From Sulfitobacter geojensis (lineage in GTDB: Bacteria; Pseudomonadota; Alphaproteobacteria; Rhodobacterales; Rhodobacteraceae): a stretch of 64,000 nt of DNA. The notes beneath the pieces are model-generated. The model saw nothing but the letters and a program-made list of their open reading frames with translations. It searched no databases and had not been told where the DNA came from. Of the stretch, positions 1 through 64,000 are shown in pieces (within the stretch, counting starts at the first letter, position 1; each line of letters opens with the position of its first letter). Location of the stretch: contig NZ_JASE01000005.1 of the NCBI RefSeq assembly GCF_000622325.1, positions 806,001 to 870,000 on the forward strand, written 5' to 3'. The position numbers and the translations under genes were made by a program.

Positions 1-1
1 G

Positions 2-475
2 TTCCTGCCGTTTGTGATTGTGATCTCGGCCTTTCTCGAACCGTCAATCTGGAACACGGTCATCGCTATGGCGCTGGTCCTGTGGCGTGACACAGCGCGC
101 GTGATCCGTTCGCAGGTGCTGACCCTGCGCTCTCGCGGCTATGTCGAAGCGGCGCGGGTGTCAGGCTCTTCCGATTTCAAGATCATCACACGCCACATCG
201 CTCCCAATATCGTCCCGCTGTCGCTTCTTTATGGGTCCATCGCCATTGGTTGGGCCATCCTGACCGAAGCCTCCATCAGCTTTCTGGGGTTCGGTGACCC
301 TGACAGCATCAGCTGGGGCTTCATGTTGCAGGATGCCTTTGCCAGTCAGGCACTGAGCCGCCAAGCCTATCATTGGTTCATCCCGCCGGGCCTTGCGATC
401 ATTCTGGTCGTTTCTGCGGGGTTCTTCATCTCGCGCGGTTACGAAAACCTTCTGTTTCCAAAGTTGGGCCGTTGA
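2..475 (+). CDS. ABC transporter permease, dipeptide/oligopeptide type (5' partial)
   Basis: C-terminal part of an inner-membrane permease of the DppC/OppC kind; the reading frame is open to the window edge, so the start lies upstream. The visible 158 codons contain the permease EAA-loop signature (EAARVSGSSDFKIITRHIAP), where the cytoplasmic loop docks onto the ATPase, then hydrophobic segments around SISFLGFG and a last membrane helix before the C-terminus KLGR. Two ATPase genes follow, the first after a single spacer base, which is the usual order of a peptide-type importer. The substrate cannot be read from the sequence; the downstream hydantoinase and peptidase genes suggest a peptide-like or cyclic amide compound. 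Confidence 0.9.
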   Translation, partial: FLPFVIVISAFLEPSIWNTVIAMALVLWRDTARVIRSQVLTLRSRGYVEAARVSGSSDFKIITRHIAPNIVPLSLLYGSIAIGWAILTEASISFLGFGDPDSISWGFMLQDAFASQALSRQAYHWFIPPGLAIILVVSAGFFISRGYENLLFPKLGR

Positions 476-476
476 T

Positions 477-1496
477 ATGACTGACCACCTACTTACCGTC
501 AAAGATTTGTCTATCGCCTATGAGGTGCCGGGTCTTGATATCGTTGCCGTGTCGCGTGCGTCCTTTGATGTCCCAAAGGGGTCAATCGTCGGGCTGGTGG
601 GCGAAAGCGGCTGTGGCAAGACCACGATGGCGCGCGCCTTTACCCGCATCATTTCCGACAACGCCAAGATCACCGAAGGCAGCATGATGTTTGACGGGCA
701 AGACCTTGCCAAGCTGCCAGAGAAAGCGATGAACGCCCTACGCTGGCGTGACATTGCCTTTGTGCCGCAATCGGCAATGAACTCGCTCGATCCGGTGTAC
801 CGTGTTGAATACCAGCTGAATGAAGTGCTGCGGGGCAGGGGCGGCATGACCCGTGCTCAAGCCAAAGTGCGGGCAGAAGAACTGTTCGAAATGGTCGGGA
901 TTGAGGCGAACCGGCTGCGTGACTATCCACACCAGTTTTCGGGTGGCATGCGCCAGCGGGTCGCGATTGCCTTGGCGCTCGCATTGAACCCCAAGCTGAT
1001 CGTGGCGGATGAACCGGTGACGGCATTGGATGTAATCGTTCAACGCCAAATTCTGGACCAGATGCGCGATCTGCAACGCGAGCTTGGCATCTCTATCATC
1101 ATGGTGACGCACGACATTTCGGTTGTCGCCTATATCTGTGACCGCACGGTGGTGATGTACGCAGGCGAGGTGGTCGAGGATTGCGATACCGCGACGCTGT
1201 TGTCCGAACCGCTGCATCCTTACACCATGGGTCTCAAAAACGCTTTCCCCGATATTGCCAGCGCGGGTTCGGGCACGCTGACCCCGATCAGTGGCGCGCC
1301 GCCGGACCTTGCCACCCCGCCAAGCGGTTGCCGTTTTGCGGCGCGATGCCCGTTTGCCACCGATCACTGCCGTGCAGTGTCACCCGTTTTGGAAAAGCAT
1401 GCAGAGGGCCATTCGGTCGCCTGTCACCGCGCCCATGAAGCGGCGCAGTTGCGTGCGCAGGCAGCCCAACCCGAGACATGGGGAGAGATGGCATGA
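477..1496 (+). CDS. ABC transporter ATP-binding protein (DppD/OppD type)
   Basis: Cytoplasmic ATPase of 339 residues that powers the upstream permease. Walker A is GESGCGKTT at about residues 42-50, the ABC signature is [12 protein letters not shown] and Walker B is [12 protein letters not shown]. The C-terminal tail has the cysteine-rich [13 protein letters not shown] motif typical of oligopeptide/dipeptide importer ATPases. I start at the ATG at 477, one base after the permease stop, rather than at 393, because homology begins there and the longer form would overlap the permease by 83 bases. The stop overlaps the next start in an ATGA arrangement, so translation is probably coupled. Confidence 0.93.
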
Positions 1497-2476
1497 GCAC
1501 GCCACTTGTCGAGGTCGAAAACGCGCAATTGCATTACAAGGTCGGCTCGGCTGCCTCCGCGATGTTGGGGTTGCCTTCGGTCGTCAAAGCGGTCGACGGA
1601 ATTACCTTTACACTGAACAAAGGCGAAAGTGTCGGTCTGCTAGGTGAAAGCGGCTGTGGGAAAACGTCGATGGGGCGTCTTTTGGTCAAGCTGGAGGACG
1701 TCACCGGCGGTTCGGCCCGTTTTGACGGGGCAGAAATTGCGCAGCTAAAGGGAACTGACCTGCGCAAGTTCCGTTCGCGCAGCCAGATGATATTCCAGAA
1801 CCCCTTTGACGCGGTAAACCCGCGTTACTCCATTAAGAAAACGATGGCAGAGCCGTTGGGCAACGCGGGTATCCCCAAAACGGAATGGGACAGCCGCATC
1901 ATCAAGGCGCTGGAACTTGTCCGCCTTGCCGAGCCCGAGCAATATCTGGACCGCTATCCGCACCAGTTGTCGGGCGGTCAGTTGCAGCGTGTGGTGATGG
2001 CCCGCGCCCTGATCCTTGAACCCGACTTTGTGGTCGCGGACGAGCCGGTTTCGATGCTCGACGTTTCCGTCCGTGCCGGCGTGTTGAACGTTTTCCGCGA
2101 GGTCCGCGACAAGCTGGGGCTGACCGCGATCTACATCAGCCATGATCTGGCGCTTGTACGCTACGTGTGTGAACGCACCATCGTCATGTATCTGGGCCGC
2201 ATCATGGAGGACGGCCCGACTGAAGAGATCGTACGCGACCCGCTGCACCCCTATACCCAAGCGCTGGTCGCTGCCGTGCCAACCCCGAAAGCAGATCAAA
2301 GCCATGACCCACTTCCCATCGGGCGCGGCGCACCAGATCCGCGCAATCCGCCATCAGGCTGTGTTTTCCGCGATCGCTGCCCCAAAGCCTTTGGTCGTTG
2401 TGCCACGGATATTCCGTTGCCGCAGAAAGTGGGCAACCGCGATGTGGCCTGCCATCTGTTTGACGAGCGTTCGTGA
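1493..2476 (+). CDS. ABC transporter ATP-binding protein (DppF/OppF type)
   Basis: Second ATPase of the same importer, 327 residues. It has Walker [10 protein letters not shown], the signature LSGGQLQRVVMARAL, Walker B FVVADEPVSMLD, and the cysteine-containing C-terminal tail (PPSGCVFRDRCPKAF) of peptide-importer ATPases. Peptide importers normally use two non-identical ATPases, so this pair completes the nucleotide-binding half. The ATG at 1493 overlaps the preceding stop by four bases; the five-residue longer form from 1478 is less likely. Its own stop overlaps the next ATG by one base. Confidence 0.93.
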   Translation: MSTPLVEVENAQLHYKVGSAASAMLGLPSVVKAVDGITFTLNKGESVGLLGESGCGKTSMGRLLVKLEDVTGGSARFDGAEIAQLKGTDLRKFRSRSQMIFQNPFDAVNPRYSIKKTMAEPLGNAGIPKTEWDSRIIKALELVRLAEPEQYLDRYPHQLSGGQLQRVVMARALILEPDFVVADEPVSMLDVSVRAGVLNVFREVRDKLGLTAIYISHDLALVRYVCERTIVMYLGRIMEDGPTEEIVRDPLHPYTQALVAAVPTPKADQSHDPLPIGRGAPDPRNPPSGCVFRDRCPKAFGRCATDIPLPQKVGNRDVACHLFDERS

Positions 2477-3483
2477 TGCGTGCCGCCACCTATTCCCGGA
2501 CCGGTCCAGCGGCTGAGGTTTTGTCGGTCATTGATATGCCCGATCCGAAACCCGCCTCCGGAGAGGTGGTGGTGCGCATCCATGCGTCGGGCATTAACCC
2601 CGCAGACGTGAAACGGCGCGCCGGATGGAATGGCATGCAGATGGCCCATCCGCTGGTGATCCCGCATTGCGACGGGGCGGGAGTGATCGTGCAAACTGGT
2701 GAAGGTGTATCCGAAGAGCGCGTGGGTGAACGTGTCTGGCTGTGGAACGCACAGGGCGGATACGGCGAAGCGGGTCGCGCCTATGGCACCGCCGCTGAAC
2801 TGATTGCATTGCCATCGGAACAGGCGGTGCGGCTGTCTGACAAACTGAGCTTCGAAGAAGGTGCTTGCCTTGGCGTTCCGGGCCTGACCGCTTGGCTTTT
2901 GGTGCTCGCAGATGGGCCGGTCGATGGTAAAACACTTTTGATCCAAGGGGCTGCTGGCGCTGTGGGCCATATGGCTTTGCAGGTCGCCCTGCACCAAAAT
3001 GCCGATGTCATTGCGGTTGTTAGCTCTGATGCGGGGGCGGAACACGTGGGCAAGATCGCTCAGGCTCCGACCATCAACCGGCACACCGAAGACGTCGCTG
3101 CCAATGTGCATGAATTGACAAGCGGCACAGGTGTAGATCGCATTATCGAGGTCGATCTGGCCGCAAATCTGGAAACGGACATCGCTTTTCTTGCCGAGCA
3201 TGGGACCATCGCGTCTTACTCCTGCTCGTCTGATCCCACACCGACACTGCCCTATTACAAGTTGGCCGATCTGGGCGCGATGATCCGCTTTGTGCAGGGT
3301 TTCCGCCTGACCGCCGATCAACGCAAAGCCGCGAACGCAATGCTTACTGAATTGTCCGATGCAGGTGCCTTGCGCCCCGCCATCGGCGCATCATTCCCTC
3401 TGACCGATATCGCGCAGGCGCATGAAAACATGCACAGCGGCACATTCGGTCAGACGGTACTCACCCTCGCAGCGAATGACTAA
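2476..3483 (+). CDS. MDR-family NADPH:quinone oxidoreductase-like protein
   Basis: A 335-residue medium-chain dehydrogenase/reductase. The N-terminal GroES-like half has the SGINPADVKRRAGW segment typical of zinc-free quinone-reductase members; the Rossmann half has LLIQGAAGAVGHMALQ as the NADP-binding loop. The cysteine/histidine zinc ligands of alcohol dehydrogenases are not evident. It sits inside the importer-hydantoinase operon with one-base overlap upstream and seven bases before the next ribosome-binding site, so it probably handles a reactive carbonyl or enone made in that pathway. The actual substrate is unknown. Confidence 0.85.
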   Translation: MRAATYSRTGPAAEVLSVIDMPDPKPASGEVVVRIHASGINPADVKRRAGWNGMQMAHPLVIPHCDGAGVIVQTGEGVSEERVGERVWLWNAQGGYGEAGRAYGTAAELIALPSEQAVRLSDKLSFEEGACLGVPGLTAWLLVLADGPVDGKTLLIQGAAGAVGHMALQVALHQNADVIAVVSSDAGAEHVGKIAQAPTINRHTEDVAANVHELTSGTGVDRIIEVDLAANLETDIAFLAEHGTIASYSCSSDPTPTLPYYKLADLGAMIRFVQGFRLTADQRKAANAMLTELSDAGALRPAIGASFPLTDIAQAHENMHSGTFGQTVLTLAAND

Positions 3484-3493
3484 GGAGCTGATG

Positions 3494-5311
3494 ATGAACG
3501 AACAAACCGCCGTAAAGGCACCCCCCAGCCATATCTGCGATCCTGTGTCGTTAGAGATTATCAGAGGGGCCATCGCCGCCGCCCAGTCAGAGATGGAGGC
3601 GCTGATTGAACGGACTGCGATCTCGGCCTTTATCCGCGAGAAGAAGGATTTTTACACCGCACTTTTCGACGGTCACGGCACAATGGCTGTCGGCTCGATG
3701 GTTCCGATCTTTGGTGACATGACCCGTCCTGTATTGGAGAAGTTTCCGGCAGAGACCATGCAGCCCGGCGACGTCTATTGGTACAATGATTGCTACGGCT
3801 CCTACGGGGCGATTTCGCATTCAAACGATCAGGTTTTGCTGGCCCCTGTGTTTCGTGACGGGCGCATCTGCGCGTTTGTGATGAGCTGGGCGCATTTTGC
3901 CGACATTGGCGGATTGCGGCCCGGTTCGATCAGCCCTGATGCGACAGATATCTTTCAGGAAGGTGTGATGATCCCCGTCACCAAGATGATCGAGGCGGGT
4001 GAAGTTAATCAAGCTGTGCTCGACATCTTCCACCGCAACTCCCGCTTTCCCGATCAAAGTATCGGTGACATGCGCGCGTTGATGGCCTCGGTCGATCTGG
4101 GGACCAAACGGGTTGGTGAAATCCTTGATCGCTTCGGGCCGGACATGATGGCCGACGCACTGGCCCAGCTGCTGGACCGGACGCGCCGTTTGGTGCGCAC
4201 AAAATTGGCGGAGACGTTTGACTACGGCACGCATAAATTCACCGATGCCATCGACAGTGATGGCCACGGCAACGGCCCGTTCCGCATGCGTTTTGCCCTG
4301 ACCCGCGAAAAGGGCACAGACGGGGACGATCACTTTATCTTTGATGCGCGAGAGAGCGATGATCAGGCCCCGGGTCCTATCAATTACCTGATGAACAAGG
4401 GTGTGCCTGGTATGGCGCTGGGCCTGTTCTATCTGGGGGGTGATCCGTCGCAGGTATGTAACGCGGGCGGTCCGAATGCATTGGACGAAGTGCTGTTTCG
4501 CGAGGGGTCGTTCCTGCAACCGAAATACCCTGCGCCTCTTGGCCTGCGCGGCCTGACCGCGATGCGGATGATTTCCGCGATGTGCGGTTTGCTTAATACC
4601 GGCGGCGGCGAAGCGCCCGCTGCGAATTCGGCCTATGTGGTGAACATCATGCGTGGCGAATTCCGCAACAAGGCGGGCGAATTGGAGCCGTATCTTCTGG
4701 CTGACGGTATCGGTGTCGGCTACGGCGCGCGGGCGACAGCGGACGGTATTGATGCGGTCTATTTTGTCGCGCAAGAAAACTATCCGGTGGAGTTTCTGGA
4801 GGCCGGATATCCCGTCACGATGCGGGGCTACGGCGTGGTTCCTGATTCCGGTGGGGCGGGCAAACATCGCGGGGGCTGTGGCATTGTGCGCGAATACGAG
4901 ATCCTAGCCGAAACCACCATGTGCGCGATCCGTATCGACAGCGTACAGAACCCGCCATGGGGCATCGACGGCGGGCGGTCCGGCCGTCACGGCGTCGCGA
5001 TTGTAAATCCCGGCACACCTGATGAGGTGGTTCTGAACCCGCTGTCCGACGGTAACATGCTGAAAAAAGGCGATATCCTTCGCATCGAGACCGGAGGAGG
5101 GGGCGGGCATGGCCATCCGTATGACCGTCCCGCAGAGCGCGTTCTTGAAGATGTGCTCGACGGTTTTGTCACCGAAGCAGCCGCGCTCGAATTGTACGGC
5201 GTGGTCATAAAAAACGATGAACTCGACGTTGCCGCAACCAAATCACACCGCGCCGACCGCCCGAAGGTTGGCCGCTTTTACCGTCAGGAGTACGTCGATG
5301 CCCTCGTCTGA
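3494..5311 (+). CDS. Hydantoinase B / 5-oxoprolinase beta-type subunit
   Basis: Cytoplasmic 605-residue HyuB-type subunit, full length for the family. N-terminal DPVSLEIIRGAI and the later YNDCYGSYGAISHSND and GDPSQVCNAGGPNALDE segments are typical, and the glycine-rich C-terminus (ETGGGGGHGHP) is a family hallmark. With HyuA it forms the ATP-dependent amidohydrolase that opens hydantoin, N-methylhydantoin or 5-oxoproline rings. An AGGAG at 3483-3487 sits six bases before the ATG at 3494 and three before an alternative ATG at 3491, so I prefer 3494. The 3' end overlaps hyuA by 14 bases. Which ring is opened is not determinable here. Confidence 0.9.
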   Translation: MNEQTAVKAPPSHICDPVSLEIIRGAIAAAQSEMEALIERTAISAFIREKKDFYTALFDGHGTMAVGSMVPIFGDMTRPVLEKFPAETMQPGDVYWYNDCYGSYGAISHSNDQVLLAPVFRDGRICAFVMSWAHFADIGGLRPGSISPDATDIFQEGVMIPVTKMIEAGEVNQAVLDIFHRNSRFPDQSIGDMRALMASVDLGTKRVGEILDRFGPDMMADALAQLLDRTRRLVRTKLAETFDYGTHKFTDAIDSDGHGNGPFRMRFALTREKGTDGDDHFIFDARESDDQAPGPINYLMNKGVPGMALGLFYLGGDPSQVCNAGGPNALDEVLFREGSFLQPKYPAPLGLRGLTAMRMISAMCGLLNTGGGEAPAANSAYVVNIMRGEFRNKAGELEPYLLADGIGVGYGARATADGIDAVYFVAQENYPVEFLEAGYPVTMRGYGVVPDSGGAGKHRGGCGIVREYEILAETTMCAIRIDSVQNPPWGIDGGRSGRHGVAIVNPGTPDEVVLNPLSDGNMLKKGDILRIETGGGGGHGHPYDRPAERVLEDVLDGFVTEAAALELYGVVIKNDELDVAATKSHRADRPKVGRFYRQEYVDALV

Positions 5312-7343
5312 TATGACCTTTGATCCGTCCTATGCCGTGGCTGTCGACATTGGCGGCACCTTCACCGATATCTCTTTGCTTGATCGCACCTCCGGTCAGG
5401 TCTGGCGTGCCAAAACACCGTCGACGCCGGTAGATCCATCGCAAGCGTTTATGACGGGTGTGAATGCAGTTCTGGGGGATGCAGGCATTGATGCATCCGT
5501 GCTGGATCAGGTGCTGCATGGCACAACTGTTGCCACGAATATGATCCTTGAAAACAAAGGGGCCAAAACAGCGCTGGTGACAACGCGGGGCTTCCGGCAC
5601 GTGCTGGAAATCGGGCGTCAGGATATTCCGCGTCATGCAAACCTGTTCACGTGGGTCAAGCCGCGCCGTCCGGTTCCCGCATCGCGTATCCATGAAATTG
5701 ATGAGCGTATCGGCACAGGGGGCGTTGTGATGACGCCGCTGGACGAAGGTAGCGTGGCAAAGGTTGCTGAGGCGATCCGCGCGCAAAATGTCGAAGCGGT
5801 CGCGGTTTGTCTGGTTCATGCATATGCAAATGCAGATCACGAAAAGCGCGTGACCGAATTGTTGCGGGCCGCTTTGCCCGATGTGGACGTCACCTGTTCC
5901 ACAGATGTCTTGCCGGTCGTGCGCGAATTCGAACGCAGCCTTGCAACGGTTCTGAACGCAGGCGTCATGCCCGGCGTTTCCACCTATGTGGAGCGGCTGG
6001 AAAACCGCCTGTCCGAGGCAAACGTCGCATCACCCCTTTTGTTGATGCAATCAAACGGCGGTGTTGCAGGCACGGCGGCGATCCGCACGGCACCGGCGCT
6101 TACTGCGTTGTCCGGCCCCGCTGCCGGTGTTGTGGGTGCCTGTGACGTGGCCGGAGCCTGCGGCATCAAGGATATCATCACTGTCGATATCGGTGGCACC
6201 TCTGCTGACATCTGTCTGATACGCGATGGTGTCGTTGGCCTGACGCAATCGGGCAAGGTTGGCGATTGGCCGCTGTCCCTGCCGATGGTCGATATGGTGA
6301 CAATCGGGGCAGGCGGCGGGTCTATCGCGCAGGTCGCGGATGAAACGCTTGCGGTTGGTCCCCATTCCGCCGGAGCAAGGCCCGGTCCTGCGGCCTATGG
6401 TCATGGCGGGACACAGGCGACCGTGACAGATGCGCATGTTGCGCTGGGTCATTTGCCTGTCAGTCTGCTGGGCGGAGAGATGTCGCTGGATCAGGAAGCC
6501 GCGCTTAAGGTTGTGGATGACAATGTTGCCGGTCCGCTGGGGCTGAAACGCCACGATGCGGCGCGTGGTATTCTTGCGATTATGAATAACAACATGGTGG
6601 GCGCGGTTCGGACTGTTTCTGTGGAACGTGGCCATGATCCGCGCGACTTCACACTGGTGCCGTTCGGCGGTGCCGGTCCCTTGCACGGTGTTGCGTTGGC
6701 AGAACTGCTTGGCATCAATCAGGTCATGGTGCCGCCTGCGCCGGGCTTGCTTTGTGCTGACGGGTTGCTTGCCGCCGATCTTAAAGCAGAATTTACACGT
6801 GCTTTGCCGACACCCGGTGCCATTGATCAAAGCGTGGGCGACAGCATTGCCAGCGAGCTGGTCAAAGACGCCACCGCGTGGTTGGAAGAAGAGGGCATTC
6901 CGGTAGAGCGCCGTGACATCCAGACCCGCGCATTGCTGCGCTTTCACGGGCAGGGTGGCGAGATCGCGGTCGATTGGGCCGACACACCTGAAGACACCGA
7001 AACGCGTTTCAAGCAGGCACACGAAGCCCTTTACGGCTTCATTCTGGATGCTCAGGTTGAACTGGTTACATTGCGCATCGAGGCGGCTGGCCGCACCGAA
7101 GCATCGCCGCGCCCCGACCTAGAGGCCGGTGAAAAGCCAGCGCCTGTCCAATCTCAGATGGTGCATTGGGAGACCGGCGATGTGGATACGCCAATCTATG
7201 ACCGTGCCACCCTGTGTGCGGGCGTGCGTCTGTCCGGCCCAGCCGTGATCACGCAACTGGATACGACCACGATCATTCCGCCCGGCTGGTCCGCCACCGT
7301 GCATCCCTCCGCTGCATTGTTGTTGGAAAAGGAAACAGCATGA
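5298..7343 (+). CDS. Hydantoinase A / N-methylhydantoinase alpha-type subunit
   Basis: Partner of the preceding subunit, 681 residues. An ASKHA-fold ATP-binding motif, DIGGTFTD, lies at residues 17-24, with a second phosphate loop (TVDIGGTSADIC) in the middle of the protein and an adenosine-type GGAGPLHG further on. The protein is expected to activate the amide with ATP while the B subunit completes hydrolysis. The ATG at 5298 has a CAGGAG seven bases upstream inside the end of hyuB, which supports coupled translation and excludes the longer frame from 5217. The stop overlaps the peptidase start in an ATGA. Confidence 0.9.
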   Translation: MPSSDMTFDPSYAVAVDIGGTFTDISLLDRTSGQVWRAKTPSTPVDPSQAFMTGVNAVLGDAGIDASVLDQVLHGTTVATNMILENKGAKTALVTTRGFRHVLEIGRQDIPRHANLFTWVKPRRPVPASRIHEIDERIGTGGVVMTPLDEGSVAKVAEAIRAQNVEAVAVCLVHAYANADHEKRVTELLRAALPDVDVTCSTDVLPVVREFERSLATVLNAGVMPGVSTYVERLENRLSEANVASPLLLMQSNGGVAGTAAIRTAPALTALSGPAAGVVGACDVAGACGIKDIITVDIGGTSADICLIRDGVVGLTQSGKVGDWPLSLPMVDMVTIGAGGGSIAQVADETLAVGPHSAGARPGPAAYGHGGTQATVTDAHVALGHLPVSLLGGEMSLDQEAALKVVDDNVAGPLGLKRHDAARGILAIMNNNMVGAVRTVSVERGHDPRDFTLVPFGGAGPLHGVALAELLGINQVMVPPAPGLLCADGLLAADLKAEFTRALPTPGAIDQSVGDSIASELVKDATAWLEEEGIPVERRDIQTRALLRFHGQGGEIAVDWADTPEDTETRFKQAHEALYGFILDAQVELVTLRIEAAGRTEASPRPDLEAGEKPAPVQSQMVHWETGDVDTPIYDRATLCAGVRLSGPAVITQLDTTTIIPPGWSATVHPSAALLLEKETA

Positions 7344-8692
7344 GCCAGATCGACGACATTTTCGACTACATCAAAGAAAACGAAGAAAGCTACGTCGCGC
7401 GGGTGATGGAATACGTCAGCCACCCCTCTATTTCCGCCCATGACATCGGGATCAGGGAAGTTGCCGGCATGCTGGTGGAGCATCTGAAGGGTTTGGATTT
7501 TGACGCCGGACTGGTCGAGACGCCCGGACATCCATTCGTTCTAGGACACCGTACCGTTGATCCGTCAAAACCTACGGTTCTGCTTTATGGGCACTATGAC
7601 GTGCAGCCGCCCGATCCGCTTGAGGCTTGGGTCAGCCCGCCGTTCGAACCCGAAGTCCGCGATGGCCGCATCTGGGCGCGCGGCATTGGTGACAATAAGG
7701 GGCAGCATTTCGCGCAGCTTCTGGCGATCGAGGCCCATCTGAAGGTCACAGGCACCTTGCCGTGCAACATCATTTTCTGCCTTGAGGGTGAAGAGGAAAT
7801 TGGCTCCCCCCAGATTGCGGACTTTGTGCGCAATCATATGGATGACCTGCAAGCCGACCTTGTCGTGAGCTCTGACGGGCCGCTCCATGAAACCGGCCAA
7901 CCGGTGATTACATTCGGCGTGCGCGGTGTTGCGTCATTTGATCTGGTGGCAAAAGGCGCATCGCGTGATGTGCACTCCGGCAATTTCGGGGGCATCGTGC
8001 CGAACCCGATCTGGACGCTGGTACAGCTGCTGGCAACGATGAAGGACGCTGATGGCAATATCACAGTCGAAGGCATCACAGAACCGGTCATCCCTGCCAC
8101 CAATCTTGAGTTGGACGCCGCATCGCGTCTGCCGCTTGATTTGCCGGAGGTGATGAAAGACCTTGGCCTTGAGGCGCTCGACGGCCCGTTGGACCGCCCG
8201 TATTGGGACCGTCTGATGTTCCATCCGACACTGACCATCAACGGTTTTCACGGCGGCTACGACGGTCCGGGCAGCAAGACGGTCCTGCCCAATGAAGCCA
8301 TCGCGAAATGCGATGTGCGGCTGGTCGAACCCCTGACACCCGATCATGTGTTCGAGCGTATCGAGGCGCATGTCGCCAAGCACGCACCAAATGTCGAGGT
8401 GGTCCGCCACAATGGTATGCTGCCTTCCAAAACCCCCATGGACACGCCCTTTGCTGCGACGCTGATCAAAGCGGTCGAGCGCGCGCGCGGCGTTGAACCG
8501 CTGCTTTATCCGACAGTTGGCGGCAGCCTGCCGGATTACGTCTGGACGAAGATCCTGAAAAAGCCGGCTTTTGTTGTGCCCTACGCAAACGCAGACGAGG
8601 CCAACCACGCGCCGAACGAAAACCTTGAGGTCGTTCGGTTCATCGACGGTATCCGCACGGGGGCATCCCTGCTGTTCGAACTTGGTCAGTAA
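7340..8692 (+). CDS. M20-family metallopeptidase / dipeptidase
   Basis: A 450-residue cytoplasmic M20 amidohydrolase. The metal-binding GHYDVQP (H85, D87) is followed by a second ligand region ARGIGDNKGQ and the catalytic glutamate pair in LEGEEEIGSP; the dimerisation domain (NGFHGGYDGPGSK) and a C-terminal histidine region (ANHAPNE) complete the fold. It probably hydrolyses the linear carbamoyl- or acyl-amino acid, or dipeptide, released by the HyuAB enzyme. The start at 7340 overlaps hyuA by four bases. This is the last gene of the operon; the arsenic operon converges on it 35 bases downstream. Confidence 0.9.
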   Translation: MSQIDDIFDYIKENEESYVARVMEYVSHPSISAHDIGIREVAGMLVEHLKGLDFDAGLVETPGHPFVLGHRTVDPSKPTVLLYGHYDVQPPDPLEAWVSPPFEPEVRDGRIWARGIGDNKGQHFAQLLAIEAHLKVTGTLPCNIIFCLEGEEEIGSPQIADFVRNHMDDLQADLVVSSDGPLHETGQPVITFGVRGVASFDLVAKGASRDVHSGNFGGIVPNPIWTLVQLLATMKDADGNITVEGITEPVIPATNLELDAASRLPLDLPEVMKDLGLEALDGPLDRPYWDRLMFHPTLTINGFHGGYDGPGSKTVLPNEAIAKCDVRLVEPLTPDHVFERIEAHVAKHAPNVEVVRHNGMLPSKTPMDTPFAATLIKAVERARGVEPLLYPTVGGSLPDYVWTKILKKPAFVVPYANADEANHAPNENLEVVRFIDGIRTGASLLFELGQ

Positions 8693-8727
8693 GGTTTCGC
8701 GGGGTGTCTTGACGGGCTAGGAGACCC

Positions 8728-9150
8728 TTAGCTCACGCGGTTTCCGGCCGCGTCAAGCACCAGCGTGCCGTCTTCTTTGGTGATGGGACCGGACGGCAGG
8801 CGGTCAAGAAGATCAAGAACGGCCTCGCTCGGGCGGCACAGCCTGACCCCTTTCGGGGAACAAACGATTGGACGGTTAACCAGAACAGGGTGTGCCAGCA
8901 TCGCATCAAGCAGGGTGTCGTCGTCCACAGAAGGGTCCAGCAATCCCAGTTCTTGGGCGGGTGATTTAGATGTGCGCAGGGCGGTGCGCGGTGTAAGATC
9001 CGCCGCGGCGAACAAGGCCTGAAGCTGCGGACGGGTCCAGCCGGTATCGAGATAGGGAATGACCACCGGAACCTCGCCCGAGGCTTTGATAAAAGCGAGC
9101 ACATTGCGGGACGTACCGCAGTCGGGATTGTGGTGGATCACGATGGTCAT
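8728..9150 (-). CDS. arsC: Arsenate reductase, glutaredoxin-linked ArsC type
   Basis: A 140-residue cytoplasmic enzyme that reduces arsenate to arsenite with glutathione and glutaredoxin. The catalytic cysteine is C11 in [13 protein letters not shown], and the anion-binding arginines are seen in LVNRPIV and in the PSEAVLDLL region. Its start overlaps the acr3 stop by four bases on the minus strand, so it is the last gene of arsR-acr3-arsC. The start at 9150 fits the family N-terminus; the longer open frame upstream lies inside acr3 and is not plausible. Confidence 0.93.
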
Positions 9151-10214
9151 GCCGACCCCCCGTCGGCAGGGAACCAGTGTTTTGTTCGGTTGGCGAATGC
9201 GACAAGCGACAGCATCACCGGCACTTCCACCAGCACACCGACAACGGTTGCCAGCGCAGCACCCGACCCCAAGCCGAACAGGCTGATCGCGACAGCGACG
9301 GCGAGTTCGAAAAAGTTCGACGTGCCGATCAAGGCGCAGGGGGCTGCAACGTTGAAGGGAATGTTCCACGCCCGCGCGGCCCCGTAGGCAAGGAAGAAAA
9401 TACCGTAGGACTGGATCAACAAGGGCACCGCGATCAGTGCAATCACCAGAGGACGTTCAAGGATCACTTCGCCCTGAAAGGCGAACAACAGCACGACGGT
9501 CACCAGCAACCCGATGATTGAAAAAGGCTGAACGCGGGATTTAAACGCGTCGACGGCGGCTTCGCCATCCTTGGCAATCAGCCGCTGACGGGTCAGGTAT
9601 CCGGCCAGCAGGGGCAGCATGACATAAAGGCCAACCGACAACAGCAATGTGTCCCAAGGAACGACGATATTCGTCGCCCCCAGCAGGAATGCCACGATGG
9701 GCGCAAAGGCAAAAACCATGACGACGTCATTCACACTGACCTGCACCAGCGTATAGGTGGCGTCGCCGCGCGTCAGGTTGGACCAGACAAACACCATCGC
9801 CGTACAGGGTGCAGCGCCCAGCAGGATCACGCCAGCCAGATAGGCTTGTGCGTCCTCCGGCGGGATCAGGCCGGCAAAGACGTAATTGAAAAACAACACC
9901 CCCAGCGCGGCCATGGTGAAAGGTTTGATCAGCCAGTTTGTCACCAGCGTGACAACCAACCCTTTGGGTTTGTCGCCGACTTGACGTAACGCGCCGAAGT
10001 CCACACCGACCATCATCGGATAGACCATCGCCCAGATCAGCACCGCCACCGGCAGATTGACCGAAGCGATTTCCAGAGCGGAGAGCGCGGCGAATGCGCC
10101 GGGAAACAGATTGCCGAGCAGCAGACCTGCGCCAATCGCCAGTGCGACCCAGACAGACAGCCAGCGTTCAAAAAGTCCCAGACCCGCCGCAGCGGGAAGC
10201 GATGTATCGGTCAT
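9147..10214 (-). CDS. acr3: Arsenite efflux permease ACR3
   Basis: Integral inner-membrane arsenite exporter of 355 residues with about ten hydrophobic segments. The family signature [19 protein letters not shown] carries the essential cysteine (C137), and the [11 protein letters not shown] region is typical of ACR3 rather than ArsB. It expels the arsenite made by ArsC. It lies 92 bases downstream of arsR on the same strand and overlaps arsC. Confidence 0.93.
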
Positions 10215-10306
10215 GTTAAGCTTTCGGTAGAGGAGGGGAGAGGTAAGACGGCTTTGCCGCTGGGCAAATACAGAACGTTATAGGGTTGGAGGGTCATGGG
10301 CATTTC

Positions 10307-10639
10307 CTAGCAAGGGCACGCAAGTTCGTTGAGAAAGGGTTGGCACATTTCAGGATGACCGCCGCAGCAATCCTCCATCAGGAATGCCAACAGGCCGCGC
10401 ATGCCGTCCATGTCCGCAAAGTAGCGGATGCTGCGCCCCTCGCGTTCGCTGCGGATCAAGCCCGCGCGCGCCAGCACCGAAAGGTTTGTCGACATCGTAT
10501 TTTGCCGCACGCCCAAGGTGTGACTGATGTCGCCCGCAGGTAAACCCGCGTCACCGGCGTTGATGAGAAGACGAAAAACGTCAAGGCGGGTTGCCTGACT
10601 GAGAGCGGCGAAAGCGTCGAGTGCGTGATTCTTATCCAT
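10307..10639 (-). CDS. arsR: ArsR/SmtB-family arsenite-responsive repressor
   Basis: A 110-residue winged-helix repressor, first gene of the arsenic operon. The recognition region is DISHTLGVRQNTMSTNLSVL. The metalloid site is C-terminal: C91, C92 and C99 in EDCCGGHPEMC, with two more cysteines at the very end (C108, C110). This differs from the E. coli helix-alpha-3 CxC site and resembles the C-terminal cysteine triad described for Acidithiobacillus ferrooxidans ArsR. It should bind its own promoter and release on arsenite binding. The assignment to arsenite rather than another thiophilic metal rests on its neighbours. Confidence 0.92.
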   Translation of the reverse strand: MDKNHALDAFAALSQATRLDVFRLLINAGDAGLPAGDISHTLGVRQNTMSTNLSVLARAGLIRSEREGRSIRYFADMDGMRGLLAFLMEDCCGGHPEMCQPFLNELACPC

Positions 10640-10993
10640 ATATCTGGAATTATCGATTTATATTGCGTGGTCAAGACGTTTTGGGGGCGGGGCCTGTCGG
10701 GCATACCGTTTCGAAAGCTGTTCCTGTGCGTTATCGGCGGAATGTAAAGTCGTGATGACAACGTGACGCGCTGACATCCTTACCGGTGCTGTAAGCTGGT
10801 GCTTTAATCGTTCTAACGGCTTGAACAGGGCGTTTGCGGGAATAATTATTGCGCCAAGCGGATGAAATGTGCGAAAGGCGCACACGAAAACCTGAGAGCA
10901 ATGCCGGCCCCGACACGCAGTTTTTGGCAGGCATGATGTTTCTCAGCGCTCTTGGCACCAATGACTGGTGTGGTCTTGCAGAAAGCTGTCGCC
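10640..10993. promoter_or_regulatory. Divergent intergenic region between arsR and the polyamine genes
   Basis: No gene is visible in these 354 bases. The AT-rich stretch at 10640-10665, directly before arsR on the minus strand, is the expected site of the ars promoter and ArsR operator; it includes the palindrome ATCGAT. A perfect 6-bp hairpin (TGTGCG, 5-nt loop, CGCACA) is at 10868-10884, between the two genes. The promoter for the polyamine pair must also lie here, but I see no convincing -35/-10 pair. Confidence 0.4.
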
Positions 10994-12088
10994 ATGCAAA
11001 CACCTTACTATCTGATCGATAAATCGCTGTTGCTCCCCAATCTTGAGAAAATCGCATGGCTGCGCCAGACGTCGGGCGTCAAATGCTTGCTGGCGCTCAA
11101 GTGCTTTGCCACATGGTCGGTATTCGATTTCATGTCCGAATATATGGACGGCTCCACGTCTTCGTCCCTGTACGAGGTCCGCTTGGGGCATGAGAAGTTC
11201 AGCGGCGAAACCCATGCGTATTCTGTTGCTTATGCGGATCACGAGATCGAACAGGTTCTGGCATGCTCTGACAAAATCATCTTTAATTCGATCGGGCAGC
11301 TGGCACGGTTTGCCGATGTGTCCCGCGGGCATATCCGTGGTTTGCGGGTCAACCCCGGTGTGTCGACATCAGATTTCGATCTGGCCGACCCCGCACGCCC
11401 GTTCAGCCGGTTGGGCGAACACGCGCCGGCCGCGATTGATGCGGTCGCGGATCAGATCAGCGGTTTGATGTTTCACAACAATTGCGAGAATGACAGCTTT
11501 GAACGTTTCGACGAAATGCTGACCCTGATTGAGGATCGTTTCGGCGCGGTGATTCACAAGATGGATTGGGTCAGCCTGGGCGGCGGCATCCACTTTACGG
11601 GGGAGGGGTACCCGCTTGAGCGTCTTGCAGCACGGCTGAAATCCTTTGCCGAAACATTCGATATTCAGGTCTATCTTGAACCCGGAGAAGCGGCAATCAG
11701 CGGTGCGGCGACGCTTGAGGTTACCGTTCTTGATACGATGCACAACGGTAAGAACCTCGCGATTGTGGACAGTTCAATCGAGGCCCATATGCTGGATCTG
11801 CTGATTTATCGCGAACCGGCAAAGATTGCGCCAAACACGGGGGATGAGGAATGGATGATTTGCGGGAAATCTTGTCTTGCCGGTGATATCTTTGGTGAAT
11901 TCCGCTTTGACGCCCCGTTGCGTGCCGGTGATCGGCTTTCGTTTCAGGACGCGGCGGGTTACACTATGGTAAAGAAAAACTGGTTCAACGGTGTAAAGAT
12001 GCCCAGCATCGCCATCCGCGAACTTGACGGTACCACACGAATGGTGCGCGATTTCGACTATAGCGATTTTTCTGCGGCGCTGTCTTAA
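10994..12088 (+). CDS. nspC: Carboxynorspermidine/carboxyspermidine decarboxylase
   Basis: A 364-residue PLP-dependent decarboxylase of the alanine-racemase fold-III type that converts carboxy(nor)spermidine to (nor)spermidine. The start MQTPYYLIDK matches the family N-terminus; the PLP lysine is K36 in LLALKCFATW, followed by a glycine-rich phosphate-binding loop (SLGGGIHFTGEGYP), the active-site cysteine region (CGKSCLAGD) and the C-terminal SFQDAAGYTMVKKNWFNG. The ATG at 10994 is preferred to upstream starts at 10952 and 10961 because homology begins there, though its ribosome-binding site is weak. The dehydrogenase partner follows after 52 bases. Confidence 0.93.
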   Translation: MQTPYYLIDKSLLLPNLEKIAWLRQTSGVKCLLALKCFATWSVFDFMSEYMDGSTSSSLYEVRLGHEKFSGETHAYSVAYADHEIEQVLACSDKIIFNSIGQLARFADVSRGHIRGLRVNPGVSTSDFDLADPARPFSRLGEHAPAAIDAVADQISGLMFHNNCENDSFERFDEMLTLIEDRFGAVIHKMDWVSLGGGIHFTGEGYPLERLAARLKSFAETFDIQVYLEPGEAAISGAATLEVTVLDTMHNGKNLAIVDSSIEAHMLDLLIYREPAKIAPNTGDEEWMICGKSCLAGDIFGEFRFDAPLRAGDRLSFQDAAGYTMVKKNWFNGVKMPSIAIRELDGTTRMVRDFDYSDFSAALS

Positions 12089-12140
12089 CCCAGTCTGAAA
12101 ACGATCTTACCCCATCCTAAAGAAGAGGTCTCTTGGAAAC

Positions 12141-13379
12141 ATGAAACGCAATGTTCTGATCATTGGCGCCGGTGGCGTCGCGCAGGTCGTCGCGCATAAA
12201 TGCGCACAAAACAATGATGTTCTGGGTGATCTTCATATCGCAAGTCGTACCATCGCAAAATGTGACGCGATCATTGCCAGCGTGCATGAAAAGAACGCGA
12301 TGAAACAGGACGGCGTTTTTGCCTCTCATGCGGTTGACGGCATGGACACGCAGGCCGTGACCGATTTGATCACAGCCATCGGGGCGCAGATCGTGATCAA
12401 TGTCGGGTCGCCCTTTGTAAACATGACCGTGCTCGAGGCCTGCATCCAAACGGGGGCGGCCTATATCGACACGGCTATTCACGAAGATCCGGCCAAGATT
12501 TGCGAAACACCGCCATGGTATGCCAATTATGAATGGAAGCGCCGCGATGCCTGTGCACAGGCCGGTGTTACCGCCATTCTGGGTGCCGGTTTTGATCCGG
12601 GCATGGTGAATGCCTTTGCCCGCTTTGCGGTGGACGAATTCATGGATACAGTCACATCAATCGACATCGTTGACATCAACGCAGGCAACCACGGCAAGTA
12701 TTTTTCGACCAATTTCGACCCCGAGATCAACTTCCGCGAATTCACCGGCACGGTGTACAGCTGGCAGCAGGGCGCGTGGCAGGAGAACAAGATGTTCGAG
12801 GTAGGGCGCGAATGGGACCTTCCTGTTGTCGGCAAGCAAAAGGCCTATATGTCCGGTCACGACGAGGTTCATTCCCTCGCGGCCAACTATCCCGACGCCG
12901 ACATCCGGTTCTGGATGGGCTTTGGAGATCATTACATCAATGTGTTTACTGTTCTGCAAAACCTCGGGCTTTTGTCAGAGCAACCGGTGACAACAGCCGA
13001 GGGGCTTGAAGTGGTCCCGCTGAAACTGGTGAAGGCGGTTCTGCCGGATCCCTCAAGCCTTGCGCCGAACTATACCGGTAAGACCTGTATCGGTGATCTG
13101 GTGAAGGGCGTTAAAGACGGCGAAGATGTCGAAGTGTTTGTTTATAACGTGGCCGATCACAAGGATGCGTACAACGAAGTTGGCAGTCAGGGTATTTCAT
13201 ACACTGCCGGGGTGCCACCAGTGGCCATGGCAATGCTGGTCGCGGACGGTACATATGACGCAGGCACCATGTTGAACGTAGAGGAACTGGACCCCAAGCC
13301 GCTGTTTACGCTGCTCGACACCATCGGCCTGCCGACCCGTGTAAAAGATGCAAACGGCGATCGTGAATGGAACGCCTGA
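12141..13379 (+). CDS. Carboxynorspermidine/carboxyspermidine dehydrogenase (saccharopine dehydrogenase fold)
   Basis: A 412-residue NADPH-dependent enzyme that condenses aspartate semialdehyde with a diamine (putrescine or diaminopropane) to give the carboxy-polyamine used by NspC. The N-terminal Rossmann motif is VLIIGAGGVAQVVAHKC; INVGSPF and GAGFDPGMVNAFARFA are characteristic of this saccharopine-dehydrogenase-like family. Here the decarboxylase precedes the dehydrogenase; the reverse order is common elsewhere. Whether the product is spermidine or norspermidine cannot be read from sequence; the ornithine decarboxylase at 21.6 kb, which makes putrescine, favours spermidine. Confidence 0.9.
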   Translation: MKRNVLIIGAGGVAQVVAHKCAQNNDVLGDLHIASRTIAKCDAIIASVHEKNAMKQDGVFASHAVDGMDTQAVTDLITAIGAQIVINVGSPFVNMTVLEACIQTGAAYIDTAIHEDPAKICETPPWYANYEWKRRDACAQAGVTAILGAGFDPGMVNAFARFAVDEFMDTVTSIDIVDINAGNHGKYFSTNFDPEINFREFTGTVYSWQQGAWQENKMFEVGREWDLPVVGKQKAYMSGHDEVHSLAANYPDADIRFWMGFGDHYINVFTVLQNLGLLSEQPVTTAEGLEVVPLKLVKAVLPDPSSLAPNYTGKTCIGDLVKGVKDGEDVEVFVYNVADHKDAYNEVGSQGISYTAGVPPVAMAMLVADGTYDAGTMLNVEELDPKPLFTLLDTIGLPTRVKDANGDREWNA

Positions 13380-13415
13380 GCGGCCGACTTCTGACACCGT
13401 CCTGAATGAAATTGA

Positions 13416-13451
13416 CAGACCGCTATTCCCGCCGTCGCGCGCGGCGGTCTG
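13416..13451 (+). terminator. Hairpin downstream of the polyamine pair
   Basis: An 8-bp perfect stem (CAGACCGC with GCGGTCTG) encloses a second GC-rich inverted repeat (CGCCG with CGGCG). It lies 36 bases after the dehydrogenase stop, where a terminator is expected, but no T-tract follows, so intrinsic termination is uncertain. Confidence 0.4.
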
Positions 13452-13510
13452 ATCGAGCCTAAGACAGATGTGTGCAGTGCCGGCAGGGCAAAAGGTCGGC
13501 GCGCCGCAGT

Positions 13511-13551
13511 TAAAAAAGGGGTGGGCCGCAGTAATGCGCCCGGCCCACCCC
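13511..13551 (-). terminator. Rho-independent terminator of ald
   Basis: A perfect 11-bp stem (GGGGTGGGCCG at 13518-13528 with CGGCCCACCCC at 13541-13551) is followed on the minus strand by a run of six T residues. It begins seven bases after the ald stop codon. Confidence 0.88.
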
Positions 13552-13557
13552 GTTAAA

Positions 13558-14676
13558 TCAGGCTTTCAACGCAAGTTTTGGCGACAATACGTCGATACCC
13601 AGCGCCTTGCCGACGGCGTGATAGGTCAGTTTCCCTGCGTGCACGTTCAGACCGTTCAACAGATGTTCATCATCGGCACAGGCCTGACGCCAGCCCTTGT
13701 TCGCGAGGTCCAGCATAAACGGCATCGTGGCGTTCCCCAGCGCGATTGTAGAGGTGCGCGCGACCGCGCCCGGCATGTTGGCCACGCAATAATGCATGAT
13801 GCCGTCAACTTCATACACCGGATCTTGGTGAGTGGTTGCCTTGGAAGTTTCGAAACAGCCGCCTTGGTCAATTGCCACATCCACCAGCGCTGCACCGGGT
13901 TTCAATTCGCCAAGCTGTGCGCGGCTGATCAGTTTGGGTGCGGCGGCGCCGGGGATCAGGACCGCGCCGATGATCATATCGGCCTGACGTGCCAGTTCGA
14001 TGGTGTTCTGCGCTGACGCATATGAGGTCTTGAACGTCCCGCCATAGATGTCATCCAGATAGCGCATGCGGGGCAGGTAGCGATCCAGCACCGTCACATC
14101 CGCGCCCATGCCGGCAGCAATCCGCGCCGCATGAGTGCCGACAACACCACCGCCAATGACCATGACACGCGCGGGGCCAACACCGGGCACGCCGCCCATC
14201 AAAACACCGCGTCCGCCGTTTGCCTTTTGCAGGGTCCATGCCCCGACCTGTGGGGCCAGACGGCCTGCCACTTCGGACATCGGGGCAAGCAGGGGCAAAC
14301 CACCGGACCGGTCGGTCACGGTTTCATAGGCGATACAGGTGGCACCTGAGGCCAGCAGATCCTTGGTTTGTTCGGGGTCCGGCGCGAGGTGCAGATAGGT
14401 GAACAGAACCTGACCTTCCCGCAGCATTTTACGCTCGCCGGCTTGGGGTTCCTTGACCTTGACGATCATGTCGGCGGCGGCAAATATTTCCTCAGCAGGG
14501 CCGATGATCTTGGCCCCTGCGGCCTCATAATCACTGTCCTCGAAACCGGCCCCCAGACCGGCCCCCGCCTGCACGATCACCTCGTGACCTGCATTAACGG
14601 CTTCAAGCGCGGCGCTGGGCGTCAGGCCGACACGAAATTCCTGTGGTTTGATCTCTGTTGGGCAACCGATTTTCAT
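13558..14676 (-). CDS. ald: Alanine dehydrogenase
   Basis: A 372-residue cytoplasmic enzyme that interconverts L-alanine and pyruvate plus ammonia with NAD. The N-terminus MKIGCPTEIKPQEFRVGLTP with the substrate-binding arginine, the NAD loop VMVIGGGVVGTHAARIAAGMG and the C-terminal NMPGAVARTSTIALGNATMP are all diagnostic. It is transcribed divergently from an Lrp-type regulator, the standard arrangement in which the regulator (AldR-like) activates ald in response to alanine. A strong terminator closes the unit. Confidence 0.96.
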   Translation of the reverse strand: MKIGCPTEIKPQEFRVGLTPSAALEAVNAGHEVIVQAGAGLGAGFEDSDYEAAGAKIIGPAEEIFAAADMIVKVKEPQAGERKMLREGQVLFTYLHLAPDPEQTKDLLASGATCIAYETVTDRSGGLPLLAPMSEVAGRLAPQVGAWTLQKANGGRGVLMGGVPGVGPARVMVIGGGVVGTHAARIAAGMGADVTVLDRYLPRMRYLDDIYGGTFKTSYASAQNTIELARQADMIIGAVLIPGAAAPKLISRAQLGELKPGAALVDVAIDQGGCFETSKATTHQDPVYEVDGIMHYCVANMPGAVARTSTIALGNATMPFMLDLANKGWRQACADDEHLLNGLNVHAGKLTYHAVGKALGIDVLSPKLALKA

Positions 14677-14700
14677 CTGCGCGTCCTTTTGTTCGCATTA

Positions 14701-14717
14701 TGCCTCATATTTAGGCA
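14701..14717. promoter_or_regulatory. Inverted repeat in the ald/Lrp divergent promoter region
   Basis: TGCCT and AGGCA flank a 7-base AT-rich spacer, giving a perfect dyad 25 bases before the ald start. Its place between ald and an Lrp-family gene makes it a candidate binding site for that regulator. This is inference from symmetry and position only. Confidence 0.4.
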
Positions 14718-14815
14718 GTTTGGATTGCAAAGGGGGACGAAAATTCGTGGTGTTTCACCGGAAATTCGGGATAAAGTTGCAGTATGCCGCCCTTAAACGC
14801 AGGATTTTCGCGCGA

Positions 14816-15277
14816 ATGAGCCTAGATGAGATTGATCGTCGTATCCTGCGCGCCTTGCAGCGCAATGGCCGGATGTCGAATGCGGAACTGTCTGACGACG
14901 TGCATCTGTCGCCCTCTGCCTGTCACCGGCGCGTGCAGCGGATGGAAAAAGAGGGTTACATCAAGGATTACGTCGCCCTTCTGGATGCCCGCAAGCTGAA
15001 CGTGCCGACAACGGTTTTTGTCGAGATCACCCTGCGCGGGCAGGCCGACGATATTCTGGATTCCTTCGAAAAATCAGTGGCGCGGATACCGGATGTGCTG
15101 GAATGTCACCTGATGGCCGGTTCTGCGGATTACCTGTTGAAGGTGGTCGCGGAAAACACCGAAGATTTCGCGCGCATCCACCGTCAATATCTGGCGCGTC
15201 TGCCCGGGGTGCAGGGGATGCAGTCAAGCTTTGCGTTGCGCACGGTGTTCAAGACGACGGCGCTGCCTGTCGGCTAA
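14816..15277 (+). CDS. Lrp/AsnC-family transcriptional regulator, likely of ald
   Basis: A 153-residue regulator: an AsnC-type helix-turn-helix in residues 1-60 (LDEIDRRILRALQRNGRMSN and the recognition part LSPSACHRRVQRMEKEGYI), then a RAM effector-binding domain with the typical VLECHLMAGSADYLLKV segment. The ATG at 14816 begins the family N-terminus; the longer open frame from 14648 would run into ald. Divergent orientation to alanine dehydrogenase suggests an AldR-like activator sensing alanine. A bidirectional terminator follows. Confidence 0.92.
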   Translation: MSLDEIDRRILRALQRNGRMSNAELSDDVHLSPSACHRRVQRMEKEGYIKDYVALLDARKLNVPTTVFVEITLRGQADDILDSFEKSVARIPDVLECHLMAGSADYLLKVVAENTEDFARIHRQYLARLPGVQGMQSSFALRTVFKTTALPVG

Positions 15278-15345
15278 GACATCCAGATGCCCCGTGAACC
15301 GGCTTAGGATTTCTGACCTGCGTTTCGCGAGCGGGCTGATCGGCC

Positions 15346-15387
15346 AAAGAAAAACCCCCGGGGCATCACAGCCACGGGGGTTTCTTA
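15346..15387. terminator. Bidirectional rho-independent terminator between the Lrp gene and rpsU
   Basis: The stem AAACCCCCG (15352-15360) pairs with CGGGGGTTT (15375-15383). An A-rich run precedes it and a T-rich run follows, so it can end transcription of the Lrp gene on + and of rpsU on -. Confidence 0.85.
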
Positions 15388-15411
15388 TTCTTCGCAAGCG
15401 TTGGGGTTGAT

Positions 15412-15618
15412 TTACATCATACCTTCGCGCTGTGCTTTTTTGCGAGCCAACTTACGGGAACGACGAATCGCTTCCGCCTTCTCACGCGCTTTTTTCTCTG
15501 ACGGCTTCTCGAAATGTTGCTTAAGCTTCATTTCACGAAATACGCCTTCGCGCTGGAGTTTTTTCTTCAGAGCCCGAAGGGCCTGATCGACGTTGTTGTC
15601 ACGAACACTAACCTGCAT
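15412..15618 (-). CDS. rpsU: Ribosomal protein bS21
   Basis: A 68-residue, strongly basic 30S subunit protein. [20 protein letters not shown] and the arginine/lysine-rich C-terminus ([17 protein letters not shown]) are diagnostic of S21. It is a single-gene unit on the minus strand ending at the shared terminator, and coq9 is transcribed away on the other side. Confidence 0.97.
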
Positions 15619-15729
15619 GTGGTTTTCACCACCTTTCTAGGATAAAGTTGCAAGGATTTGCAGGAAATCGGCCTATATCAAGGTCAAACACGTTTGTCGA
15701 GTCTCTCTGACCTGCTGAAAGGACCAACT

Positions 15730-16416
15730 ATGTCTGATCCCAAAGACCTTTTGCTAGACGCGGCGCTGCCGCATGTCGCTTTTGACGGCTGGACCGAGGC
15801 GACGTTCAATGCGGCCCTTGCGGACAGCGGGATCGACGGGGCGGTTGCCCGCGCCATCTGCCCGCGCGGCGCGGTCGATCTTGCTGTGGCCTATCATCAT
15901 CGCGGTGATGCACAGATGCTGGCCGCGCTAAAGGCCGAAGATCTAAGCGAGATGCGGTTTCGTGACAGGATCGCCCATGCTGTGCGGCTGCGGCTGGAAG
16001 CGGCGGAAGACAAAGAAGCCGTGCGTCGTGGCACGACGTTGTTTGCCTTGCCGCATTATGCGCCGGACGGGGCGAAATTGATTTGGGGCACGGCGGATCA
16101 CATCTGGGATGCGCTGGGCGATACTTCGGATGATTTCAACTGGTACTCAAAACGTATGACCCTAAGCGGGGTCTATTCTGCCACTGTCCTGTTCTGGTTG
16201 GGCGATACCAGCGACGGCCACGCCGCCACTTGGGCTTTTCTGGACCGGCGCATCGACAATGTGATGCAGATCGAGAAGTTGAAGGCGCAGGTAAACAAAA
16301 GCCCCGCACTTAGCAAATTGATGGCTGGGCCGAACTGGGTGTTGGGCCAGATCAAGCCGCCGGTACGGTTTTCCAAGGGCGACTTTCCCGGATCATGGAC
16401 GGCACCGCGCGATTGA
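15730..16416 (+). CDS. COQ9-family ubiquinone biosynthesis protein
   Basis: A 228-residue member of the COQ9 family, a TetR-like fold that binds lipids and supports the hydroxylase steps of ubiquinone synthesis; it is found mainly in alphaproteobacteria and mitochondria. The family pattern WTEATFNAAL ... YHHRGD ... ALPHYAPDGAKLIWGTADHIWDALGDTSDD ... is intact but listed here in pieces: GWTEATFNAA, KLIWGTADHIWDALGD, DFNWYSKRMTLSGVYS. The ATG at 15730 follows a GAAAGGA ribosome-binding site; the longer frame from 15658 is not supported. Confidence 0.92.
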   Translation: MSDPKDLLLDAALPHVAFDGWTEATFNAALADSGIDGAVARAICPRGAVDLAVAYHHRGDAQMLAALKAEDLSEMRFRDRIAHAVRLRLEAAEDKEAVRRGTTLFALPHYAPDGAKLIWGTADHIWDALGDTSDDFNWYSKRMTLSGVYSATVLFWLGDTSDGHAATWAFLDRRIDNVMQIEKLKAQVNKSPALSKLMAGPNWVLGQIKPPVRFSKGDFPGSWTAPRD

Positions 16417-16490
16417 TAGCGCCGGTTTGTGGACGAAAGGCGGGCTTTTCCACAGCTAGGTGACCTGATAGGCAGCGGGCGAACCGGTTG

Positions 16491-17237
16491 ATGCGAGACA
16501 AAATGAGCCCTCCTGCCGCCCCGCTCATCGCGCTGCGCGATGTATCCTACCTGCCGGATGACAAGCCGGTCCTGTCCGGTATTACTTTGGAAACGGATGC
16601 AAAACGCATCGGGATTGTCGGGCGCAACGGGTCGGGCAAAACGACGCTGGCGCGGATGATCGCGGGGCTGGTTGCGCCGGACAAAGGTACCGTAAGGATT
16701 TGCGGCGCGGACGTTGCGCGCAACCGCAAAGCGGCTTTGGCGGCCGTTGGGATCCTGTTCCAGAACCCAGACCACCAGATTATTTTTCCCACGGTTGAAG
16801 AAGAAATCGCTTTTGGCCTGACCCAAATGGGGAAGAACACGGCGGAAGTAAAAGCGTCCGTGGCCGCGATATTGCAACGGTTCGGCAAGGCCCATTGGGC
16901 GGAGGCGGCGATTCACCAGTTGTCGCAGGGCCAGCGCCAGCTTGTCTGTCTGATGTCAGTGCTCGCGATGGCTCCGCGCGTGATCGTTCTGGACGAACCC
17001 TTTGCCGGGCTCGACATCCCGACCACGCGGCAACTCGCGCGGGTGCTGGACAGTCTGGACGTTTGTTTGGTGATGATCACCCATGATCCCGCGATGTTGG
17101 ACGGCTACGATCGCGTGCTCTGGATTGACGCGGGACGGATTGTGCAGGATGGCCCGGCCGGCCCCGTGCTTGCGGCCTTTACAGAGCAGATGACACAGTT
17201 GGGAGGGGGCGATGATCTCTCTGACCTCTCCGGTTAA
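16491..17237 (+). CDS. bioM: Energy-coupling factor ATPase of the biotin importer (BioM)
   Basis: A 248-residue ABC ATPase that drives the ECF-type biotin importer. Walker A GRNGSGKTT, the Q-loop region LFQNPDHQIIFPTVEEEIAFGL (typical of ECF ATPases; the DHQI segment is the characteristic part), signature LSQGQRQL and Walker B VIVLDEPFAGLD are all present. Start at 16491 is uncertain; an ATG at 16503 would shorten it by four residues. The 3' end overlaps bioN by 26 bases. I looked for a BioR-type palindrome upstream and did not find one. Confidence 0.9.
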   Translation: MRDKMSPPAAPLIALRDVSYLPDDKPVLSGITLETDAKRIGIVGRNGSGKTTLARMIAGLVAPDKGTVRICGADVARNRKAALAAVGILFQNPDHQIIFPTVEEEIAFGLTQMGKNTAEVKASVAAILQRFGKAHWAEAAIHQLSQGQRQLVCLMSVLAMAPRVIVLDEPFAGLDIPTTRQLARVLDSLDVCLVMITHDPAMLDGYDRVLWIDAGRIVQDGPAGPVLAAFTEQMTQLGGGDDLSDLSG

Positions 17238-17814
17238 AACCGCCGCTCACAACTGGCCCGCAGCGCTCAAGTTGGCCGCTTTATGCGTCGCAACCGTGGT
17301 ATTGTTCGCTGTGGGGCATCTCGGCTGGCATCTGGCATTTCTGGTCGGGACGGGCGTGCTTTATGCTTTGCCCGGACGGGTGTTCCTGCGCAGCGGCATG
17401 GCGCGGCTTTGGGGGCTGTGGCCGTTTGTGGTGTTGATTGTCGGGTGGCACGTGGTGATTGGCGATGCTGCGGGCGGGGCATTGATTGGGATGCGAATGT
17501 TGACGGCGGTCGGGCTTGCCAACCTCGTCACGCTGACCACCCGCCTTAGTGATATGATGGGGGTGGTGCGCAGGCTCTTGTCGCCGCTGCGCCGCTTTGG
17601 CCTGCATCCCCATCGGGTTGAACTCGCGATGGCGCTGGTGATCCGTTTCACCCCTGTTCTGGCGCTCAAGGGGCAGGCCCTCGTGGCGGCATGGCGCGCC
17701 CGCAGTCCGAAACGCCCGGGCTGGAAAATCGTGATCCCCTTTGCCGTACTGGCGCTGGATGATGCCGAGCGTGTGGCCGAAGCCCTGCGTGCACGCGGAG
17801 GTGTTTCGCGTTGA
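17212..17814 (+). CDS. bioN: Energy-coupling factor transmembrane protein of the biotin importer (BioN)
   Basis: A 200-residue inner-membrane T component with four to five hydrophobic segments. The cytoplasmic coupling helices are represented by the RLLSPLRRFGLHP and GQALVAAWRARSPKRPG regions, where ECF T proteins carry Ala-Arg-Gly-like signatures that contact the ATPase. The ATG at 17212 follows a GGGAGGGGG ribosome-binding site inside bioM. It links BioM to the substrate-binding BioY encoded 51 bases downstream. Confidence 0.88.
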   Translation: MISLTSPVKTAAHNWPAALKLAALCVATVVLFAVGHLGWHLAFLVGTGVLYALPGRVFLRSGMARLWGLWPFVVLIVGWHVVIGDAAGGALIGMRMLTAVGLANLVTLTTRLSDMMGVVRRLLSPLRRFGLHPHRVELAMALVIRFTPVLALKGQALVAAWRARSPKRPGWKIVIPFAVLALDDAERVAEALRARGGVSR

Positions 17815-17865
17815 AGACCCCCCTCATTTAACTTAACCCTGCCCCAAATAACCAAAGGAAACCCC

Positions 17866-18411
17866 ATGGAACGTTCTATTGCCCTTATCGCGGTTTTCGC
17901 CGCATTGATTGCGGCGCTCGGTCTGATGCCGACACTTATGCTCGCCTCCGGCGTGCCGATTTCCGCACAAAGCCTCGGCGTAATGCTCTGTGGTACGGTG
18001 CTTGGCTCTAAACGCGGCGGGCTCGCAGCGTTGTTGTTTGTGGCGCTGGTCGCCCTTGGCCTACCACTGCTTGCAGGCGGCCGCGGAGGCTTGGGCGCGT
18101 TTGCATCGCCCACGGTCGGCTTCATCGTCGGCTTTCCGATTGCGGCGTTTGCCACCGGTTTCGTGATGGAACAAACCCGTCGGATGCCGATTGCCGTCGC
18201 TGCCGGTGTTGCATCCGCCATTGGCGGTATCCTGGTGCTTTACATCTTTGGTGTGGCTGGTTTCATGATGGTGCTGAACAAGGGCCTGGGCGAAACTCTG
18301 GCGATCCTCGGCGTCTATATCCCGGGTGACATCATCAAGGTGGTGCTGGCAGGGTTGATCACAGCTGGACTGGCACGTGCGCGCCCTGCAAGTGTATTGT
18401 CGCGGGCCTGA
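17866..18411 (+). CDS. bioY: Biotin-binding substrate component BioY
   Basis: A 181-residue integral membrane S component that captures biotin. Six hydrophobic segments and the BioY patterns VPISAQSLGVMLCG, GGRGGLGAFASPTVGFIVGF and YIPGDIIKVVLAGLI are present. A GGAAACC ribosome-binding region lies just before the ATG at 17866. Together with bioM and bioN this is a complete tripartite bioMNY biotin importer. Confidence 0.94.
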   Translation: MERSIALIAVFAALIAALGLMPTLMLASGVPISAQSLGVMLCGTVLGSKRGGLAALLFVALVALGLPLLAGGRGGLGAFASPTVGFIVGFPIAAFATGFVMEQTRRMPIAVAAGVASAIGGILVLYIFGVAGFMMVLNKGLGETLAILGVYIPGDIIKVVLAGLITAGLARARPASVLSRA

Positions 18412-18444
18412 TTTGCGCGGCGCTACAGCAAGACGATAGCGAAA

Positions 18445-18470
18445 TCCCCCCGCGCTGCGGCGCGTGGGGA
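18445..18470 (+). terminator. GC-rich hairpin downstream of bioY
   Basis: CGCGC and GCGCG around a 4-nt loop, extended past one mismatch by CCCC/GGGG and a T-A pair. It is placed for termination of bioMNY, 34 bases after the bioY stop, but it has no T-tract. Confidence 0.4.
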
Positions 18471-18510
18471 CCTAAGATGACGGTACGATTCCAGACCAAA
18501 AGGACACCCG

Positions 18511-19497
18511 ATGACCGATACAATGCGTGCAATTGAGATCACCAAACCCGGCGGACCGGAGGTCCTGCAAGTTGCAGAGCGGCCCGTGCCCGAAGCCAAA
18601 CACGGTCAGGTGGTGATCAAAGTGGCATATGCCGGTGTGAACCGTCCTGATGCGCTGCAACGTGCCGGAAAATACGCCCCCCCTCCGACTGCAAGTGATC
18701 TGCCGGGCCTGGAAGCCTCTGGCGAAGTGGTGAGCGTTGGTGCGGGTGTAAGTGACCTAAACGTCGGTGATCAGGTCTGTGCCCTGTTGCCGGGCGGCGG
18801 GTATGCGGAATTCGTCGCGACCCCTGCGGCGCATTGCCTGCGGGTGCCCAAAGGGATGGGCATGAAAGAAGCGGCCTGTTTGCCCGAGACCTTCTTCACC
18901 GTCTGGTCCAACGTGTTTATGCGCGGTGGTTTGAAAGCAGGCGAGCGGTTTCTGGTACATGGAGGCTCTTCCGGTATCGGGACGACAGCTATTCAATTGG
19001 CGCACGCCTTCGGCGCGCGGGTTTTTGCAACGGCAGGGACGGATGCAAAATGCACGGCTTGTGTCGGACTGGGTGCCGAAGCTGCGATCAATTATCGCGA
19101 TACGGATTTTGTCGATGTGCTGAAAGCTGAAGGTGGTGCCGATCTCGTGCTGGATATGGTCGGCGGCGACTATATCCCCCGCAACCTCAAAGCACTGGCC
19201 GAGGACGGGCGTCTGGTGCAAATCGCGTTCCTGCAAGGACCATTGGTCGAGGTGAACTTTGCCACGCTCATGACGCGCCGGTTGACCATGACAGGATCGA
19301 CGCTGCGCCCCCAAAGTGATCTGGCAAAAGCACGAATTGCCCAGGAACTCCGCGAGGCAGTCTGGCCCCTGCTTGATGCAGGTCGGGTGGCACCTGTCAT
19401 GGACAGTGAATATGCGTTCGAAGATGCAAGTGATGCACATGCCCGCATGGAAAGCAGTGGACATATCGGCAAGATCGTATTGCGCATCGGGGCCTGA
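18511..19497 (+). CDS. NAD(P)H:quinone oxidoreductase, PIG3-like MDR family
   Basis: A 328-residue zinc-free medium-chain reductase. N-terminal MRAIEITKPGGPEVL, the GVNRPDALQRAGKY segment, the NADP loop FLVHGGSSGIGTTAIQLAHA and the C-terminal TLRPQSDLAKARIAQEL with SGHIGKIVL fit the PIG3/p53-inducible quinone reductase group. It is a stand-alone gene and is not closely similar by eye to the MDR gene at 2476. The likely role is NADPH-dependent reduction of quinones or enones. Confidence 0.9.
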   Translation: MTDTMRAIEITKPGGPEVLQVAERPVPEAKHGQVVIKVAYAGVNRPDALQRAGKYAPPPTASDLPGLEASGEVVSVGAGVSDLNVGDQVCALLPGGGYAEFVATPAAHCLRVPKGMGMKEAACLPETFFTVWSNVFMRGGLKAGERFLVHGGSSGIGTTAIQLAHAFGARVFATAGTDAKCTACVGLGAEAAINYRDTDFVDVLKAEGGADLVLDMVGGDYIPRNLKALAEDGRLVQIAFLQGPLVEVNFATLMTRRLTMTGSTLRPQSDLAKARIAQELREAVWPLLDAGRVAPVMDSEYAFEDASDAHARMESSGHIGKIVLRIGA

Positions 19498-19566
19498 TCC
19501 AAAGGACGCGGGACAGGCCCGCGACATGATTTTGGATTTGCCAAACGCAGGCGGGCGGCGGCTGCT

Positions 19567-19748
19567 GAGAGTGCGGACAGTATATAAGGCCAAAAAGAAA
19601 CGATTTGTTAACCATGGCCTGCGTTTATGAAGCAACGGAACAGGCAGCAGTGCCGATGACCGTGCCAAGAAGAGAACTTTAGCGTTCTTGTAGAGAGGGG
19701 AGAAACAATTCTCTCCTCTTTTTGGCTCTATATACTGTCCGCACTCTC
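19567..19748. repeat. 182-bp element with 31-bp terminal inverted repeats (MITE-like)
   Basis: The left arm (19567-19597) and the reverse complement of the right arm (19718-19748) match at 29 of 31 positions, differing only by an AG/GA swap. Both begin GAGAGTGCGGACAGTATATA. The 120 bases between hold no convincing gene. The element lies between a + gene and a - gene and contains a terminator-like hairpin. No clear target-site duplication is visible at the ends. It may be a non-autonomous mobile element, a repeated extragenic sequence, or a large terminator structure for the two convergent genes. Confidence 0.6.
19694..19723 (+). terminator. Rho-independent terminator inside the inverted-repeat element
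   Basis: An 11-bp stem (AGAGGGGAGAA with TTCTCTCCTCT, one G-T pair) with a 4-nt loop runs into a T5 tract on the plus strand. It is about 200 bases downstream of the quinone oxidoreductase stop, the only + gene it could serve. Confidence 0.65.
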
Positions 19749-19770
19749 GGCCATGTGCCGTCTGCCAACG

Positions 19771-20415
19771 TTACCTCAGCGGTGCAAACAAAGCCTTTTT
19801 CAAGGTGCAATCGCGCACCACGTCTTGCCCGCAAGGGACCGGAGCCAGCGATTTGGACAAACAAATCCGCGCTTCCTGAATCTGGTTGTTGCGGCAGGTG
19901 ATCGTGATGCCGTCTGCTGACATATCCGGATTGGATTCCAGGAACGCGTCTTCGACAACCGAGGCGGGCAGCATTACTTTGCGTTCGAGTTTGCGAAATA
20001 TTGCAGGCCGGACCACACGTCCATAGGCCTCGCGCGAAAGCTGATAATATGCAGCGGCAGATAAACCCGTGCAGGTCCCGTGTTTCTTCCACTGGTGCCA
20101 CGCGAGTCCGGCGGTTCCCATAACATCCGCCATTTTCGCCGTCATGCCGCGGGAAGGGGGACGTTCTGCGGTCTGGCAGAACGACGGGTATCCGCGGTGA
20201 AACTGTGGCCAGAGCCCGTGCATGATCCAACCATGGCCACTGCCCGTTTCGCATTGTTCGGATTGGCGTGAGTCGCCCTCGGCCAGACACCAGTTGGGCG
20301 ACCAGCTGAGGGACAGCACGTAATAGTCAAACACACCGGCCTTGTCGTTTCCGGCCTCTGCCACAGGAGCCGTGGCGATGAGCGCGGCCATCAGGCCAGC
20401 GAAGAGCTTGCGCAT
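19771..20415 (-). CDS. Ribonuclease T2-family protein (secreted)
   Basis: A 214-residue endoribonuclease with a clear Sec signal peptide (MRKLFAGLMAALIATAPVAEA), so it acts in the periplasm or outside the cell. Active-site block I is HGWIMHGLWPQ (H66). Block II is WHQWKKHGTC, with H107, K111 and H112. The usual HEW of block II reads HQW here: the acidic glutamate is replaced by Q108. Eight or so cysteines support the disulfide-rich fold. Whether the protein is fully active with glutamine at this position is open. Confidence 0.9.
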   Translation of the reverse strand: MRKLFAGLMAALIATAPVAEAGNDKAGVFDYYVLSLSWSPNWCLAEGDSRQSEQCETGSGHGWIMHGLWPQFHRGYPSFCQTAERPPSRGMTAKMADVMGTAGLAWHQWKKHGTCTGLSAAAYYQLSREAYGRVVRPAIFRKLERKVMLPASVVEDAFLESNPDMSADGITITCRNNQIQEARICLSKSLAPVPCGQDVVRDCTLKKALFAPLR

Positions 20416-20544
20416 TGGGTCTTTCCTTATCTTTTCGGTCTCAGTATAAGCCAGCCAAGTTCCCCGACAATGGAAACCGTCTCAATCCACCGAGACAGCC
20501 TTTTCAGGCGACGGGAAAATTGCGTTTTGAGAGGAGAGACCAAC

Positions 20545-21318
20545 ATGGCAAAACCGATTATGGCCAAGGCGACCGCCGTTTGGCTGGTGGACAATACCAC
20601 CATCAATTTCAAACAGATCGCCGATTTCGTCGGCATGCATGAGTTGGAAGTTCAGGGCATTGCCGATGGCGATGTTGCTGCTGGCGTAAAAGGGTTTGAT
20701 CCTGTGGCCAACAACCAGTTGACGCAGGATGAAATCGACGCTGCGCAAAGGAATCCGCTGCACAAGCTGACGCTGAAATTCAACGCCGCCGCACAGGGCG
20801 AAGAAAAGCGCCGCGGTCCGCGGTACACACCGCTTTCCAAACGGCAGGACCGTCCGGCTTCCATTTTGTGGTTGGTCAAGTTCCACCCCGAATTGACCGA
20901 TGGTCAGGTTGGCAAGCTGGTCGGCACAACCAAGCCTACCATCCAGGCGATCCGCGAGCGCACGCATTGGAACATTGCCAACATCCAGCCGATTGATCCG
21001 GTTGCATTGGGCCTGTGCAAGCAGTCCGAACTGGATGCCGCCGTACAAAAAGCCGCCGCCAAGAAAGCAGCGGCTGGCGAGGTGATGAGCGATGACGAGC
21101 GTCGCAAACTGGTCAGCACCGAGCAGAGCCTTGGCATGGATGCAGAGCCTAAAATCCCCACCGCGATCGAAGGGCTTGAGACTTTCACGCTGTCCGGTGA
21201 TGAAGTTGGCGAAGACGACGATAAGGACGACAGCAATTATCTTGATGCGGACAGCTTCTTTTCCTTGCCGGATTCGGACGCGGATAAGGATGAAGACGAG
21301 GACGCTGCGAAGTCCTAA
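20545..21318 (+). CDS. trcR: Cell-cycle transcriptional regulator TrcR (DUF1013)
   Basis: A 257-residue alphaproteobacterial protein. Its conserved body begins MAKPIMAKATAVWLVDNTTI and contains two helix-turn-helix-like stretches (LTFKQIADF-type at NFKQIADFVGMHELEVQGIA, and LTDGQVGKLVGTTKPTIQAI), ending in a very acidic tail rich in Asp and Glu (residues about 215-257). A strong GAGGAGAG ribosome-binding site precedes the ATG at 20545. In Caulobacter this family is reported to act with RNA polymerase in cell-cycle transcription. A strong terminator follows. Confidence 0.88.
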   Translation: MAKPIMAKATAVWLVDNTTINFKQIADFVGMHELEVQGIADGDVAAGVKGFDPVANNQLTQDEIDAAQRNPLHKLTLKFNAAAQGEEKRRGPRYTPLSKRQDRPASILWLVKFHPELTDGQVGKLVGTTKPTIQAIRERTHWNIANIQPIDPVALGLCKQSELDAAVQKAAAKKAAAGEVMSDDERRKLVSTEQSLGMDAEPKIPTAIEGLETFTLSGDEVGEDDDKDDSNYLDADSFFSLPDSDADKDEDEDAAKS

Positions 21319-21368
21319 AGTCCAGCGCTTTGCGCCTGAAGGGGCCGATGTATTGGTAAAGTCCAGCG

Positions 21369-21399
21369 AAGGGCATTGGGGAAACCCTGTGCCCTTTTT
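21369..21399 (+). terminator. Rho-independent terminator of trcR
   Basis: The stem AAGGGCA with TGCCCTT encloses a smaller GGG/CCC hairpin and is followed by five T residues, 51 bases after the trcR stop. Confidence 0.85.
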
Positions 21400-21614
21400 G
21401 CTGTTTTGCTTTGGTGTTGGCGAAAAACATTCGGTTGGTGCATTTTCTGACTTGCACGAATCTCAAACAAGCGTAAATGCCGCGCTACAGACGCCAACGC
21501 ACGCGCCTCTGGCCGGTCAGCCTTTCTGACTGACCCGCGTTTATGCAGCGACGGTAACGTCTCTTGAAATGACACTTGGGGTGCTCCCGCCCCTCCTGCT
21601 CTTTGGAGATGACC
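21400..21614 (+). ncRNA. Structured 5' leader of ornithine decarboxylase, candidate speF-type RNA
   Basis: About 215 bases separate the trcR terminator from the decarboxylase start, long for this compact genome. A hairpin (GGTCAG, 9-nt loop, CTGACC) lies at 21515-21535, and a conserved-looking segment with CTCTTGAAATGACACTTGGG and CTCCCGCCCCTCCTGC runs up to the TTTGGAG ribosome-binding site. Alphaproteobacterial ornithine decarboxylase genes are known to carry the speF leader motif (Rfam speF), and location and gene fit. I have not matched it to the covariance model. Confidence 0.45.
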
Positions 21615-22796
21615 ATGAACGCTTCCGTCCCCGGCGCACTTAGCGCTGCACCTTCCGCTTTTTCTTATGTTGCCGATCCGGCTGCGGCCTATATCGCGGC
21701 AAATGATTTTGACCGCCCGACGCTGGTTATCTCGCGCGCCAAAGTGGCGGCACAATATGACGAGTTGAGCGCCGGTCTGGGTGAGGCCCATATTCATTAT
21801 GCGGTTAAATCAAACCCGGCACCGGAAGTGATCCGCACTTTGGTCCGCAAGGGCTCCGGCTTTGATTGCGCATCGCGCGGCGAGATCGAGCTTTGCCTAG
21901 CGCAGGGCGCGAAGCCTTCTGACATTTCTTTTGGCAACACCATCAAACGCGCGGCCGATATCGCTTTCGCCCACAGCGTCGGCATCACGCTGTTCGCGGC
22001 TGATTGTGAAGCGGAACTGGAAAAGATTGCCCGTCACGCCCCCGGCGCGCGGGTCTATATCCGCCTGATCGTTGAAAACTCGCTGGCGGATTGGCCGTTG
22101 AGCCGTAAATTCGGCTGTGCGGAGTCCTTGTTGCCCAGCCTGCTGGATCTCGCGCGCGATCTGGGGCTGGTGGCCTATGGCCTGTCCTTCCACGTTGGAT
22201 CGCAGACCCGTAAGCCCGAGTTCTGGAACCCGGTACTGGATCAGGTTGCGCCCCTGTGGCATGCGGCCCGTGCGGCGGGGCATGATTTGCAACTGCTGAA
22301 CATTGGCGGCGGTTTTCCGGCCTATTACGGGCAAAGTATCGAAGCGCCCCGCCGCTATGCCGCGTCTGTTGTGCGTGCCGTCGCGGCCCGGTTCGGCAGC
22401 GTGCCCCATCTGATGGCAGAGCCCGGTCGCGGGTTGGTGGCTGAGGCGGGGCACATCGCGGCAGAGGTCTTGCTGGTGTCGCGCAAGTCGGCGGATGATT
22501 TGCACCGGTGGGTATATCTGGACATTGGCCGGTTCTCTGGCCTTGCCGAGACCGAAGGTGAAGCGATCCGGTATCAGCTGACGACGCCGCATGACGGCGA
22601 AGAAACCGGCCCCTGCGTCTTGGCGGGTCCCTCTTGCGATAGCGTTGATATCCTGTATGAAAAACGACCAGTGCAATTGCCTGTAAGTTTGCGGGATGGG
22701 GATAAGGTGATGATCCGTTGCTGTGGGGCTTACACCAGCTCGTACAGTTCTGTCGGGTTTAATGGTTTTCCGCCGCTGGATGTGATCGTCCTTTGA
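21615..22796 (+). CDS. Ornithine (or lysine/ornithine) decarboxylase, PLP fold III
   Basis: A 393-residue cytoplasmic enzyme that makes putrescine from ornithine. The PLP lysine is K65 in YAVKSNP, followed by GFDCASRGEIEL, the phosphate-binding glycine loop LNIGGGFPAYY, the EPGRGLV segment, the catalytic-cysteine region GPSCDSVD and the C-terminal CGAYTSSYSSVGFNGF. The ATG at 21615 is six bases after TTTGGAG; an in-frame ATG at 21609 overlaps that site. Putrescine would feed the carboxyspermidine pathway at 11-13 kb. Lysine activity cannot be excluded. Confidence 0.92.
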   Translation: MNASVPGALSAAPSAFSYVADPAAAYIAANDFDRPTLVISRAKVAAQYDELSAGLGEAHIHYAVKSNPAPEVIRTLVRKGSGFDCASRGEIELCLAQGAKPSDISFGNTIKRAADIAFAHSVGITLFAADCEAELEKIARHAPGARVYIRLIVENSLADWPLSRKFGCAESLLPSLLDLARDLGLVAYGLSFHVGSQTRKPEFWNPVLDQVAPLWHAARAAGHDLQLLNIGGGFPAYYGQSIEAPRRYAASVVRAVAARFGSVPHLMAEPGRGLVAEAGHIAAEVLLVSRKSADDLHRWVYLDIGRFSGLAETEGEAIRYQLTTPHDGEETGPCVLAGPSCDSVDILYEKRPVQLPVSLRDGDKVMIRCCGAYTSSYSSVGFNGFPPLDVIVL

Positions 22797-22818
22797 CGTA
22801 AACGTCGCGCGTGGAAAG

Positions 22819-22846
22819 GCCGTCTGCTTTGGGAGGGGCAGGCGGC
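22819..22846 (+). terminator. Hairpin downstream of ornithine decarboxylase
   Basis: A 9-bp stem (GCCGTCTGC with GCAGGCGGC, one G-T pair) starts 22 bases after the stop. It is followed by a weak T-rich run (TATCTCGTTTT). Confidence 0.55.
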
Positions 22847-22878
22847 TATCTCGTTTTAGGGTGGTGAGTTGTCGGGGG

Positions 22879-22919
22879 CGAAGTCCTGCAAGACTTCGGT
22901 AAATTTCCTGTAGGAAATT
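22879..22919. repeat. Two adjacent small hairpins between convergent genes
   Basis: CGAAGTC/GACTTCG (22879-22898, loop of six) is followed three bases later by AATTTCC/GGAAATT (22902-22919, loop of four). They abut the recR stop on the minus strand. They could be a REP-like extragenic palindrome pair or the recR transcript end; no T-tract is present. Confidence 0.55.
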
Positions 22920-22921
22920 GG

Positions 22922-23515
22922 TTACAGTTTCTTGCGGGCCAACATGGCGGCGCTGATCGTGCCGTCATCCAGATAGTCCAGCTCGCCGCCAATCGGGACA
23001 CCCTGCGCGAGCGACGTCAGTTGTACCTGACCTTCCAGTTGATCCGCAATGTAATGGGCGGTGGTCTGCCCGTCGATGGTGGCGTTCAGCGCTAAGATCA
23101 CCTCGGTGATTTCTTCGGTAGCGACGCGGTCGATCAGGCGCGGGATGCGCAGTTCCTGCGGGCCGATTGCATCCAAAGCCGACAGCGTACCGCCCAGCAC
23201 ATGGTAGCGCCCGTGAAACGCCCCCGAGCGTTCCATCGCCCAAAGGTCCGAGACATCTTCAACCACGCAGATTTCCCCGTTCGCACGTTTGTTGGCGGTG
23301 CAGATGTCGCAGATGTCCGCCGTGCCGACGTTGCCGCAGTTCAGGCATTCGCGTGCCGTTGCTGCGACCGTTTGCATCGTGTCCGCCAGCGGCGTCAGCA
23401 ACAGGGCGCGTTTGCGGATAAGATGCAAAACAGCGCGGCGCGCCGAACGCGGGCCAAGCCCCGGGAGCTTGGCCATCATGTCAATCAGCGCGTCTATGTC
23501 TTGGGTTGAACTCAA
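22922..23515 (-). CDS. recR: Recombination mediator RecR
   Basis: A 197-residue protein that, with RecO/RecF, loads RecA at gaps. The N-terminal helix-hairpin-helix ([16 protein letters not shown]), the four-cysteine zinc finger ([16 protein letters not shown]) and the Toprim domain ([26 protein letters not shown]) are complete. It lies downstream of ybaB and dnaX on the same strand, the classic dnaX-ybaB-recR order. Confidence 0.97.
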
Positions 23516-23536
23516 CGGGATATGCCTTTTGTGAGG

Positions 23537-23565
23537 GCGGGATTGAGTTTAAGGGCAAGATGAAG
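23537..23565. repeat. 29-bp exact dispersed repeat, copy 1
   Basis: The 29 bases beginning GCGGGATTGAGTTTAAGGGC are identical, and in the same orientation, to 63764-63792. This copy lies in the gap between recR and ybaB. No hairpin or reading frame explains it. Confidence 0.8.
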
Positions 23566-23579
23566 CCGGGGTATAGTGC

Positions 23580-23924
23580 TTAGAATGGCAACTTCATGTC
23601 AGCGGGCAGGCCCATGCCTTCGGTCAGTTTGGACATTTCTTCCTGTGCCCGCTCGGTGGCTTTGGCTTGCGCGTCTTTGATCGCGGCAAGGATCAGGTCT
23701 TCGACGACTTCCTTGTCATCACCGTTGAAAATCGACGGGTCGATGTCGAGGCCTTTCAGCTCGCCCTTGGCGGTGCAGCTTGCCTTGACAAGGCCCGCGC
23801 CACTTTCACCGGTGACCATGATATTGGCCATGTCGTCCTGAAGCTGGGCCATCTTACCCTGCATTTCCTGTGCTTTTTTCATCATGCCGGCCATGTCACC
23901 CAGCGCGCCTAGTCCTTTAAGCAT
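23580..23924 (-). CDS. ybaB: YbaB/EbfC-family nucleoid-associated protein
   Basis: A 114-residue DNA-binding protein. MLKGLGALGDMAGMMKKAQEMQGKM and the central VTGESGAGLVKASCTAKGELKGLDIDP stretch are typical (given here in part: GLVKASCTAKGELKGLDID). The ATG at 23924 follows a GGAGAA ribosome-binding site on the minus strand; the longer frame from 24074 is not supported. It lies between dnaX and recR as in most bacteria. Confidence 0.95.
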   Translation of the reverse strand: MLKGLGALGDMAGMMKKAQEMQGKMAQLQDDMANIMVTGESGAGLVKASCTAKGELKGLDIDPSIFNGDDKEVVEDLILAAIKDAQAKATERAQEEMSKLTEGMGLPADMKLPF

Positions 23925-23976
23925 CGTTTTCTCCTGATCTGTGTTTGTCTCTATATGCGTGTCGCGCGGGGCGGGT

Positions 23977-25728
23977 TCAACCGTCCTCGAAGGGGTCCCA
24001 TTCGTCCTCGACTTCGGGCAGGGCGGCGCTGACGGCTTCGGCGGCGATTTGTTCGGGGGTGCGGATGCCGCCAATGCTGGCTTTCGGGAAGGAACTGATG
24101 ACCGCCTGCCAAAGCGGGTGGGCCTTGACCTCCGCCACGAGGGCGTTCTGTTTGGCGTCCTTTACCTCTGCGATGGTTTCCCCGCCGCCCTCGTTCACGA
24201 CGGTGACAGCCCAGCGGTTGCCGGTCCAGAGTTGCAGTTTCGCGCCAAGCCGTTGGGCAAGGTCGCGCGGCGCGCGGTCGGTGGGGACGATTTCAATGCG
24301 CCCCGGTTGATAGGCCGCAAGGCGCAGGGTGGTTTCAACCTCGACCAGCAGCTTTACATCGCGATTGGCACGGATCAGTTCGACCACGTGGTCAAAGCTT
24401 GGGAAACGTGCCAGCGCGGCATCAAGGTCCTGGGCAAGGGCGGTGGATTGTCCCGCAGCGTTGGGGTTCGCCGCCATACGCGATTGCGCTTGGCTAACCG
24501 CCTGTGCGCCTGTGGCGGGCGCGGATGCGCCACCACCGCCACCAGAGGGCGCAAGGGCCGGGGGCGGTGTGGCGTTGTTGAGCTTGCGTACCAGCTCTTC
24601 GGGGCTGGGCAGATCCGCCACATGGGTCAGGCGGATAATCGCCATTTCGGCCGCCATCATCGCATTGGGGGCGGAGGCGACCTCGTCCAGCACTTTGAGA
24701 AGCATCTGCCACAGGCGGGTGAGCACACGCATCGGCAGGGTTTCCGCCATTTCCATACCGCGGCTGCGTTCTTCGGGCGAAATTGTCGGATCTTCGGCGG
24801 CTTCGGGGGTGATTTTCACCACCGATACCCAATGGGTGATTTCCGCCAGGTCGCGCAGCACGGCCATCGGGTCGGCCCCGTCGGCATATTGACCGGACAG
24901 TTCGGTCAAGGCACCGGCGGCGTCACCGCGCAGGATCATGTCAAACAGGTCAAGCACACGGCCACGGTCCGCGAGCCCCAGCATGGCACGGACCTGATCG
25001 GCAGTGGTTTCGCCGGCACCATGGCTGATCGCCTGATCCAGCAAGGATGTGGCGTCGCGCACCGACCCTTCGGCAGAACGGGTGATCAACGCCAGCGCGT
25101 CATCGGCAATTTCGGCCCCTTCGGCTGTTGCGATCTTGCGCATCAGCGCGATCATCACTTCGGGTTCGATGCGGCGCAGGTCAAACCGTTGGCAGCGCGA
25201 CAGAACTGTAACCGGAACCTTGCGAATTTCAGTGGTGGCAAAGATGAATTTGACGTGCTCGGGTGGTTCTTCCAGTGTTTTGAGCAAGGCGTTGAAGGCA
25301 CCCGTGGACAGCATGTGCACTTCGTCGATGATGTAGACTTTGTAGCGGGCCGAGGCGGCGCGATAGTGCACGGAATCGATGATCTCGCGGATGTTGGCGA
25401 CGCCGGTGTTTGATGCGGCGTCCATTTCCATCACATCGACGTGGCGGCCTTCCATGATCGCCGTGCAATGTTCACAGACCCCGCAAGGATCGGTCGTCGG
25501 GCCGGAGGTCCCATCAGGGCCGATACAGTTCATGCCCTTGGCGATGATCCGTGCGGTGGTGGTTTTACCAGTGCCCCGGATGCCGGTCATCACAAAGGCC
25601 TGCGCGATACGATCGGCCTCGAAGGCGTTGCGCAGGGTGCGCACCATCGCATCCTGCCCGACCAGATCGACAAAGGTTTCGGGCCGGTATTTGCGTGCCA
25701 AAACGCGATAGGCGGGTGTGTCGGTCAT
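23977..25728 (-). CDS. dnaX: DNA polymerase III subunits gamma/tau
   Basis: A 583-residue clamp-loader ATPase. Walker A is GIRGTGKTTTARIIAKGMNC, the zinc module is CGVCEHC, Walker B is VYIIDEVHML, and the SRC sensor is VLSRCQRFDLRRI. The C-terminal tau region after about residue 380 is proline/alanine-rich, then a conserved domain. The ATG at 25728 begins the family N-terminus; the extra 26 residues of the open frame are not conserved in style. I saw no obvious slippery sequence plus stop that would make a separate gamma. Confidence 0.97.
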   Translation of the reverse strand: MTDTPAYRVLARKYRPETFVDLVGQDAMVRTLRNAFEADRIAQAFVMTGIRGTGKTTTARIIAKGMNCIGPDGTSGPTTDPCGVCEHCTAIMEGRHVDVMEMDAASNTGVANIREIIDSVHYRAASARYKVYIIDEVHMLSTGAFNALLKTLEEPPEHVKFIFATTEIRKVPVTVLSRCQRFDLRRIEPEVMIALMRKIATAEGAEIADDALALITRSAEGSVRDATSLLDQAISHGAGETTADQVRAMLGLADRGRVLDLFDMILRGDAAGALTELSGQYADGADPMAVLRDLAEITHWVSVVKITPEAAEDPTISPEERSRGMEMAETLPMRVLTRLWQMLLKVLDEVASAPNAMMAAEMAIIRLTHVADLPSPEELVRKLNNATPPPALAPSGGGGGASAPATGAQAVSQAQSRMAANPNAAGQSTALAQDLDAALARFPSFDHVVELIRANRDVKLLVEVETTLRLAAYQPGRIEIVPTDRAPRDLAQRLGAKLQLWTGNRWAVTVVNEGGGETIAEVKDAKQNALVAEVKAHPLWQAVISSFPKASIGGIRTPEQIAAEAVSAALPEVEDEWDPFEDG

Positions 25729-25897
25729 GCATGCTCCAGCAAAGCGGGGGATTCGGGTGTCAGTCTTCAAAGTATGCGGTGCGGCGGGGCAGGTAAACCA
25801 CGCCATCCTGCCGCTTGGAATTTGTGGCGCGCTAAGGCATCATAAAGGCCGCAGCCCCGTCAGGGAATGCGCAGATTTAGTATATAGGGACGTGGGT

Positions 25898-26740
25898 ATG
25901 CGGTTACGAGGCATTAGAAGAAGCAGCAATGTAGAAGTCCGCAAAGGCGGTGGCGGGCGTCGCGTTGGCGGCAAGGCCGGCGGTTTCGGTGTGGTCGGCT
26001 TGCTGGCGGTTCTGGCCATCGGCTATTTCACCGGCATCGACGTCAGCCCCCTGTTGCAGGGCGGAACCCAGACGCAACAATCCCAACCCGTCACACAAGC
26101 CGACAGCCGTGCCACCGAGTTTTCGGCGCAGGTGCTGGCCACAACAGAAGATGTCTGGAGCAAGATCTTTCGCGAACAGATGGGCCGCGAATATGTGCCG
26201 CCAAGATTGGTGGTATTCTCGGGTGTGACCCAAAGCCCTTGTGGCGGTGCATCGGGGGCAACCGGTCCGTTTTATTGTCCGGCGGACAACAAGGCTTACC
26301 TCGACACCAGTTTTTTCAGCATGTTGAGTCAGCAAATGGGCGCGGGGGGTGATTTTGCGGCGGCCTATGTGATTGCCCATGAGGTGGCGCATCATGTCCA
26401 GAACCAACTGGGCATACTGCCCAAAGTTAACGCGGCCCGGCAAAGGTCAAGTGAGACAGAGGCGAATCTGTTGACCGTGAAACTGGAACTGATGGCCGAT
26501 TGCCTGTCGGGGATCTGGGCGGTGAATGTGCGGGGCCTGATGGAGAAGGGCGATCTGCAAGAAGCGTTGAATGCGGCCCGCAAGATTGGCGATGACCATC
26601 TGCAGCGGCAAGCGGGGCGGGTGCCTCAGCCGCATACCTTTACCCATGGCACGTCAGAACAGCGGGCACGCTGGTTTGCACGCGGATTCGAAACAGGCGA
26701 CGTCGGGCAGTGTGATACCTTCGCCGCGCGCCAGTTGTGA
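25898..26740 (+). CDS. Neutral zinc metallopeptidase (YpfJ family)
   Basis: A 280-residue putative protease. A basic, glycine-rich N-terminus (residues 1-25) leads to one membrane helix (FGVVGLLAVLAIGYFTGIDV), then the catalytic domain with the zinc motif HEVAHHVQNQ and a downstream ELMADC glutamate. The ending RARWFARGFETGDVGQCDTF is typical of the family. It is probably anchored in the inner membrane with the active site outside. The start at 25898 is chosen because the longer frame overlaps dnaX and lacks similarity. The next gene overlaps its stop. Confidence 0.9.
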   Translation: MRLRGIRRSSNVEVRKGGGGRRVGGKAGGFGVVGLLAVLAIGYFTGIDVSPLLQGGTQTQQSQPVTQADSRATEFSAQVLATTEDVWSKIFREQMGREYVPPRLVVFSGVTQSPCGGASGATGPFYCPADNKAYLDTSFFSMLSQQMGAGGDFAAAYVIAHEVAHHVQNQLGILPKVNAARQRSSETEANLLTVKLELMADCLSGIWAVNVRGLMEKGDLQEALNAARKIGDDHLQRQAGRVPQPHTFTHGTSEQRARWFARGFETGDVGQCDTFAARQL

Positions 26741-27087
26741 GCGATCACGAGCGTAAATTTGAAGCGGCGCTGGCAGAGCTGGCAGCGACCGACATGTGGG
26801 CCGGCAATTACAAGCCGCCGTTGTTGAATGTGCAGCGGCGGTTGGGTTGGATGGTGCGCCCGCCGCATTACGCATCGTTCTGGCGCGTGATGCTTGGGTA
26901 TGCGCTGTGGTTCGCGCCGGTATGGGGCATCCTGATGTGGTTCGTCAGCTGGCGCGGGCAAGGGTTTTCACTGGTCAGCGCAGCGGGGGCCGCTGCGTTT
27001 GCAGGAATTTTGTTCGGGGGGCTGATGGCGCTGTATTACGCACGAGCACGGCGGCGCTACAAGCTGAGCAAATGGGAAGATTTGTGA
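26737..27087 (+). CDS. Small membrane protein, DUF6404-like
   Basis: A 116-residue protein starting with GTG that overlaps the upstream stop as GTGA. The soluble N-terminus (about 45 residues, with VQRRLGWMVRPPHY) precedes two hydrophobic helices (VMLGYALWFAPVWGILMWFV and AAGAAAFAGILFGGLMALYY) and a basic C-terminus. The pattern recalls the DUF6404 family; function is unknown. Coupled translation suggests a link to the metallopeptidase. Confidence 0.75.
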   Translation: MSDHERKFEAALAELAATDMWAGNYKPPLLNVQRRLGWMVRPPHYASFWRVMLGYALWFAPVWGILMWFVSWRGQGFSLVSAAGAAAFAGILFGGLMALYYARARRRYKLSKWEDL

Positions 27088-27158
27088 TTTTGGCGGCTGC
27101 CAGCGTGCATTGATCCGGGCTGTTAGCAAATCACATGTTCTGCGCGACATGTGGTAAG

Positions 27159-27255
27159 GTGAGAGATTGATAACGACCCAAGCGGGACTCGTTGTGGCTG
27201 CTGCCTTCCGGCTCTGACCAGGTTGGCGAGGCGCCTGCCCGCACCAACCTCTCGA
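27159..27255 (-). ncRNA. ffs: 4.5S RNA of the signal recognition particle
   Basis: Read on the minus strand, the segment contains CCTGGTCAGAGCCGGAAGGC followed by AGCAGCC, the conserved domain IV hairpin bound by Ffh. The flanks pair: GCGGG with CCCGC, and outer GAGAG (minus-strand 5' end, complement of 27249-27253) with CTCTC (complement of 27161-27165). Length is near 97 nt. It sits between a + gene and a - gene with no protein-coding explanation. Exact ends are approximate. Confidence 0.93.
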
Positions 27256-27291
27256 TTCCCATATAGGCGCGTAAAGAAGCGAGTGCAAGCA

Positions 27292-29157
27292 TCACAGGGT
27301 CAGGCGAATTCTCAAAAAACCGTCACCGTCCAGGCCAAGGGGCTGGGGGGACAGGTGGGCGATGTCCTTGAGGTAGGGCATCGCTTGAGGGGTTGTGCAA
27401 ATGACCGCTTGCACGGGTTCGGGACATGAAAACCGCCAAGGACTGGCGTCTTGCTGGATACCCTCTGGTGGGCGGGTCAGAATATTGCCAAGGGCCGTGG
27501 CCAACCGGTTGCGACTTTTGGCCAGTACGCGGTCCTTTGCAAAGGGCGCGCGTCCCACGCCGCCTGTCGTTTGAAATTCGCTGGTGGCCATCACAAACTG
27601 TTGCGTATTGCTGACGGGATCGCCGTTGTAGGTCAGGGAGACCAGCCGCGCGCCAGCGACACGGGTCGGATCAATGCAATATTGCACGCCATAAATTGTA
27701 TCGAACTCAAAGGAAGGTCGCGCGGGATCGACCAGAAGCTGGTCTGGCGTGTTTGGTGACAACCGGTGAAAGACCCGCGCCGAATATTCGAGCCAGCCCC
27801 GTAATTCGGCTCCGTTGATGCGCAGGGCACAAATCTTGTTGGCATAGGGATCTAGCCCTTTCAGATGGCGGCGCAGCACTGGACCTTGCGGAATAAACAG
27901 AAAGTTTTCGGGTCCACCAAAACCGCCCGCCGTATGCGCCGAGGCAGAGGCGAGCAGGGGCAGCTCCGCTTCGGGAAATCCGCGTATTGCCTTGGTCGCA
28001 ATGTGATGTTTCGCCTGCGCGACTGCGGTGCAGGACAAGGTAGGTGCCCCAAGGGAGAAAAAGTTGTGCAAGGTGCGGCCTGTCTGGCCAACGGGCCGGG
28101 CCAGCCGGGTTCGGCTGGCGTGATGCGCGGTGGAACAGATCGCCGTAATCGCGGGATGGGGGGCGATGTCGTGCGTGTTGCGGCGCAGTTCACTGGTGTG
28201 GGTTAGGACCCGCCAGCGCCCGTTTGCATCCTGCGACAGCCCCAAATCCAGCACCGCCAGATCAGAGGCATCGTAACCGGCCATCACCGCAGGTCGGGTT
28301 GCGATGGTGCTGTTGATGTTATCGACCTGCGCAAAACCGCCATGATCCTGCCCCGGCAAACGGCGATGGGTGTGACCGGCGATCACCACGTCTATTCCGG
28401 CAATTGCCGCAAGCGAGCGGACATCGTCCACACCGGTTTCATCAATGGCTGGATGTTCGATCCCCATATGAGCCAACAGGATTACCAGATCGGTGCCTTG
28501 CGCGCGCAGGTCTGCCAACGCAGTGCGCAGCTTGGCCTGTGCTGGCGTCACGACGGCGTTACCTTCAAGCGTGTGTTGGTGCCATTGGGCGGTGAGGTCT
28601 GGCATGACCGACAATACACCAATCCGCAGACTCAGGGGGGCAGCGCCCTGTTGGGGGCAGGCGCAGGTGATCAGGGCCGCGGCTTGCAGTGCAGAACTGC
28701 GCAAAGGTCTGAGATTGGTGCTGATCATTGGCGACGGACTGACCGCCGCGAGATCCAAAAGATAGGGAAACCCGTGGTCCAGATCATGATTGCCCACGCC
28801 CAGAGCATCATACGACATATGGTTAATGCACCCGAGCACAGGATGTTCCGGTCCGACGGCGCTGCGCGACAGGGTTTCACCAAGTGCGGTCCCTTGCAAA
28901 AAATCTCCGTTGTCAAACAAAAGGGTTGCGGTATCCGCTGCCCGTGCCTCGGCGCGGGCCTGATCCACCAGCGTCGCCAATCCCGCTAGTCCGTTGTGCG
29001 GTAGGGAACAATCGCGCAGATAGTCATAGCCCAAAAGCTGCATGTGGATGTCGGTGGTCGCCATAATGCGCAGGGACAGTGTGGTTTGGTCAAACCTGTC
29101 TTGCATCGCTTCATGGGGGTGGATCGCAGTGATCGGCGGGGCGGCGGCATCTCTCAT
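27292..29157 (-). CDS. 2',3'-cyclic-nucleotide phosphodiesterase / 5'-nucleotidase family protein
   Basis: A 621-residue two-domain enzyme. The N-terminal metallophosphatase domain has ATTDIHMQL, LFDNGDFLQGT, GVGNHDLDHG, LLAHMGIEH and VIAGHTHRRLPG; the C-terminal nucleotide-binding domain has LPLLASASAH, GPENFLFIPQG, FDTIYGVQYCID and FVMATSEF. The family (CpdB/UshA) is normally periplasmic, yet this N-terminus (MRDAAAPPITAIHPHEAMQD) is not a signal peptide. Internal ATG codons at 29106 and 29064 give no signal peptide either. It could be cytoplasmic or use another export route. Confidence 0.88.
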   Translation of the reverse strand: MRDAAAPPITAIHPHEAMQDRFDQTTLSLRIMATTDIHMQLLGYDYLRDCSLPHNGLAGLATLVDQARAEARAADTATLLFDNGDFLQGTALGETLSRSAVGPEHPVLGCINHMSYDALGVGNHDLDHGFPYLLDLAAVSPSPMISTNLRPLRSSALQAAALITCACPQQGAAPLSLRIGVLSVMPDLTAQWHQHTLEGNAVVTPAQAKLRTALADLRAQGTDLVILLAHMGIEHPAIDETGVDDVRSLAAIAGIDVVIAGHTHRRLPGQDHGGFAQVDNINSTIATRPAVMAGYDASDLAVLDLGLSQDANGRWRVLTHTSELRRNTHDIAPHPAITAICSTAHHASRTRLARPVGQTGRTLHNFFSLGAPTLSCTAVAQAKHHIATKAIRGFPEAELPLLASASAHTAGGFGGPENFLFIPQGPVLRRHLKGLDPYANKICALRINGAELRGWLEYSARVFHRLSPNTPDQLLVDPARPSFEFDTIYGVQYCIDPTRVAGARLVSLTYNGDPVSNTQQFVMATSEFQTTGGVGRAPFAKDRVLAKSRNRLATALGNILTRPPEGIQQDASPWRFSCPEPVQAVICTTPQAMPYLKDIAHLSPQPLGLDGDGFLRIRLTL

Positions 29158-29297
29158 GTGAAGAATATCAACCTATAATTGATTCACATTAGCGCACAAC
29201 AACCATAAACAATCAAGGCGTTATCAAATGGCCGGATTGTGTCCCTGCGCCAGATGCCACACAAAGGGGTAAGCAAGGCAGATCAAAGGATAATTCA

Positions 29298-30266
29298 ATG
29301 CGCCACGCAGAAGAGGTGACCTTCGGAGGGTCCGCACTGGACCGCGCCGGGGAGATTCGTAACAACCCGGCAGTGGTGAAATACGCCCGTGCGGCCGCTG
29401 ACAGCCGCGCCATTTTGTTCTGGCGCGGCAAACCTTTGATCTCGCCCGCGCGGCCGGCATCATTGGTGCGCCTGCCGATGGACCATCCGGTTCTGGCCGA
29501 CGCCAAGGCCGAACCGATCCTGCTGGGCCGCGAAGACGGGGCGGCGCGATTTGCATTCGACTTGTCCCCTTGGGAACCGGATGACGTCGATCACGCCGGT
29601 TTGGGCGCGTTTTTGGATCCGACAGAACAACGCCATCCGGCCCTACCCGAAGGCATGGTATTTGCAGAGCTGCGCCGCGTGATGACGTGGCTGGACGCGC
29701 GGGACGCCGAATTGGCTGCTACCGGCAAGGCGATCCTTGGCTGGCATGACAGCCACGGGTTTTGTGCCAAATGCGGTGTTGAAACGCAAATTGGTCAAGC
29801 GGGATGGCAGCGCCAGTGCCCGGCCTGCAAAACCAGCCATTTCCCGCGTACCGATCCGGTGGTGATTATGTTGATCACTCATGGCAATTCGGTGTTGATG
29901 GGCCGTTCGCCGGGCTGGCCGCGCGGGATGTTTTCGCTGCTGGCGGGTTTCGTTGAGCCGGGGGAGACACTGGAAGCTGCCGTGCGCCGCGAGGTGTTTG
30001 AAGAAGCGGGCGTGCAGGTAGGGGCGGTTGATTACCTTGCCAGCCAGCCGTGGCCTTTCCCCGCGTCGTTGATGTTTGGTTGCCGTGGCGAGGCGACAAG
30101 TCAGGAGATCACCATTGATCCGGTCGAGATCGAGCACGCCATGTGGGTCCCGCGCGAAGAAATGATGGAGGTGTTTGCCGGCAATCATCCAGTGATCCTG
30201 CCTGCGCGCAAAGGCGCTATTGCACATTTCCTGCTGGAAAACTGGCTTGCGGACAGGTTGGATTAA
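29298..30266 (+). CDS. nudC: NAD(+) diphosphatase / RNA deNADding hydrolase
   Basis: A 322-residue NudC. The zinc ribbon is CAKCGVETQIG with CPACKTSHFPR; the Nudix box is GFVEPGETLEAAVRREVFEE; the NudC-specific SQPWPFPASLM follows. The enzyme cleaves NADH/NAD to NMN(H) and AMP and removes NAD caps from RNA. The ATG at 29298 is taken as given; a weak AGGAT site lies upstream. Confidence 0.95.
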   Translation: MRHAEEVTFGGSALDRAGEIRNNPAVVKYARAAADSRAILFWRGKPLISPARPASLVRLPMDHPVLADAKAEPILLGREDGAARFAFDLSPWEPDDVDHAGLGAFLDPTEQRHPALPEGMVFAELRRVMTWLDARDAELAATGKAILGWHDSHGFCAKCGVETQIGQAGWQRQCPACKTSHFPRTDPVVIMLITHGNSVLMGRSPGWPRGMFSLLAGFVEPGETLEAAVRREVFEEAGVQVGAVDYLASQPWPFPASLMFGCRGEATSQEITIDPVEIEHAMWVPREEMMEVFAGNHPVILPARKGAIAHFLLENWLADRLD

Positions 30267-30340
30267 CGCGAGGGTTGCGGTGTAAGTGGTAAGGGCGTCA
30301 AGCTGGCAAGGATAAGCCAGCGCTATCGGTAGGGTAAAAT

Positions 30341-30808
30341 ATGAAATTTTCCACAAACGAGGATATCGAGGCACCTGCGGATGCGGTGTTCGAAATGCTT
30401 TGCGATTTTGAGGGTTTCGAACGCTCTGCCATGCGGCGCGGTGCCGAGGTGCAGCGGATGGACCAGCTTCAGGTGCCTGGTGTCGGCATGACGTGGCAGG
30501 CGGCCTTTACCCTACGCGGCAAGCAGCGCCAGATGGAGGTCGAGATGGTGACCTTTGACCGCCCGAACGAGATTGTTCTGGAAAGCACCTCTCCGGGATT
30601 GCTGGGCACCACCAGCTTCGAACTGATCGCCCTGTCCCGCAGCAGCACGCGGGTGAAGGTCGAGATGGAGATCAAGCCGCTTAACCTGTCGGCGCGCCTG
30701 TTGGTGCAATCGCTGAAACTGGCGAAAACGTCGCTGACCCGAAAATTCAAAATGCGCGTGTCGGAATACGCCAAGTCCATGGAAGACCGCTACTCACGGA
30801 TGGCCTAA
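30341..30808 (+). CDS. SRPBCC (START-like) family protein
   Basis: A 155-residue soluble protein with the helix-grip pattern of polyketide cyclase/START-like proteins: MKFSTNEDIEAPADAVFEML at the N-terminus, GMTWQAAFTLRGKQRQMEV and a long C-terminal amphipathic helix. It probably binds a hydrophobic ligand in a cavity. There is no partner gene nearby that gives a role; the convergent DUF4157 gene ends 12 bases away. Confidence 0.8.
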   Translation: MKFSTNEDIEAPADAVFEMLCDFEGFERSAMRRGAEVQRMDQLQVPGVGMTWQAAFTLRGKQRQMEVEMVTFDRPNEIVLESTSPGLLGTTSFELIALSRSSTRVKVEMEIKPLNLSARLLVQSLKLAKTSLTRKFKMRVSEYAKSMEDRYSRMA

Positions 30809-30820
30809 AATGCGCCCCGA

Positions 30821-31189
30821 TTATTTGGAGGTCAGCACTTTGCCTTTGGTCGGTGATACAATCTTGCCCTTGGTCTGCTGCAAAGTGTGGGACAGTTCAT
30901 GGGCCAGCAATTTGTTGTCCTTGGCATAGCCGGACTTGGCCAGATAGATATCGGGCCCGTGGGCAAACGCCTTGGCCCCCAGTTCCTTGCAGGCATCAGT
31001 GGCTTCTGATCCGACGTGCACACGTACCTTTTCGAGTTTGGCGGCCGGGAATTTCTCGCCGAGCGCTTTGATTACGGCGGAGGGCAGTTTTGTGCTTTTG
31101 GTGTCTTTCGGGATGTTATCCAGCGGTTTGGTTTTGGCGCGTTTTCCATCGGTTTTCTGTAATATCTGGGCAAGCTCGTCTTTGGCCAT
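30821..31189 (-). CDS. Stand-alone small DUF4157-type protein with HExxH motif
   Basis: A 122-residue, lysine-rich protein (about one residue in six is Lys). The core VRVHVGSEATDACKELGAKA and KLLAHELSHTLQQTKG match the DUF4157 domain, in which HELSH (H97, E98, H101) would be a zinc-protease motif. DUF4157 proteins are often cargo or accessory parts of extracellular contractile injection systems, but no such genes are nearby. There is no signal peptide. Function here is unknown. Confidence 0.75.
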   Translation of the reverse strand: MAKDELAQILQKTDGKRAKTKPLDNIPKDTKSTKLPSAVIKALGEKFPAAKLEKVRVHVGSEATDACKELGAKAFAHGPDIYLAKSGYAKDNKLLAHELSHTLQQTKGKIVSPTKGKVLTSK

Positions 31190-31281
31190 CGGGGCAATCC
31201 CTTTTTCAAATTATCAATGTAATATGGTGAAGGTAGCACAGATTGGCCCCAAAGACCTAAAGTTTCCTGATCTGCACGGGT

Positions 31282-32169
31282 TCATCGTGCCGCAATTATG
31301 TCGATGATTGCACGACCGATTCCGGCCACTATCGCGTTACGTTCGACCCAACTGGCGGGGGTGTCGGACACATAGATTGCAATGAAATAGGGGGCCCCGG
31401 CCAAAGGCGTTATCATGGCGACGTAGCTGCGTGTATGATTCCGCCCACCTCCTGATTTATCAATGATCTGCCACCCTGCCGGCGCGGATTTGCGTAGAAA
31501 CTCTTGCGTGACGCTGCCGTGGCGCATCCACTCTGCCAGCTGAGCACGTGACGCGGGGCGCAACGCGTCCCCTGTCAGCATCTTTTGCCACGTCGTTGTC
31601 ATTGCTGCTGGCGATGTGGTGTCGCGTGGATCTCCCGCGACAAAATTGTTCAGGCTTGGCTCGATGCGATCGAGACGGGTGACGGCATCGTTAATGCGGT
31701 CCAGATAGGTCATGACGCCTTTCGGCCCGCCCAACAGATTGATCAACAAGTTGGCCGCGGTATTGTCGCTTTGATCCAAAGTCGCGAAACATAGGTCGGA
31801 AATAGGCAGCGCGCTGCCAATGTGCTTTTTCGTTACAGGTGCATAATGCAGTATGTCCTGTCCGGAAATCTTGATTTTGGCATTCAGGTCTAGGGCCTTA
31901 CGGTCAACCTGATCAAGAATTGCGGCGCAGAGCACGGATTTGAAAGTGCTGTTCATCAGGAAGCGTTCGTTTTCGCGGTGGCCCCAATGCCAGCCTGATG
32001 CAGGATGTCGCACCATCACACCGATGCGGGCATCGTGGCGTTTTTCCAATGCGCGGATTTCAAGCCCGAGTCTGGACAGCGTTTGTAATTCTGCGTCTGC
32101 AGGCCCCGACAGCCCCCCACAAAGGAACACAAGCCAAAGCCCGCGAACCAAATGGCGAAGGCAGTTCAC
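31282..32169 (-). CDS. Class A beta-lactamase-family serine hydrolase
   Basis: A 295-residue secreted protein with an N-terminal signal sequence ending near GPADA. The four class A motifs are present: S74-T-F-K77, S134-D-N136, the omega-loop glutamate E170 in RIEPSLNN, and K238-S-G240. This supports a working penicillin-binding active site rather than a degenerate one. Its start overlaps pheA's stop by four bases, so the two are co-transcribed. Which beta-lactams, if any, it hydrolyses is unknown. Confidence 0.88.
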   Translation of the reverse strand: MNCLRHLVRGLWLVFLCGGLSGPADAELQTLSRLGLEIRALEKRHDARIGVMVRHPASGWHWGHRENERFLMNSTFKSVLCAAILDQVDRKALDLNAKIKISGQDILHYAPVTKKHIGSALPISDLCFATLDQSDNTAANLLINLLGGPKGVMTYLDRINDAVTRLDRIEPSLNNFVAGDPRDTTSPAAMTTTWQKMLTGDALRPASRAQLAEWMRHGSVTQEFLRKSAPAGWQIIDKSGGGRNHTRSYVAMITPLAGAPYFIAIYVSDTPASWVERNAIVAGIGRAIIDIIAAR

Positions 32170-33008
32170 CCTCGAACGGGGTGGGACGGATAAACGCCGA
32201 GAATATCGAGCATTTTTGTGAAATAGCCCAATTCCTCCAACGCTCGTTTGACGTTGGCATCGTCGGGGTGTCCTTCGATATCCGCGTAGAACTGCGTGGC
32301 GGTGAACGAACCGTCCACCATATAGCTTTCCAGTTTGGTCATGTTGATGCCATTGGTCGCGAATCCGCCCATCGCCTTATACAGCGCGGCAGGAATATTG
32401 CGGACTTCGAACACGAAAGTCGTCAGCATCTTGTCGCTGCGCCGTTCAAGGTCGATGTCGGGGGCCATCAACAAGAAGCGGGTGGTATTGTGATCAAGAT
32501 CTTCGATGTCACGGGCCAGCACTTCCAACCCGTGGATGTCGGCGGCGACTTCTCCGGCAAGCACGCCCTCGACAGATCCATCGGCCAAAGCCAGATCGGC
32601 AGCGGCACCGGCACTGTCTGCGGCAGCTTCAAAAGTGATGCCCTGCGCGTCCAGATAGCTGCGGGCTTGCGGCAAAAGCACCATATGGGCGCGGACATGT
32701 TTAACCTGATCCAGCGTCACACCGGGACGTGCCATCAGCGCGATGCGCACACGTACGAAGGTTTCAGCGACAATATGCAGGCCACTTTGCGGCAAAAGGC
32801 GGTGAATATCGGCGACCCGCCCGTAGGTGGTATTTTCAACCGGCAACATCGCAAGGTCTGCACGCCCTTCGCGCACCGCACGGATCACCCCTTCGAAGGT
32901 GGTGCAGGGGACGGGAATCATCCCGGGACTGGCTTGCAAACAGGCCTCGTGGCTATAGGCCCCCAAAGCGCCCTGAAACGCGATCCGCGGCGTGTTGCTG
33001 TCAGACAT
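32166..33008 (-). CDS. pheA: Prephenate dehydratase
   Basis: A 280-residue monofunctional enzyme converting prephenate to phenylpyruvate for phenylalanine synthesis. RIAFQGALGAYSHEA begins the catalytic domain, AMLPVENTTYGRV and DHNTTRFLLMA (the TRF motif) are catalytic-domain signatures, and a C-terminal ACT domain carries the GINMTKLESYMVDGSF phenylalanine-binding loop. No chorismate mutase domain is present. The ATG at 33008 is chosen over 33113 because the family begins there. Confidence 0.95.
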   Translation of the reverse strand: MSDSNTPRIAFQGALGAYSHEACLQASPGMIPVPCTTFEGVIRAVREGRADLAMLPVENTTYGRVADIHRLLPQSGLHIVAETFVRVRIALMARPGVTLDQVKHVRAHMVLLPQARSYLDAQGITFEAAADSAGAAADLALADGSVEGVLAGEVAADIHGLEVLARDIEDLDHNTTRFLLMAPDIDLERRSDKMLTTFVFEVRNIPAALYKAMGGFATNGINMTKLESYMVDGSFTATQFYADIEGHPDDANVKRALEELGYFTKMLDILGVYPSHPVRG

Positions 33009-33136
33009 CGGTGCAATCCTTGGTATTAAAGCGCCCCTCGGGCGATTGGTCGCGGTAACTACACCTTGCTTGCGATAAGGGAAAGCAATAGATACGCGGC
33101 TGAAACGCATCAAATGACAGATACGGACCCAAACCT

Positions 33137-33631
33137 ATGTTCGACACAATGACCCTTACGAAAATCGCCGCTGGCCTGTGTGGCGCATGGTTAATCCTGT
33201 TGCTTGGCAAATGGGCCGGCGAAGAACTTTATCACGCGGATGCCCATGGCGAGCAGTCATATGTGATCGAAGTGGCCAGTGCAGACGCAGAACCGGCAGA
33301 AGAAATCGACCTGGTCGCGCTGATGGCCGAAGCCGATGCGGACAAAGGGTCAAAGGTATTTCGCAAGTGTACCGCCTGTCACAAGGTTGACGGCACCGAC
33401 GGTGTTGGCCCGCACTTGAACGGCGTTGTGGATCGCGACATCGCTTCCGTTGCAGGGTTCGGTTACTCTGGCGCGCTGGGTGGTCTTGAGGGTGACTGGA
33501 CTGTCGAAGCGCTGATGGGCTTCCTTGAGAGCCCCAAAAACTATGCGCCGGGCACCACCATGGGTTTCGCCGGTTTGAAAAAGCCCGCTGACCGCGCCAA
33601 TGTGATCGCCTATCTGACCGGCCTTCAGTAA
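33137..33631 (+). CDS. Membrane-anchored cytochrome c (c552/cy type)
   Basis: A 164-residue electron carrier. An N-terminal uncleaved helix (IAAGLCGAWLILLLGKW) anchors it, an acidic linker of about 40 residues follows, then a class I cytochrome c domain with haem motif C78-T-A-C81-H82 and axial M142 in GTTMGF. The layout matches CycM/cytochrome cy, which shuttles electrons between the bc1 complex and terminal oxidases in Rhodobacterales. A strong terminator follows. Confidence 0.93.
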   Translation: MFDTMTLTKIAAGLCGAWLILLLGKWAGEELYHADAHGEQSYVIEVASADAEPAEEIDLVALMAEADADKGSKVFRKCTACHKVDGTDGVGPHLNGVVDRDIASVAGFGYSGALGGLEGDWTVEALMGFLESPKNYAPGTTMGFAGLKKPADRANVIAYLTGLQ

Positions 33632-33652
33632 GTTTCGCGCCCATCACGACAT

Positions 33653-33681
33653 GAAGCCGTCCTTTCGGGGCGGCTTTTTTC
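33653..33681 (+). terminator. Rho-independent terminator of the cytochrome c gene
   Basis: AAGCCG pairs with CGGCTT, extended by TCC/GGG around a short loop, and the 3' arm runs into a T-tract. It lies 22 bases after the stop codon. Confidence 0.88.
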
Positions 33682-33786
33682 GTATGTGTTGCAATAGATA
33701 ACATATTCGCAACTTGTCTCTTGGCATGCGGCACCGTTAGCTTACATCACGAATGACGCTGATTTCCGATCCAAAGGATGTGCCCG

Positions 33787-35712
33787 ATGACCAAACGCTT
33801 GAGCCACGCCAAGACCCGAACCGCAGAGACAACAGGTTGGGGGTACGGGATCGCACTGGTGATTTTTGGCACTGCTTTGGCGCTTGGGACGGCGGCACCG
33901 GCCGAGGAAACGATCAAAAGCCACGGCTATTCGTTTTTCGGTGATTTGAAATACGGCCCCGACTATACGCATTTCGACTATGTGAACCCTGATGCGCCCA
34001 AGGGTGGCGAGATCTCAATCGCAACATTAGGCACATTTGATTCGATGAACCCCTACACCCGCAAAGGGCGCGGCGGGGCCTTGTCGACCGTTATGTATGA
34101 AAGCCTGCTTGGTGAAGGCGTGAACGCGCAGGCCCCCGCCGATATGTACGCCGAATATTACTGTCTGCTGTGTGAAAGCCTTGAATACGACGAAGGCAAG
34201 AACTGGGTGATCTTCAACATGCGTCCCGAGGCACGGTTTTCCGATGGCACGCCCGTGACTGCGCATGACGTGGCCTTTAGCCAGCAGCTGATTTTGGATC
34301 AGGGGCTGCAATCATACGCCGATGCCGTTAGCAAACGGATCGACAACATCGAGGTGATCGATGATCACACCATCAAATATACCTTCAACCCCGAAGTATC
34401 GCGCCGCAGCCTGATCGAAGTCGTGGGCGGCATGTCGGTATGGTCCAAGAAATGGTACGAAGAAACCGGCGCGCGACTGGATGAAAGCCGCTTGGACATC
34501 TCGCCCGGATCGGGGGCCTATATGGTCGACAAGATCGATGTGAACCGGCGCATCGTCTATAAACGCAATCCTGATTACTGGGGCAACGACCTGCCATTCA
34601 ATGCAGGGCGCAACAACTTTGACAAAATCCGCATCGAATATTTCGGCGACGAGAATTCGGCTTTCGAGGCATTCAAAGCCGGCGAATATACCTTCCGCAA
34701 CGAGGGGAATTCCAAGCAATGGGCAACTGCTTATGATTTCCCGAAAGTGAAAAACGGCTATGTGGTAAAGGATGAAATTCCTGACGGTGCCCCGCCAACC
34801 CCTTCCGGCATCGTTTTCAATCTGGGCCGCGAGGTTCTAAAGGACCGTCGCGTGCGCGAGGCTGTCGCGCTGGGCTTCAACTTTGAGTGGACCAACGAAT
34901 CGCTGCAATACGGGCTGTTCAAACAGCGCGCTTCGTTCAATCAGGACACGCCGCTGATGGCCACCGGCACGCCCGAAGGCGCGGAACTGGCGTTTTTGCA
35001 GTCGTTGGGGGATCTGGTTCCGCCAGAGATGTTGAGCGAAGAGGTGCGTGTGCCCCATACGTCGGGTGCCAATCGTTTGCTGGACCGGCGCAATGCGCGT
35101 ACGGCGATGAAGTTGCTGGATGACGCCGGTTGGGCCGTGGGCAGTGATGGCATGCGGCGCAATGATGCGGGCGAACCGCTGCGTCTGACATTTCTGCTGA
35201 ACTCGGCGGGATCTGCGACCCTGTCTGCGGTGGTTGAGAACTTTATGTCGAACCTGACCAGCATGGGCATCGAAGCGGTGCTGGAGCGGGTCGATGCCTC
35301 GCAATATACCCTGCGCGAGCGCGACCGTGATTACGACATGGTTTATGACAGCTATATTCCGTTCCTCAGCACAGGTGGCGGATTGCAACAGGTCTACGGG
35401 TCCGAGGCGGCGTCCTATTCCTTGTTCAACCCTGCCGGACTGGCGAGCCCCCTGGTGGATGAAATCATCGAAGCGTCGCAGCGCGCGGTGACCAAAGAGG
35501 AAACCGACACAACGCTGATCGCGCTGGATCGTGCCCTGCGTCACGAATTTTTCATGATCCCGACGTGGTACAACGATGTGCATTGGACGGCCTATTACGA
35601 CCAATACGAACGTCCCGAAACCATCCCGCCCTATGCTTTGGGCTACATGGATTTCTGGTGGTACAATGCCGACAAAGGTGCCGCGCTGCGGGCCGCTGGC
35701 GCGTTGAGGTAA
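33787..35712 (+). CDS. yejA: Oligopeptide ABC transporter substrate-binding protein (YejA type)
   Basis: A 641-residue periplasmic binding protein of family SBP_bac_5. The signal region is long (helix GYGIALVIFGTALALGTAAP) and the mature start is near AEETIKSHGYSFFGDLKYGP, the YejA N-terminal pattern with DYVNPDAPKGGEI. The ATG at 33787 is preferred over 33778. YejABEF importers bring in oligopeptides and peptide antibiotics such as microcin C. The permease gene follows after nine bases. Confidence 0.93.
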   Translation: MTKRLSHAKTRTAETTGWGYGIALVIFGTALALGTAAPAEETIKSHGYSFFGDLKYGPDYTHFDYVNPDAPKGGEISIATLGTFDSMNPYTRKGRGGALSTVMYESLLGEGVNAQAPADMYAEYYCLLCESLEYDEGKNWVIFNMRPEARFSDGTPVTAHDVAFSQQLILDQGLQSYADAVSKRIDNIEVIDDHTIKYTFNPEVSRRSLIEVVGGMSVWSKKWYEETGARLDESRLDISPGSGAYMVDKIDVNRRIVYKRNPDYWGNDLPFNAGRNNFDKIRIEYFGDENSAFEAFKAGEYTFRNEGNSKQWATAYDFPKVKNGYVVKDEIPDGAPPTPSGIVFNLGREVLKDRRVREAVALGFNFEWTNESLQYGLFKQRASFNQDTPLMATGTPEGAELAFLQSLGDLVPPEMLSEEVRVPHTSGANRLLDRRNARTAMKLLDDAGWAVGSDGMRRNDAGEPLRLTFLLNSAGSATLSAVVENFMSNLTSMGIEAVLERVDASQYTLRERDRDYDMVYDSYIPFLSTGGGLQQVYGSEAASYSLFNPAGLASPLVDEIIEASQRAVTKEETDTTLIALDRALRHEFFMIPTWYNDVHWTAYYDQYERPETIPPYALGYMDFWWYNADKGAALRAAGALR

Positions 35713-35721
35713 TCAGCACCC

Positions 35722-36807
35722 ATGGGCGCGTATATTCTTCGACGGCTTTTGCTGATCATTCCGACGTTGGTCGGGATCATGCTGATAAACTTTGCACTGG
35801 TGCAATTTGTGCCCGGTGGCCCGGTTGAACAGGCGATTGCGCGCATTCAGGGGGGGGGCGATGTGTTCGGCGGGTTTGCCGGGGCTGGTAATGATGCCGG
35901 CAATGCAGAGCTGGAAACCAACGACAGCTATGTCGGTGCCCGTGGCTTGCCTCCGGAATTTATCGAAGAACTGGAGAAAGAATTCGGGTTCGACAAGCCG
36001 CCGGTCGAACGGTTTTTGAACATGATGTGGAACTACGTCCGTTTCGATTTCGGAGAGAGCTATTTCCGGTCGATTTCAGTCATTGATCTAATCAAGGAAA
36101 AACTGCCGGTGTCGATCACATTGGGGCTTTGGTCCACTTTGATTGCCTATCTGGTGTCGATCCCGTTGGGCATCCGCAAGGCGGTGCGCGATGGATCACG
36201 CTTTGACACATGGACCTCGGGCGCGATCATCGCAGCCTATGCGATCCCAGGTTTCCTGTTTGCGATCCTTCTGCTGGTGATGTTCGCAGGCGGATCATAT
36301 TGGCAAATCTTCCCGCTGCGCGGCCTGACCTCTGACAATTTCGACCAGCTTAGCCCGCTGGGCAAGGTTGCGGACTATTTCTGGCACATCACCCTGCCGG
36401 TGTTGGCCTCGACCATCAGTGCCTTTGCGACGCTGACCTTGCTGACGAAAAACAGTTTTCTGGACGAGATCAAAAAGCACTATGTCATGACCGCCCGCGC
36501 CAAGGGCCTGTCGGAACGCGCGGTGCTTTATGGCCACGTCTTTCGCAACGCCATGTTGATCGTGATCGCCGGTTTTCCGGCGGTGTTCATCGGTGTGTTC
36601 TTTGGCGGCTCGTTGATCATCGAAACGATTTTCAGCCTTGATGGATTGGGTCGTTTGGGGTTCGAAGCTGCGGTGGCCCGCGATTATCCCATCGTCTTTG
36701 GCACCCTGTTTATTTTCGGCCTGATCGGGCTGGTTGTCGGTATCCTGTCGGACCTGATGTATGTGCTGGTTGATCCGCGGATCGATTTCGAGCGGAGGGA
36801 AGGTTGA
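35722..36807 (+). CDS. yejB: Oligopeptide ABC transporter permease (YejB type)
   Basis: A 361-residue inner-membrane permease with six predicted helices. It starts [20 protein letters not shown] and has the large YejB-specific periplasmic insert after helix 1 (residues about 35-90, with [12 protein letters not shown]). The EAA-like loop is [20 protein letters not shown]. Its stop overlaps the yejE ATG by one base. Confidence 0.93.
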
Positions 36808-37913
36808 TGGCCCTGTCACCGCTTAATCAACGCCGTTGGCGTAATTTCACACGCAACCGCCGCGCCTATTGGAGCCTGTGGATTTTCGCGATCCTGTTCG
36901 GCATCTCGCTGTTCGCGGAATTTGTGGCCAACGACAAACCGATCCTCGTGAACTATCGTGGCGACTATTACACCCCGATTTTCAACTTTTACCCCGAAAC
37001 GGCGTTCGGCGGAGATTTCCAGACCGAAGCTGTATATCGCGACCCCGAGGTGAAATGCCTGATTGCGACCGGTGGTCTGGATTTGTGCTTTGACGATCCC
37101 GATGCCTATATCGAGGACGCGCAGGACGGTGTGATCGAGGGCGAGGAGATTGCCAAAGGTTGGGCAATCTGGCCGATCATCCCTTACAGCTTTAACACCG
37201 CTGTGGACCGTCCGGGTGCCGCCCCGCTGCCGCCCAATGCGCAGAACTGGCTGGGGACAGACGGCACCAAACGCGATGTGATGGCGCGGGTCATTCACGG
37301 TTTCCGTTTGTCGATCCTGTTTACCCTGATCGTGACCGGCCTTGCGTCACTTATCGGTGTGATTGCGGGCGCTGTGCAGGGGTTCTTTGGCGGCTGGACC
37401 GATCTGATCTTCCAGCGGGTAATCGAAATCTGGTCCTCCACCCCGTCGCTTTATGTCATCATCATCATGTTCGCGATTTTGGGGCGCAGTTTCTGGCTGC
37501 TTGTCTTCCTGTTGGTGCTGTTCAGTTGGACGTCGCTTGTGGGTGTGGTGCGCGCCGAATTCCTGCGCGCGCGCAACCTTGAATATGTCCGCGCGGCGCG
37601 GGCCTTGGGGGTTAGCAACATTACAATCATGTTCCGCCACATGCTGCCCAATGCGATGGTGGCAATGCTGACCATGCTGCCATTCATCATTACGGGCACG
37701 ATCAGCACATTGGCGATCCTAGATTTCTTGGGCTTTGGTTTGCCATCCTCGGCGCCGTCCTTGGGCGAGCTGACCTTGCAGGCGAAACAAAACCTGCAAG
37801 CGCCATGGCTGGCTTTCACGGCCTTCTTTACCTTTGCGATCATGCTGTCGCTTCTGGTGTTCATCTTTGAGGGCATCCGCGATGCCTTTGATCCACGAAA
37901 GACGTTTTCCTGA
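36807..37913 (+). CDS. yejE: Oligopeptide ABC transporter permease (YejE type)
   Basis: A 368-residue partner permease. After the N-terminal helix (YWSLWIFAILFGISLFAEF) there is a long periplasmic segment with QNWLGTDGTKRDVMARVIHG, then the permease core with the EAA loop EYVRAARALGVSNITIMFRH and the closing DAFDPRK. It overlaps both neighbours by one base, which points to tight co-translation. Confidence 0.93.
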   Translation: MALSPLNQRRWRNFTRNRRAYWSLWIFAILFGISLFAEFVANDKPILVNYRGDYYTPIFNFYPETAFGGDFQTEAVYRDPEVKCLIATGGLDLCFDDPDAYIEDAQDGVIEGEEIAKGWAIWPIIPYSFNTAVDRPGAAPLPPNAQNWLGTDGTKRDVMARVIHGFRLSILFTLIVTGLASLIGVIAGAVQGFFGGWTDLIFQRVIEIWSSTPSLYVIIIMFAILGRSFWLLVFLLVLFSWTSLVGVVRAEFLRARNLEYVRAARALGVSNITIMFRHMLPNAMVAMLTMLPFIITGTISTLAILDFLGFGLPSSAPSLGELTLQAKQNLQAPWLAFTAFFTFAIMLSLLVFIFEGIRDAFDPRKTFS

Positions 37914-39490
37914 TGCCTCTGCTTGAAGTCAAAGACCTGCGCGTCGGGTTCCGTCAGGATGGCAAACTGTCCGAAGCGGTCAAAGGCGTCAGCTTTCACG
38001 TGGAGCGGGGCGAAACCGTGGCGCTGGTGGGTGAATCCGGTTCTGGCAAGTCTGTTTCCGCCTTGTCCACCGTGTCCCTGTTGGGGGACAGTGCCGAAGT
38101 GTCGGGCAGCGTGACCTACGACGGACAACAGATGATTGGCGCGGATGAGGCCTTGCTGCGCAAGGTGCGTGGCAATGACATCAGCTTCATTTTCCAAGAG
38201 CCGATGACCTCGCTGAACCCGTTGCACACCATTGAAAAGCAACTGGGCGAAAGCCTTGCCCTGCATCAGGGACTTGCCGGTGCAGCGGCCCGCACCCGTA
38301 TTCTGGAACTGCTGGAACAGGTCGGGATCAACGATGCCGAAAGCCGTCTGGGTGCCTATCCGCACCAACTGTCCGGCGGGCAACGCCAGCGTGTCATGAT
38401 CGCGATGGCGCTGGCCAACAAGCCGGACGTATTGATCGCGGATGAACCGACAACGGCGCTTGATGTTACGATTCAGGCGCAAATTCTGGATCTGTTGAAG
38501 GATCTTAAGGACCGGATGGGCATGGGCTTGCTGTTCATCACCCACGATCTGGGCATCGTGCGCCGCATCGCGGACCGTGTCTGTGTGATGCAGCACGGCG
38601 AAATCGTGGAGCAGGGGCCAACGCGCGAAATCTTTGACAATCCGCAACACCCCTACACGATCAAGCTGCTGGGTGCCGAACCCACAGGGCAACCCGATCC
38701 GGTGGCCGAGGATGCGGCGGAAATCGTCAGCACCGAACATCTCAAGGTCTGGTTCCCGATCACCCAAGGGTTGCTGCGCCGGACGGTGGGGCATGTAAAG
38801 GCGGTCAATGACGCAACCTTGTCCGTACGGGCCGGTGAAACCCTTGGAATTGTGGGGGAAAGCGGCTCTGGCAAGACCACGATGGCGCTCGCTATCATGC
38901 GGCTGATTGCCTCCGAGGGGGGCATTACCTTTATGGATCAGGACGTGCGGCGGTGGTCTACCCGCGAGCTGCGCAAGCTGCGTTCGGACATGCAGATCGT
39001 GTTTCAGGATCCTTTCGGATCGCTGTCACCGCGCATGACCTGTTTCCAGATCATCGCCGAAGGGCTGGGCATTCACCACGTGGATCAAAGCCGCGACCAA
39101 CGCGCGTTGGTACACGAGGTGATGGTCGAGGTTGGCCTGGACCCAGCCACGATGGACCGCTATCCGCATGAATTCTCCGGCGGCCAACGCCAGCGCATTG
39201 CGATTGCCCGCGCGATGGTGCTTCGCCCGAAACTGCTGGTGCTGGACGAACCTACCTCGGCGCTGGACATGACCGTACAGGTGCAGATCGTCGAATTGCT
39301 GCGCAATCTACAGGTGAAATACGGGCTGGCCTATTTGTTCATCAGTCACGACCTGAAAGTGGTGCGGGCGATGTCGCATAAAGTCATGGTCATGAAACGT
39401 GGCGATGTGGTGGAATACGGGCTGGCTGCGGACCTGTATGAACGGCCGCAGTCCGAATATACCCGCAGCTTGCTGCAGGCCGCGACCTGA
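37913..39490 (+). CDS. yejF: Oligopeptide ABC transporter dual ATPase (YejF type)
   Basis: A 525-residue protein with two complete ABC domains fused in one chain. Domain 1 has [25 protein letters not shown] and [12 protein letters not shown]; domain 2 has [27 protein letters not shown] and [12 protein letters not shown]. The fusion is normal for YejF. Last gene of yejABEF; no clear terminator follows. Confidence 0.95.
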
Positions 39491-39551
39491 GCAGCAGCCA
39501 AGTTGATCCAGATCATTTTGTCGCAGTCGTAGTTTGCGCAATACTGATCGG

Positions 39552-40322
39552 ATGAACACCAGACCCCATGGCGCGCCACAGCTGCGCAACCCGACCTTCG
39601 CCGACCTGCGTCACAGTCTTTTGGCGGGGCTACGCGACTTTCTGGCTGCGCCTGTGCCGGATCTGTTTTTCGCCAGTTTCTTTGTCATCGCGGGCCTTGT
39701 GATGGCTGCGATTACCTATGTCACGGGCACAACCTTTTGGCTGATCCTCGCGGTGATGGGGTTTCCCCTGCTGGGTGCCTTGGCGGCCTTGGGCTTTTAC
39801 GAGGTCAGCCGCCGGCGCGCGGCGCAAGAACCGTTGGGCCTTTCGCAAGTTGCGTCGGTGGTGTGGTTCCATCGGGGCGAACAATTGCCGTGGCTGGCAG
39901 CGATAATCATCGTGGCATTCCTGTTCTGGTTCTTTCTGGGGCACATGATTTTTGCCCTGTTTTTGGGGCTTTCGCCGATGACTAACGTGTCGACGTCGCT
40001 GGATATCTTCCTGACACGCGAAGGGTTGATGATGTTGGGGTTCGGCACGCTTGTGGGGGCCGGTTTCGCCCTTTTCGTTTTTTCGATCTCTGTCATGGGC
40101 ATGCCAATGTTGCTGGACCGTGATGTTGATTTCATTTCCGCGCTGTTGCGCTCCATCGCTGCGGTGCGGGCGGCGCCGTTTGTCTACCTGTGTTGGGGGG
40201 CTGTGGTGGCGGTACTGACCTTGCTTGCGATGGTGCCGATGTTTCTGGGATTGTTCGTGGTCATGCCCGTTTTGGGGCATGCCACATGGCATCTTTATCG
40301 CAGCTTGTCCGAAACCGGCTAG
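39552..40322 (+). CDS. DUF2189 integral membrane protein
   Basis: A 256-residue protein with about six hydrophobic helices and a short soluble N-terminus (TRPHGAPQLRNPTFADLRHS). The order of helices and the FFVIAGLVMAAIT ... GFPLLGALAALGFYEVSRRR pattern fit the DUF2189 family, which is widespread in Rhodobacterales and of unknown function. The ATG at 39552 is used. It converges with the next gene, the two 3' ends overlapping by four bases. Confidence 0.82.
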   Translation: MNTRPHGAPQLRNPTFADLRHSLLAGLRDFLAAPVPDLFFASFFVIAGLVMAAITYVTGTTFWLILAVMGFPLLGALAALGFYEVSRRRAAQEPLGLSQVASVVWFHRGEQLPWLAAIIIVAFLFWFFLGHMIFALFLGLSPMTNVSTSLDIFLTREGLMMLGFGTLVGAGFALFVFSISVMGMPMLLDRDVDFISALLRSIAAVRAAPFVYLCWGAVVAVLTLLAMVPMFLGLFVVMPVLGHATWHLYRSLSETG

Positions 40323-40600
40323 GCGCTGATCAGCCCCGCCACCATCGCGCCAAGGGCAACGACATGGATCAGCATGATGGCTTTGTCATTCCACATCAGC
40401 CCTACCGTGAACCACCCCACCAGACCCACCAGAAACAGGTAGATATTCAACGGCGTCATGCCGAAAGCGGTGGCGGTATAGCCCATGATTTGAATGATCG
40501 ACGCCGCCCATTTCAGTACCAGCACTGCCTTGTCGCGGCTTAACGAAAACTTGCGCCACAGGGGGACAGCAAGCGGTGTGTGTTCAATTGATCGTTGCAT
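40319..40600 (-). CDS. Small membrane protein, DUF6552-like
   Basis: A 93-residue protein with two or three hydrophobic helices (AASIIQIMGYTATAFGM, NIYLFLVGLVGWFTVGLMW, IMLIHVVALGAMVAG). The spacing and the LMWNDKAIMLIHVVALGAM segment recall DUF6552 proteins of Rhodobacterales. A GGAG lies seven bases before the ATG at 40600, which decides the start over 40621. Function unknown. Confidence 0.75.
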   Translation of the reverse strand: MQRSIEHTPLAVPLWRKFSLSRDKAVLVLKWAASIIQIMGYTATAFGMTPLNIYLFLVGLVGWFTVGLMWNDKAIMLIHVVALGAMVAGLISA

Positions 40601-40666
40601 TAGACATCTCCAAAGATTCAAAAATTGCGGCCTGCACTTGCGCTATGTCTTTCAGGGGCACGACGC

Positions 40667-40813
40667 TCACAACTTGGCGGGATCAATGCAGATCGTCTTG
40701 CGACGGGAAAACCAGCGGCGGCGTTTTGCCGGGGCGGCAGACGCCGCTTCGCGCAACCGAACACAGCCCGAACGTGTCGCAGTAAGCATGGACTGGGCAT
40801 AGATATTTAACAT
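40667..40813 (-). CDS. Possible small basic protein of 48 residues
   Basis: An ATG at 40813 preceded by AAAGGAAAG opens a 48-codon frame that ends at 40667. The product starts MLNIYAQSMLTATRSGCV and carries the basic stretch AKRRRWFSRRK, then ends DPAKL. It is on the same strand as the downstream small membrane protein gene, with a 66-base gap. I do not recognise it. A good ribosome-binding site and otherwise empty position favour a real gene, but length gives little statistical support. Confidence 0.45.
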   Translation of the reverse strand: MLNIYAQSMLTATRSGCVRLREAASAAPAKRRRWFSRRKTICIDPAKL

Positions 40814-40836
40814 GTTCTTTCCTTTCCAAGTTGACT

Positions 40837-40847
40837 TGATGTCATCA
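40837..40847. promoter_or_regulatory. Dyad in the LysR/small-ORF divergent region
   Basis: TGATG and CATCA flank a single T, a perfect dyad within the 99-base gap before the LysR-family gene. LysR regulators commonly bind such interrupted dyads near their own start and regulate the divergent gene. Symmetry and place are the only evidence. Confidence 0.35.
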
Positions 40848-40912
40848 AATATGTGGGAATGTGCGAAAGAAGCGAGTCATTGAAATTCTAGATATGTAAG
40901 CTGAGATTAGAT

Positions 40913-41815
40913 ATGAACTGGCGTAATCTTCCGCCGCTATCGTCCCTGCGTGCGTTCGGCGCATTTGCCGAGACCCGCAACGTGGTCGCCGCAGGCGATG
41001 CCTTGGGCGTCAGCCATGCCGCAATTAGCCAGCAGTTGCGCGCGTTGGAAAGCCATCTGGATGTGGCCCTGCTGGATCGCTCGGGGCGCAGTTTGGCCCT
41101 GACCCTTGCGGGCGAACGATTGGCGGGTGCGTTGCACATCGGTTTTGGCGCAATGATCGAAGCGGCTGAGGAAATCACCGGCCAGCAGGAAACCCGGCCG
41201 TTGCATATTTCGGCAACGCCAACATTTGCGGCCTCGTGGCTGATGCCGCGCTTGCCGTCTTTTCGCGAGGCCAATCCGGAAATCGATTTGATGATTGACC
41301 CTTCGCCGCTGGTCGTCAGTTTGGCGAACAGCGGCATTGATGTAGCGATCCGTTATGGCGCGGGGGTATGGCCGGGTGTCGAGGCTGAAATGCTGTTGCA
41401 GTCCCCGATGGTCGTTGTCGCGGCACCGTCACTGGTCGGGGATCAGCCGTTCGAGGATTTGAACGCAATCGCGGATTTCCCATGGCTTGAGGAATTCAGC
41501 ACCTCGGAGGCGACCAATTGGTTCAAGCGTTTCGGCGTGCCGAAGGCCAAGCTTGGCATGGTGCAGGTGCCGGGCAACCTGATGCTGGACGGGGCGCGGG
41601 ACGGGCAGGGGGTTGTCGTCACAGTGCGCGAATTTGTAGCGCGCGACATTGCTGCGGGTCGGCTGCGCGAGCTGCACGTAGAGGCCCAATCAAGTGACGG
41701 ATATCACATCGTCACCCGTCCGGGCGTGCAGCGCAAATGGGTGAAGGCGTTTACAACGTGGCTGCGCCGGGAGGCAGCGCTTGCCGCGGCGCTTAGCCCG
41801 GAGGCCCGATCATAA
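40913..41815 (+). CDS. LysR-family transcriptional regulator (GcvA-like)
   Basis: A 300-residue regulator. The N-terminal winged helix (LPPLSSLRAFGAFAETRNVV, then VSHAAISQQLRALESHL) and the effector-binding domain with HISATPTFAASWLMPRLPSF and GIDVAIRYGAGVWPG are typical of the GcvA/AmpR branch. It is divergent from the small-protein genes at 40.3-40.8 kb, which are possible targets. Its 3' end overlaps the convergent carboxypeptidase gene by 23 bases. Confidence 0.92.
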   Translation: MNWRNLPPLSSLRAFGAFAETRNVVAAGDALGVSHAAISQQLRALESHLDVALLDRSGRSLALTLAGERLAGALHIGFGAMIEAAEEITGQQETRPLHISATPTFAASWLMPRLPSFREANPEIDLMIDPSPLVVSLANSGIDVAIRYGAGVWPGVEAEMLLQSPMVVVAAPSLVGDQPFEDLNAIADFPWLEEFSTSEATNWFKRFGVPKAKLGMVQVPGNLMLDGARDGQGVVVTVREFVARDIAAGRLRELHVEAQSSDGYHIVTRPGVQRKWVKAFTTWLRREAALAAALSPEARS

Positions 41816-43274
41816 AGCAACTGACCTTACGGGCAGCCAATCTGCGGCAGGCCAGATCAGCGGTTTCACGGGTCATGCCAAGGAAATTCGCGTCAAACCC
41901 TTGTGGCCTGCGCACAACTTTGCGCAGCGACCCATCCAGCGTCGACATTTCTGCAAGCGCGGTCTTCAACAGCACCTTTTCGGCAGCATACCGGCTGGGG
42001 AAACGTCCGACGTTCACCCCCCAATGGCGGCCGCCCGAAGTTGACACGCGGGTGACGATTTCCTGCTCTACCACGCGCTTTTCGCGTTTTGCGGCGGGTT
42101 TTGACGCCGTGGTAGGGCGCAGCGCGGGTCGTAACACCGCACCGGTGGCCGCCGCGAGGGTCACGTTAGGCGCAGGTGCTGCCTGCGTTGGCGCGGGTGT
42201 TTTGACGGCTTCTTTCAGTGCAGCAGTGATGTCTGCATTCGAAACAAGGGGGTCCTGAACAGCAGCCACCAGAACAGGGGCCGCAGTGCCGGGGCGCAAT
42301 TGCGGGCGCTTGGATTTCTTGACAGCACCCACCAGGCGAATGGTTTTACCAGCGCCACCCGCGACGGAACCGGGGTTTGTGCTTGGCACGTTCGGGGCGG
42401 TTTCAACATCGGCGTAGACCGGCTTTTGCGGTTTGCGCAGCGGCGCGCGGGACGGGGCGCGGCGGAACCCGAGGTCCATCAACTTGGTAACCTGCGCATT
42501 GCGCGAGGCGGTGGATTTACCGCCAAAAACGGTCACGATGATCCGTTCGTTGCCCCGTTCGGCAGAGGCAGTCAGGTTAAAACCGGCAGCGCGGGTATAG
42601 CCGGTTTTGATCCCGTCAGCACCTTTGTAGGAATTCAGGAAACGGCGGTTGGTGTGGCTGACCTTGCGCACACCGGCATCGGCCGTCACGCGAGAGAACA
42701 GGTTGTAATATTCTGGGAAGTCATAGAGCAAATGCCGCCCCATGATGGACATGTCGTGGGCGGTCGACAAATGGCCCGCTTCGGTTAGGCCATGCATGTT
42801 CTTGAAGGTTGTCCGGTTCATGCCCAACGCCTTGGCGGTGCGATTCATACGGCGGGCAAAGCGGGCTTCTGAGCCGCCGATGGCCTCGCCAATGGCCGTG
42901 GCTGCATCATTGGCTGATTTTACGGCAGCGGCGCGGATCAGATAGCGCAGCGCAATGCGCTGGCCGGCGCGCAACCCCAATTTGCTGGGCGGCTCGGCGG
43001 CAGCTTTCTTGGAAATCGTGACCTTGCTGTCGAGGGAGATTTCACCGCGCTTGATCGCTTCAAAAGCGATATAGAGCGTCATCATCTTGGTGAGCGAGGC
43101 GGGATGCAGGCGCGTGTCGGAGTTCTGGGAATGGATCACCTTGCCGGTGCGTGCGTCCATCACATAGGCCGCATAGGGTGCCGCCATCGCGCTGAGCGGG
43201 ACGATCACAATCAACCAAAAAGCCGTGATGAAATACAACCCCAAACGGGCTGACGAAACGCGTCGCGCTCTCAT
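41793..43274 (-). CDS. D-alanyl-D-alanine carboxypeptidase with C-terminal SPOR domain
   Basis: A 493-residue peptidoglycan enzyme, class S11 (DacA/PBP5-like). After the signal helix (GLYFITAFWLIVIVPLSAMA) come the active-site motifs S60-L-T-K63, SAN and KTGYT. A long proline/alanine-rich linker leads to a C-terminal SPOR-like domain (GGRHWGVNVGRFPSRYAAEK onward), which would bind denuded glycan at the septum. The ATG at 43274 is preferred to a TTG at 43298. The upstream 240-base gap (43275-43514) shows nothing I can name. Confidence 0.93.
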   Translation of the reverse strand: MRARRVSSARLGLYFITAFWLIVIVPLSAMAAPYAAYVMDARTGKVIHSQNSDTRLHPASLTKMMTLYIAFEAIKRGEISLDSKVTISKKAAAEPPSKLGLRAGQRIALRYLIRAAAVKSANDAATAIGEAIGGSEARFARRMNRTAKALGMNRTTFKNMHGLTEAGHLSTAHDMSIMGRHLLYDFPEYYNLFSRVTADAGVRKVSHTNRRFLNSYKGADGIKTGYTRAAGFNLTASAERGNERIIVTVFGGKSTASRNAQVTKLMDLGFRRAPSRAPLRKPQKPVYADVETAPNVPSTNPGSVAGGAGKTIRLVGAVKKSKRPQLRPGTAAPVLVAAVQDPLVSNADITAALKEAVKTPAPTQAAPAPNVTLAAATGAVLRPALRPTTASKPAAKREKRVVEQEIVTRVSTSGGRHWGVNVGRFPSRYAAEKVLLKTALAEMSTLDGSLRKVVRRPQGFDANFLGMTRETADLACRRLAARKVSCFMIGPPG

Positions 43275-43514
43275 GATTACTGCCTTGTTCTGCCTCAAGA
43301 CCGCCGATTATTCGACTGGCCATATTTTTATGAGACAAAGCTAGCACAGGTCGCATTCTCGATAAACCCTATGAATTAAGGGAATTTCTGTGATGTGCCG
43401 TCAACATTTGGGGGGATTTGCAATGCGCCCTACCATGGGCGGTATTGTGGCGGGAATGTGGCAGGACTTGGGCGCAATTGCCCAGATTCCTTTTGAACAT
43501 CGCAGGATCACTTT

Positions 43515-44225
43515 TTATGTAATGCCATGGATAAAGTCTACTAATTTACCCAAGCCGTCGATCTGACCAAAACGCGATATATCGCGCGGTGGTTTGGCGT
43601 GTTCGACTTCCCATGTCAGGGCGTGGGGCACGAACACACCCCAGCCGCCCGCCGCGATCATCGGTGTTACGTCGGATGCCATGGAATTGCCTGCCATCAA
43701 CCCTTGGTCGGCGCCTGTGCCGTGCCGGTGAAAGATGTCGTGATACGCGGCAGGCGTCTTGTCCGATACGATTTCGACGGCGTCGAAAAAGCCGCGCAAA
43801 CCCGACTGTGCCAGTTTGCGTTCCTGATCCAGCAGGTCGCCCTTGGTAATCAGCAGCAATTTGAAATCATGTTTAAGCGCATTCAGCGTCGTCTCAACAT
43901 CGGGCAATAATTCGACAGGATGGGACAGCATATCCCGCCCCGCATCCAGCAGTTCGCGAATAACGCAAGCAGGCACTTTGCCGTCGGTGACTTCGATTGC
44001 GGTTTCGATCATCGACAGGGTGAACCCTTTGATTCCAAACCCGTAATGCGGCAGGTTGCGGCGCTCTGCTGCCAGCAGCCGTGTCATCAGGTGATCCTTG
44101 TCGGTATGATCCTGCAGCAGCCCTGCGAAATGCTCCTGCGTCAGGGCAAAGAAGCGTTCGTTGTGCCAAAGTGTATCGTCGGCATCCAACCCGATTGTGC
44201 TAAGTGTGACGCTCATTTGTTGCAT
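43515..44225 (-). CDS. HAD-family hydrolase
   Basis: A 236-residue cytoplasmic phosphatase-like protein. Motif I is [11 protein letters not shown] (nucleophile and general acid Asp), motif II is LLLITKGD, motif III is the K in VSDKTPAAY, and motif IV is GNSMASDV. The helical cap domain lies between motifs I and II. Substrate unknown. It is divergent from clpS. Confidence 0.88.
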
Positions 44226-44306
44226 ACCTCTTTCATAAATCGGTTATCGGGTTATATAACGGCTCTCGCGACTCACAATCGTTCACTCAAACCCGCCGGA
44301 GCAGAA

Positions 44307-44648
44307 ATGCGCCTTGATGATTTCATGATGGCAGACCGTTCGGACGACGAAAACGATACCGGACTGCTGACCAAAACCAAACCCAAGACAGCACGGCCTC
44401 CTTTGTACAAGGTGATGTTGTTGAACGACGATTTCACGCCAATGGAATTTGTCGTTCTCGTGCTGGAACGTTTTTTCGGCCTGAACCACGCGCAGGCCTT
44501 CGAGATTATGCTGACCGTGCATAAAAAGGGGCTGGCGGTTGTCGGCGTCTTTAGCCACGAAATTGCAGAGACTAAAGTGGCACAGGTGATGGATTTCGCC
44601 CGCCGCCACCAGCACCCGCTGCAATGCACTATGGAAAAAGAAGAATAG
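44307..44648 (+). CDS. clpS: ATP-dependent Clp protease adaptor ClpS
   Basis: A 113-residue adaptor delivering N-degron substrates to Clp[22 protein letters not shown], the [12 protein letters not shown] segment and the [20 protein letters not shown] helix are diagnostic. The ATG at 44307 has GGAG five bases upstream; later ATGs at 44325 and 44328 are possible. Unusually, the last residues EKEE and the stop codon lie in the first unit of a tandem hairpin repeat that fills the gap to the next gene. clpA is not in this window. Confidence 0.95.
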
Positions 44649-44782
44649 TGCGCGGTAACGCAGCGGTGAAACAAAAATAGTGCGCGGTTGCGCGACAGTA
44701 GAAAAGAGTGGTGCGCGGTAACGCGCAACAGAAAAAGAAGAACAGTGCGCAGCGACGCGCCACGGGAAAAGAAGAATAACAC
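44634..44782 (+). repeat. Tandem imperfect hairpin repeats between clpS and rsmC
   Basis: Four units of 30-34 bases start at 44634, 44668, 44701 and 44731, with a partial fifth at 44765. Each unit is an A-rich stretch (GAAAAAGAAGAA type) followed by a GC-rich dyad such as GTGCGCGGTAACGCGCAAC. The first unit includes the clpS stop; the last ends at the GTG of the next gene. The dyads can form small RNA hairpins. Confidence 0.85.
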
Positions 44783-45781
44783 GTGATTGACGCTCGGTTG
44801 CAACTGGCGCTGAACGGCGGTGGACTTGATCTGCCCGCCGAAGGGCGTATCGCGGTGTTTCGGGCACCGATTGACGCGGATTTGCGCGGTCTGGACATCG
44901 AACGCTGCGATATCATCCATGATTTCAAGCCGTTTCACGACAGTTGGGAAGCCCGTGGATATACGGTAAGTCATGCACCGGCCGGCCCCTACGCCGCTGC
45001 GATTGTCTGTCTGCCCCGCGCCAAGGCGGAAGCGCGCACGCTGATCGCGCAAGCCTGTGCGGTGACGGATGGCATCATTGTGATTGATGGGCAAAAGACG
45101 GACGGCGCGGATTCCTTTTTAAAGCAGATGCGCGCCCGTGTGACGGTGAATGGTCCAATCTCCAAAGCGCACGGCAAGCTGTTCTGGATTTCCGAACCGG
45201 CTGCGGATTTCTTTGCCGACTGGGCGGAAGGGCCATCGCAGACTGCGGGCGGTTTCTGGACCGGTCCGGGGGTGTTTTCTGCGGATGACGTGGATTTGGC
45301 ATCGGCCTTGTTGGTCGATGCCCTGCCGGAAAAACTGAGCGGGACGGTTGTCGATCTGGGGGCCGGTTGGGGATTTCTGTCGGCGCATGTTTTGACGCGC
45401 CCTGCCGTGACCCATGTGCATCTGGTCGAAGCCGGACATCTGGCGCTGGAATGTGCGCGCCGCAATGTCACCGATGAACGCGCCGAATTCCATTGGGCGG
45501 ATGCAACAGACTGGCAGCCCCCAAATCGGGTGGATGCGGTTGTGATGAACCCGCCCTTCCATCAAGGACGCGCAGCGGAACCGCAGATCGGGCAGGCATT
45601 TGTAAGTGCGGCGGCACGCATATTGTCGCCGAGTGGCGGGCTCTGGATGGTTGCGAATCGTCATTTGCCCTATGAGGCGGAGCTGAAGACGCGCTTTGTC
45701 CAGGTCACCGAAATCGGGGGTGATGCGCGCTTTAAGCTGTTTCATGCCGCGCGACCCATCAGGGTGCGGCGCAGGGGATAA
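44783..45781 (+). CDS. rsmC: Class I SAM-dependent methyltransferase, RsmC-like
   Basis: A 332-residue two-domain methyltransferase. The N-terminal half is a degenerate RsmC-like domain; the C-terminal half has the SAM loop VVDLGAGWGFLSAHVL and the catalytic VVMNPPFHQG motif used for exocyclic amines of guanine, as in 16S rRNA G1207 methyltransferase. The start is a GTG at 44783 with only a weak purine-rich site, directly after the repeat array. The SDR gene follows after 12 bases. RsmC versus RlmG specificity is not certain. Confidence 0.82.
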   Translation: MIDARLQLALNGGGLDLPAEGRIAVFRAPIDADLRGLDIERCDIIHDFKPFHDSWEARGYTVSHAPAGPYAAAIVCLPRAKAEARTLIAQACAVTDGIIVIDGQKTDGADSFLKQMRARVTVNGPISKAHGKLFWISEPAADFFADWAEGPSQTAGGFWTGPGVFSADDVDLASALLVDALPEKLSGTVVDLGAGWGFLSAHVLTRPAVTHVHLVEAGHLALECARRNVTDERAEFHWADATDWQPPNRVDAVVMNPPFHQGRAAEPQIGQAFVSAAARILSPSGGLWMVANRHLPYEAELKTRFVQVTEIGGDARFKLFHAARPIRVRRRG

Positions 45782-45793
45782 GGGGGCACGTCG

Positions 45794-46594
45794 ATGTCTT
45801 TCGCGGTCAAAGGTAAAACGGTGATTGTGACGGGGGCGGCCAATGGCATTGGCCTCGCCGTGGCGCGTCACATGGCGGACAAGGGCGCGAATGTGATGTG
45901 CGCCGACGCCCACGAGAAAAAGCTGGTCGAGGAATTCGGCACAGCACCCGAAGACGGCAATATCCGCACGTTTGCTGGTGATTTGCGCCAGCGGCTGACG
46001 ATTGCCAATCTGGTGTCAGCGACGATTGATGCCTTTGATCAGGTCGATGTTCTGGTCAATGCGTCGCGTCAGATCCTGCCGACGGATGCCTTGGATGTCG
46101 AAGACACATCAGTGCAAAGCCTGCTGGATCAGAATCTGATGACCGCGCTGCATCTGTCGCAATATGTCGCCAAACGCATGATGAAACAGGCCGAAGCGCA
46201 AACCGAAGGGCAGGTCGGTTCCATCATCAACTTCAGTTCGATTGCCGCACAGCAGATTCAGCCCGAACTGATGGGGTATTCGATTGCTGCCGGTGCGGTG
46301 CAACAGATGACACGCTCCATGGCGCTGACATTGGCCCCCCACCGCATTCGCGTGAACGCGATTTCATTCGGATCGGTGATGAGCGGGTCGCTGCGCGCAT
46401 CTGTGGCGGAGAACCGGGAATGGCGGGAAGATATCCGCAGTCACACGCCCTTGGGCCGGATCGCCGCCCCGAACGAGCTGTGCGATACTGTGCAATACCT
46501 TGCCGCTGACAGCTCCAGCTTCATGACCGGAGAGGTTCTGGTGGTGGATGGCGGGCGCAGTCTGCTGGACGTGGTCAAGGCTCCCGCGCATTAA
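45794..46594 (+). CDS. SDR-family protein lacking the catalytic lysine
   Basis: A 266-residue Rossmann-fold protein. TGAANGIGLAVA (residues 13-24) is the cofactor loop and N114, S149 and Y162 of the SDR active site are present. In the YxxxK motif, however, the sequence is Y162-S-I-A-A166: alanine replaces the lysine. The NNAG motif is also altered to VNASRQ. The C-terminus (FMTGEVLVVDGGRSLL) is normal. It may be a pseudo-enzyme or use another base. It is probably co-transcribed with rsmC. Confidence 0.88.
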   Translation: MSFAVKGKTVIVTGAANGIGLAVARHMADKGANVMCADAHEKKLVEEFGTAPEDGNIRTFAGDLRQRLTIANLVSATIDAFDQVDVLVNASRQILPTDALDVEDTSVQSLLDQNLMTALHLSQYVAKRMMKQAEAQTEGQVGSIINFSSIAAQQIQPELMGYSIAAGAVQQMTRSMALTLAPHRIRVNAISFGSVMSGSLRASVAENREWREDIRSHTPLGRIAAPNELCDTVQYLAADSSSFMTGEVLVVDGGRSLLDVVKAPAH

Positions 46595-46604
46595 ATCCAT
46601 CGCA

Positions 46605-47573
46605 TCAAGTGCGGCGCGCCACCAGCTTGACTGCGATCAAGAACGCAATCGCGAAGGCCACAAATCCGCCAAGCATGTCGCTGACGTGATGACCGCCATG
46701 TGACAGAATCGCCGGCAGCATGCCGAGGTTCAAGATCAACATCGGCCAGAACGCCCACGTGCCCCAGACGAATCCGACTGAGAGGCACAGCATGACCGTG
46801 TGATAAGACGGAAAGGCGATGGTGCCCATGATCACTTCCGGTGAAATAAGCGGAACACCCGTGGTGGCCAGATGCATCAGGCGGTTGCCTTCGGCTTGAC
46901 CATGGACCAGTCCGAGCGCGGTTTCGACGTCCGGCGAAAGCGCGACATAGGCCGAAGGGCCGATACTGGGCCAGACCCACCAAAACGCCACTGCCAGCAA
47001 GAGCGATAGGGTCCCTGTGATCAACAGGCGATGCAGATCGACCAGCCGTCCAAGAAAGCTGAGAATAAAGATCACCACAAACAACTGCGCCAGCGAGGTG
47101 CCATAGATCGCACCAATGGCTTTGCCCAAAGCGGGATAGGCGGCCATGGCGCTGGTGAAGCCGTCCCAGCTGTAACCGAACAGGGCCGCATCAAATGCCA
47201 TCAACCGGGTGTCGATCATGGGGGTGTCGAATGGGAAACGCAGATAGATCAGAATGGCAATAACGCCGGAAAAACCGATGTAGATGCCGGTGCCGATGGC
47301 CGCCATCGCCGCGCGGGGCATGTCGCGCCGGACCCGCACAAAGCAACCCAGCATGACCAACCCCAGACTTGGCGCGAAACTGATCAGGAAAGCATTCCAT
47401 GCCACCGCTTGCCCCGCGATCTGGGCAAGGATGAATGCGAGCAAACCGATGCCAAGGGTCAATACGATCAACATCTGCTCTGCCGGTTTGAGCGCGCGCG
47501 CAAAGCCATTTCGTGTGACGGGCAATTGATGTGCCGAAATATCAGGAAATTCCGCGGAGATATCTGTGGGCAT
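46605..47573 (-). CDS. PAP2-superfamily membrane phosphatase/phosphotransferase
   Basis: A 322-residue integral membrane protein with about eight helices. The phosphatase motifs are the AFPSYHTVM segment (motif II histidine) and HGGHHVSDMLGG (motif III His and Asp). The overall form resembles PAP2 proteins related to inositolphosphotransferase (Aur1-like) that act on lipid phosphates in the membrane. Convergent with the SDR gene. The 195 bases upstream (47574-47768) hold nothing I can assign. Confidence 0.85.
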   Translation of the reverse strand: MPTDISAEFPDISAHQLPVTRNGFARALKPAEQMLIVLTLGIGLLAFILAQIAGQAVAWNAFLISFAPSLGLVMLGCFVRVRRDMPRAAMAAIGTGIYIGFSGVIAILIYLRFPFDTPMIDTRLMAFDAALFGYSWDGFTSAMAAYPALGKAIGAIYGTSLAQLFVVIFILSFLGRLVDLHRLLITGTLSLLLAVAFWWVWPSIGPSAYVALSPDVETALGLVHGQAEGNRLMHLATTGVPLISPEVIMGTIAFPSYHTVMLCLSVGFVWGTWAFWPMLILNLGMLPAILSHGGHHVSDMLGGFVAFAIAFLIAVKLVARRT

Positions 47574-47768
47574 GGCCGGTCCTCTGGCTGTGTGTTCAGG
47601 CGCTGATCCGCGCGTTAAACCGCAGTTTTCGGGCCAGATTGGGGCAGGGAAACGGCATTAGGATGCGCCTGACATCCAAATTTGTCACCAGAAAGCAGGG
47701 CTGCCGTTACAAACATCGAGGTTTTGGGCTTGACCGCGCCTTGGGGCTGGCTTAATCGACGCGGCGAC

Positions 47769-47845
<77 letters not shown>

Positions 47846-48127
47846 TTTATCCCGTAGATACCCCCATCGAACCGTCAACCGCCCCTTGGGGTGACTGTTT
47901 GGCATAACCGGCTATGCCTTGTTCTGAACGGGGCGAAATTCCTTCGGATTTCTGGGATAAAGACGCTTGATGGTTACATATTTTTGCCGCCTTTATAAAC
48001 TTCCGATGCGCGGCTGATCTACTTGGCGTTGATTGACGGCGGGGGGCAACTGTTGTCTGGTTGCTTTGGAATAACGAATCTGATCACCCGATCACACGGG
48101 TGGCACACCGAAAAATGGGAGAAGACT
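47846..48127 (+). promoter_or_regulatory. Region between the tRNA and the TRAP genes, with two hairpins
   Basis: No gene is seen in these 282 bases. GGCATA/TATGCC (47901-47918) may end the tRNA transcript. CACCCG/CGGGTG (48085-48102) is a perfect dyad with a 6-nt loop, 26 bases before the dctP start, and could be a regulator site or leader hairpin. TTTATCCC just after the tRNA and GGGATAAA near 47960 form a longer-range inverted pair. No TGCA-N6-TGCA motif is present here. Confidence 0.35.
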
Positions 48128-49162
48128 ATGATTTTACGCAGAACATTGATGGGGATTGCCGGCGCGGCAGTCGCTGCGACCCTGATGACCACGACTGCTA
48201 TGGCGCAAGAAGTAACGTTGCGCATGCACCAGTTCCTGCCACCGCAGGCCAATGTGCCTAAGCTTGTGCTGGATGTCTGGGCGGACAAGGTTGAAGCCGC
48301 CAGCGAAGGTCGGATCAAGATCGAGCGTTACCCTTCCATGCAACTTGGCGGTAAGCCACCAGAGCTGATGGATCAGGCAATCGACGGCGTGGCAGATATC
48401 GTCTGGACAGTTGTCGGCTATACGCCGGGTCGCTATCCAAGCACCGAAGTTTTCGAGCTGCCGTTCATCATGACCAATGCGCGTGCCGCATCCTCTGCTT
48501 ATTGGCAGATGTTTGAAAAGCACATGAAAGACGATGAATTCAAAGACGTGCACATTCTGGGCACATGGGTTCACGGCCCCGGCATGATTCATGTTAACAA
48601 AGAGGTGAAAACACCCTCCGATATGGAGGGGCTGAAAATCCGTGGGGGGTCGCGTCTGGCGAACCAGCTGCTGGAAAAAGTCGGCTCAACACCTGTCGGC
48701 ATGCCCGTTCCTGCGGTGCCTGAAGGTCTGTCCAAAGGCGTGATCGACGGCACAACCATTCCATGGGAAGTAACGGCCGCGTTGAAAGTGCCAGAGCTGG
48801 TGTCGAACCATACAGAGTTCGAAGGCAACGCGCTTTATGTGCTGACCTTTGTTCTGGCGATGAACAAGGCGCGCTACGAAGGTCTGCCGGCTGATCTGCA
48901 AAAGGTGATCGACGACAATTCCGGTCTGGAATTCTCGATCTTTGCTGGTGGTACCCAGTCCGACAGCGACGGCCCTGCACGTCAACTTGCCGTGGATCGT
49001 GGCAACAACATCGTAACCGTCAGCGGTGACGACGTTCAGGCATGGCGCGACGCGGCGCAGCCGATCTATGACGAATGGGTCGCGGATATGAACAGCAAAG
49101 GCATCGACGGTCAGGCGCTGATCGACGAAGCAAAAGCCTTGATGGAAGCTTACGACAAGTAA
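48128..49162 (+). CDS. TRAP transporter substrate-binding protein (DctP type)
   Basis: A 344-residue periplasmic binding protein. A Sec signal peptide (RRTLMGIAGAAVAATLMTTT, cleavage near AMA-QE) precedes the mature DctP fold with LRMHQFLPPQANVPK, the conserved arginine region GLKIRGGSR, and VPEGLSKGVIDGTTIPWE. The ATG at 48128 follows GGGAGAAG. Next to an aromatic-CoA ligase and box genes, it probably binds benzoate or a related aromatic acid; the sequence alone does not prove this. Confidence 0.93.
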   Translation: MILRRTLMGIAGAAVAATLMTTTAMAQEVTLRMHQFLPPQANVPKLVLDVWADKVEAASEGRIKIERYPSMQLGGKPPELMDQAIDGVADIVWTVVGYTPGRYPSTEVFELPFIMTNARAASSAYWQMFEKHMKDDEFKDVHILGTWVHGPGMIHVNKEVKTPSDMEGLKIRGGSRLANQLLEKVGSTPVGMPVPAVPEGLSKGVIDGTTIPWEVTAALKVPELVSNHTEFEGNALYVLTFVLAMNKARYEGLPADLQKVIDDNSGLEFSIFAGGTQSDSDGPARQLAVDRGNNIVTVSGDDVQAWRDAAQPIYDEWVADMNSKGIDGQALIDEAKALMEAYDK

Positions 49163-49234
49163 GCGTTAATCCTGCCTATCGACCTGCGGCGGCTTCGGGC
49201 TGGCGCAGGTCTTTCTATGATAAGTGAGTACCCC

Positions 49235-49816
49235 ATGCACCGCGCTGTCCAGTCTCTTGCCCGTCTGACCGCTTTGGCCGGAGGGATTGTTCTGATTGTG
49301 CTGATTGTATTGACCACGCTGTCAATCCTGGGTCGGTCTTTGAACAAGTTCTTTCACAACGATTTTTTCGACACGTCGCTCACTGGCTTTTCCCAGTGGA
49401 TGCTGAACACAGGCATCGGCGAAATCAACGGCAGCTACGAAGTGCTGGAGGCGGGGGTCGCATTTGCTATTTTCTCTTTCTTGCCAGTCTGCCAGTTCTA
49501 CGGGGCCCATGCGACGGTTGATGTGTTTACCTCCATGCTGTCGGGCAGGGTGAACCGTTGGATCGCGGCCTTTTGGGAGGTGGTGCTGAGCGCCACAATC
49601 ATTTTGATCGTTTGGCGTTTGTACGAGGGCATGTTGCGCTATCTGGGCAATGGCGAAACCACGTTGTTTTTGCAGTTTCCGGTCTGGTGGGCTTATGCGG
49701 CAAGCACCGCTGCGGGGCTCGTTGCCTGTGTCGTCGGGGTCTATTGCGCGTTTGTGCGACTGGCCGAGGCGCTGGGCGATCGCAACATCCTGCCTTCCGA
49801 ACATGGGGAGCACTGA
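49235..49816 (+). CDS. TRAP transporter small permease (DctQ type)
   Basis: A 193-residue inner-membrane protein with four helices: GIVLIVLIVLTTLSILGRSL begins the first, and VAFAIFSFLPVCQFYGAHAT is typical of DctQ. I chose the ATG at 49235, six bases after GTGAG; an ATG at 49217 would add six residues. The gene lies 72 bases after dctP and one base before dctM. Confidence 0.9.
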   Translation: MHRAVQSLARLTALAGGIVLIVLIVLTTLSILGRSLNKFFHNDFFDTSLTGFSQWMLNTGIGEINGSYEVLEAGVAFAIFSFLPVCQFYGAHATVDVFTSMLSGRVNRWIAAFWEVVLSATIILIVWRLYEGMLRYLGNGETTLFLQFPVWWAYAASTAAGLVACVVGVYCAFVRLAEALGDRNILPSEHGEH

Positions 49817-49817
49817 G

Positions 49818-51137
49818 ATGAGCAACCTCGAACTGGGCTTTTATTCCTTTCCTGTCCTGCTGATCATGGTGTTTTTGCGCGCGCCTATCGGCCTTGCCAT
49901 GTTGCTTTGCGGTTTTGGCGGCTGGTATTTCGCCATGGGCGGCAACCCCACGCCATTGCTGGCAAAAATGAAATCGGAAACCTACACGACCTTCTCAAGC
50001 TATTCTCTGAGCATCATTCCGATGTTCCTGTTGATGGGGCAATTCGCGACCCTGTCAGGCATGTCCCAAGCGCTGTTCAAAGCGGCCGAGGGTTTTTTGG
50101 GCCACCGGCGTGGCGGGGTTGCGATGGCGGCGGTGGGGGCCTGTGCAGGCTTTGGCGCGATTTGCGGATCGTCATTGGCCACGGCGGCGACCATGTCCAA
50201 GGTCGCCCTGCCCGAACTGAAACGCTACGGCTATTCGGGCGGTTTTTCAACGGCGACACTGGCCGCCGGCGGGACGCTTGGCATCTTGATACCGCCCTCG
50301 GTGATCCTTGTGATCTATGCCATCCTGACCGAACAAAACATCGCCAAGCTGTTCCTCGCGGCATTTGTGCCCGGTATTCTGGCGGCACTTGGATATATTC
50401 TGACGATCTCGCTCTATGTGCGTTTGCATCCTGATGCGGCGGGCACCCGTGCGCCCATTCCGATGGCCGAACGGTTTCGTGCGCTGGCCGATTGCTGGCC
50501 GGTTCTGACGATCTTTATCGTCGTTGTCGGCGGCATTTATGCGGGTTGGTTCACCCCCACCGAAGGATCTGCCATCGGCGCGGCGGGCACCGGACTGGCG
50601 GCGCTTATGGCGGGCAGCCTGAACTGGAAAGTTCTGGGCGAAAGCTTGCTCGGCACCGCGCGCACCACCGGTATGATCTTTTTCATCGTGCTGGGGGCCG
50701 CGTTCTATAACGGCTTCCTTGCCTTGTCGGGCGTGCCACAGTTCATGGCCGGTTGGGTGGTAGAACAGGGGTTTTCGCCGTTGCTGGTCCTCTGCGTGAT
50801 CCTTGTTTTCTATGTGATTTTTGGCTGCCTTATGGACAGCTTGTCGATGATCCTGCTGACCGTGCCGATCTTCTTTCCCGTTATCATGGCGATGGATTTT
50901 GGCATGTCGGCGGAACATGTGGCGATCTGGTTCGGCATCCTTGTCCTGATCGTGGTTGAGGTCGGGTTGATTACGCCGCCCGTGGGTATGAACCTGTTCA
51001 TCATCAACTCGATGGATCGTGAAACACCGATGACCCAAACCTATCGCGCCGTGATGTACTTTGTCGGGTCCGACCTGGTGCGCGTTGTGATCCTTGTGGC
51101 CTTTCCAGCGATCACCTTGTTTCTGCTGCCGGATTAA
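49818..51137 (+). CDS. TRAP transporter large permease (DctM type)
   Basis: A 439-residue permease with about twelve helices that couples uptake to the sodium gradient. The family segments APIGLAMLLCGFGGW, SIIPMFLLMGQFATLSGMSQ, GAICGSSLATAATMSKVALP and LITPPVGMNLFIINSM are present. The ATG at 49818 has GGGGAG upstream. Together with dctP and dctQ it forms one complete TRAP system, placed immediately before the CoA ligase. Confidence 0.93.
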   Translation: MSNLELGFYSFPVLLIMVFLRAPIGLAMLLCGFGGWYFAMGGNPTPLLAKMKSETYTTFSSYSLSIIPMFLLMGQFATLSGMSQALFKAAEGFLGHRRGGVAMAAVGACAGFGAICGSSLATAATMSKVALPELKRYGYSGGFSTATLAAGGTLGILIPPSVILVIYAILTEQNIAKLFLAAFVPGILAALGYILTISLYVRLHPDAAGTRAPIPMAERFRALADCWPVLTIFIVVVGGIYAGWFTPTEGSAIGAAGTGLAALMAGSLNWKVLGESLLGTARTTGMIFFIVLGAAFYNGFLALSGVPQFMAGWVVEQGFSPLLVLCVILVFYVIFGCLMDSLSMILLTVPIFFPVIMAMDFGMSAEHVAIWFGILVLIVVEVGLITPPVGMNLFIINSMDRETPMTQTYRAVMYFVGSDLVRVVILVAFPAITLFLLPD

Positions 51138-51144
51138 GCCGCAC

Positions 51145-51209
51145 TGCATTAAAATGCATTCGCGCAGCAGGGATGTTGCCTCTGCCCCGTCTAGCTGCAC
51201 AATGTTGCA
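51145..51209 (+). promoter_or_regulatory. Promoter of the CoA ligase with two TGCA-N6-TGCA candidate BoxR operators
   Basis: TGCATTAAAATGCA (51145-51158) and TGCACAATGTTGCA (51196-51209) both fit TGCA-N6-TGCA, the direct-repeat operator reported for BzdR/BoxR-type benzoyl-CoA-responsive repressors. A possible promoter TTGCCT (51176-51181), 16 bases, CACAAT (51198-51203) places the second motif over the -10 box, a repressing position. The gene for a BoxR homologue lies at 59.2 kb. Motifs are seen directly; the regulator-site link is inferred. Confidence 0.65.
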
Positions 51210-51225
51210 AAAAGGGGAGGGTCCA

Positions 51226-52764
51226 ATGCTATCCAGTCACGCCAATGCGGCGCATCATTTTGTTGATCGCCACATGACCGAAGGGCGCGGGGCCAAGACG
51301 GCCTATATCGAGGCCGAAACCGGTCGCACATTGAGTTATGCGCAGATGGCGCAAGGCGCGGGGCAGGTGGCGGGGGCATTGTCCACCGCGGGCATCCGCC
51401 CCGAAGAACGCGCCGCGGTTCTGGTGCTGGACCAAATCGAATTCCCGCAGATCTTTTGGGGCGCGCTGAAATGTGGCGTCGTGCCGGTGCCGTTGAACAC
51501 CCTGCTGGCCACTCCTGTGTATGACGTGATCCTGCGGGACAGTCGCGCCGCGATCCTTTTTGTCTCTGCCCCGCTTTGGGATGTTGTTGCCCCCGCAGTT
51601 GCCGACAACCCCTATATCCGGCAGGTGGTTTTCATCGGGGACACGCCTGAGGGGATGGCATCCTTCGACACGTTTATCAAAGGCGCGCCTGTCCTTGAAA
51701 CGATGGCCGTTAGCAGGGACGAGGTCGCATTTTGGCTCTATTCCTCTGGCTCGACAGGGCAGCCCAAGGGTGTTGTGCACATCCATTCGGCCCTACAGGC
51801 CACGGCGGACACATATGGCGCGCGGGTGCTGGGCATTCGCGAAGACGATGTGGTGCTTTCCGCCGCCAAGTTTTTCTTTGCCTATGGGCTGGGTAATGAA
51901 ATGACATTTCCGTTGTCGGTCGGTGCCACCAGCGTCCTGTTCACCGGCAGACCGACGCCGGTCGGCATGATCGACACGATTAATGCGCACCAACCCACGA
52001 TCTTTTGCGGTGTGCCGACGCTTTTTGCCGCGATGGTCGCGCAGATGGATCAAAGCGGCGCACCGCAATCTCCGCTGCGCATCTGCATCTCTGCCGGTGA
52101 AGCCCTGCCCGAAGATGTAAGCAAGCGCTGGGAGACCCATACCGGCGTCGGGATCCTTGACGGTGTCGGTTCGACCGAGATGTTGCATATCTTTCTAAGC
52201 AACCGCGCGGATGACATCGTGCATGGCACGTCTGGCGTGGCGGTTCCGGGGTATGAGCTGCGCCTGGTGGATGAACAGGGTGAAGAGGTCGCTGCGGGCG
52301 AGGTAGGTGAATTGCTGGTCAACGGTGCCTCGGCGGCGAATTGTTATTGGAACCAGCGCGACAAAAGCCGCAGCACGTTTGAGGGGGTCTGGACCCGCAC
52401 CGGCGACAAATACGAACGCCGAGAGGACGGGCGGCTGGTATATTGTGGCCGCACCGACGACATGTTCAAGGTTTCAGGCATCTGGTTGTCGCCGTTCGAG
52501 GTTGAAAGCGCCCTGGTTGATCATCCCCGCGTGCTGGAAGCGGCCGTCGTTGCGCAGCGCGATGCGGACGGATTGGAAAAACCCAAAGCGTATATCGTTG
52601 TTCAAACGGGCGAGGTGGATCAAACGTTGATGGAGGAACTGAAGGTCCATGTGAAAGAAAAAATCGGGCTGTGGAAATACCCCCGTTGGATCGAAGGCGT
52701 TGCGGAGCTGCCCAAAACCGCGACGGGTAAAATCCAGCGATTTAAACTGCGGGAGGAACAGTGA
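51226..52764 (+). CDS. Benzoate-CoA ligase family (aromatic acid-CoA ligase)
   Basis: A 512-residue AMP-forming ligase that converts benzoate plus CoA and ATP to benzoyl-CoA. The phosphate loop is YSSGSTGQPKGVVHIH, followed by FFFAYGLGN, the acid-binding region GVPTLFAAM, GVGSTEMLHIFLSN (benzoate ligases have this in place of the usual YGxTE), TGDKYER and the catalytic lysine region PKTATGKIQRFKLR. The ATG at 51226 follows GGGGAGG. It stands at the head of the genes that feed the box pathway. 4-Hydroxybenzoate or another analogue as preferred substrate is not excluded. Confidence 0.93.
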   Translation: MLSSHANAAHHFVDRHMTEGRGAKTAYIEAETGRTLSYAQMAQGAGQVAGALSTAGIRPEERAAVLVLDQIEFPQIFWGALKCGVVPVPLNTLLATPVYDVILRDSRAAILFVSAPLWDVVAPAVADNPYIRQVVFIGDTPEGMASFDTFIKGAPVLETMAVSRDEVAFWLYSSGSTGQPKGVVHIHSALQATADTYGARVLGIREDDVVLSAAKFFFAYGLGNEMTFPLSVGATSVLFTGRPTPVGMIDTINAHQPTIFCGVPTLFAAMVAQMDQSGAPQSPLRICISAGEALPEDVSKRWETHTGVGILDGVGSTEMLHIFLSNRADDIVHGTSGVAVPGYELRLVDEQGEEVAAGEVGELLVNGASAANCYWNQRDKSRSTFEGVWTRTGDKYERREDGRLVYCGRTDDMFKVSGIWLSPFEVESALVDHPRVLEAAVVAQRDADGLEKPKAYIVVQTGEVDQTLMEELKVHVKEKIGLWKYPRWIEGVAELPKTATGKIQRFKLREEQ

Positions 52765-53588
52765 TGGCGATCACATGGTCGGACGCCCCACAAGATCGGG
52801 TGCAGGTGAACGGCACGGCGCTGGAGTATGCCTGTTGGGGACCATCACCAGATCAGGCCCCGACACTGGTGTTGCTTCACGAAGGGTTGGGGTCAGTCGC
52901 GCAATGGAAAGACGTGCCGCAAGCCTTAGCCGATGCCACAGGTTTTGGCGTTTTTGCCTATTCGCGGGCGGGCTACGGTGCATCCGATCCGGTGAGCCTG
53001 CCGCGTCCGCTTGATTACATGACCCGCGAGGCCGAGGATAATTTGGGCGCAGTCATGGACGCTGCGGGGATCAAACAGGCGGTGCTGCTGGGCCATTCGG
53101 ACGGGGCGACGATTGCTACGCTTTATGCCGGTTCGGTGTCTGACATGCGCGTGCGCGGGTTGATTTTGATCGCGCCGCATTTCTTTACCGAAGCCGACAG
53201 TTTGGCGGCGATCCGCGCGGCAGGCAAGGCTTACGTCGACGGGGATTTGCGGAGCAAGCTGGCGAATTATCACGCCAACGTCGATGTGGCCTTTCACGGC
53301 TGGCACGACGCGTGGACCGATCCGGCCTTTGCCAAATGGAACGTCGCAGATGCGATTGATCATCTGCGCATTCCGGTGCTGGCCATTCAGGGGCGCGACG
53401 ATCCTTATGGCACATTGGCGCAGATCGATGAGATCGAAACGCGGATTTATTCACCGGTTGAAACGCTGATCCTAGACGGCTGTGGCCATGCTCCGCATCT
53501 GGAACAAGCTGATGCGACACTGGCAGAAATCAGTGAATTTTGCGCCCGTTTGTGGCGGTTGGAACAGCAAGAAGTTGCGTTTGCCTGA
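52764..53588 (+). CDS. Alpha/beta hydrolase in the box cluster
   Basis: A 274-residue cytoplasmic hydrolase. The nucleophile elbow is G110-H-S112-D-G114, the oxyanion region is LHEGLGSVAQW, and the acid/histidine pair lies around GRDDPYG and GCGHAPHLE. The start overlaps the ligase stop by one base after GGGAGG. Alpha/beta hydrolases recur in aerobic benzoyl-CoA clusters; a role as a thioesterase or ring-product lactonase is plausible but unproven. Confidence 0.88.
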   Translation: MAITWSDAPQDRVQVNGTALEYACWGPSPDQAPTLVLLHEGLGSVAQWKDVPQALADATGFGVFAYSRAGYGASDPVSLPRPLDYMTREAEDNLGAVMDAAGIKQAVLLGHSDGATIATLYAGSVSDMRVRGLILIAPHFFTEADSLAAIRAAGKAYVDGDLRSKLANYHANVDVAFHGWHDAWTDPAFAKWNVADAIDHLRIPVLAIQGRDDPYGTLAQIDEIETRIYSPVETLILDGCGHAPHLEQADATLAEISEFCARLWRLEQQEVAFA

Positions 53589-54030
53589 CCGGTCAGACGC
53601 CATTCCGGTGCCGCCCTATGCCTATGTGCCCGGGCAAAACATGCGCCACCCGGAAGATTGGTTCGATGCCATTAAAGATACTGTGCTGGAAGGCATGCCC
53701 GCGGCTGATTTGCAGCATACGGCGGCATTTCGTGCAGGGCTGATCTATCTCGACGCGGGATATTACTGGGAATGCCATGAGGTGCTTGAAGCCGTCTGGT
53801 TGCAGACGCCGAAGGGCACCGCCGAGCGCGACATGGTACAAGCGCTGATCCAGTTGGCAAATGCACGCCTGAAGGTGCGGATGCGACGCCCCCGCGCCGC
53901 ACAGCGGCTTTGCAACATGGTCGAGGGGCACTTGCAGGAATATGCGATTGATCAGCCGATTCTGGGTGTCTTGCCGGATAGTGTAATGGTCCATGTCGCG
54001 CAGGTGCGGTGCAATCTGGACGGTAGATAG
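53581..54030 (+). CDS. DUF309 domain protein
   Basis: A 149-residue, mostly helical protein. The DUF309 signature FRAGLIYLDAGYYWECHEVL is clear, followed by ERDMVQALIQLANARLKVRM. No ATG suits the start: the conserved region begins before the ATG at 53641, so I use the TTG at 53581, inside the end of the hydrolase gene (TTG at 53575 is the alternative). The overlap suggests coupled translation. Function unknown. Confidence 0.75.
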   Translation: MPDRSDAIPVPPYAYVPGQNMRHPEDWFDAIKDTVLEGMPAADLQHTAAFRAGLIYLDAGYYWECHEVLEAVWLQTPKGTAERDMVQALIQLANARLKVRMRRPRAAQRLCNMVEGHLQEYAIDQPILGVLPDSVMVHVAQVRCNLDGR

Positions 54031-54140
54031 TAGCACTATAGTGCAGCTAAATTTCTAAATCGGCCAAAGTATCCGGCTTGGTCTTAATTCTGCATGAATT
54101 ATAGTACGTAATAATCCGTTTGCGATCTTTAGGAGCTTTC
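54031..54140 (+). promoter_or_regulatory. boxC promoter region
   Basis: This AT-rich gap holds the perfect 12-bp palindrome GCACTATAGTGC (54033-54044) and a possible promoter TTGGTC (54078-54083), 16 bases, TATAGT (54100-54105). A TGCA half-site (54091-54094) sits within the spacer; a complete TGCA-N6-TGCA is absent. A TTAGGAGC ribosome-binding site precedes boxC. A second transcription start for the box genes is likely here. Confidence 0.5.
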
Positions 54141-55799
54141 ATGACCAAGGTTATCGATTTTCAAACCGACCCATCGAAATACCGCCACTGGAAGGTCGAA
54201 TACGATGGCCCGATTGCGTGGCTTTCGATGGATGTCGATGAAAAGGGCGGGTTGTTTGACGGGTATGAGCTGAAGCTTAACAGTTACGACCTTGGTGTTG
54301 ATATTGAGCTGGCCGATGTGGTGCAGCGAATGCGGTTCGAACACCCTGAAGTGAAGGTCGTGGTCATGCGCTCGGCCAAGGATAAGGTCTTTTGCGCTGG
54401 TGCGAATATTCGCATGCTGGGTGGCGCTGCTCATAGCCACAAGGTCAACTTTTGTAAGTTCACGAACGAGACGCGCAACACCTACGAAGCGGCGTTGGCA
54501 GACAGCGGACAGAACTATATCTGCGCGATCAAGGGGGCCTGTGCAGGTGGCGGATACGAACTGGCACTGGCGTGCAACCACCTGATGCTGACGGATGATT
54601 CGACGTCATCTGTCGCGCTGCCGGAAGTGCCGCTGCTTGCCGTTTTGCCCGGCACCGGGGGGCTGACCCGCGTCACGGATAAACGCAAAGTGCGCCGCGA
54701 TCTGGCAGATGTATTCTGCTCCATCGAAGAGGGCGTGAAGGGCAAGCGCGCGCGGGACTGGAGATTGGTCGATGAAGTCTTCCCGAATTCTTCGTTTGAC
54801 GAGAAAGTTGCGGAGCGGGCGCAGGAACTGGCGGCAAGCTCTGCCAAGGCTGATGTTGAGAAAGGCATCGAACTGACGCCTATCAGCCGCAGTTTTTCCG
54901 AGAATGGCGTGAACTACTCCACGGTAGAAGTCGCATTCCACCGTAAGGAAATGCGCGCAACCATCACGATCAAAGGGCCGGGCGCGGCTGCCCCCGCAGA
55001 CATGAATGCTTTTACGGCAGAAGGTGACGCAAGCTGGATGCTGCGCTGTGCGCGAGAACTGGACGATGCGATCCTGGACCTGCGCAACAACGAAAAAGAG
55101 ATGGGGCTGATCGAATTCCAGACGCAAGGTGATCCTGAATTACTGGTCGCGCATGAGGCACTGTTGCTTGCCAACAAAGACCACTGGCTGGCCAATGAAG
55201 TGCTGCAATACTGGAAGCGCCTGCTGAAACGCATTGATATGACCTCGCGCTCGCTGGTTGCGATTGTTGAGCACGGCTCATGCTTTGCCGGACCACTGGC
55301 CGAACTGCTTTGGGCGGTCGACCGCAGCTACATGATGCTTGAGGAGTTTGACGGCGATAATCGTCATCTGGCGACCGTGACGATGACCGACGGCAACTTC
55401 GGCACCTATCCCATGAGCAATGACCTCACCCGTCTGGAAACCCGTTTCCTAGGCACGCCAGAGCAGGTGGAAAAGCTGAAATCCTCCATCGGTGAGCCGC
55501 TCGAAGCCGATGCCGCTGACGAGATGGGTCTGGTCACTTACGCCTACGATGACATCGATTGGGAAGATGAGGTGCGTCTGTTCATGGAGGAACGCGCAAG
55601 CTTTAGCCCTGATGCGATGACCGGGATGGAAGCCAACCTGCGCTTTGCCGGACCAGAAACGATGGAGACCCGCATTTTTGGGCGCCTGACCGCATGGCAA
55701 AACTGGATTTTCCAGCGTCCCAACGCGGTTGGCGAAGAAGGTGCGCTGCAACGCTACGGCACAGGCGTACGCGGCAAGTACAACATGGAACGTGTATAA
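54141..55799 (+). CDS. boxC: 2,3-Dihydro-2,3-epoxybenzoyl-CoA hydrolase / ring-opening lyase BoxC
   Basis: A 552-residue homodimeric enzyme that opens the epoxidised ring of benzoyl-CoA to a semialdehyde-CoA plus formate. It contains two crotonase-like halves: the first has VFCAGANIRMLGG and the glycine-rich CoA-binding KGACAGGGYELALAC, the second has SLVAIVEHGSCFAGPLAELL. Length and the conserved YRHWKVEYDGPIAWL N-terminus match BoxC. The ATG at 54141 follows TTAGGAG. A 23-bp hairpin separates it from boxB. Confidence 0.95.
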   Translation: MTKVIDFQTDPSKYRHWKVEYDGPIAWLSMDVDEKGGLFDGYELKLNSYDLGVDIELADVVQRMRFEHPEVKVVVMRSAKDKVFCAGANIRMLGGAAHSHKVNFCKFTNETRNTYEAALADSGQNYICAIKGACAGGGYELALACNHLMLTDDSTSSVALPEVPLLAVLPGTGGLTRVTDKRKVRRDLADVFCSIEEGVKGKRARDWRLVDEVFPNSSFDEKVAERAQELAASSAKADVEKGIELTPISRSFSENGVNYSTVEVAFHRKEMRATITIKGPGAAAPADMNAFTAEGDASWMLRCARELDDAILDLRNNEKEMGLIEFQTQGDPELLVAHEALLLANKDHWLANEVLQYWKRLLKRIDMTSRSLVAIVEHGSCFAGPLAELLWAVDRSYMMLEEFDGDNRHLATVTMTDGNFGTYPMSNDLTRLETRFLGTPEQVEKLKSSIGEPLEADAADEMGLVTYAYDDIDWEDEVRLFMEERASFSPDAMTGMEANLRFAGPETMETRIFGRLTAWQNWIFQRPNAVGEEGALQRYGTGVRGKYNMERV

Positions 55800-55806
55800 A
55801 ACGTGG

Positions 55807-55860
55807 TGGCGGGGTGAACCCCGCCCTACGGCATGAGGTAGGGCGGGGTTCACCCCGCCA
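55807..55860. repeat. Long perfect inverted repeat between boxC and boxB
   Basis: The arms 55808-55829 and 55838-55859 (GGCGGGGTGAACCCCGCCCT plus two bases) are exact reverse complements over 22 bp, with one further T-A pair and an 8-nt loop. There is no T-tract, and it starts eight bases after the boxC stop and ends before the boxB ribosome-binding site. It could stabilise the boxC transcript, attenuate boxBA, or be a REP-like element. Confidence 0.85.
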
Positions 55861-55877
55861 TGACAAGGAGAACACGA

Positions 55878-57329
55878 ATGCTTGATCTGATCAACGTAAG
55901 CTACGACACGCAAATCCCGAATAACGTGGGCTTGTCCGAAGACAAGAAGGTGTTGAAAGCGCTGGAAAAATGGCACCCCGGTTACATCAACTGGTGGAAT
56001 GACCTGATCCCGCAGAACTTTCAGGAATCCATGGTCTATCTGCGCACCGCTGTCAGCGTAGATCCCAAAGGCTGGGCGAAATTCGATTATGTGAAAATGC
56101 CCGAATACCGTTGGGGTGTTCTGCTGGCCCCTGCTGTCGAAGACCGCAAAATTCCGATGGGCGAACACTTGGGCGAACCTGCGTGGCAGGAAGTGCCGGG
56201 CGAATACCGCAACATGCTCAAGCGTTTGATCGTTATTCAGGGCGACACAGAGCCAGGGTCGGTCGAGCAGCAGCGGTTCCTTGGCCTCACCGCGCCGTCA
56301 CTCTACGACATGCGTAACCTGTTTCAGGTAAACGTCGAAGAAGGTCGCCACCTTTGGGCGATGGTTTATCTGCTGCAAAAATACTTTGGCCGCGATGGCC
56401 GTGAAGAAGCGAACGACCTGCTGGTCCGCTCCTCAGGCGACGAAGATGCGCCGCGCATGTTGGGTGCCTTTAATGAGGAAACGCCGGATTGGCTGTCGTT
56501 CTTCATGTTCACCTATTTCACCGACCGCGATGGAAAGATGCAGCTGGAAAGCCTGGCACAATCCGGCTTTGACCCGCTGTCGCGCACATGCCGTTTCATG
56601 CTGACCGAAGAAGCGCACCACATGTTTGTGGGCGAAACCGGTGTGGGCCGCACCATTCAGGCCACGCTTGAGGCAATGAACAAGCACGGCATCACAGACC
56701 CCTACGACATTAACAAGATCCGTGATCTTGGTGTCATCGACCTGCCGACGATCCAGAAAAAGCTGAACCTGCACTACACGCTGTCGCTTGATCTGTTCGG
56801 GCAGGAAGTATCGACCAATGCTGCCAATGCTTTCAACTACGGAATCAAGGGCCGCTATATGGAGCAGCGGATTGACGACGATCATCAGCTTAAGGATGAC
56901 ACCTATGCCGTCACCTCGATCAAGGATGGTAAGATCCTGACCGAAGATGTACCGGCGCTGACGGCGATTAACATGCGTCTGCGCGATGACTATGTGCGCG
57001 ATGCGGCTGGTGGTGTGGGCCGCTGGAACAAGCAGATCGCCAAGTCCGGTATCGAATTCCAACTGAAACTGCCGCACGAAGGGTTCCACCGCCAGATCGG
57101 TGTGTTTTCAACCGTGGCGGTGAACCCCGATGGTGATGTGATTTCGGCGGATGAATGGCACCAGCAGCGCGACAACTGGCTGCCGACCAAAGCAGACGGC
57201 GATTACATCCAGTCGTTGATGGTACCGTGCTACGAACCGGGCAAATATGCCTCGTGGATTGCAGCGCCCAAGGTGGGCATCGACAATAAGCCGGGCGATT
57301 ATGAGTATGTGAAATTGCATATGGCGTAA
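55878..57329 (+). CDS. boxB: Benzoyl-CoA 2,3-epoxidase, oxygenase component BoxB
   Basis: A 483-residue diiron oxygenase that epoxidises benzoyl-CoA using O2 and electrons from BoxA. By spacing against the known enzyme the diiron ligands are Q121 and E125 (QGDTE), E155 and H158 (EEGRH), D216, E245 and H248 (TEEAHHMF), all preserved. The ATG at 55878 follows AAGGAGAA. Length is normal for BoxB. Confidence 0.96.
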   Translation: MLDLINVSYDTQIPNNVGLSEDKKVLKALEKWHPGYINWWNDLIPQNFQESMVYLRTAVSVDPKGWAKFDYVKMPEYRWGVLLAPAVEDRKIPMGEHLGEPAWQEVPGEYRNMLKRLIVIQGDTEPGSVEQQRFLGLTAPSLYDMRNLFQVNVEEGRHLWAMVYLLQKYFGRDGREEANDLLVRSSGDEDAPRMLGAFNEETPDWLSFFMFTYFTDRDGKMQLESLAQSGFDPLSRTCRFMLTEEAHHMFVGETGVGRTIQATLEAMNKHGITDPYDINKIRDLGVIDLPTIQKKLNLHYTLSLDLFGQEVSTNAANAFNYGIKGRYMEQRIDDDHQLKDDTYAVTSIKDGKILTEDVPALTAINMRLRDDYVRDAAGGVGRWNKQIAKSGIEFQLKLPHEGFHRQIGVFSTVAVNPDGDVISADEWHQQRDNWLPTKADGDYIQSLMVPCYEPGKYASWIAAPKVGIDNKPGDYEYVKLHMA

Positions 57330-57397
57330 CGATATTGCCCTATCCGTGAAAGCGGGTGGGGCCACGCTTTTCCTGCCCTTAGAGACGGAGATCAGAC

Positions 57398-57568
57398 ATG
57401 CAAGCAGAACGCACAATTGGACACGCCCCCCGCACGCAGGCTCTGGCCCGTGATCTGGAAAACCTGCAGGGCCCGTGTGTCGGTTGCCCCGGGTGTCAGG
57501 GTATCTGTCAGGCGTTGTTTGATGCAATGATGGTACCGGACCTTATCCTGAAAGACCGCCACGCATGA
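57398..57568 (+). CDS. Small four-cysteine protein between boxB and boxA (56 residues)
   Basis: An ATG at 57398 with GGAG about eight bases upstream opens 56 codons that end in TGA overlapping the boxA ATG (ATGA). C27, C30, C33 and C37 form C-x2-C-x2-C-x3-C (GPCVGCPGCQGICQ), the spacing of a [4Fe-4S] ferredoxin site, but followed by Gln rather than Pro, and with only one such set. The N-terminal half is helical and basic. I do not recognise a named family. Its place inside boxB-boxA suggests a role in electron transfer to BoxB or in cluster assembly. Confidence 0.75.
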   Translation: MQAERTIGHAPRTQALARDLENLQGPCVGCPGCQGICQALFDAMMVPDLILKDRHA

Positions 57569-58734
57569 ACAAACCTGTCAAACAGCATCTGATTGATCCC
57601 GAGATTTGCATCCGGTGTTACACCTGTGAAATGACCTGCCCCATTGGCGCGATTGAACATGATGACAACAATGTCGTGGTGAACGCTGATATCTGCAATT
57701 TCTGTATGGACTGCATTCCGGTCTGCCCGACCGGTTCCATCGACGAATGGCGCGTAGTGGCAGAGCCTTATACGCTGGAGCAGCAATACGAGATGGAAGA
57801 GCTGCCCGAGCAGGAAGACATCGAGGTTGCGCCCGAAAACGACGTGGCAGACCCGATCGCCGCCTTGCTGGACGAAGCGCATAAAGGCGCGGGGGGCAAA
57901 GCACGTGCGCCTGCCTCAGCCGGTAAACCTGCGATCAACATGTATAATCTGGGCAAGCCTGCGCGCATGAAGGTGCAGGGCAACTATCGCCTGACGGATG
58001 ATCCTGATCACGACGTGCGCCACATTATTCTTGACCCCGGTGCGCTGCCGTTTCCGGTGCTCGAAGGGCAATCCGTCGGGATCATCCCGCCCGGCACTGA
58101 TGCCGATGGCAATGCCCATCTGCCGCGGCTCTATTCCATCTCAAGCCCGCGAGATGGCGAGCGCCCCGGATATCACAACATTTCGCTGACGGTGAAACGG
58201 GAAGAACACGGGCTTGCCTCGAACTTTCTGTGTGATCTGGAAATCGGGGCGAGCGTCGACGTTACCGGCCCGTTTGGCGCGACCTTCCTGCTGCCCTCGA
58301 TCCCTGACGCGCATCTTTTGTTGATCTGTACCGGCACCGGATCGGCGCCTATGCGGGCCTTTACCATGCAACGCCAGCGTAGTGGCGCGACGGGTGGCAT
58401 GACCATGTTCTTTGGCGCACGCACGCCTGAAAGCCTGCCCTATTTCGGGCCGCTCAAGAAGATTCCCGACAGCTTGCTGAAGAAAAATCTAGTCTTCAGC
58501 CGGATGCCGGATCAGGACAAGGAATATGTGCAAGACCGCATGATCGCCGAACAGGACAGCATCGCGGAGATCCTGCAAGACGGGAAAACCCATATCTACA
58601 TCTGCGGTTTGCGCGGGATGGAAGAGGGGGTGGAGCTTGCTCTGACCTCGATCGCGGAAAGCATGGGGCAGCAATGGACCGCCCTGCGCGACGCCATGCG
58701 TGAAGACGGCCGTTACCATGTGGAGACCTATTGA
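57565..58734 (+). CDS. boxA: Benzoyl-CoA 2,3-epoxidase, reductase component BoxA
   Basis: A 389-residue iron-sulfur flavoprotein that passes NADPH electrons to BoxB. The N-terminal 2[4Fe-4S] ferredoxin domain has C15, C18, C21, C25 and C44, C47, C50, C54. After an acidic linker (residues about 75-125) comes a ferredoxin-NADP reductase domain with the FAD motif PRLYSISSPR and the NADP region LICTGTGSAPMRAF. Its start overlaps the small four-cysteine gene by four bases. Confidence 0.96.
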   Translation: MNKPVKQHLIDPEICIRCYTCEMTCPIGAIEHDDNNVVVNADICNFCMDCIPVCPTGSIDEWRVVAEPYTLEQQYEMEELPEQEDIEVAPENDVADPIAALLDEAHKGAGGKARAPASAGKPAINMYNLGKPARMKVQGNYRLTDDPDHDVRHIILDPGALPFPVLEGQSVGIIPPGTDADGNAHLPRLYSISSPRDGERPGYHNISLTVKREEHGLASNFLCDLEIGASVDVTGPFGATFLLPSIPDAHLLLICTGTGSAPMRAFTMQRQRSGATGGMTMFFGARTPESLPYFGPLKKIPDSLLKKNLVFSRMPDQDKEYVQDRMIAEQDSIAEILQDGKTHIYICGLRGMEEGVELALTSIAESMGQQWTALRDAMREDGRYHVETY

Positions 58735-59157
58735 ATGAGCGCGCCGTTTATCCATCCGATCAATGTGACATGGGGCGATTGCGACCCTGCGCGCATCGCC
58801 TATACGGCACGGTTGCCGTATTTCGCACTGGATGCCATCAACGCGTGGTGGGAAAAACACTTTGACGGCGAAGGATGGTTCCAGATGGAGGTCGACCGCA
58901 ACGTCGGCACACCCTTTGTGCGGATGGAGCTGAATTTTCGCAGCCCCGTGACCCCGCGCCACACTTTGATGTGCGATACCTTCCCGACCAAGCTGGGAAA
59001 CAAGTCGATCACCTTTGCGGTCAATGCGTCGCAAAACGATGTGTTGTGTTTCGAGGGCAGTTTTACTTGCGTCTTCACCATCGCCGACCAGTTCAAAAGC
59101 CAAAGTGCGCCGGACTACATGCGCCGCGTGATCGAGCCGCTGATCCGTGCGGAATAA
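58735..59157 (+). CDS. Hotdog-fold acyl-CoA thioesterase (4-hydroxybenzoyl-CoA thioesterase-like)
   Basis: A 140-residue thioesterase. The VTWGDCDPARIAYTAR segment carries the catalytic aspartate of the 4-hydroxybenzoyl-CoA thioesterase type, and LMCDTFPTKLGNKSITFAVN is the central hotdog strand region. It abuts boxA with no gap. It probably releases CoA from dead-end aromatic CoA esters, a common accessory role in box operons. Confidence 0.9.
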   Translation: MSAPFIHPINVTWGDCDPARIAYTARLPYFALDAINAWWEKHFDGEGWFQMEVDRNVGTPFVRMELNFRSPVTPRHTLMCDTFPTKLGNKSITFAVNASQNDVLCFEGSFTCVFTIADQFKSQSAPDYMRRVIEPLIRAE

Positions 59158-59190
59158 ACATCACGATCAGGTCGGGAGGCAGGGAGCACA

Positions 59191-60105
59191 ATGAGCCAGC
59201 CGGTTGGCAAAGTGGTGCAAACGCCAGCGCCCGAGCCGTTGGACGCAGGAGCGAAACTGATCCAGACATTGGCAGGAAAGGTTGCGACCCTGCGCAAGCA
59301 GCGCGGGTTGTCACGGCGTGTGCTGTCCGAAATGTCGGGGGTATCACCGCGCTATCTGGCGCAGCTTGAAGCGGGCGAAGGCAATATTTCGGTGCTCTTG
59401 CTGCAACGTGTGGCAAGCGCGCTCGATGTACGCATCGAGGCGCTGCTGACTGAACAGACCCCACTCGATCATGACGTCTTGCGGGTCGCGGCCCTATATC
59501 ATCAGGCACCCGAAGAGGTTCAGCAACAGGTGTGCAGCATGTTGGCCCCGCAAAACCCGCGCCTTCTGCGGGCGGGCCGCATTTGTTTGATCGGGTTGCG
59601 CGGGGCGGGCAAATCTACGCTCGGCGCACGGGCTGGGGAGGCGCTGGGCATCCCGTTTGTCGAATTGAACCGCGAGATCGAAGAGGCGGCAGATATGCCA
59701 TTGGCCGAGGTGATGGCGTTTTATGGTGAGGTCGGATACCGCAAGCTGGAGGCCGAGGCGCTGGAGCGGGTCAGTGCACGCCATGACCGGATGGTTTTGG
59801 CCGTCGCAGGCGGGATCGTCACAGAAGAGGACACCTTTGCCCATCTGCTGGAGCGGTTCCACACCGTCTGGATCAGGACCAGCCCTGCCGAGCATATGCA
59901 ACGTGTGCGCGGGCAGGGCGATCATCGCCCGATGCAGGGTAACCCTGCCGCGATGGCGCATCTCAAGGATCTGTTGCAGGCGCGCACGCCCCTTTATGCC
60001 CGCGCTGACGCACAGGTCGATACGGCCAACCGGACAGTGGGGTCGTCGCTGAACACTTTGTTGGCGGCGGTCGCAAAACACCAGTTTCTAGAAACCGGTC
60101 GATGA
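59191..60105 (+). CDS. boxR: BoxR/BzdR-type benzoyl-CoA-responsive transcriptional regulator
   Basis: A 304-residue repressor made of an XRE-type helix-turn-helix (about residues 27-88; QRGLSRRVLSEMSGVSPRYL) joined to a shikimate-kinase-like domain with a P-loop at residues 135-143 (GLRGAGKST). In BzdR and BoxR the kinase-like domain binds benzoyl-CoA and relieves repression. Candidate operators are at 51145-51209. It is in the same direction and 33 bases after the thioesterase gene, so it is probably autoregulated through the operon. Confidence 0.93.
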   Translation: MSQPVGKVVQTPAPEPLDAGAKLIQTLAGKVATLRKQRGLSRRVLSEMSGVSPRYLAQLEAGEGNISVLLLQRVASALDVRIEALLTEQTPLDHDVLRVAALYHQAPEEVQQQVCSMLAPQNPRLLRAGRICLIGLRGAGKSTLGARAGEALGIPFVELNREIEEAADMPLAEVMAFYGEVGYRKLEAEALERVSARHDRMVLAVAGGIVTEEDTFAHLLERFHTVWIRTSPAEHMQRVRGQGDHRPMQGNPAAMAHLKDLLQARTPLYARADAQVDTANRTVGSSLNTLLAAVAKHQFLETGR

Positions 60106-60605
60106 CAGCAGCAAAGGCCGAACAGGCCGTGCAAGATGCGTTCTGGCAGGCGGGCGAGCATCTTTTGTTTCATCATACAAACCCTTGGGAGCTGGACGAA
60201 GCGCTGTGCGCTTGGGGCTATGGTATGGGGCCTTGCGAGGCGCAGGATCTACTGGGGTTGGAAAAGGTTTTGGCGCGGGACCCTGAAAGGGCCGTGCCGA
60301 TCCTGCCGCGCATGGTGGCCGAGGGACGGATGGGCAAGCGCGGCGGCGTGGGCTATTACCGTTACCCCGGTGGGGGCGGTGCCGTCATTGATCCGCTGAT
60401 CGAGGATCTGATCCTAGAAGAAGCGTGGTTCGGCAAGATCACGCGATCCGAGTTGTCTGACGAGGCGTTGGTGGCCGCGATGAATGATGCGGTAAAGCCG
60501 GTTTGTCTGGCCCTGCGCGGCAGCGGCACCAGCCGAAACGCGGTGATGCAGCTTTTGCACCGTGCCGTCCACTATCCGCTTGGCCGCGTACCCGACTGGC
60601 TTTGA
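60102..60605 (+). CDS. Stand-alone 3-hydroxyacyl-CoA dehydrogenase C-terminal-like protein
   Basis: A 167-residue protein whose start overlaps the boxR stop (ATGA). DEALCAWGYGMGPCEAQDLL and EGRMGKRGGVGYYRYP match the C-terminal helical domain of 3-hydroxyacyl-CoA dehydrogenases (the G-mGP...D and GR.GrK.G.GfY.Y patterns). The NAD-binding Rossmann domain is missing entirely, and nothing upstream looks like its lost half. It may bind an acyl-CoA intermediate as a partner subunit, or assist BoxR. Function is a guess. Confidence 0.8.
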   Translation: MTAAKAEQAVQDAFWQAGEHLLFHHTNPWELDEALCAWGYGMGPCEAQDLLGLEKVLARDPERAVPILPRMVAEGRMGKRGGVGYYRYPGGGGAVIDPLIEDLILEEAWFGKITRSELSDEALVAAMNDAVKPVCLALRGSGTSRNAVMQLLHRAVHYPLGRVPDWL

Positions 60606-60628
60606 CGCAGCAGGCGCGTAGCCTCATG

Positions 60629-60660
60629 AAAAAGGGCCGCGCAATGCGCAGCCCCTTTCC
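60629..60660. terminator. Hairpin terminator between the box operon and the convergent ABC gene
   Basis: AAAGGG/CCCTTT arms enclose an inner GCGC/GCGC pair. An A-run precedes the left arm, giving T residues on the minus strand, so it suits the convergent substrate-binding protein gene best, and possibly the box operon too. Confidence 0.6.
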
Positions 60661-60678
60661 GAAATATTTAAACCTGAT

Positions 60679-62343
60679 TTAGGTCCAGGCCATCCGCGCA
60701 GGATGGTATTCAAAGCCGATGTGGTGACCCGCGCCAACCAGACCTTCTTTGGTGTGGTTATACAGCGACCGCCAGTATGGCTGGATCGTCACGCCTTCGT
60801 CCTGAATCATCGCTTCACCCTTTGCCATGATCTCGCGACGTTTTTCGACGTCGGCAGTGGCCAAGGCTTCTTTCAGCAGGGCGTCAAATTCGGCATTTGC
60901 CCAACCGAATTCATTCCAAGCCTCACCCGAGCGATAGGCCAATGCCCAGATCTGGACACCCAGTGGACGCGCGTTCCAGTTGGTCGAGGAGAACGGGTAT
61001 TTTGTCCAGTCGTTCCAGAAGGTAGAACCGGGCAGGATTGTCCGTTTGACCTTGATGCCTGCGTCGCGCAGTTGCGCCGCGACCGCGTCGGTGGTGTCCT
61101 TACGCCATGCATCGTCGATCGAGAACAATTCGTGCTCGTAATCGGCCATGCCCGCTTCGTCCATCAGGGCCTTAGCCGCTGCGGGGTCAATCTTGCGGGC
61201 AGGGATTTCCGCGAACTCGGGGTGCATCGGGCCGACGTGGTGGTTATCGGCCACAAGGCCGCGACCGGCATAGCCGAGTTCAAGCAGCACTTCGTTGTCG
61301 ACGGCCATTGCGATGGCCTGACGGACGCGCTTGTCCTCATATGGCTTTTTGCCGTCAACTTCGGCCAGCTGGTTGGGGCGGATCACGATGGTTGCAGCCG
61401 TCGCGATGGAGTTTTCGACCCAGCCGTCCAGCGTGGACATGATGTCGATGTATTCACCTTCCATGGAATAGAATGCGTCGACTTCTTCGGCTTCGGCGGC
61501 GGCAATCCATGCGGAAGGGTCTGTGCCGTAGTCGATGTACTCCAGACGGTCGATGTAGGGTCCGCCGTATACTTCGGTCCCCCACCATGTGTGGTCAGGG
61601 TTCTTGACCAGCACACCTTTTACACCAACTTCCAGTGACTCCGGCAGGTAAGCGCCCGTGCCGATCGGGTTTTCCAACATCTTGTCAGCATCAAAAGAAC
61701 TGTGCGTGATCGCGGCAGGGTAATCGGCCATACCCGGAATCAATGTGATGTCTGACACCGGCAGTTTTAGCGATACGGTGTGGCTGTCAGTTGCGGTAAT
61801 CGCGCCTTCGATCGCCTGACCTGTGGCTTCGTCGATCAGCGTGGCAAAGCGGCCCGCCATCGAGTTGCCCTCAAGCGACTTGTCGCACCAGCCCTTGATG
61901 TTGCGCACAACATCTTCGGCGGTAAAGTCGTCGCCATTGTTCCATTTGACGCCCTTGCGCACGTTCAATGTGTATTCGGTGGCATCGTCGTTGATTTCCC
62001 AGCTTTCAAGCAGGGCAGGGGTAAAGGTACCGTCGTTTTCCCAGATGGCGAGATACTCGAGCCAGCCGCGGGAAAAGTTGGCGATCTGCGACCAGTCATA
62101 GGTACGCGGATCTTTCAAGGCGCGCACTTCTTGCTGCATGCGCACGGTGCCGCCTTCCTTATGGCCTGCGGCCTGTGCAGGAGCGGGCATGCCGATCATC
62201 GCATAGGCGGTTGCCGTTGTCGCACCAAAGGCGCTGGCAAGGGCCAGAAATTCGCGGCGGTTGACCGGATCTTTTTTGGCGGCCTGTGCAGAATCCAGAA
62301 CGGATTGCGGCAAAGGGTTCCCGTTACGTGTCAAAAAACTCAT
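60679..62343 (-). CDS. Tat-exported ABC transporter substrate-binding protein (peptide family 5)
   Basis: A 554-residue periplasmic protein. The twin-arginine signal is VNRREFLALASAFG (R29-R30) with a cleavage site near APAQA-AGH. The mature protein has the SBP_bac_5 layout (YDWSQIANFSRGWLEYLAIW, VKWNNGDDFTAEDVV, DKRVRQAIAMAVDNE). The ATG at 62343 follows GAGGAAG. No permease or ATPase genes are adjacent in the window. Substrate unknown; peptide, nickel or other small solutes are possible for this family. Confidence 0.9.
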   Translation of the reverse strand: MSFLTRNGNPLPQSVLDSAQAAKKDPVNRREFLALASAFGATTATAYAMIGMPAPAQAAGHKEGGTVRMQQEVRALKDPRTYDWSQIANFSRGWLEYLAIWENDGTFTPALLESWEINDDATEYTLNVRKGVKWNNGDDFTAEDVVRNIKGWCDKSLEGNSMAGRFATLIDEATGQAIEGAITATDSHTVSLKLPVSDITLIPGMADYPAAITHSSFDADKMLENPIGTGAYLPESLEVGVKGVLVKNPDHTWWGTEVYGGPYIDRLEYIDYGTDPSAWIAAAEAEEVDAFYSMEGEYIDIMSTLDGWVENSIATAATIVIRPNQLAEVDGKKPYEDKRVRQAIAMAVDNEVLLELGYAGRGLVADNHHVGPMHPEFAEIPARKIDPAAAKALMDEAGMADYEHELFSIDDAWRKDTTDAVAAQLRDAGIKVKRTILPGSTFWNDWTKYPFSSTNWNARPLGVQIWALAYRSGEAWNEFGWANAEFDALLKEALATADVEKRREIMAKGEAMIQDEGVTIQPYWRSLYNHTKEGLVGAGHHIGFEYHPARMAWT

Positions 62344-62776
62344 TATTCTTCCTCTTCTGTTGTAGCGGTCCCTTGGGCCCACCGGTCGGTGATGCGGTTT
62401 ATCCGCCATTATACTTGTGTTTCGGCTGAAACATCCTGCACAGTCAAACACAGTGAGACCTCAGGTCAACCCTGTCACGTAAACTTAAACAGGGTGATTT
62501 CCAGCCTCATGTCGAAGTTGCACGACTGTCAGAGGGGCCGTTTTGGCCGGATAGGCGCGACATAGGGTAAACTAACCCGCCTGCGCCCTTTGTGTCGCGC
62601 GCAATGTCGTTCCCGAACAAACATGTAAGAGAAACGCGGCGCGTGCCCCGATCAGCACGGCGGGCGCGAACTGGATGATGCAACCGTCACAGCATGGCGT
62701 TTTCACGCGCGCGGGCGCGGCGGCTTCCGGTGAGGACGGGGGACGGCGAATCCCCCGTTTGACTGTAGCGGGCCGC
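62344..62776. other. Intergenic region without a recognisable gene
   Basis: These 433 bases contain the upstream region of the substrate-binding protein gene. A perfect hairpin (ACGGGGGA, 7-nt loop, TCCCCCGT) at 62736-62758 lies 18 bases after the MBL-protein stop on the minus strand and may end that transcript, though no T-run follows. A frame on the minus strand across 62572-62997 overlaps the MBL gene and looks spurious. Confidence 0.5.
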
Positions 62777-63727
62777 TTAGCCCTGCAGATCCGCCCACAT
62801 TTCCAGATCGCGCTTGTCGGTCCAGATGCGGGGATGTGCGATGCCGCGTGCTTCATCATAGGCGCGGGCAACGTTGAAGGGCAGGCAGTGTTCATAGATG
62901 GCATAATCTTTGAACTTGGGGTCACATTCGGCGCGCACGGCATCCCATGCTTCCTTGAGCGACCCACCCCGTGCCGCCACGCGGGCAGCGGGCGCATAGG
63001 TGCTATTTACGAAATCACGGGTGGAGTCGATGGCGCGGGCAACAGCGTCCTTGCCGATCAGGGCACCGCCGCGACCGGGCGCAATCGCGTCGACATCATA
63101 GGCCATGATCCTGTCTAGCGTGCCGCCCCAATCGCCGAAATACCCGTCACCGCAATAGCAGGCGGAGTGGTCTTCGACGATGTCACCGGTGAACATTACG
63201 TTCTCGTCTGGCACGTGTATCACGGCGTCGCCAGCTGTGTGGGCGCGGCCGATGTGTTTGATATCGACGCGGCGTTTACCCAGATAGACAGTCATTGAAT
63301 CGCTGAAGGTCGTGGTGGGATAGGTCAGGCCGGGGATGGATTCATGACCCTCGAAAAGGCGCGGAAACCGCTGGAATTCACTGTCCCAGTCTTCCTGCCC
63401 ACGTTCTTCGACCATGCCGCGCGCAACATCAGACATGATGATCTGATCGGCACCGTAAGCAGAGGCCCCCAGCACCCGCACCGCGTGATAGTGGGTCAGC
63501 ACCAGGTGGGTGATCGGCTTGTCCGTCACTTCGCGGACCTTTTCGATGACCTTGCCGGCAAGACGCGGGGTCGCCTGCGCTTCGACGATCATCACGCTGT
63601 CGTCACCAATGATGACGCCGGAGTTCGGGTCACCCTCCGCCGTAAAGGCCCAAAGGTCGCGGCCCACCTCATCAAAGGTGATCTTTTTCTCGGACATGTC
63701 GCCTTGGGATGCGAATGCTTTTGCCAT
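62777..63727 (-). CDS. MBL-fold protein with an altered metal-binding motif
   Basis: A 316-residue metallo-beta-lactamase-fold protein. The canonical HxHxDH reads H79-Y-H81-A-V83-R84, so the aspartate and third histidine are replaced by Val and Arg. A later histidine (H163 in RAHTAGD) and D182 (FTGDIVED) are kept. Such a site could hold one metal rather than two. The start MAKAFASQGDMSEK is used; M11 is an alternative. It lies 74 bases downstream of fumarylacetoacetase on the same strand, suggesting a link to aromatic amino acid breakdown. Confidence 0.85.
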   Translation of the reverse strand: MAKAFASQGDMSEKKITFDEVGRDLWAFTAEGDPNSGVIIGDDSVMIVEAQATPRLAGKVIEKVREVTDKPITHLVLTHYHAVRVLGASAYGADQIIMSDVARGMVEERGQEDWDSEFQRFPRLFEGHESIPGLTYPTTTFSDSMTVYLGKRRVDIKHIGRAHTAGDAVIHVPDENVMFTGDIVEDHSACYCGDGYFGDWGGTLDRIMAYDVDAIAPGRGGALIGKDAVARAIDSTRDFVNSTYAPAARVAARGGSLKEAWDAVRAECDPKFKDYAIYEHCLPFNVARAYDEARGIAHPRIWTDKRDLEMWADLQG

Positions 63728-63763
63728 TGGGGGTCTCTTTCGAATGGGGCGCGTAGGGTCAGC

Positions 63764-63792
63764 GCGGGATTGAGTTTAAGGGCAAGATGAAG
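63764..63792. repeat. 29-bp exact dispersed repeat, copy 2
   Basis: Identical and in the same orientation to 23537-23565. This copy lies in the gap between the fumarylacetoacetase stop and the MBL-protein start, again between two minus-strand genes. Confidence 0.8.
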
Positions 63793-63801
63793 GGGCGGGC
63801 G

Positions 63802-64000
63802 TCAGGGGAACTTAACGGCGGGTGCGATTTTGCCGGTGCAGGCACCAAAGCCGATGCGATATCCGTCGCCCTGTGCGTGGCCCGTCAGAATCATCGTATC
63901 CCCGTCATTCAGGAAGCTGCGGGTGCTGCCGTCCGCCAGCGTGATCGGCTCCTTACCGCCCCAGCTGAGTTCGAGCAGGCTGCCGCGTTCGGATTTTTCT
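63802..64000 (-). CDS. fahA: Fumarylacetoacetase, C-terminal fragment (5' partial)
   Basis: A minus-strand frame enters from the window edge and ends at 63802. The 65 visible residues include [39 protein letters not shown] and [13 protein letters not shown], which are the C-terminal signature of fumarylacetoacetase. The enzyme cleaves fumarylacetoacetate to fumarate and acetoacetate in homogentisate/tyrosine catabolism. The rest of the gene is outside the window. Confidence 0.92.

Follow-up and report, generated by a model that had tools for sequence, protein, structure and literature searches.

The window, a 64,000-nucleotide stretch of the Sulfitobacter geojensis genome, contains a box locus for benzoate in which a short frame occupies the junction between the epoxidase gene boxB and the reductase gene boxA (Table 1). 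The initial annotation had described this frame as a 56-codon gene with its own ribosome-binding site, a start 68 bases after the boxB stop (57329) and an ATGA overlap with boxA, and reading the window sequence bears out each of these features. The 56-residue product of positions 57398-57568, MQAERTIGHAPRTQALARDLENLQGPCVGCPGCQGICQALFDAMMVPDLILKDRHA, has a single set of four cysteines, C27-x2-C30-x2-C33-x3-C37, followed by Q38 instead of proline, also as annotated, and the gene is single-copy in its own genome. BoxA has the two-cluster ferredoxin domain ascribed to it, with Fer4 matches in two stretches in addition to its TIGR03224 match. The box cluster also includes a DUF309 gene, relatives of which (L105, L205) separate the small gene from the TRAP genes in a genome without boxB (G324) and lie just 5' of boxB in a further genome (G278). 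Separately, the boxC-boxB gap holds a perfect 23-bp inverted repeat, the arm of which has 28 matches in the genome at two or fewer mismatches, its own two arms included; this is a dispersed REP-like element.

Table 1. Features of the box locus, in window coordinates.
Feature	Coordinates	Strand	Details
TRAP transporter DctP-DctQ-DctM	48023..51137	+	upstream of box genes; Pfam DctP, DctQ, DctM
Benzoate-CoA ligase family gene	51094..52764	+	TIGR02262, 4.2e-218
DUF309 gene	53482..54030		within box cluster
boxC	54120..55799	+	TIGR03222, 6.4e-284
Inverted repeat, boxC-boxB gap	55807..55860		perfect, 23 bp
boxB, di-iron benzoyl-CoA epoxidase	55878..57329	+	TIGR03225, 1.6e-272
GGAG ribosome-binding site	57387..57390	+	7 bases 5' of ATG
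Four-cysteine small-protein gene	57398..57568	+	56 codons; ATG 57398, stop TGA 57566-57568
Codons of C-x2-C-x2-C-x-G-x-C motif (residues 27-37)	57476..57508	+	four Cys and Gly invariant in 73/73 members
ATGA overlap, small-gene stop/boxA start	57565..57568	+	boxA ATG at 57565
boxA, two-cluster ferredoxin/NADPH reductase	57565..58734	+	NCBIfam TIGR03224, 3.4e-149; Fer4 and NAD_binding_1
boxR-type regulator	59191..60105	+	NF006015, 8.1e-107

We built a profile from seven sequences and searched it against 394 Rhodobacteraceae genomes, a set with close to one genome for each genus. The small gene was found in 65 of these and boxB scored above the cut-off in 82; 57 genomes have both genes, 8 the small gene only, 25 boxB only and 304 neither (Fisher p 7e-40 for co-occurrence, a statistic that ignores the relatedness of the genomes). 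The small gene lies directly 3' of boxB in all 57 co-carriers, one copy being split between frames. The junctions themselves could be read directly in 80 of the 82 boxB genomes, leaving out one in which boxB is cut (G402) and one at a contig end (G160). The frame and its cysteines recur at other boxB-boxA junctions, contrary to the refuting outcome that the initial annotation had named: a four-cysteine small ORF stands at 61 of the 80, with the strict C-x2-C-x2-C-x3-C spacing at 58 and the variant C-x3-C-x2-C-x3-C at 3 more. The strict ORF is followed by boxA at 54 junctions, while 4 strict and all 3 variant ORFs have no adjacent boxA; the rest comprise 17 junctions with boxA and no such ORF and 2 with neither. 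Two of the strict ORFs (G076, G100) had been missed by the profile search, and that of G076 preserves the cysteine spacing and little else. Where both genes are present, the exact 4-base overlap between small-gene stop and boxA start is found at 39 of the 54 junctions, and at 10 the stop falls more than 60 bases before boxA. Junction gaps span 192-601 bases with the small gene and -4 to 238 without it.

Searches beyond the family gave little. A class-level search of 385 genomes returned one match besides the window's own (G722), which we judged to be chance, since it covers 15 residues inside a 45-residue frame. An order-level draw gave matches in 38 of 195 genomes, all labelled as the same family, the family make-up of the draw not being given; one of its genomes (G850) has a weak match inside a long frame. 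Other families contributed 22 boxB loci from 20 genomes, read with up to 1.5 kb of sequence on either side. No small ORF with the four-cysteine motif, strict or variant, was seen at these loci, and the motifs present there lie in frames of at least 400 residues, either BoxA or (L191) another Fe-S protein. Another alphaproteobacterial family (f171) has six boxB loci (L169-L173, L175) with no boxA-type motif seen within 1.5 kb, and the one f171 genome searched (G784) has no boxA over the cut-off. A plasmid collection queried with three family members yielded no annotated record with a relative, and a literature search at the level of titles and abstract openings found no earlier description of the small protein.

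The 118 hit rows were reduced to 73 distinct members by dropping duplicates from overlapping loci together with four rows belonging to two copies split between frames (L101/G201, L135/G068); these split copies may reflect decay or sequencing error. Cys27, Cys30, Cys33, Gly35, Cys37 and Pro47 are invariant in all 73, and the N-terminal half is variable. Lengths are 47-60 residues in 68 members and 64-75 in the other 5, some of which have uncertain starts or ends. The cysteine motif lies in the sense frame of every member and is absent from the other five frames, and a Shine-Dalgarno-like 4-mer precedes 68 of the 72 members that start with ATG, compared with 711 of 3650 random positions (19%).

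Close relatives of the window point to selection on the protein. The gene was matched in 7 of 60 relatives' genomes and the frame is conserved at 7 of 21 boxB junctions of the genus, the window's own included in both counts; the other six Sulfitobacter proteins are 55-95% identical to that of the window, and 17 positions, all four cysteines among them, are invariant. For the codon-conservation check that the initial annotation had proposed, 21 Sulfitobacter pairs were compared: 15 have a finite dS and dN/dS ratios of 0.06-0.28, the other 6 being saturated; dS is below 1 in only three pairs, for which the ratios are 0.09, 0.13 and 0.18. Substitutions between the window and L003 number 6/4/20 by codon position. 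On these comparisons, the small gene is under purifying selection among close relatives. Across the family, 1079 pairs with pS < 0.62 were compared and ratios of about 1 or higher occur in many of the 25 listed; we judged these values uninterpretable, probably through saturation and biased codon use, and the conclusion on selection therefore uses the seven Sulfitobacter sequences alone. A chance open frame within the intergenic gap would agree with the 19 of 80 boxB junctions that have no such ORF and with antisense frame 0, which is without stops in 57 of the 73 members; because that frame is open so often, openness by itself means little. The frame, its residues and its ribosome-binding site are conserved, and this, together with the selection, the Shine-Dalgarno-like sites and the restriction of the motif to the sense frame, rules a chance frame out, and we give it negligible probability. 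Judged by this conservation, the frame is a true gene for a protein that belongs to a fast-evolving small-protein family of Rhodobacteraceae benzoate (box) loci.

The initial annotation had suggested an electron-transfer or assembly partner of the BoxAB epoxidase. The association with boxB, seen in 57 of the 65 carriers and at a fixed position, supports a part of this. In two genomes (G138, G271) boxA is on another contig, in G138 behind a boxC-like frame, and the small gene is still behind boxB; in a third (G448) boxB is followed by the small gene and then a boxR-type gene, with no boxA over the cut-off. The small gene thus keeps its place behind boxB even where boxA lies elsewhere or was not found, so boxB, rather than boxA, is the gene that it follows. 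Six genomes (G114, G197, G298, G360, G436 and G808; loci L193, L200, L201, L149, L185 and L184) have a flavodoxin gene of about 152 residues (products 56-78% identical to that of G360, which matches PF00258) 3' of boxB in boxA's place, and none of the six has boxA over the cut-off. The variant four-cysteine ORF lies between boxB and the flavodoxin gene in G197, G298 and G360; no four-cysteine ORF was found at the boxB-flavodoxin loci of G114, G436 and G808. With a flavodoxin gene standing in place of the missing boxA in some boxB clusters, BoxB may be supplied with electrons in more ways than the two-component picture allows.

Eight of the 65 carriers have neither boxB nor boxA over the cut-off, the copy of one (G201) being split between frames, so BoxB is not the sole partner and the small protein is not a subunit exclusive to BoxB. 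Nine loci without boxB were read, one from each of these genomes and a second copy in G441, and four of them (L100, L102, L105, L108) have the small gene downstream of TRAP transporter genes that are orthologues of the window's (DctP and DctM 70-82% identical, DctP alone 76-82%); three of the eight boxB-less genomes are thus represented. The small gene follows the transporter directly in G164 and G251, with DUF309 between them in G324 and with SDR and AMP-ligase genes between them in G441, where this second copy (L108, contig C48) is then followed by boxR- and HCDH-type genes and neither boxA nor boxB lies in the stretch that was read. An obligate BoxAB subunit is likewise rejected, since 17 of the 71 boxB-boxA junctions in the family draw are without the small gene (one of them, in G068, has a split copy) and the eight carriers are without boxB. 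What stands of the partner claim is the tie to boxB and the fixed position; the gene is dispensable and does not follow boxA.

Dispensability is clearest within the genus, where 14 of 21 boxB loci have boxA and boxB in place and no small gene. Thirteen of these have boxB-boxA gaps of 53-118 bases; the remaining one (L016), from a single genome (G002), has a SnoaL-type ORF in the gap. Mapped onto a 98-row BoxB tree, presence and absence of the small gene take 14 changes, at least 8 of them forced by well-supported branches, compared with 27.1 when labels are shuffled on the same tree. This distribution fits an old gene that would have been lost repeatedly, and gene transfer may have contributed.

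Comparison with known families supports a ferredoxin half-site, as the initial annotation had called it, at the level of the motif and no further. The window protein matched no Pfam family at E up to 1, and its NCBIfam matches, two radical-SAM activase models (E 0.04 and 0.09), are not significant. The 73 members weakly match 21 Pfam families, 12 of them Fer4 models and 9 not Fe-S models; Fer4_2 leads with 22 of 73 members, and the best Pfam E value, for members other than the window's, is a weak 5e-4. Among the NCBIfam matches listed, other members weakly match L-lactate dehydrogenase LdhH (29/73, best 4e-4) and ferredoxin-type models. In a PDB profile search PsaC was best, its E of 1.5e-4 coming from two weak stretches and a single motif giving about 0.2; the 60 of 88 PDB matches listed are all [4Fe-4S] proteins by name. 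AlphaFold2 run on nine sequences yielded no usable fold, its low-confidence model (mean pLDDT 54, pTM 0.24) coming with predicted helices at 13-21 and 36-44 and no strands. As far as these profiles reach, similarity to ferredoxins is limited to the cysteine motif, and beyond the motif the protein resembles no known family. A standard bacterial 2[4Fe-4S] ferredoxin (Fer4) is rejected: each aligned member has one motif and not two, proline follows Cys4 in just 2 of 73, and the window protein has no Fer4 match.

Our best explanation, to which we give a probability of roughly 40%, is a small, half-ferredoxin-like [4Fe-4S] redox accessory acting mainly on the BoxB side, with both metal binding and function proposed from sequence. 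Each C-x2-C-x2-C-x-G-x-C motif would bind one [4Fe-4S] cluster, and the small protein would work alone or as a homodimer resembling a split two-cluster ferredoxin. Its synthesis would be tied to that of BoxA by the ATGA overlap, and it could provide an extra electron relay to the di-iron oxygenase BoxB, useful in some conditions and not required. The reductase at the other end of this relay would be BoxA or, in some genera, the flavodoxin encoded in boxA's place. We count for this reading the invariant four cysteines, glycine and proline, the Fer4-led Pfam matches and the [4Fe-4S] proteins among the PDB matches, the co-occurrence with boxB, the position, the ATGA overlap, the loci where the small gene keeps to boxB with boxA elsewhere or not found, the variant ORF beside the flavodoxin gene in G197, G298 and G360, and the purifying selection. 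Against it we count the boxB-less carriers, the same-genus absences, the flavodoxin loci of G114 and G436 with no ORF, a likeness to ferredoxins confined to the motif, the rarity of proline after Cys4, the two clusters that BoxA already has, the low pLDDT and strandless helices of the predicted structure, and the 9 of 21 Pfam families that are not Fe-S. A more specific version, in which the family is a natural half-ferredoxin working in air that dimerises and relays electrons to BoxB from BoxA or flavodoxin, appears doubtful.

The nearest rival to the redox accessory is a metal-centre helper which, by analogy with PaaD, would protect the di-iron BoxB or BoxA with its two [4Fe-4S] clusters, or supply either with iron or a cluster. 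BoxB is a structural homologue of PaaA, and PaaD is needed in vivo and not in vitro, according to the accessible part of PMC4498308; dispensability would fit the absence of the gene from many lineages, and a helper could serve other enzymes in boxB-less genomes. However, no DUF59 or assembly-protein match is among the families listed and the boxB-less contexts offer no obvious client, so we consider a helper unlikely. The four boxB-less loci with the orthologous TRAP genes, among them the second G441 copy with its boxR- and HCDH-type neighbours, would suit instead a redox or iron sensor modulating the TRAP transporter for benzoate, or BoxR, and not the epoxidase. This is hardly probable, as the other five of the nine loci have no TRAP orthologue, the boxB-boxA position is fixed in 54 loci and no regulatory or membrane family was matched.

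Four conserved cysteines by themselves cannot separate zinc from iron, and one member each weakly matches the Pfam models Anti-TRAP and c-SKI Smad4-binding, both of which bind zinc. A zinc or structural protein with no redox role nevertheless has only a slim chance: the usual zinc ribbons have two CxxC knuckles, whereas the x2-x2-x3 spacing with hydrophobic-Gly after Cys1 is the ferredoxin signature, and Fer4 models match more members than the other models do. The overlap at 39 of 54 junctions raises the further idea of a leader frame, in which translation and not the product would matter, by making boxA translation depend on upstream ribosomes or on the supply of cysteine. It is very unlikely, because selection acts on amino acids, the gene is kept where boxA does not follow (G448, G138, G271) and in boxB-less loci, its stop is distant from boxA in the 10 loci noted above, and the cysteines are not contiguous.

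The preferred redox accessory can be set against several known systems. Its motif spacing, its C-[IVL]-G-C start and its best PDB profile matches are those of 2[4Fe-4S] ferredoxins (Fer4; PsaC), from which it differs in having one motif and no second half. The ferredoxin domain of BoxA is encoded by the adjoining gene and has the same cysteine spacing, but homology is undetectable (2.5% probability over 15 columns in a profile comparison), and in five genomes the small protein shares 55-82% identity with that of the window, against 95-97% for this domain. PaaD, described in the accessible part of PMC4498308 as a DUF59, SufT-like protein of about 170 residues from the phenylacetyl-CoA epoxidase (PaaABCE) operon, is likewise a small accessory protein encoded in one operon with a di-iron epoxidase related to BoxB. 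Membership of the PaaD/DUF59 family is rejected, as DUF59 is absent from the Pfam and NCBIfam matches of the window protein and, for the 73 members, from the 21 Pfam families and the 25 of 41 NCBIfam families listed.

Sulfitobacter is aerobic, and the small protein is a conserved addition, of no known family, to the well-studied aerobic benzoate pathway. For Sulfitobacter D7, the accessible part of PMC9873259 deals with the Ben pathway and is not drawn on here. The closest parallel is semidoxin (protodoxin-1), a half-ferredoxin of about 30 residues; natural half-ferredoxins are rare and so far come from thermophilic anaerobes only, as the accessible part of PMC12648291 has it. Like semidoxin as described there, the small protein is very short (below about 60 residues) with one [4Fe-4S]-type four-cysteine motif, and could hold one cluster as a monomer or two as a homodimer. 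Unlike semidoxin in that account, it is longer in 68 of 73 members (47-60 residues), almost always has no proline after Cys4 (present in 2 of 73), has a helix and not a strand before the motif in the low-confidence AlphaFold2 prediction, and is encoded beside an oxygen-using enzyme. With it, one could test cheaply whether half-ferredoxins of a single motif occur and work beyond thermophilic anaerobes. Should the small protein be a half-ferredoxin that works in air, it would be a living, oxygen-exposed case of the proposed 'stage 2' of ferredoxin evolution, with a physiological partner.
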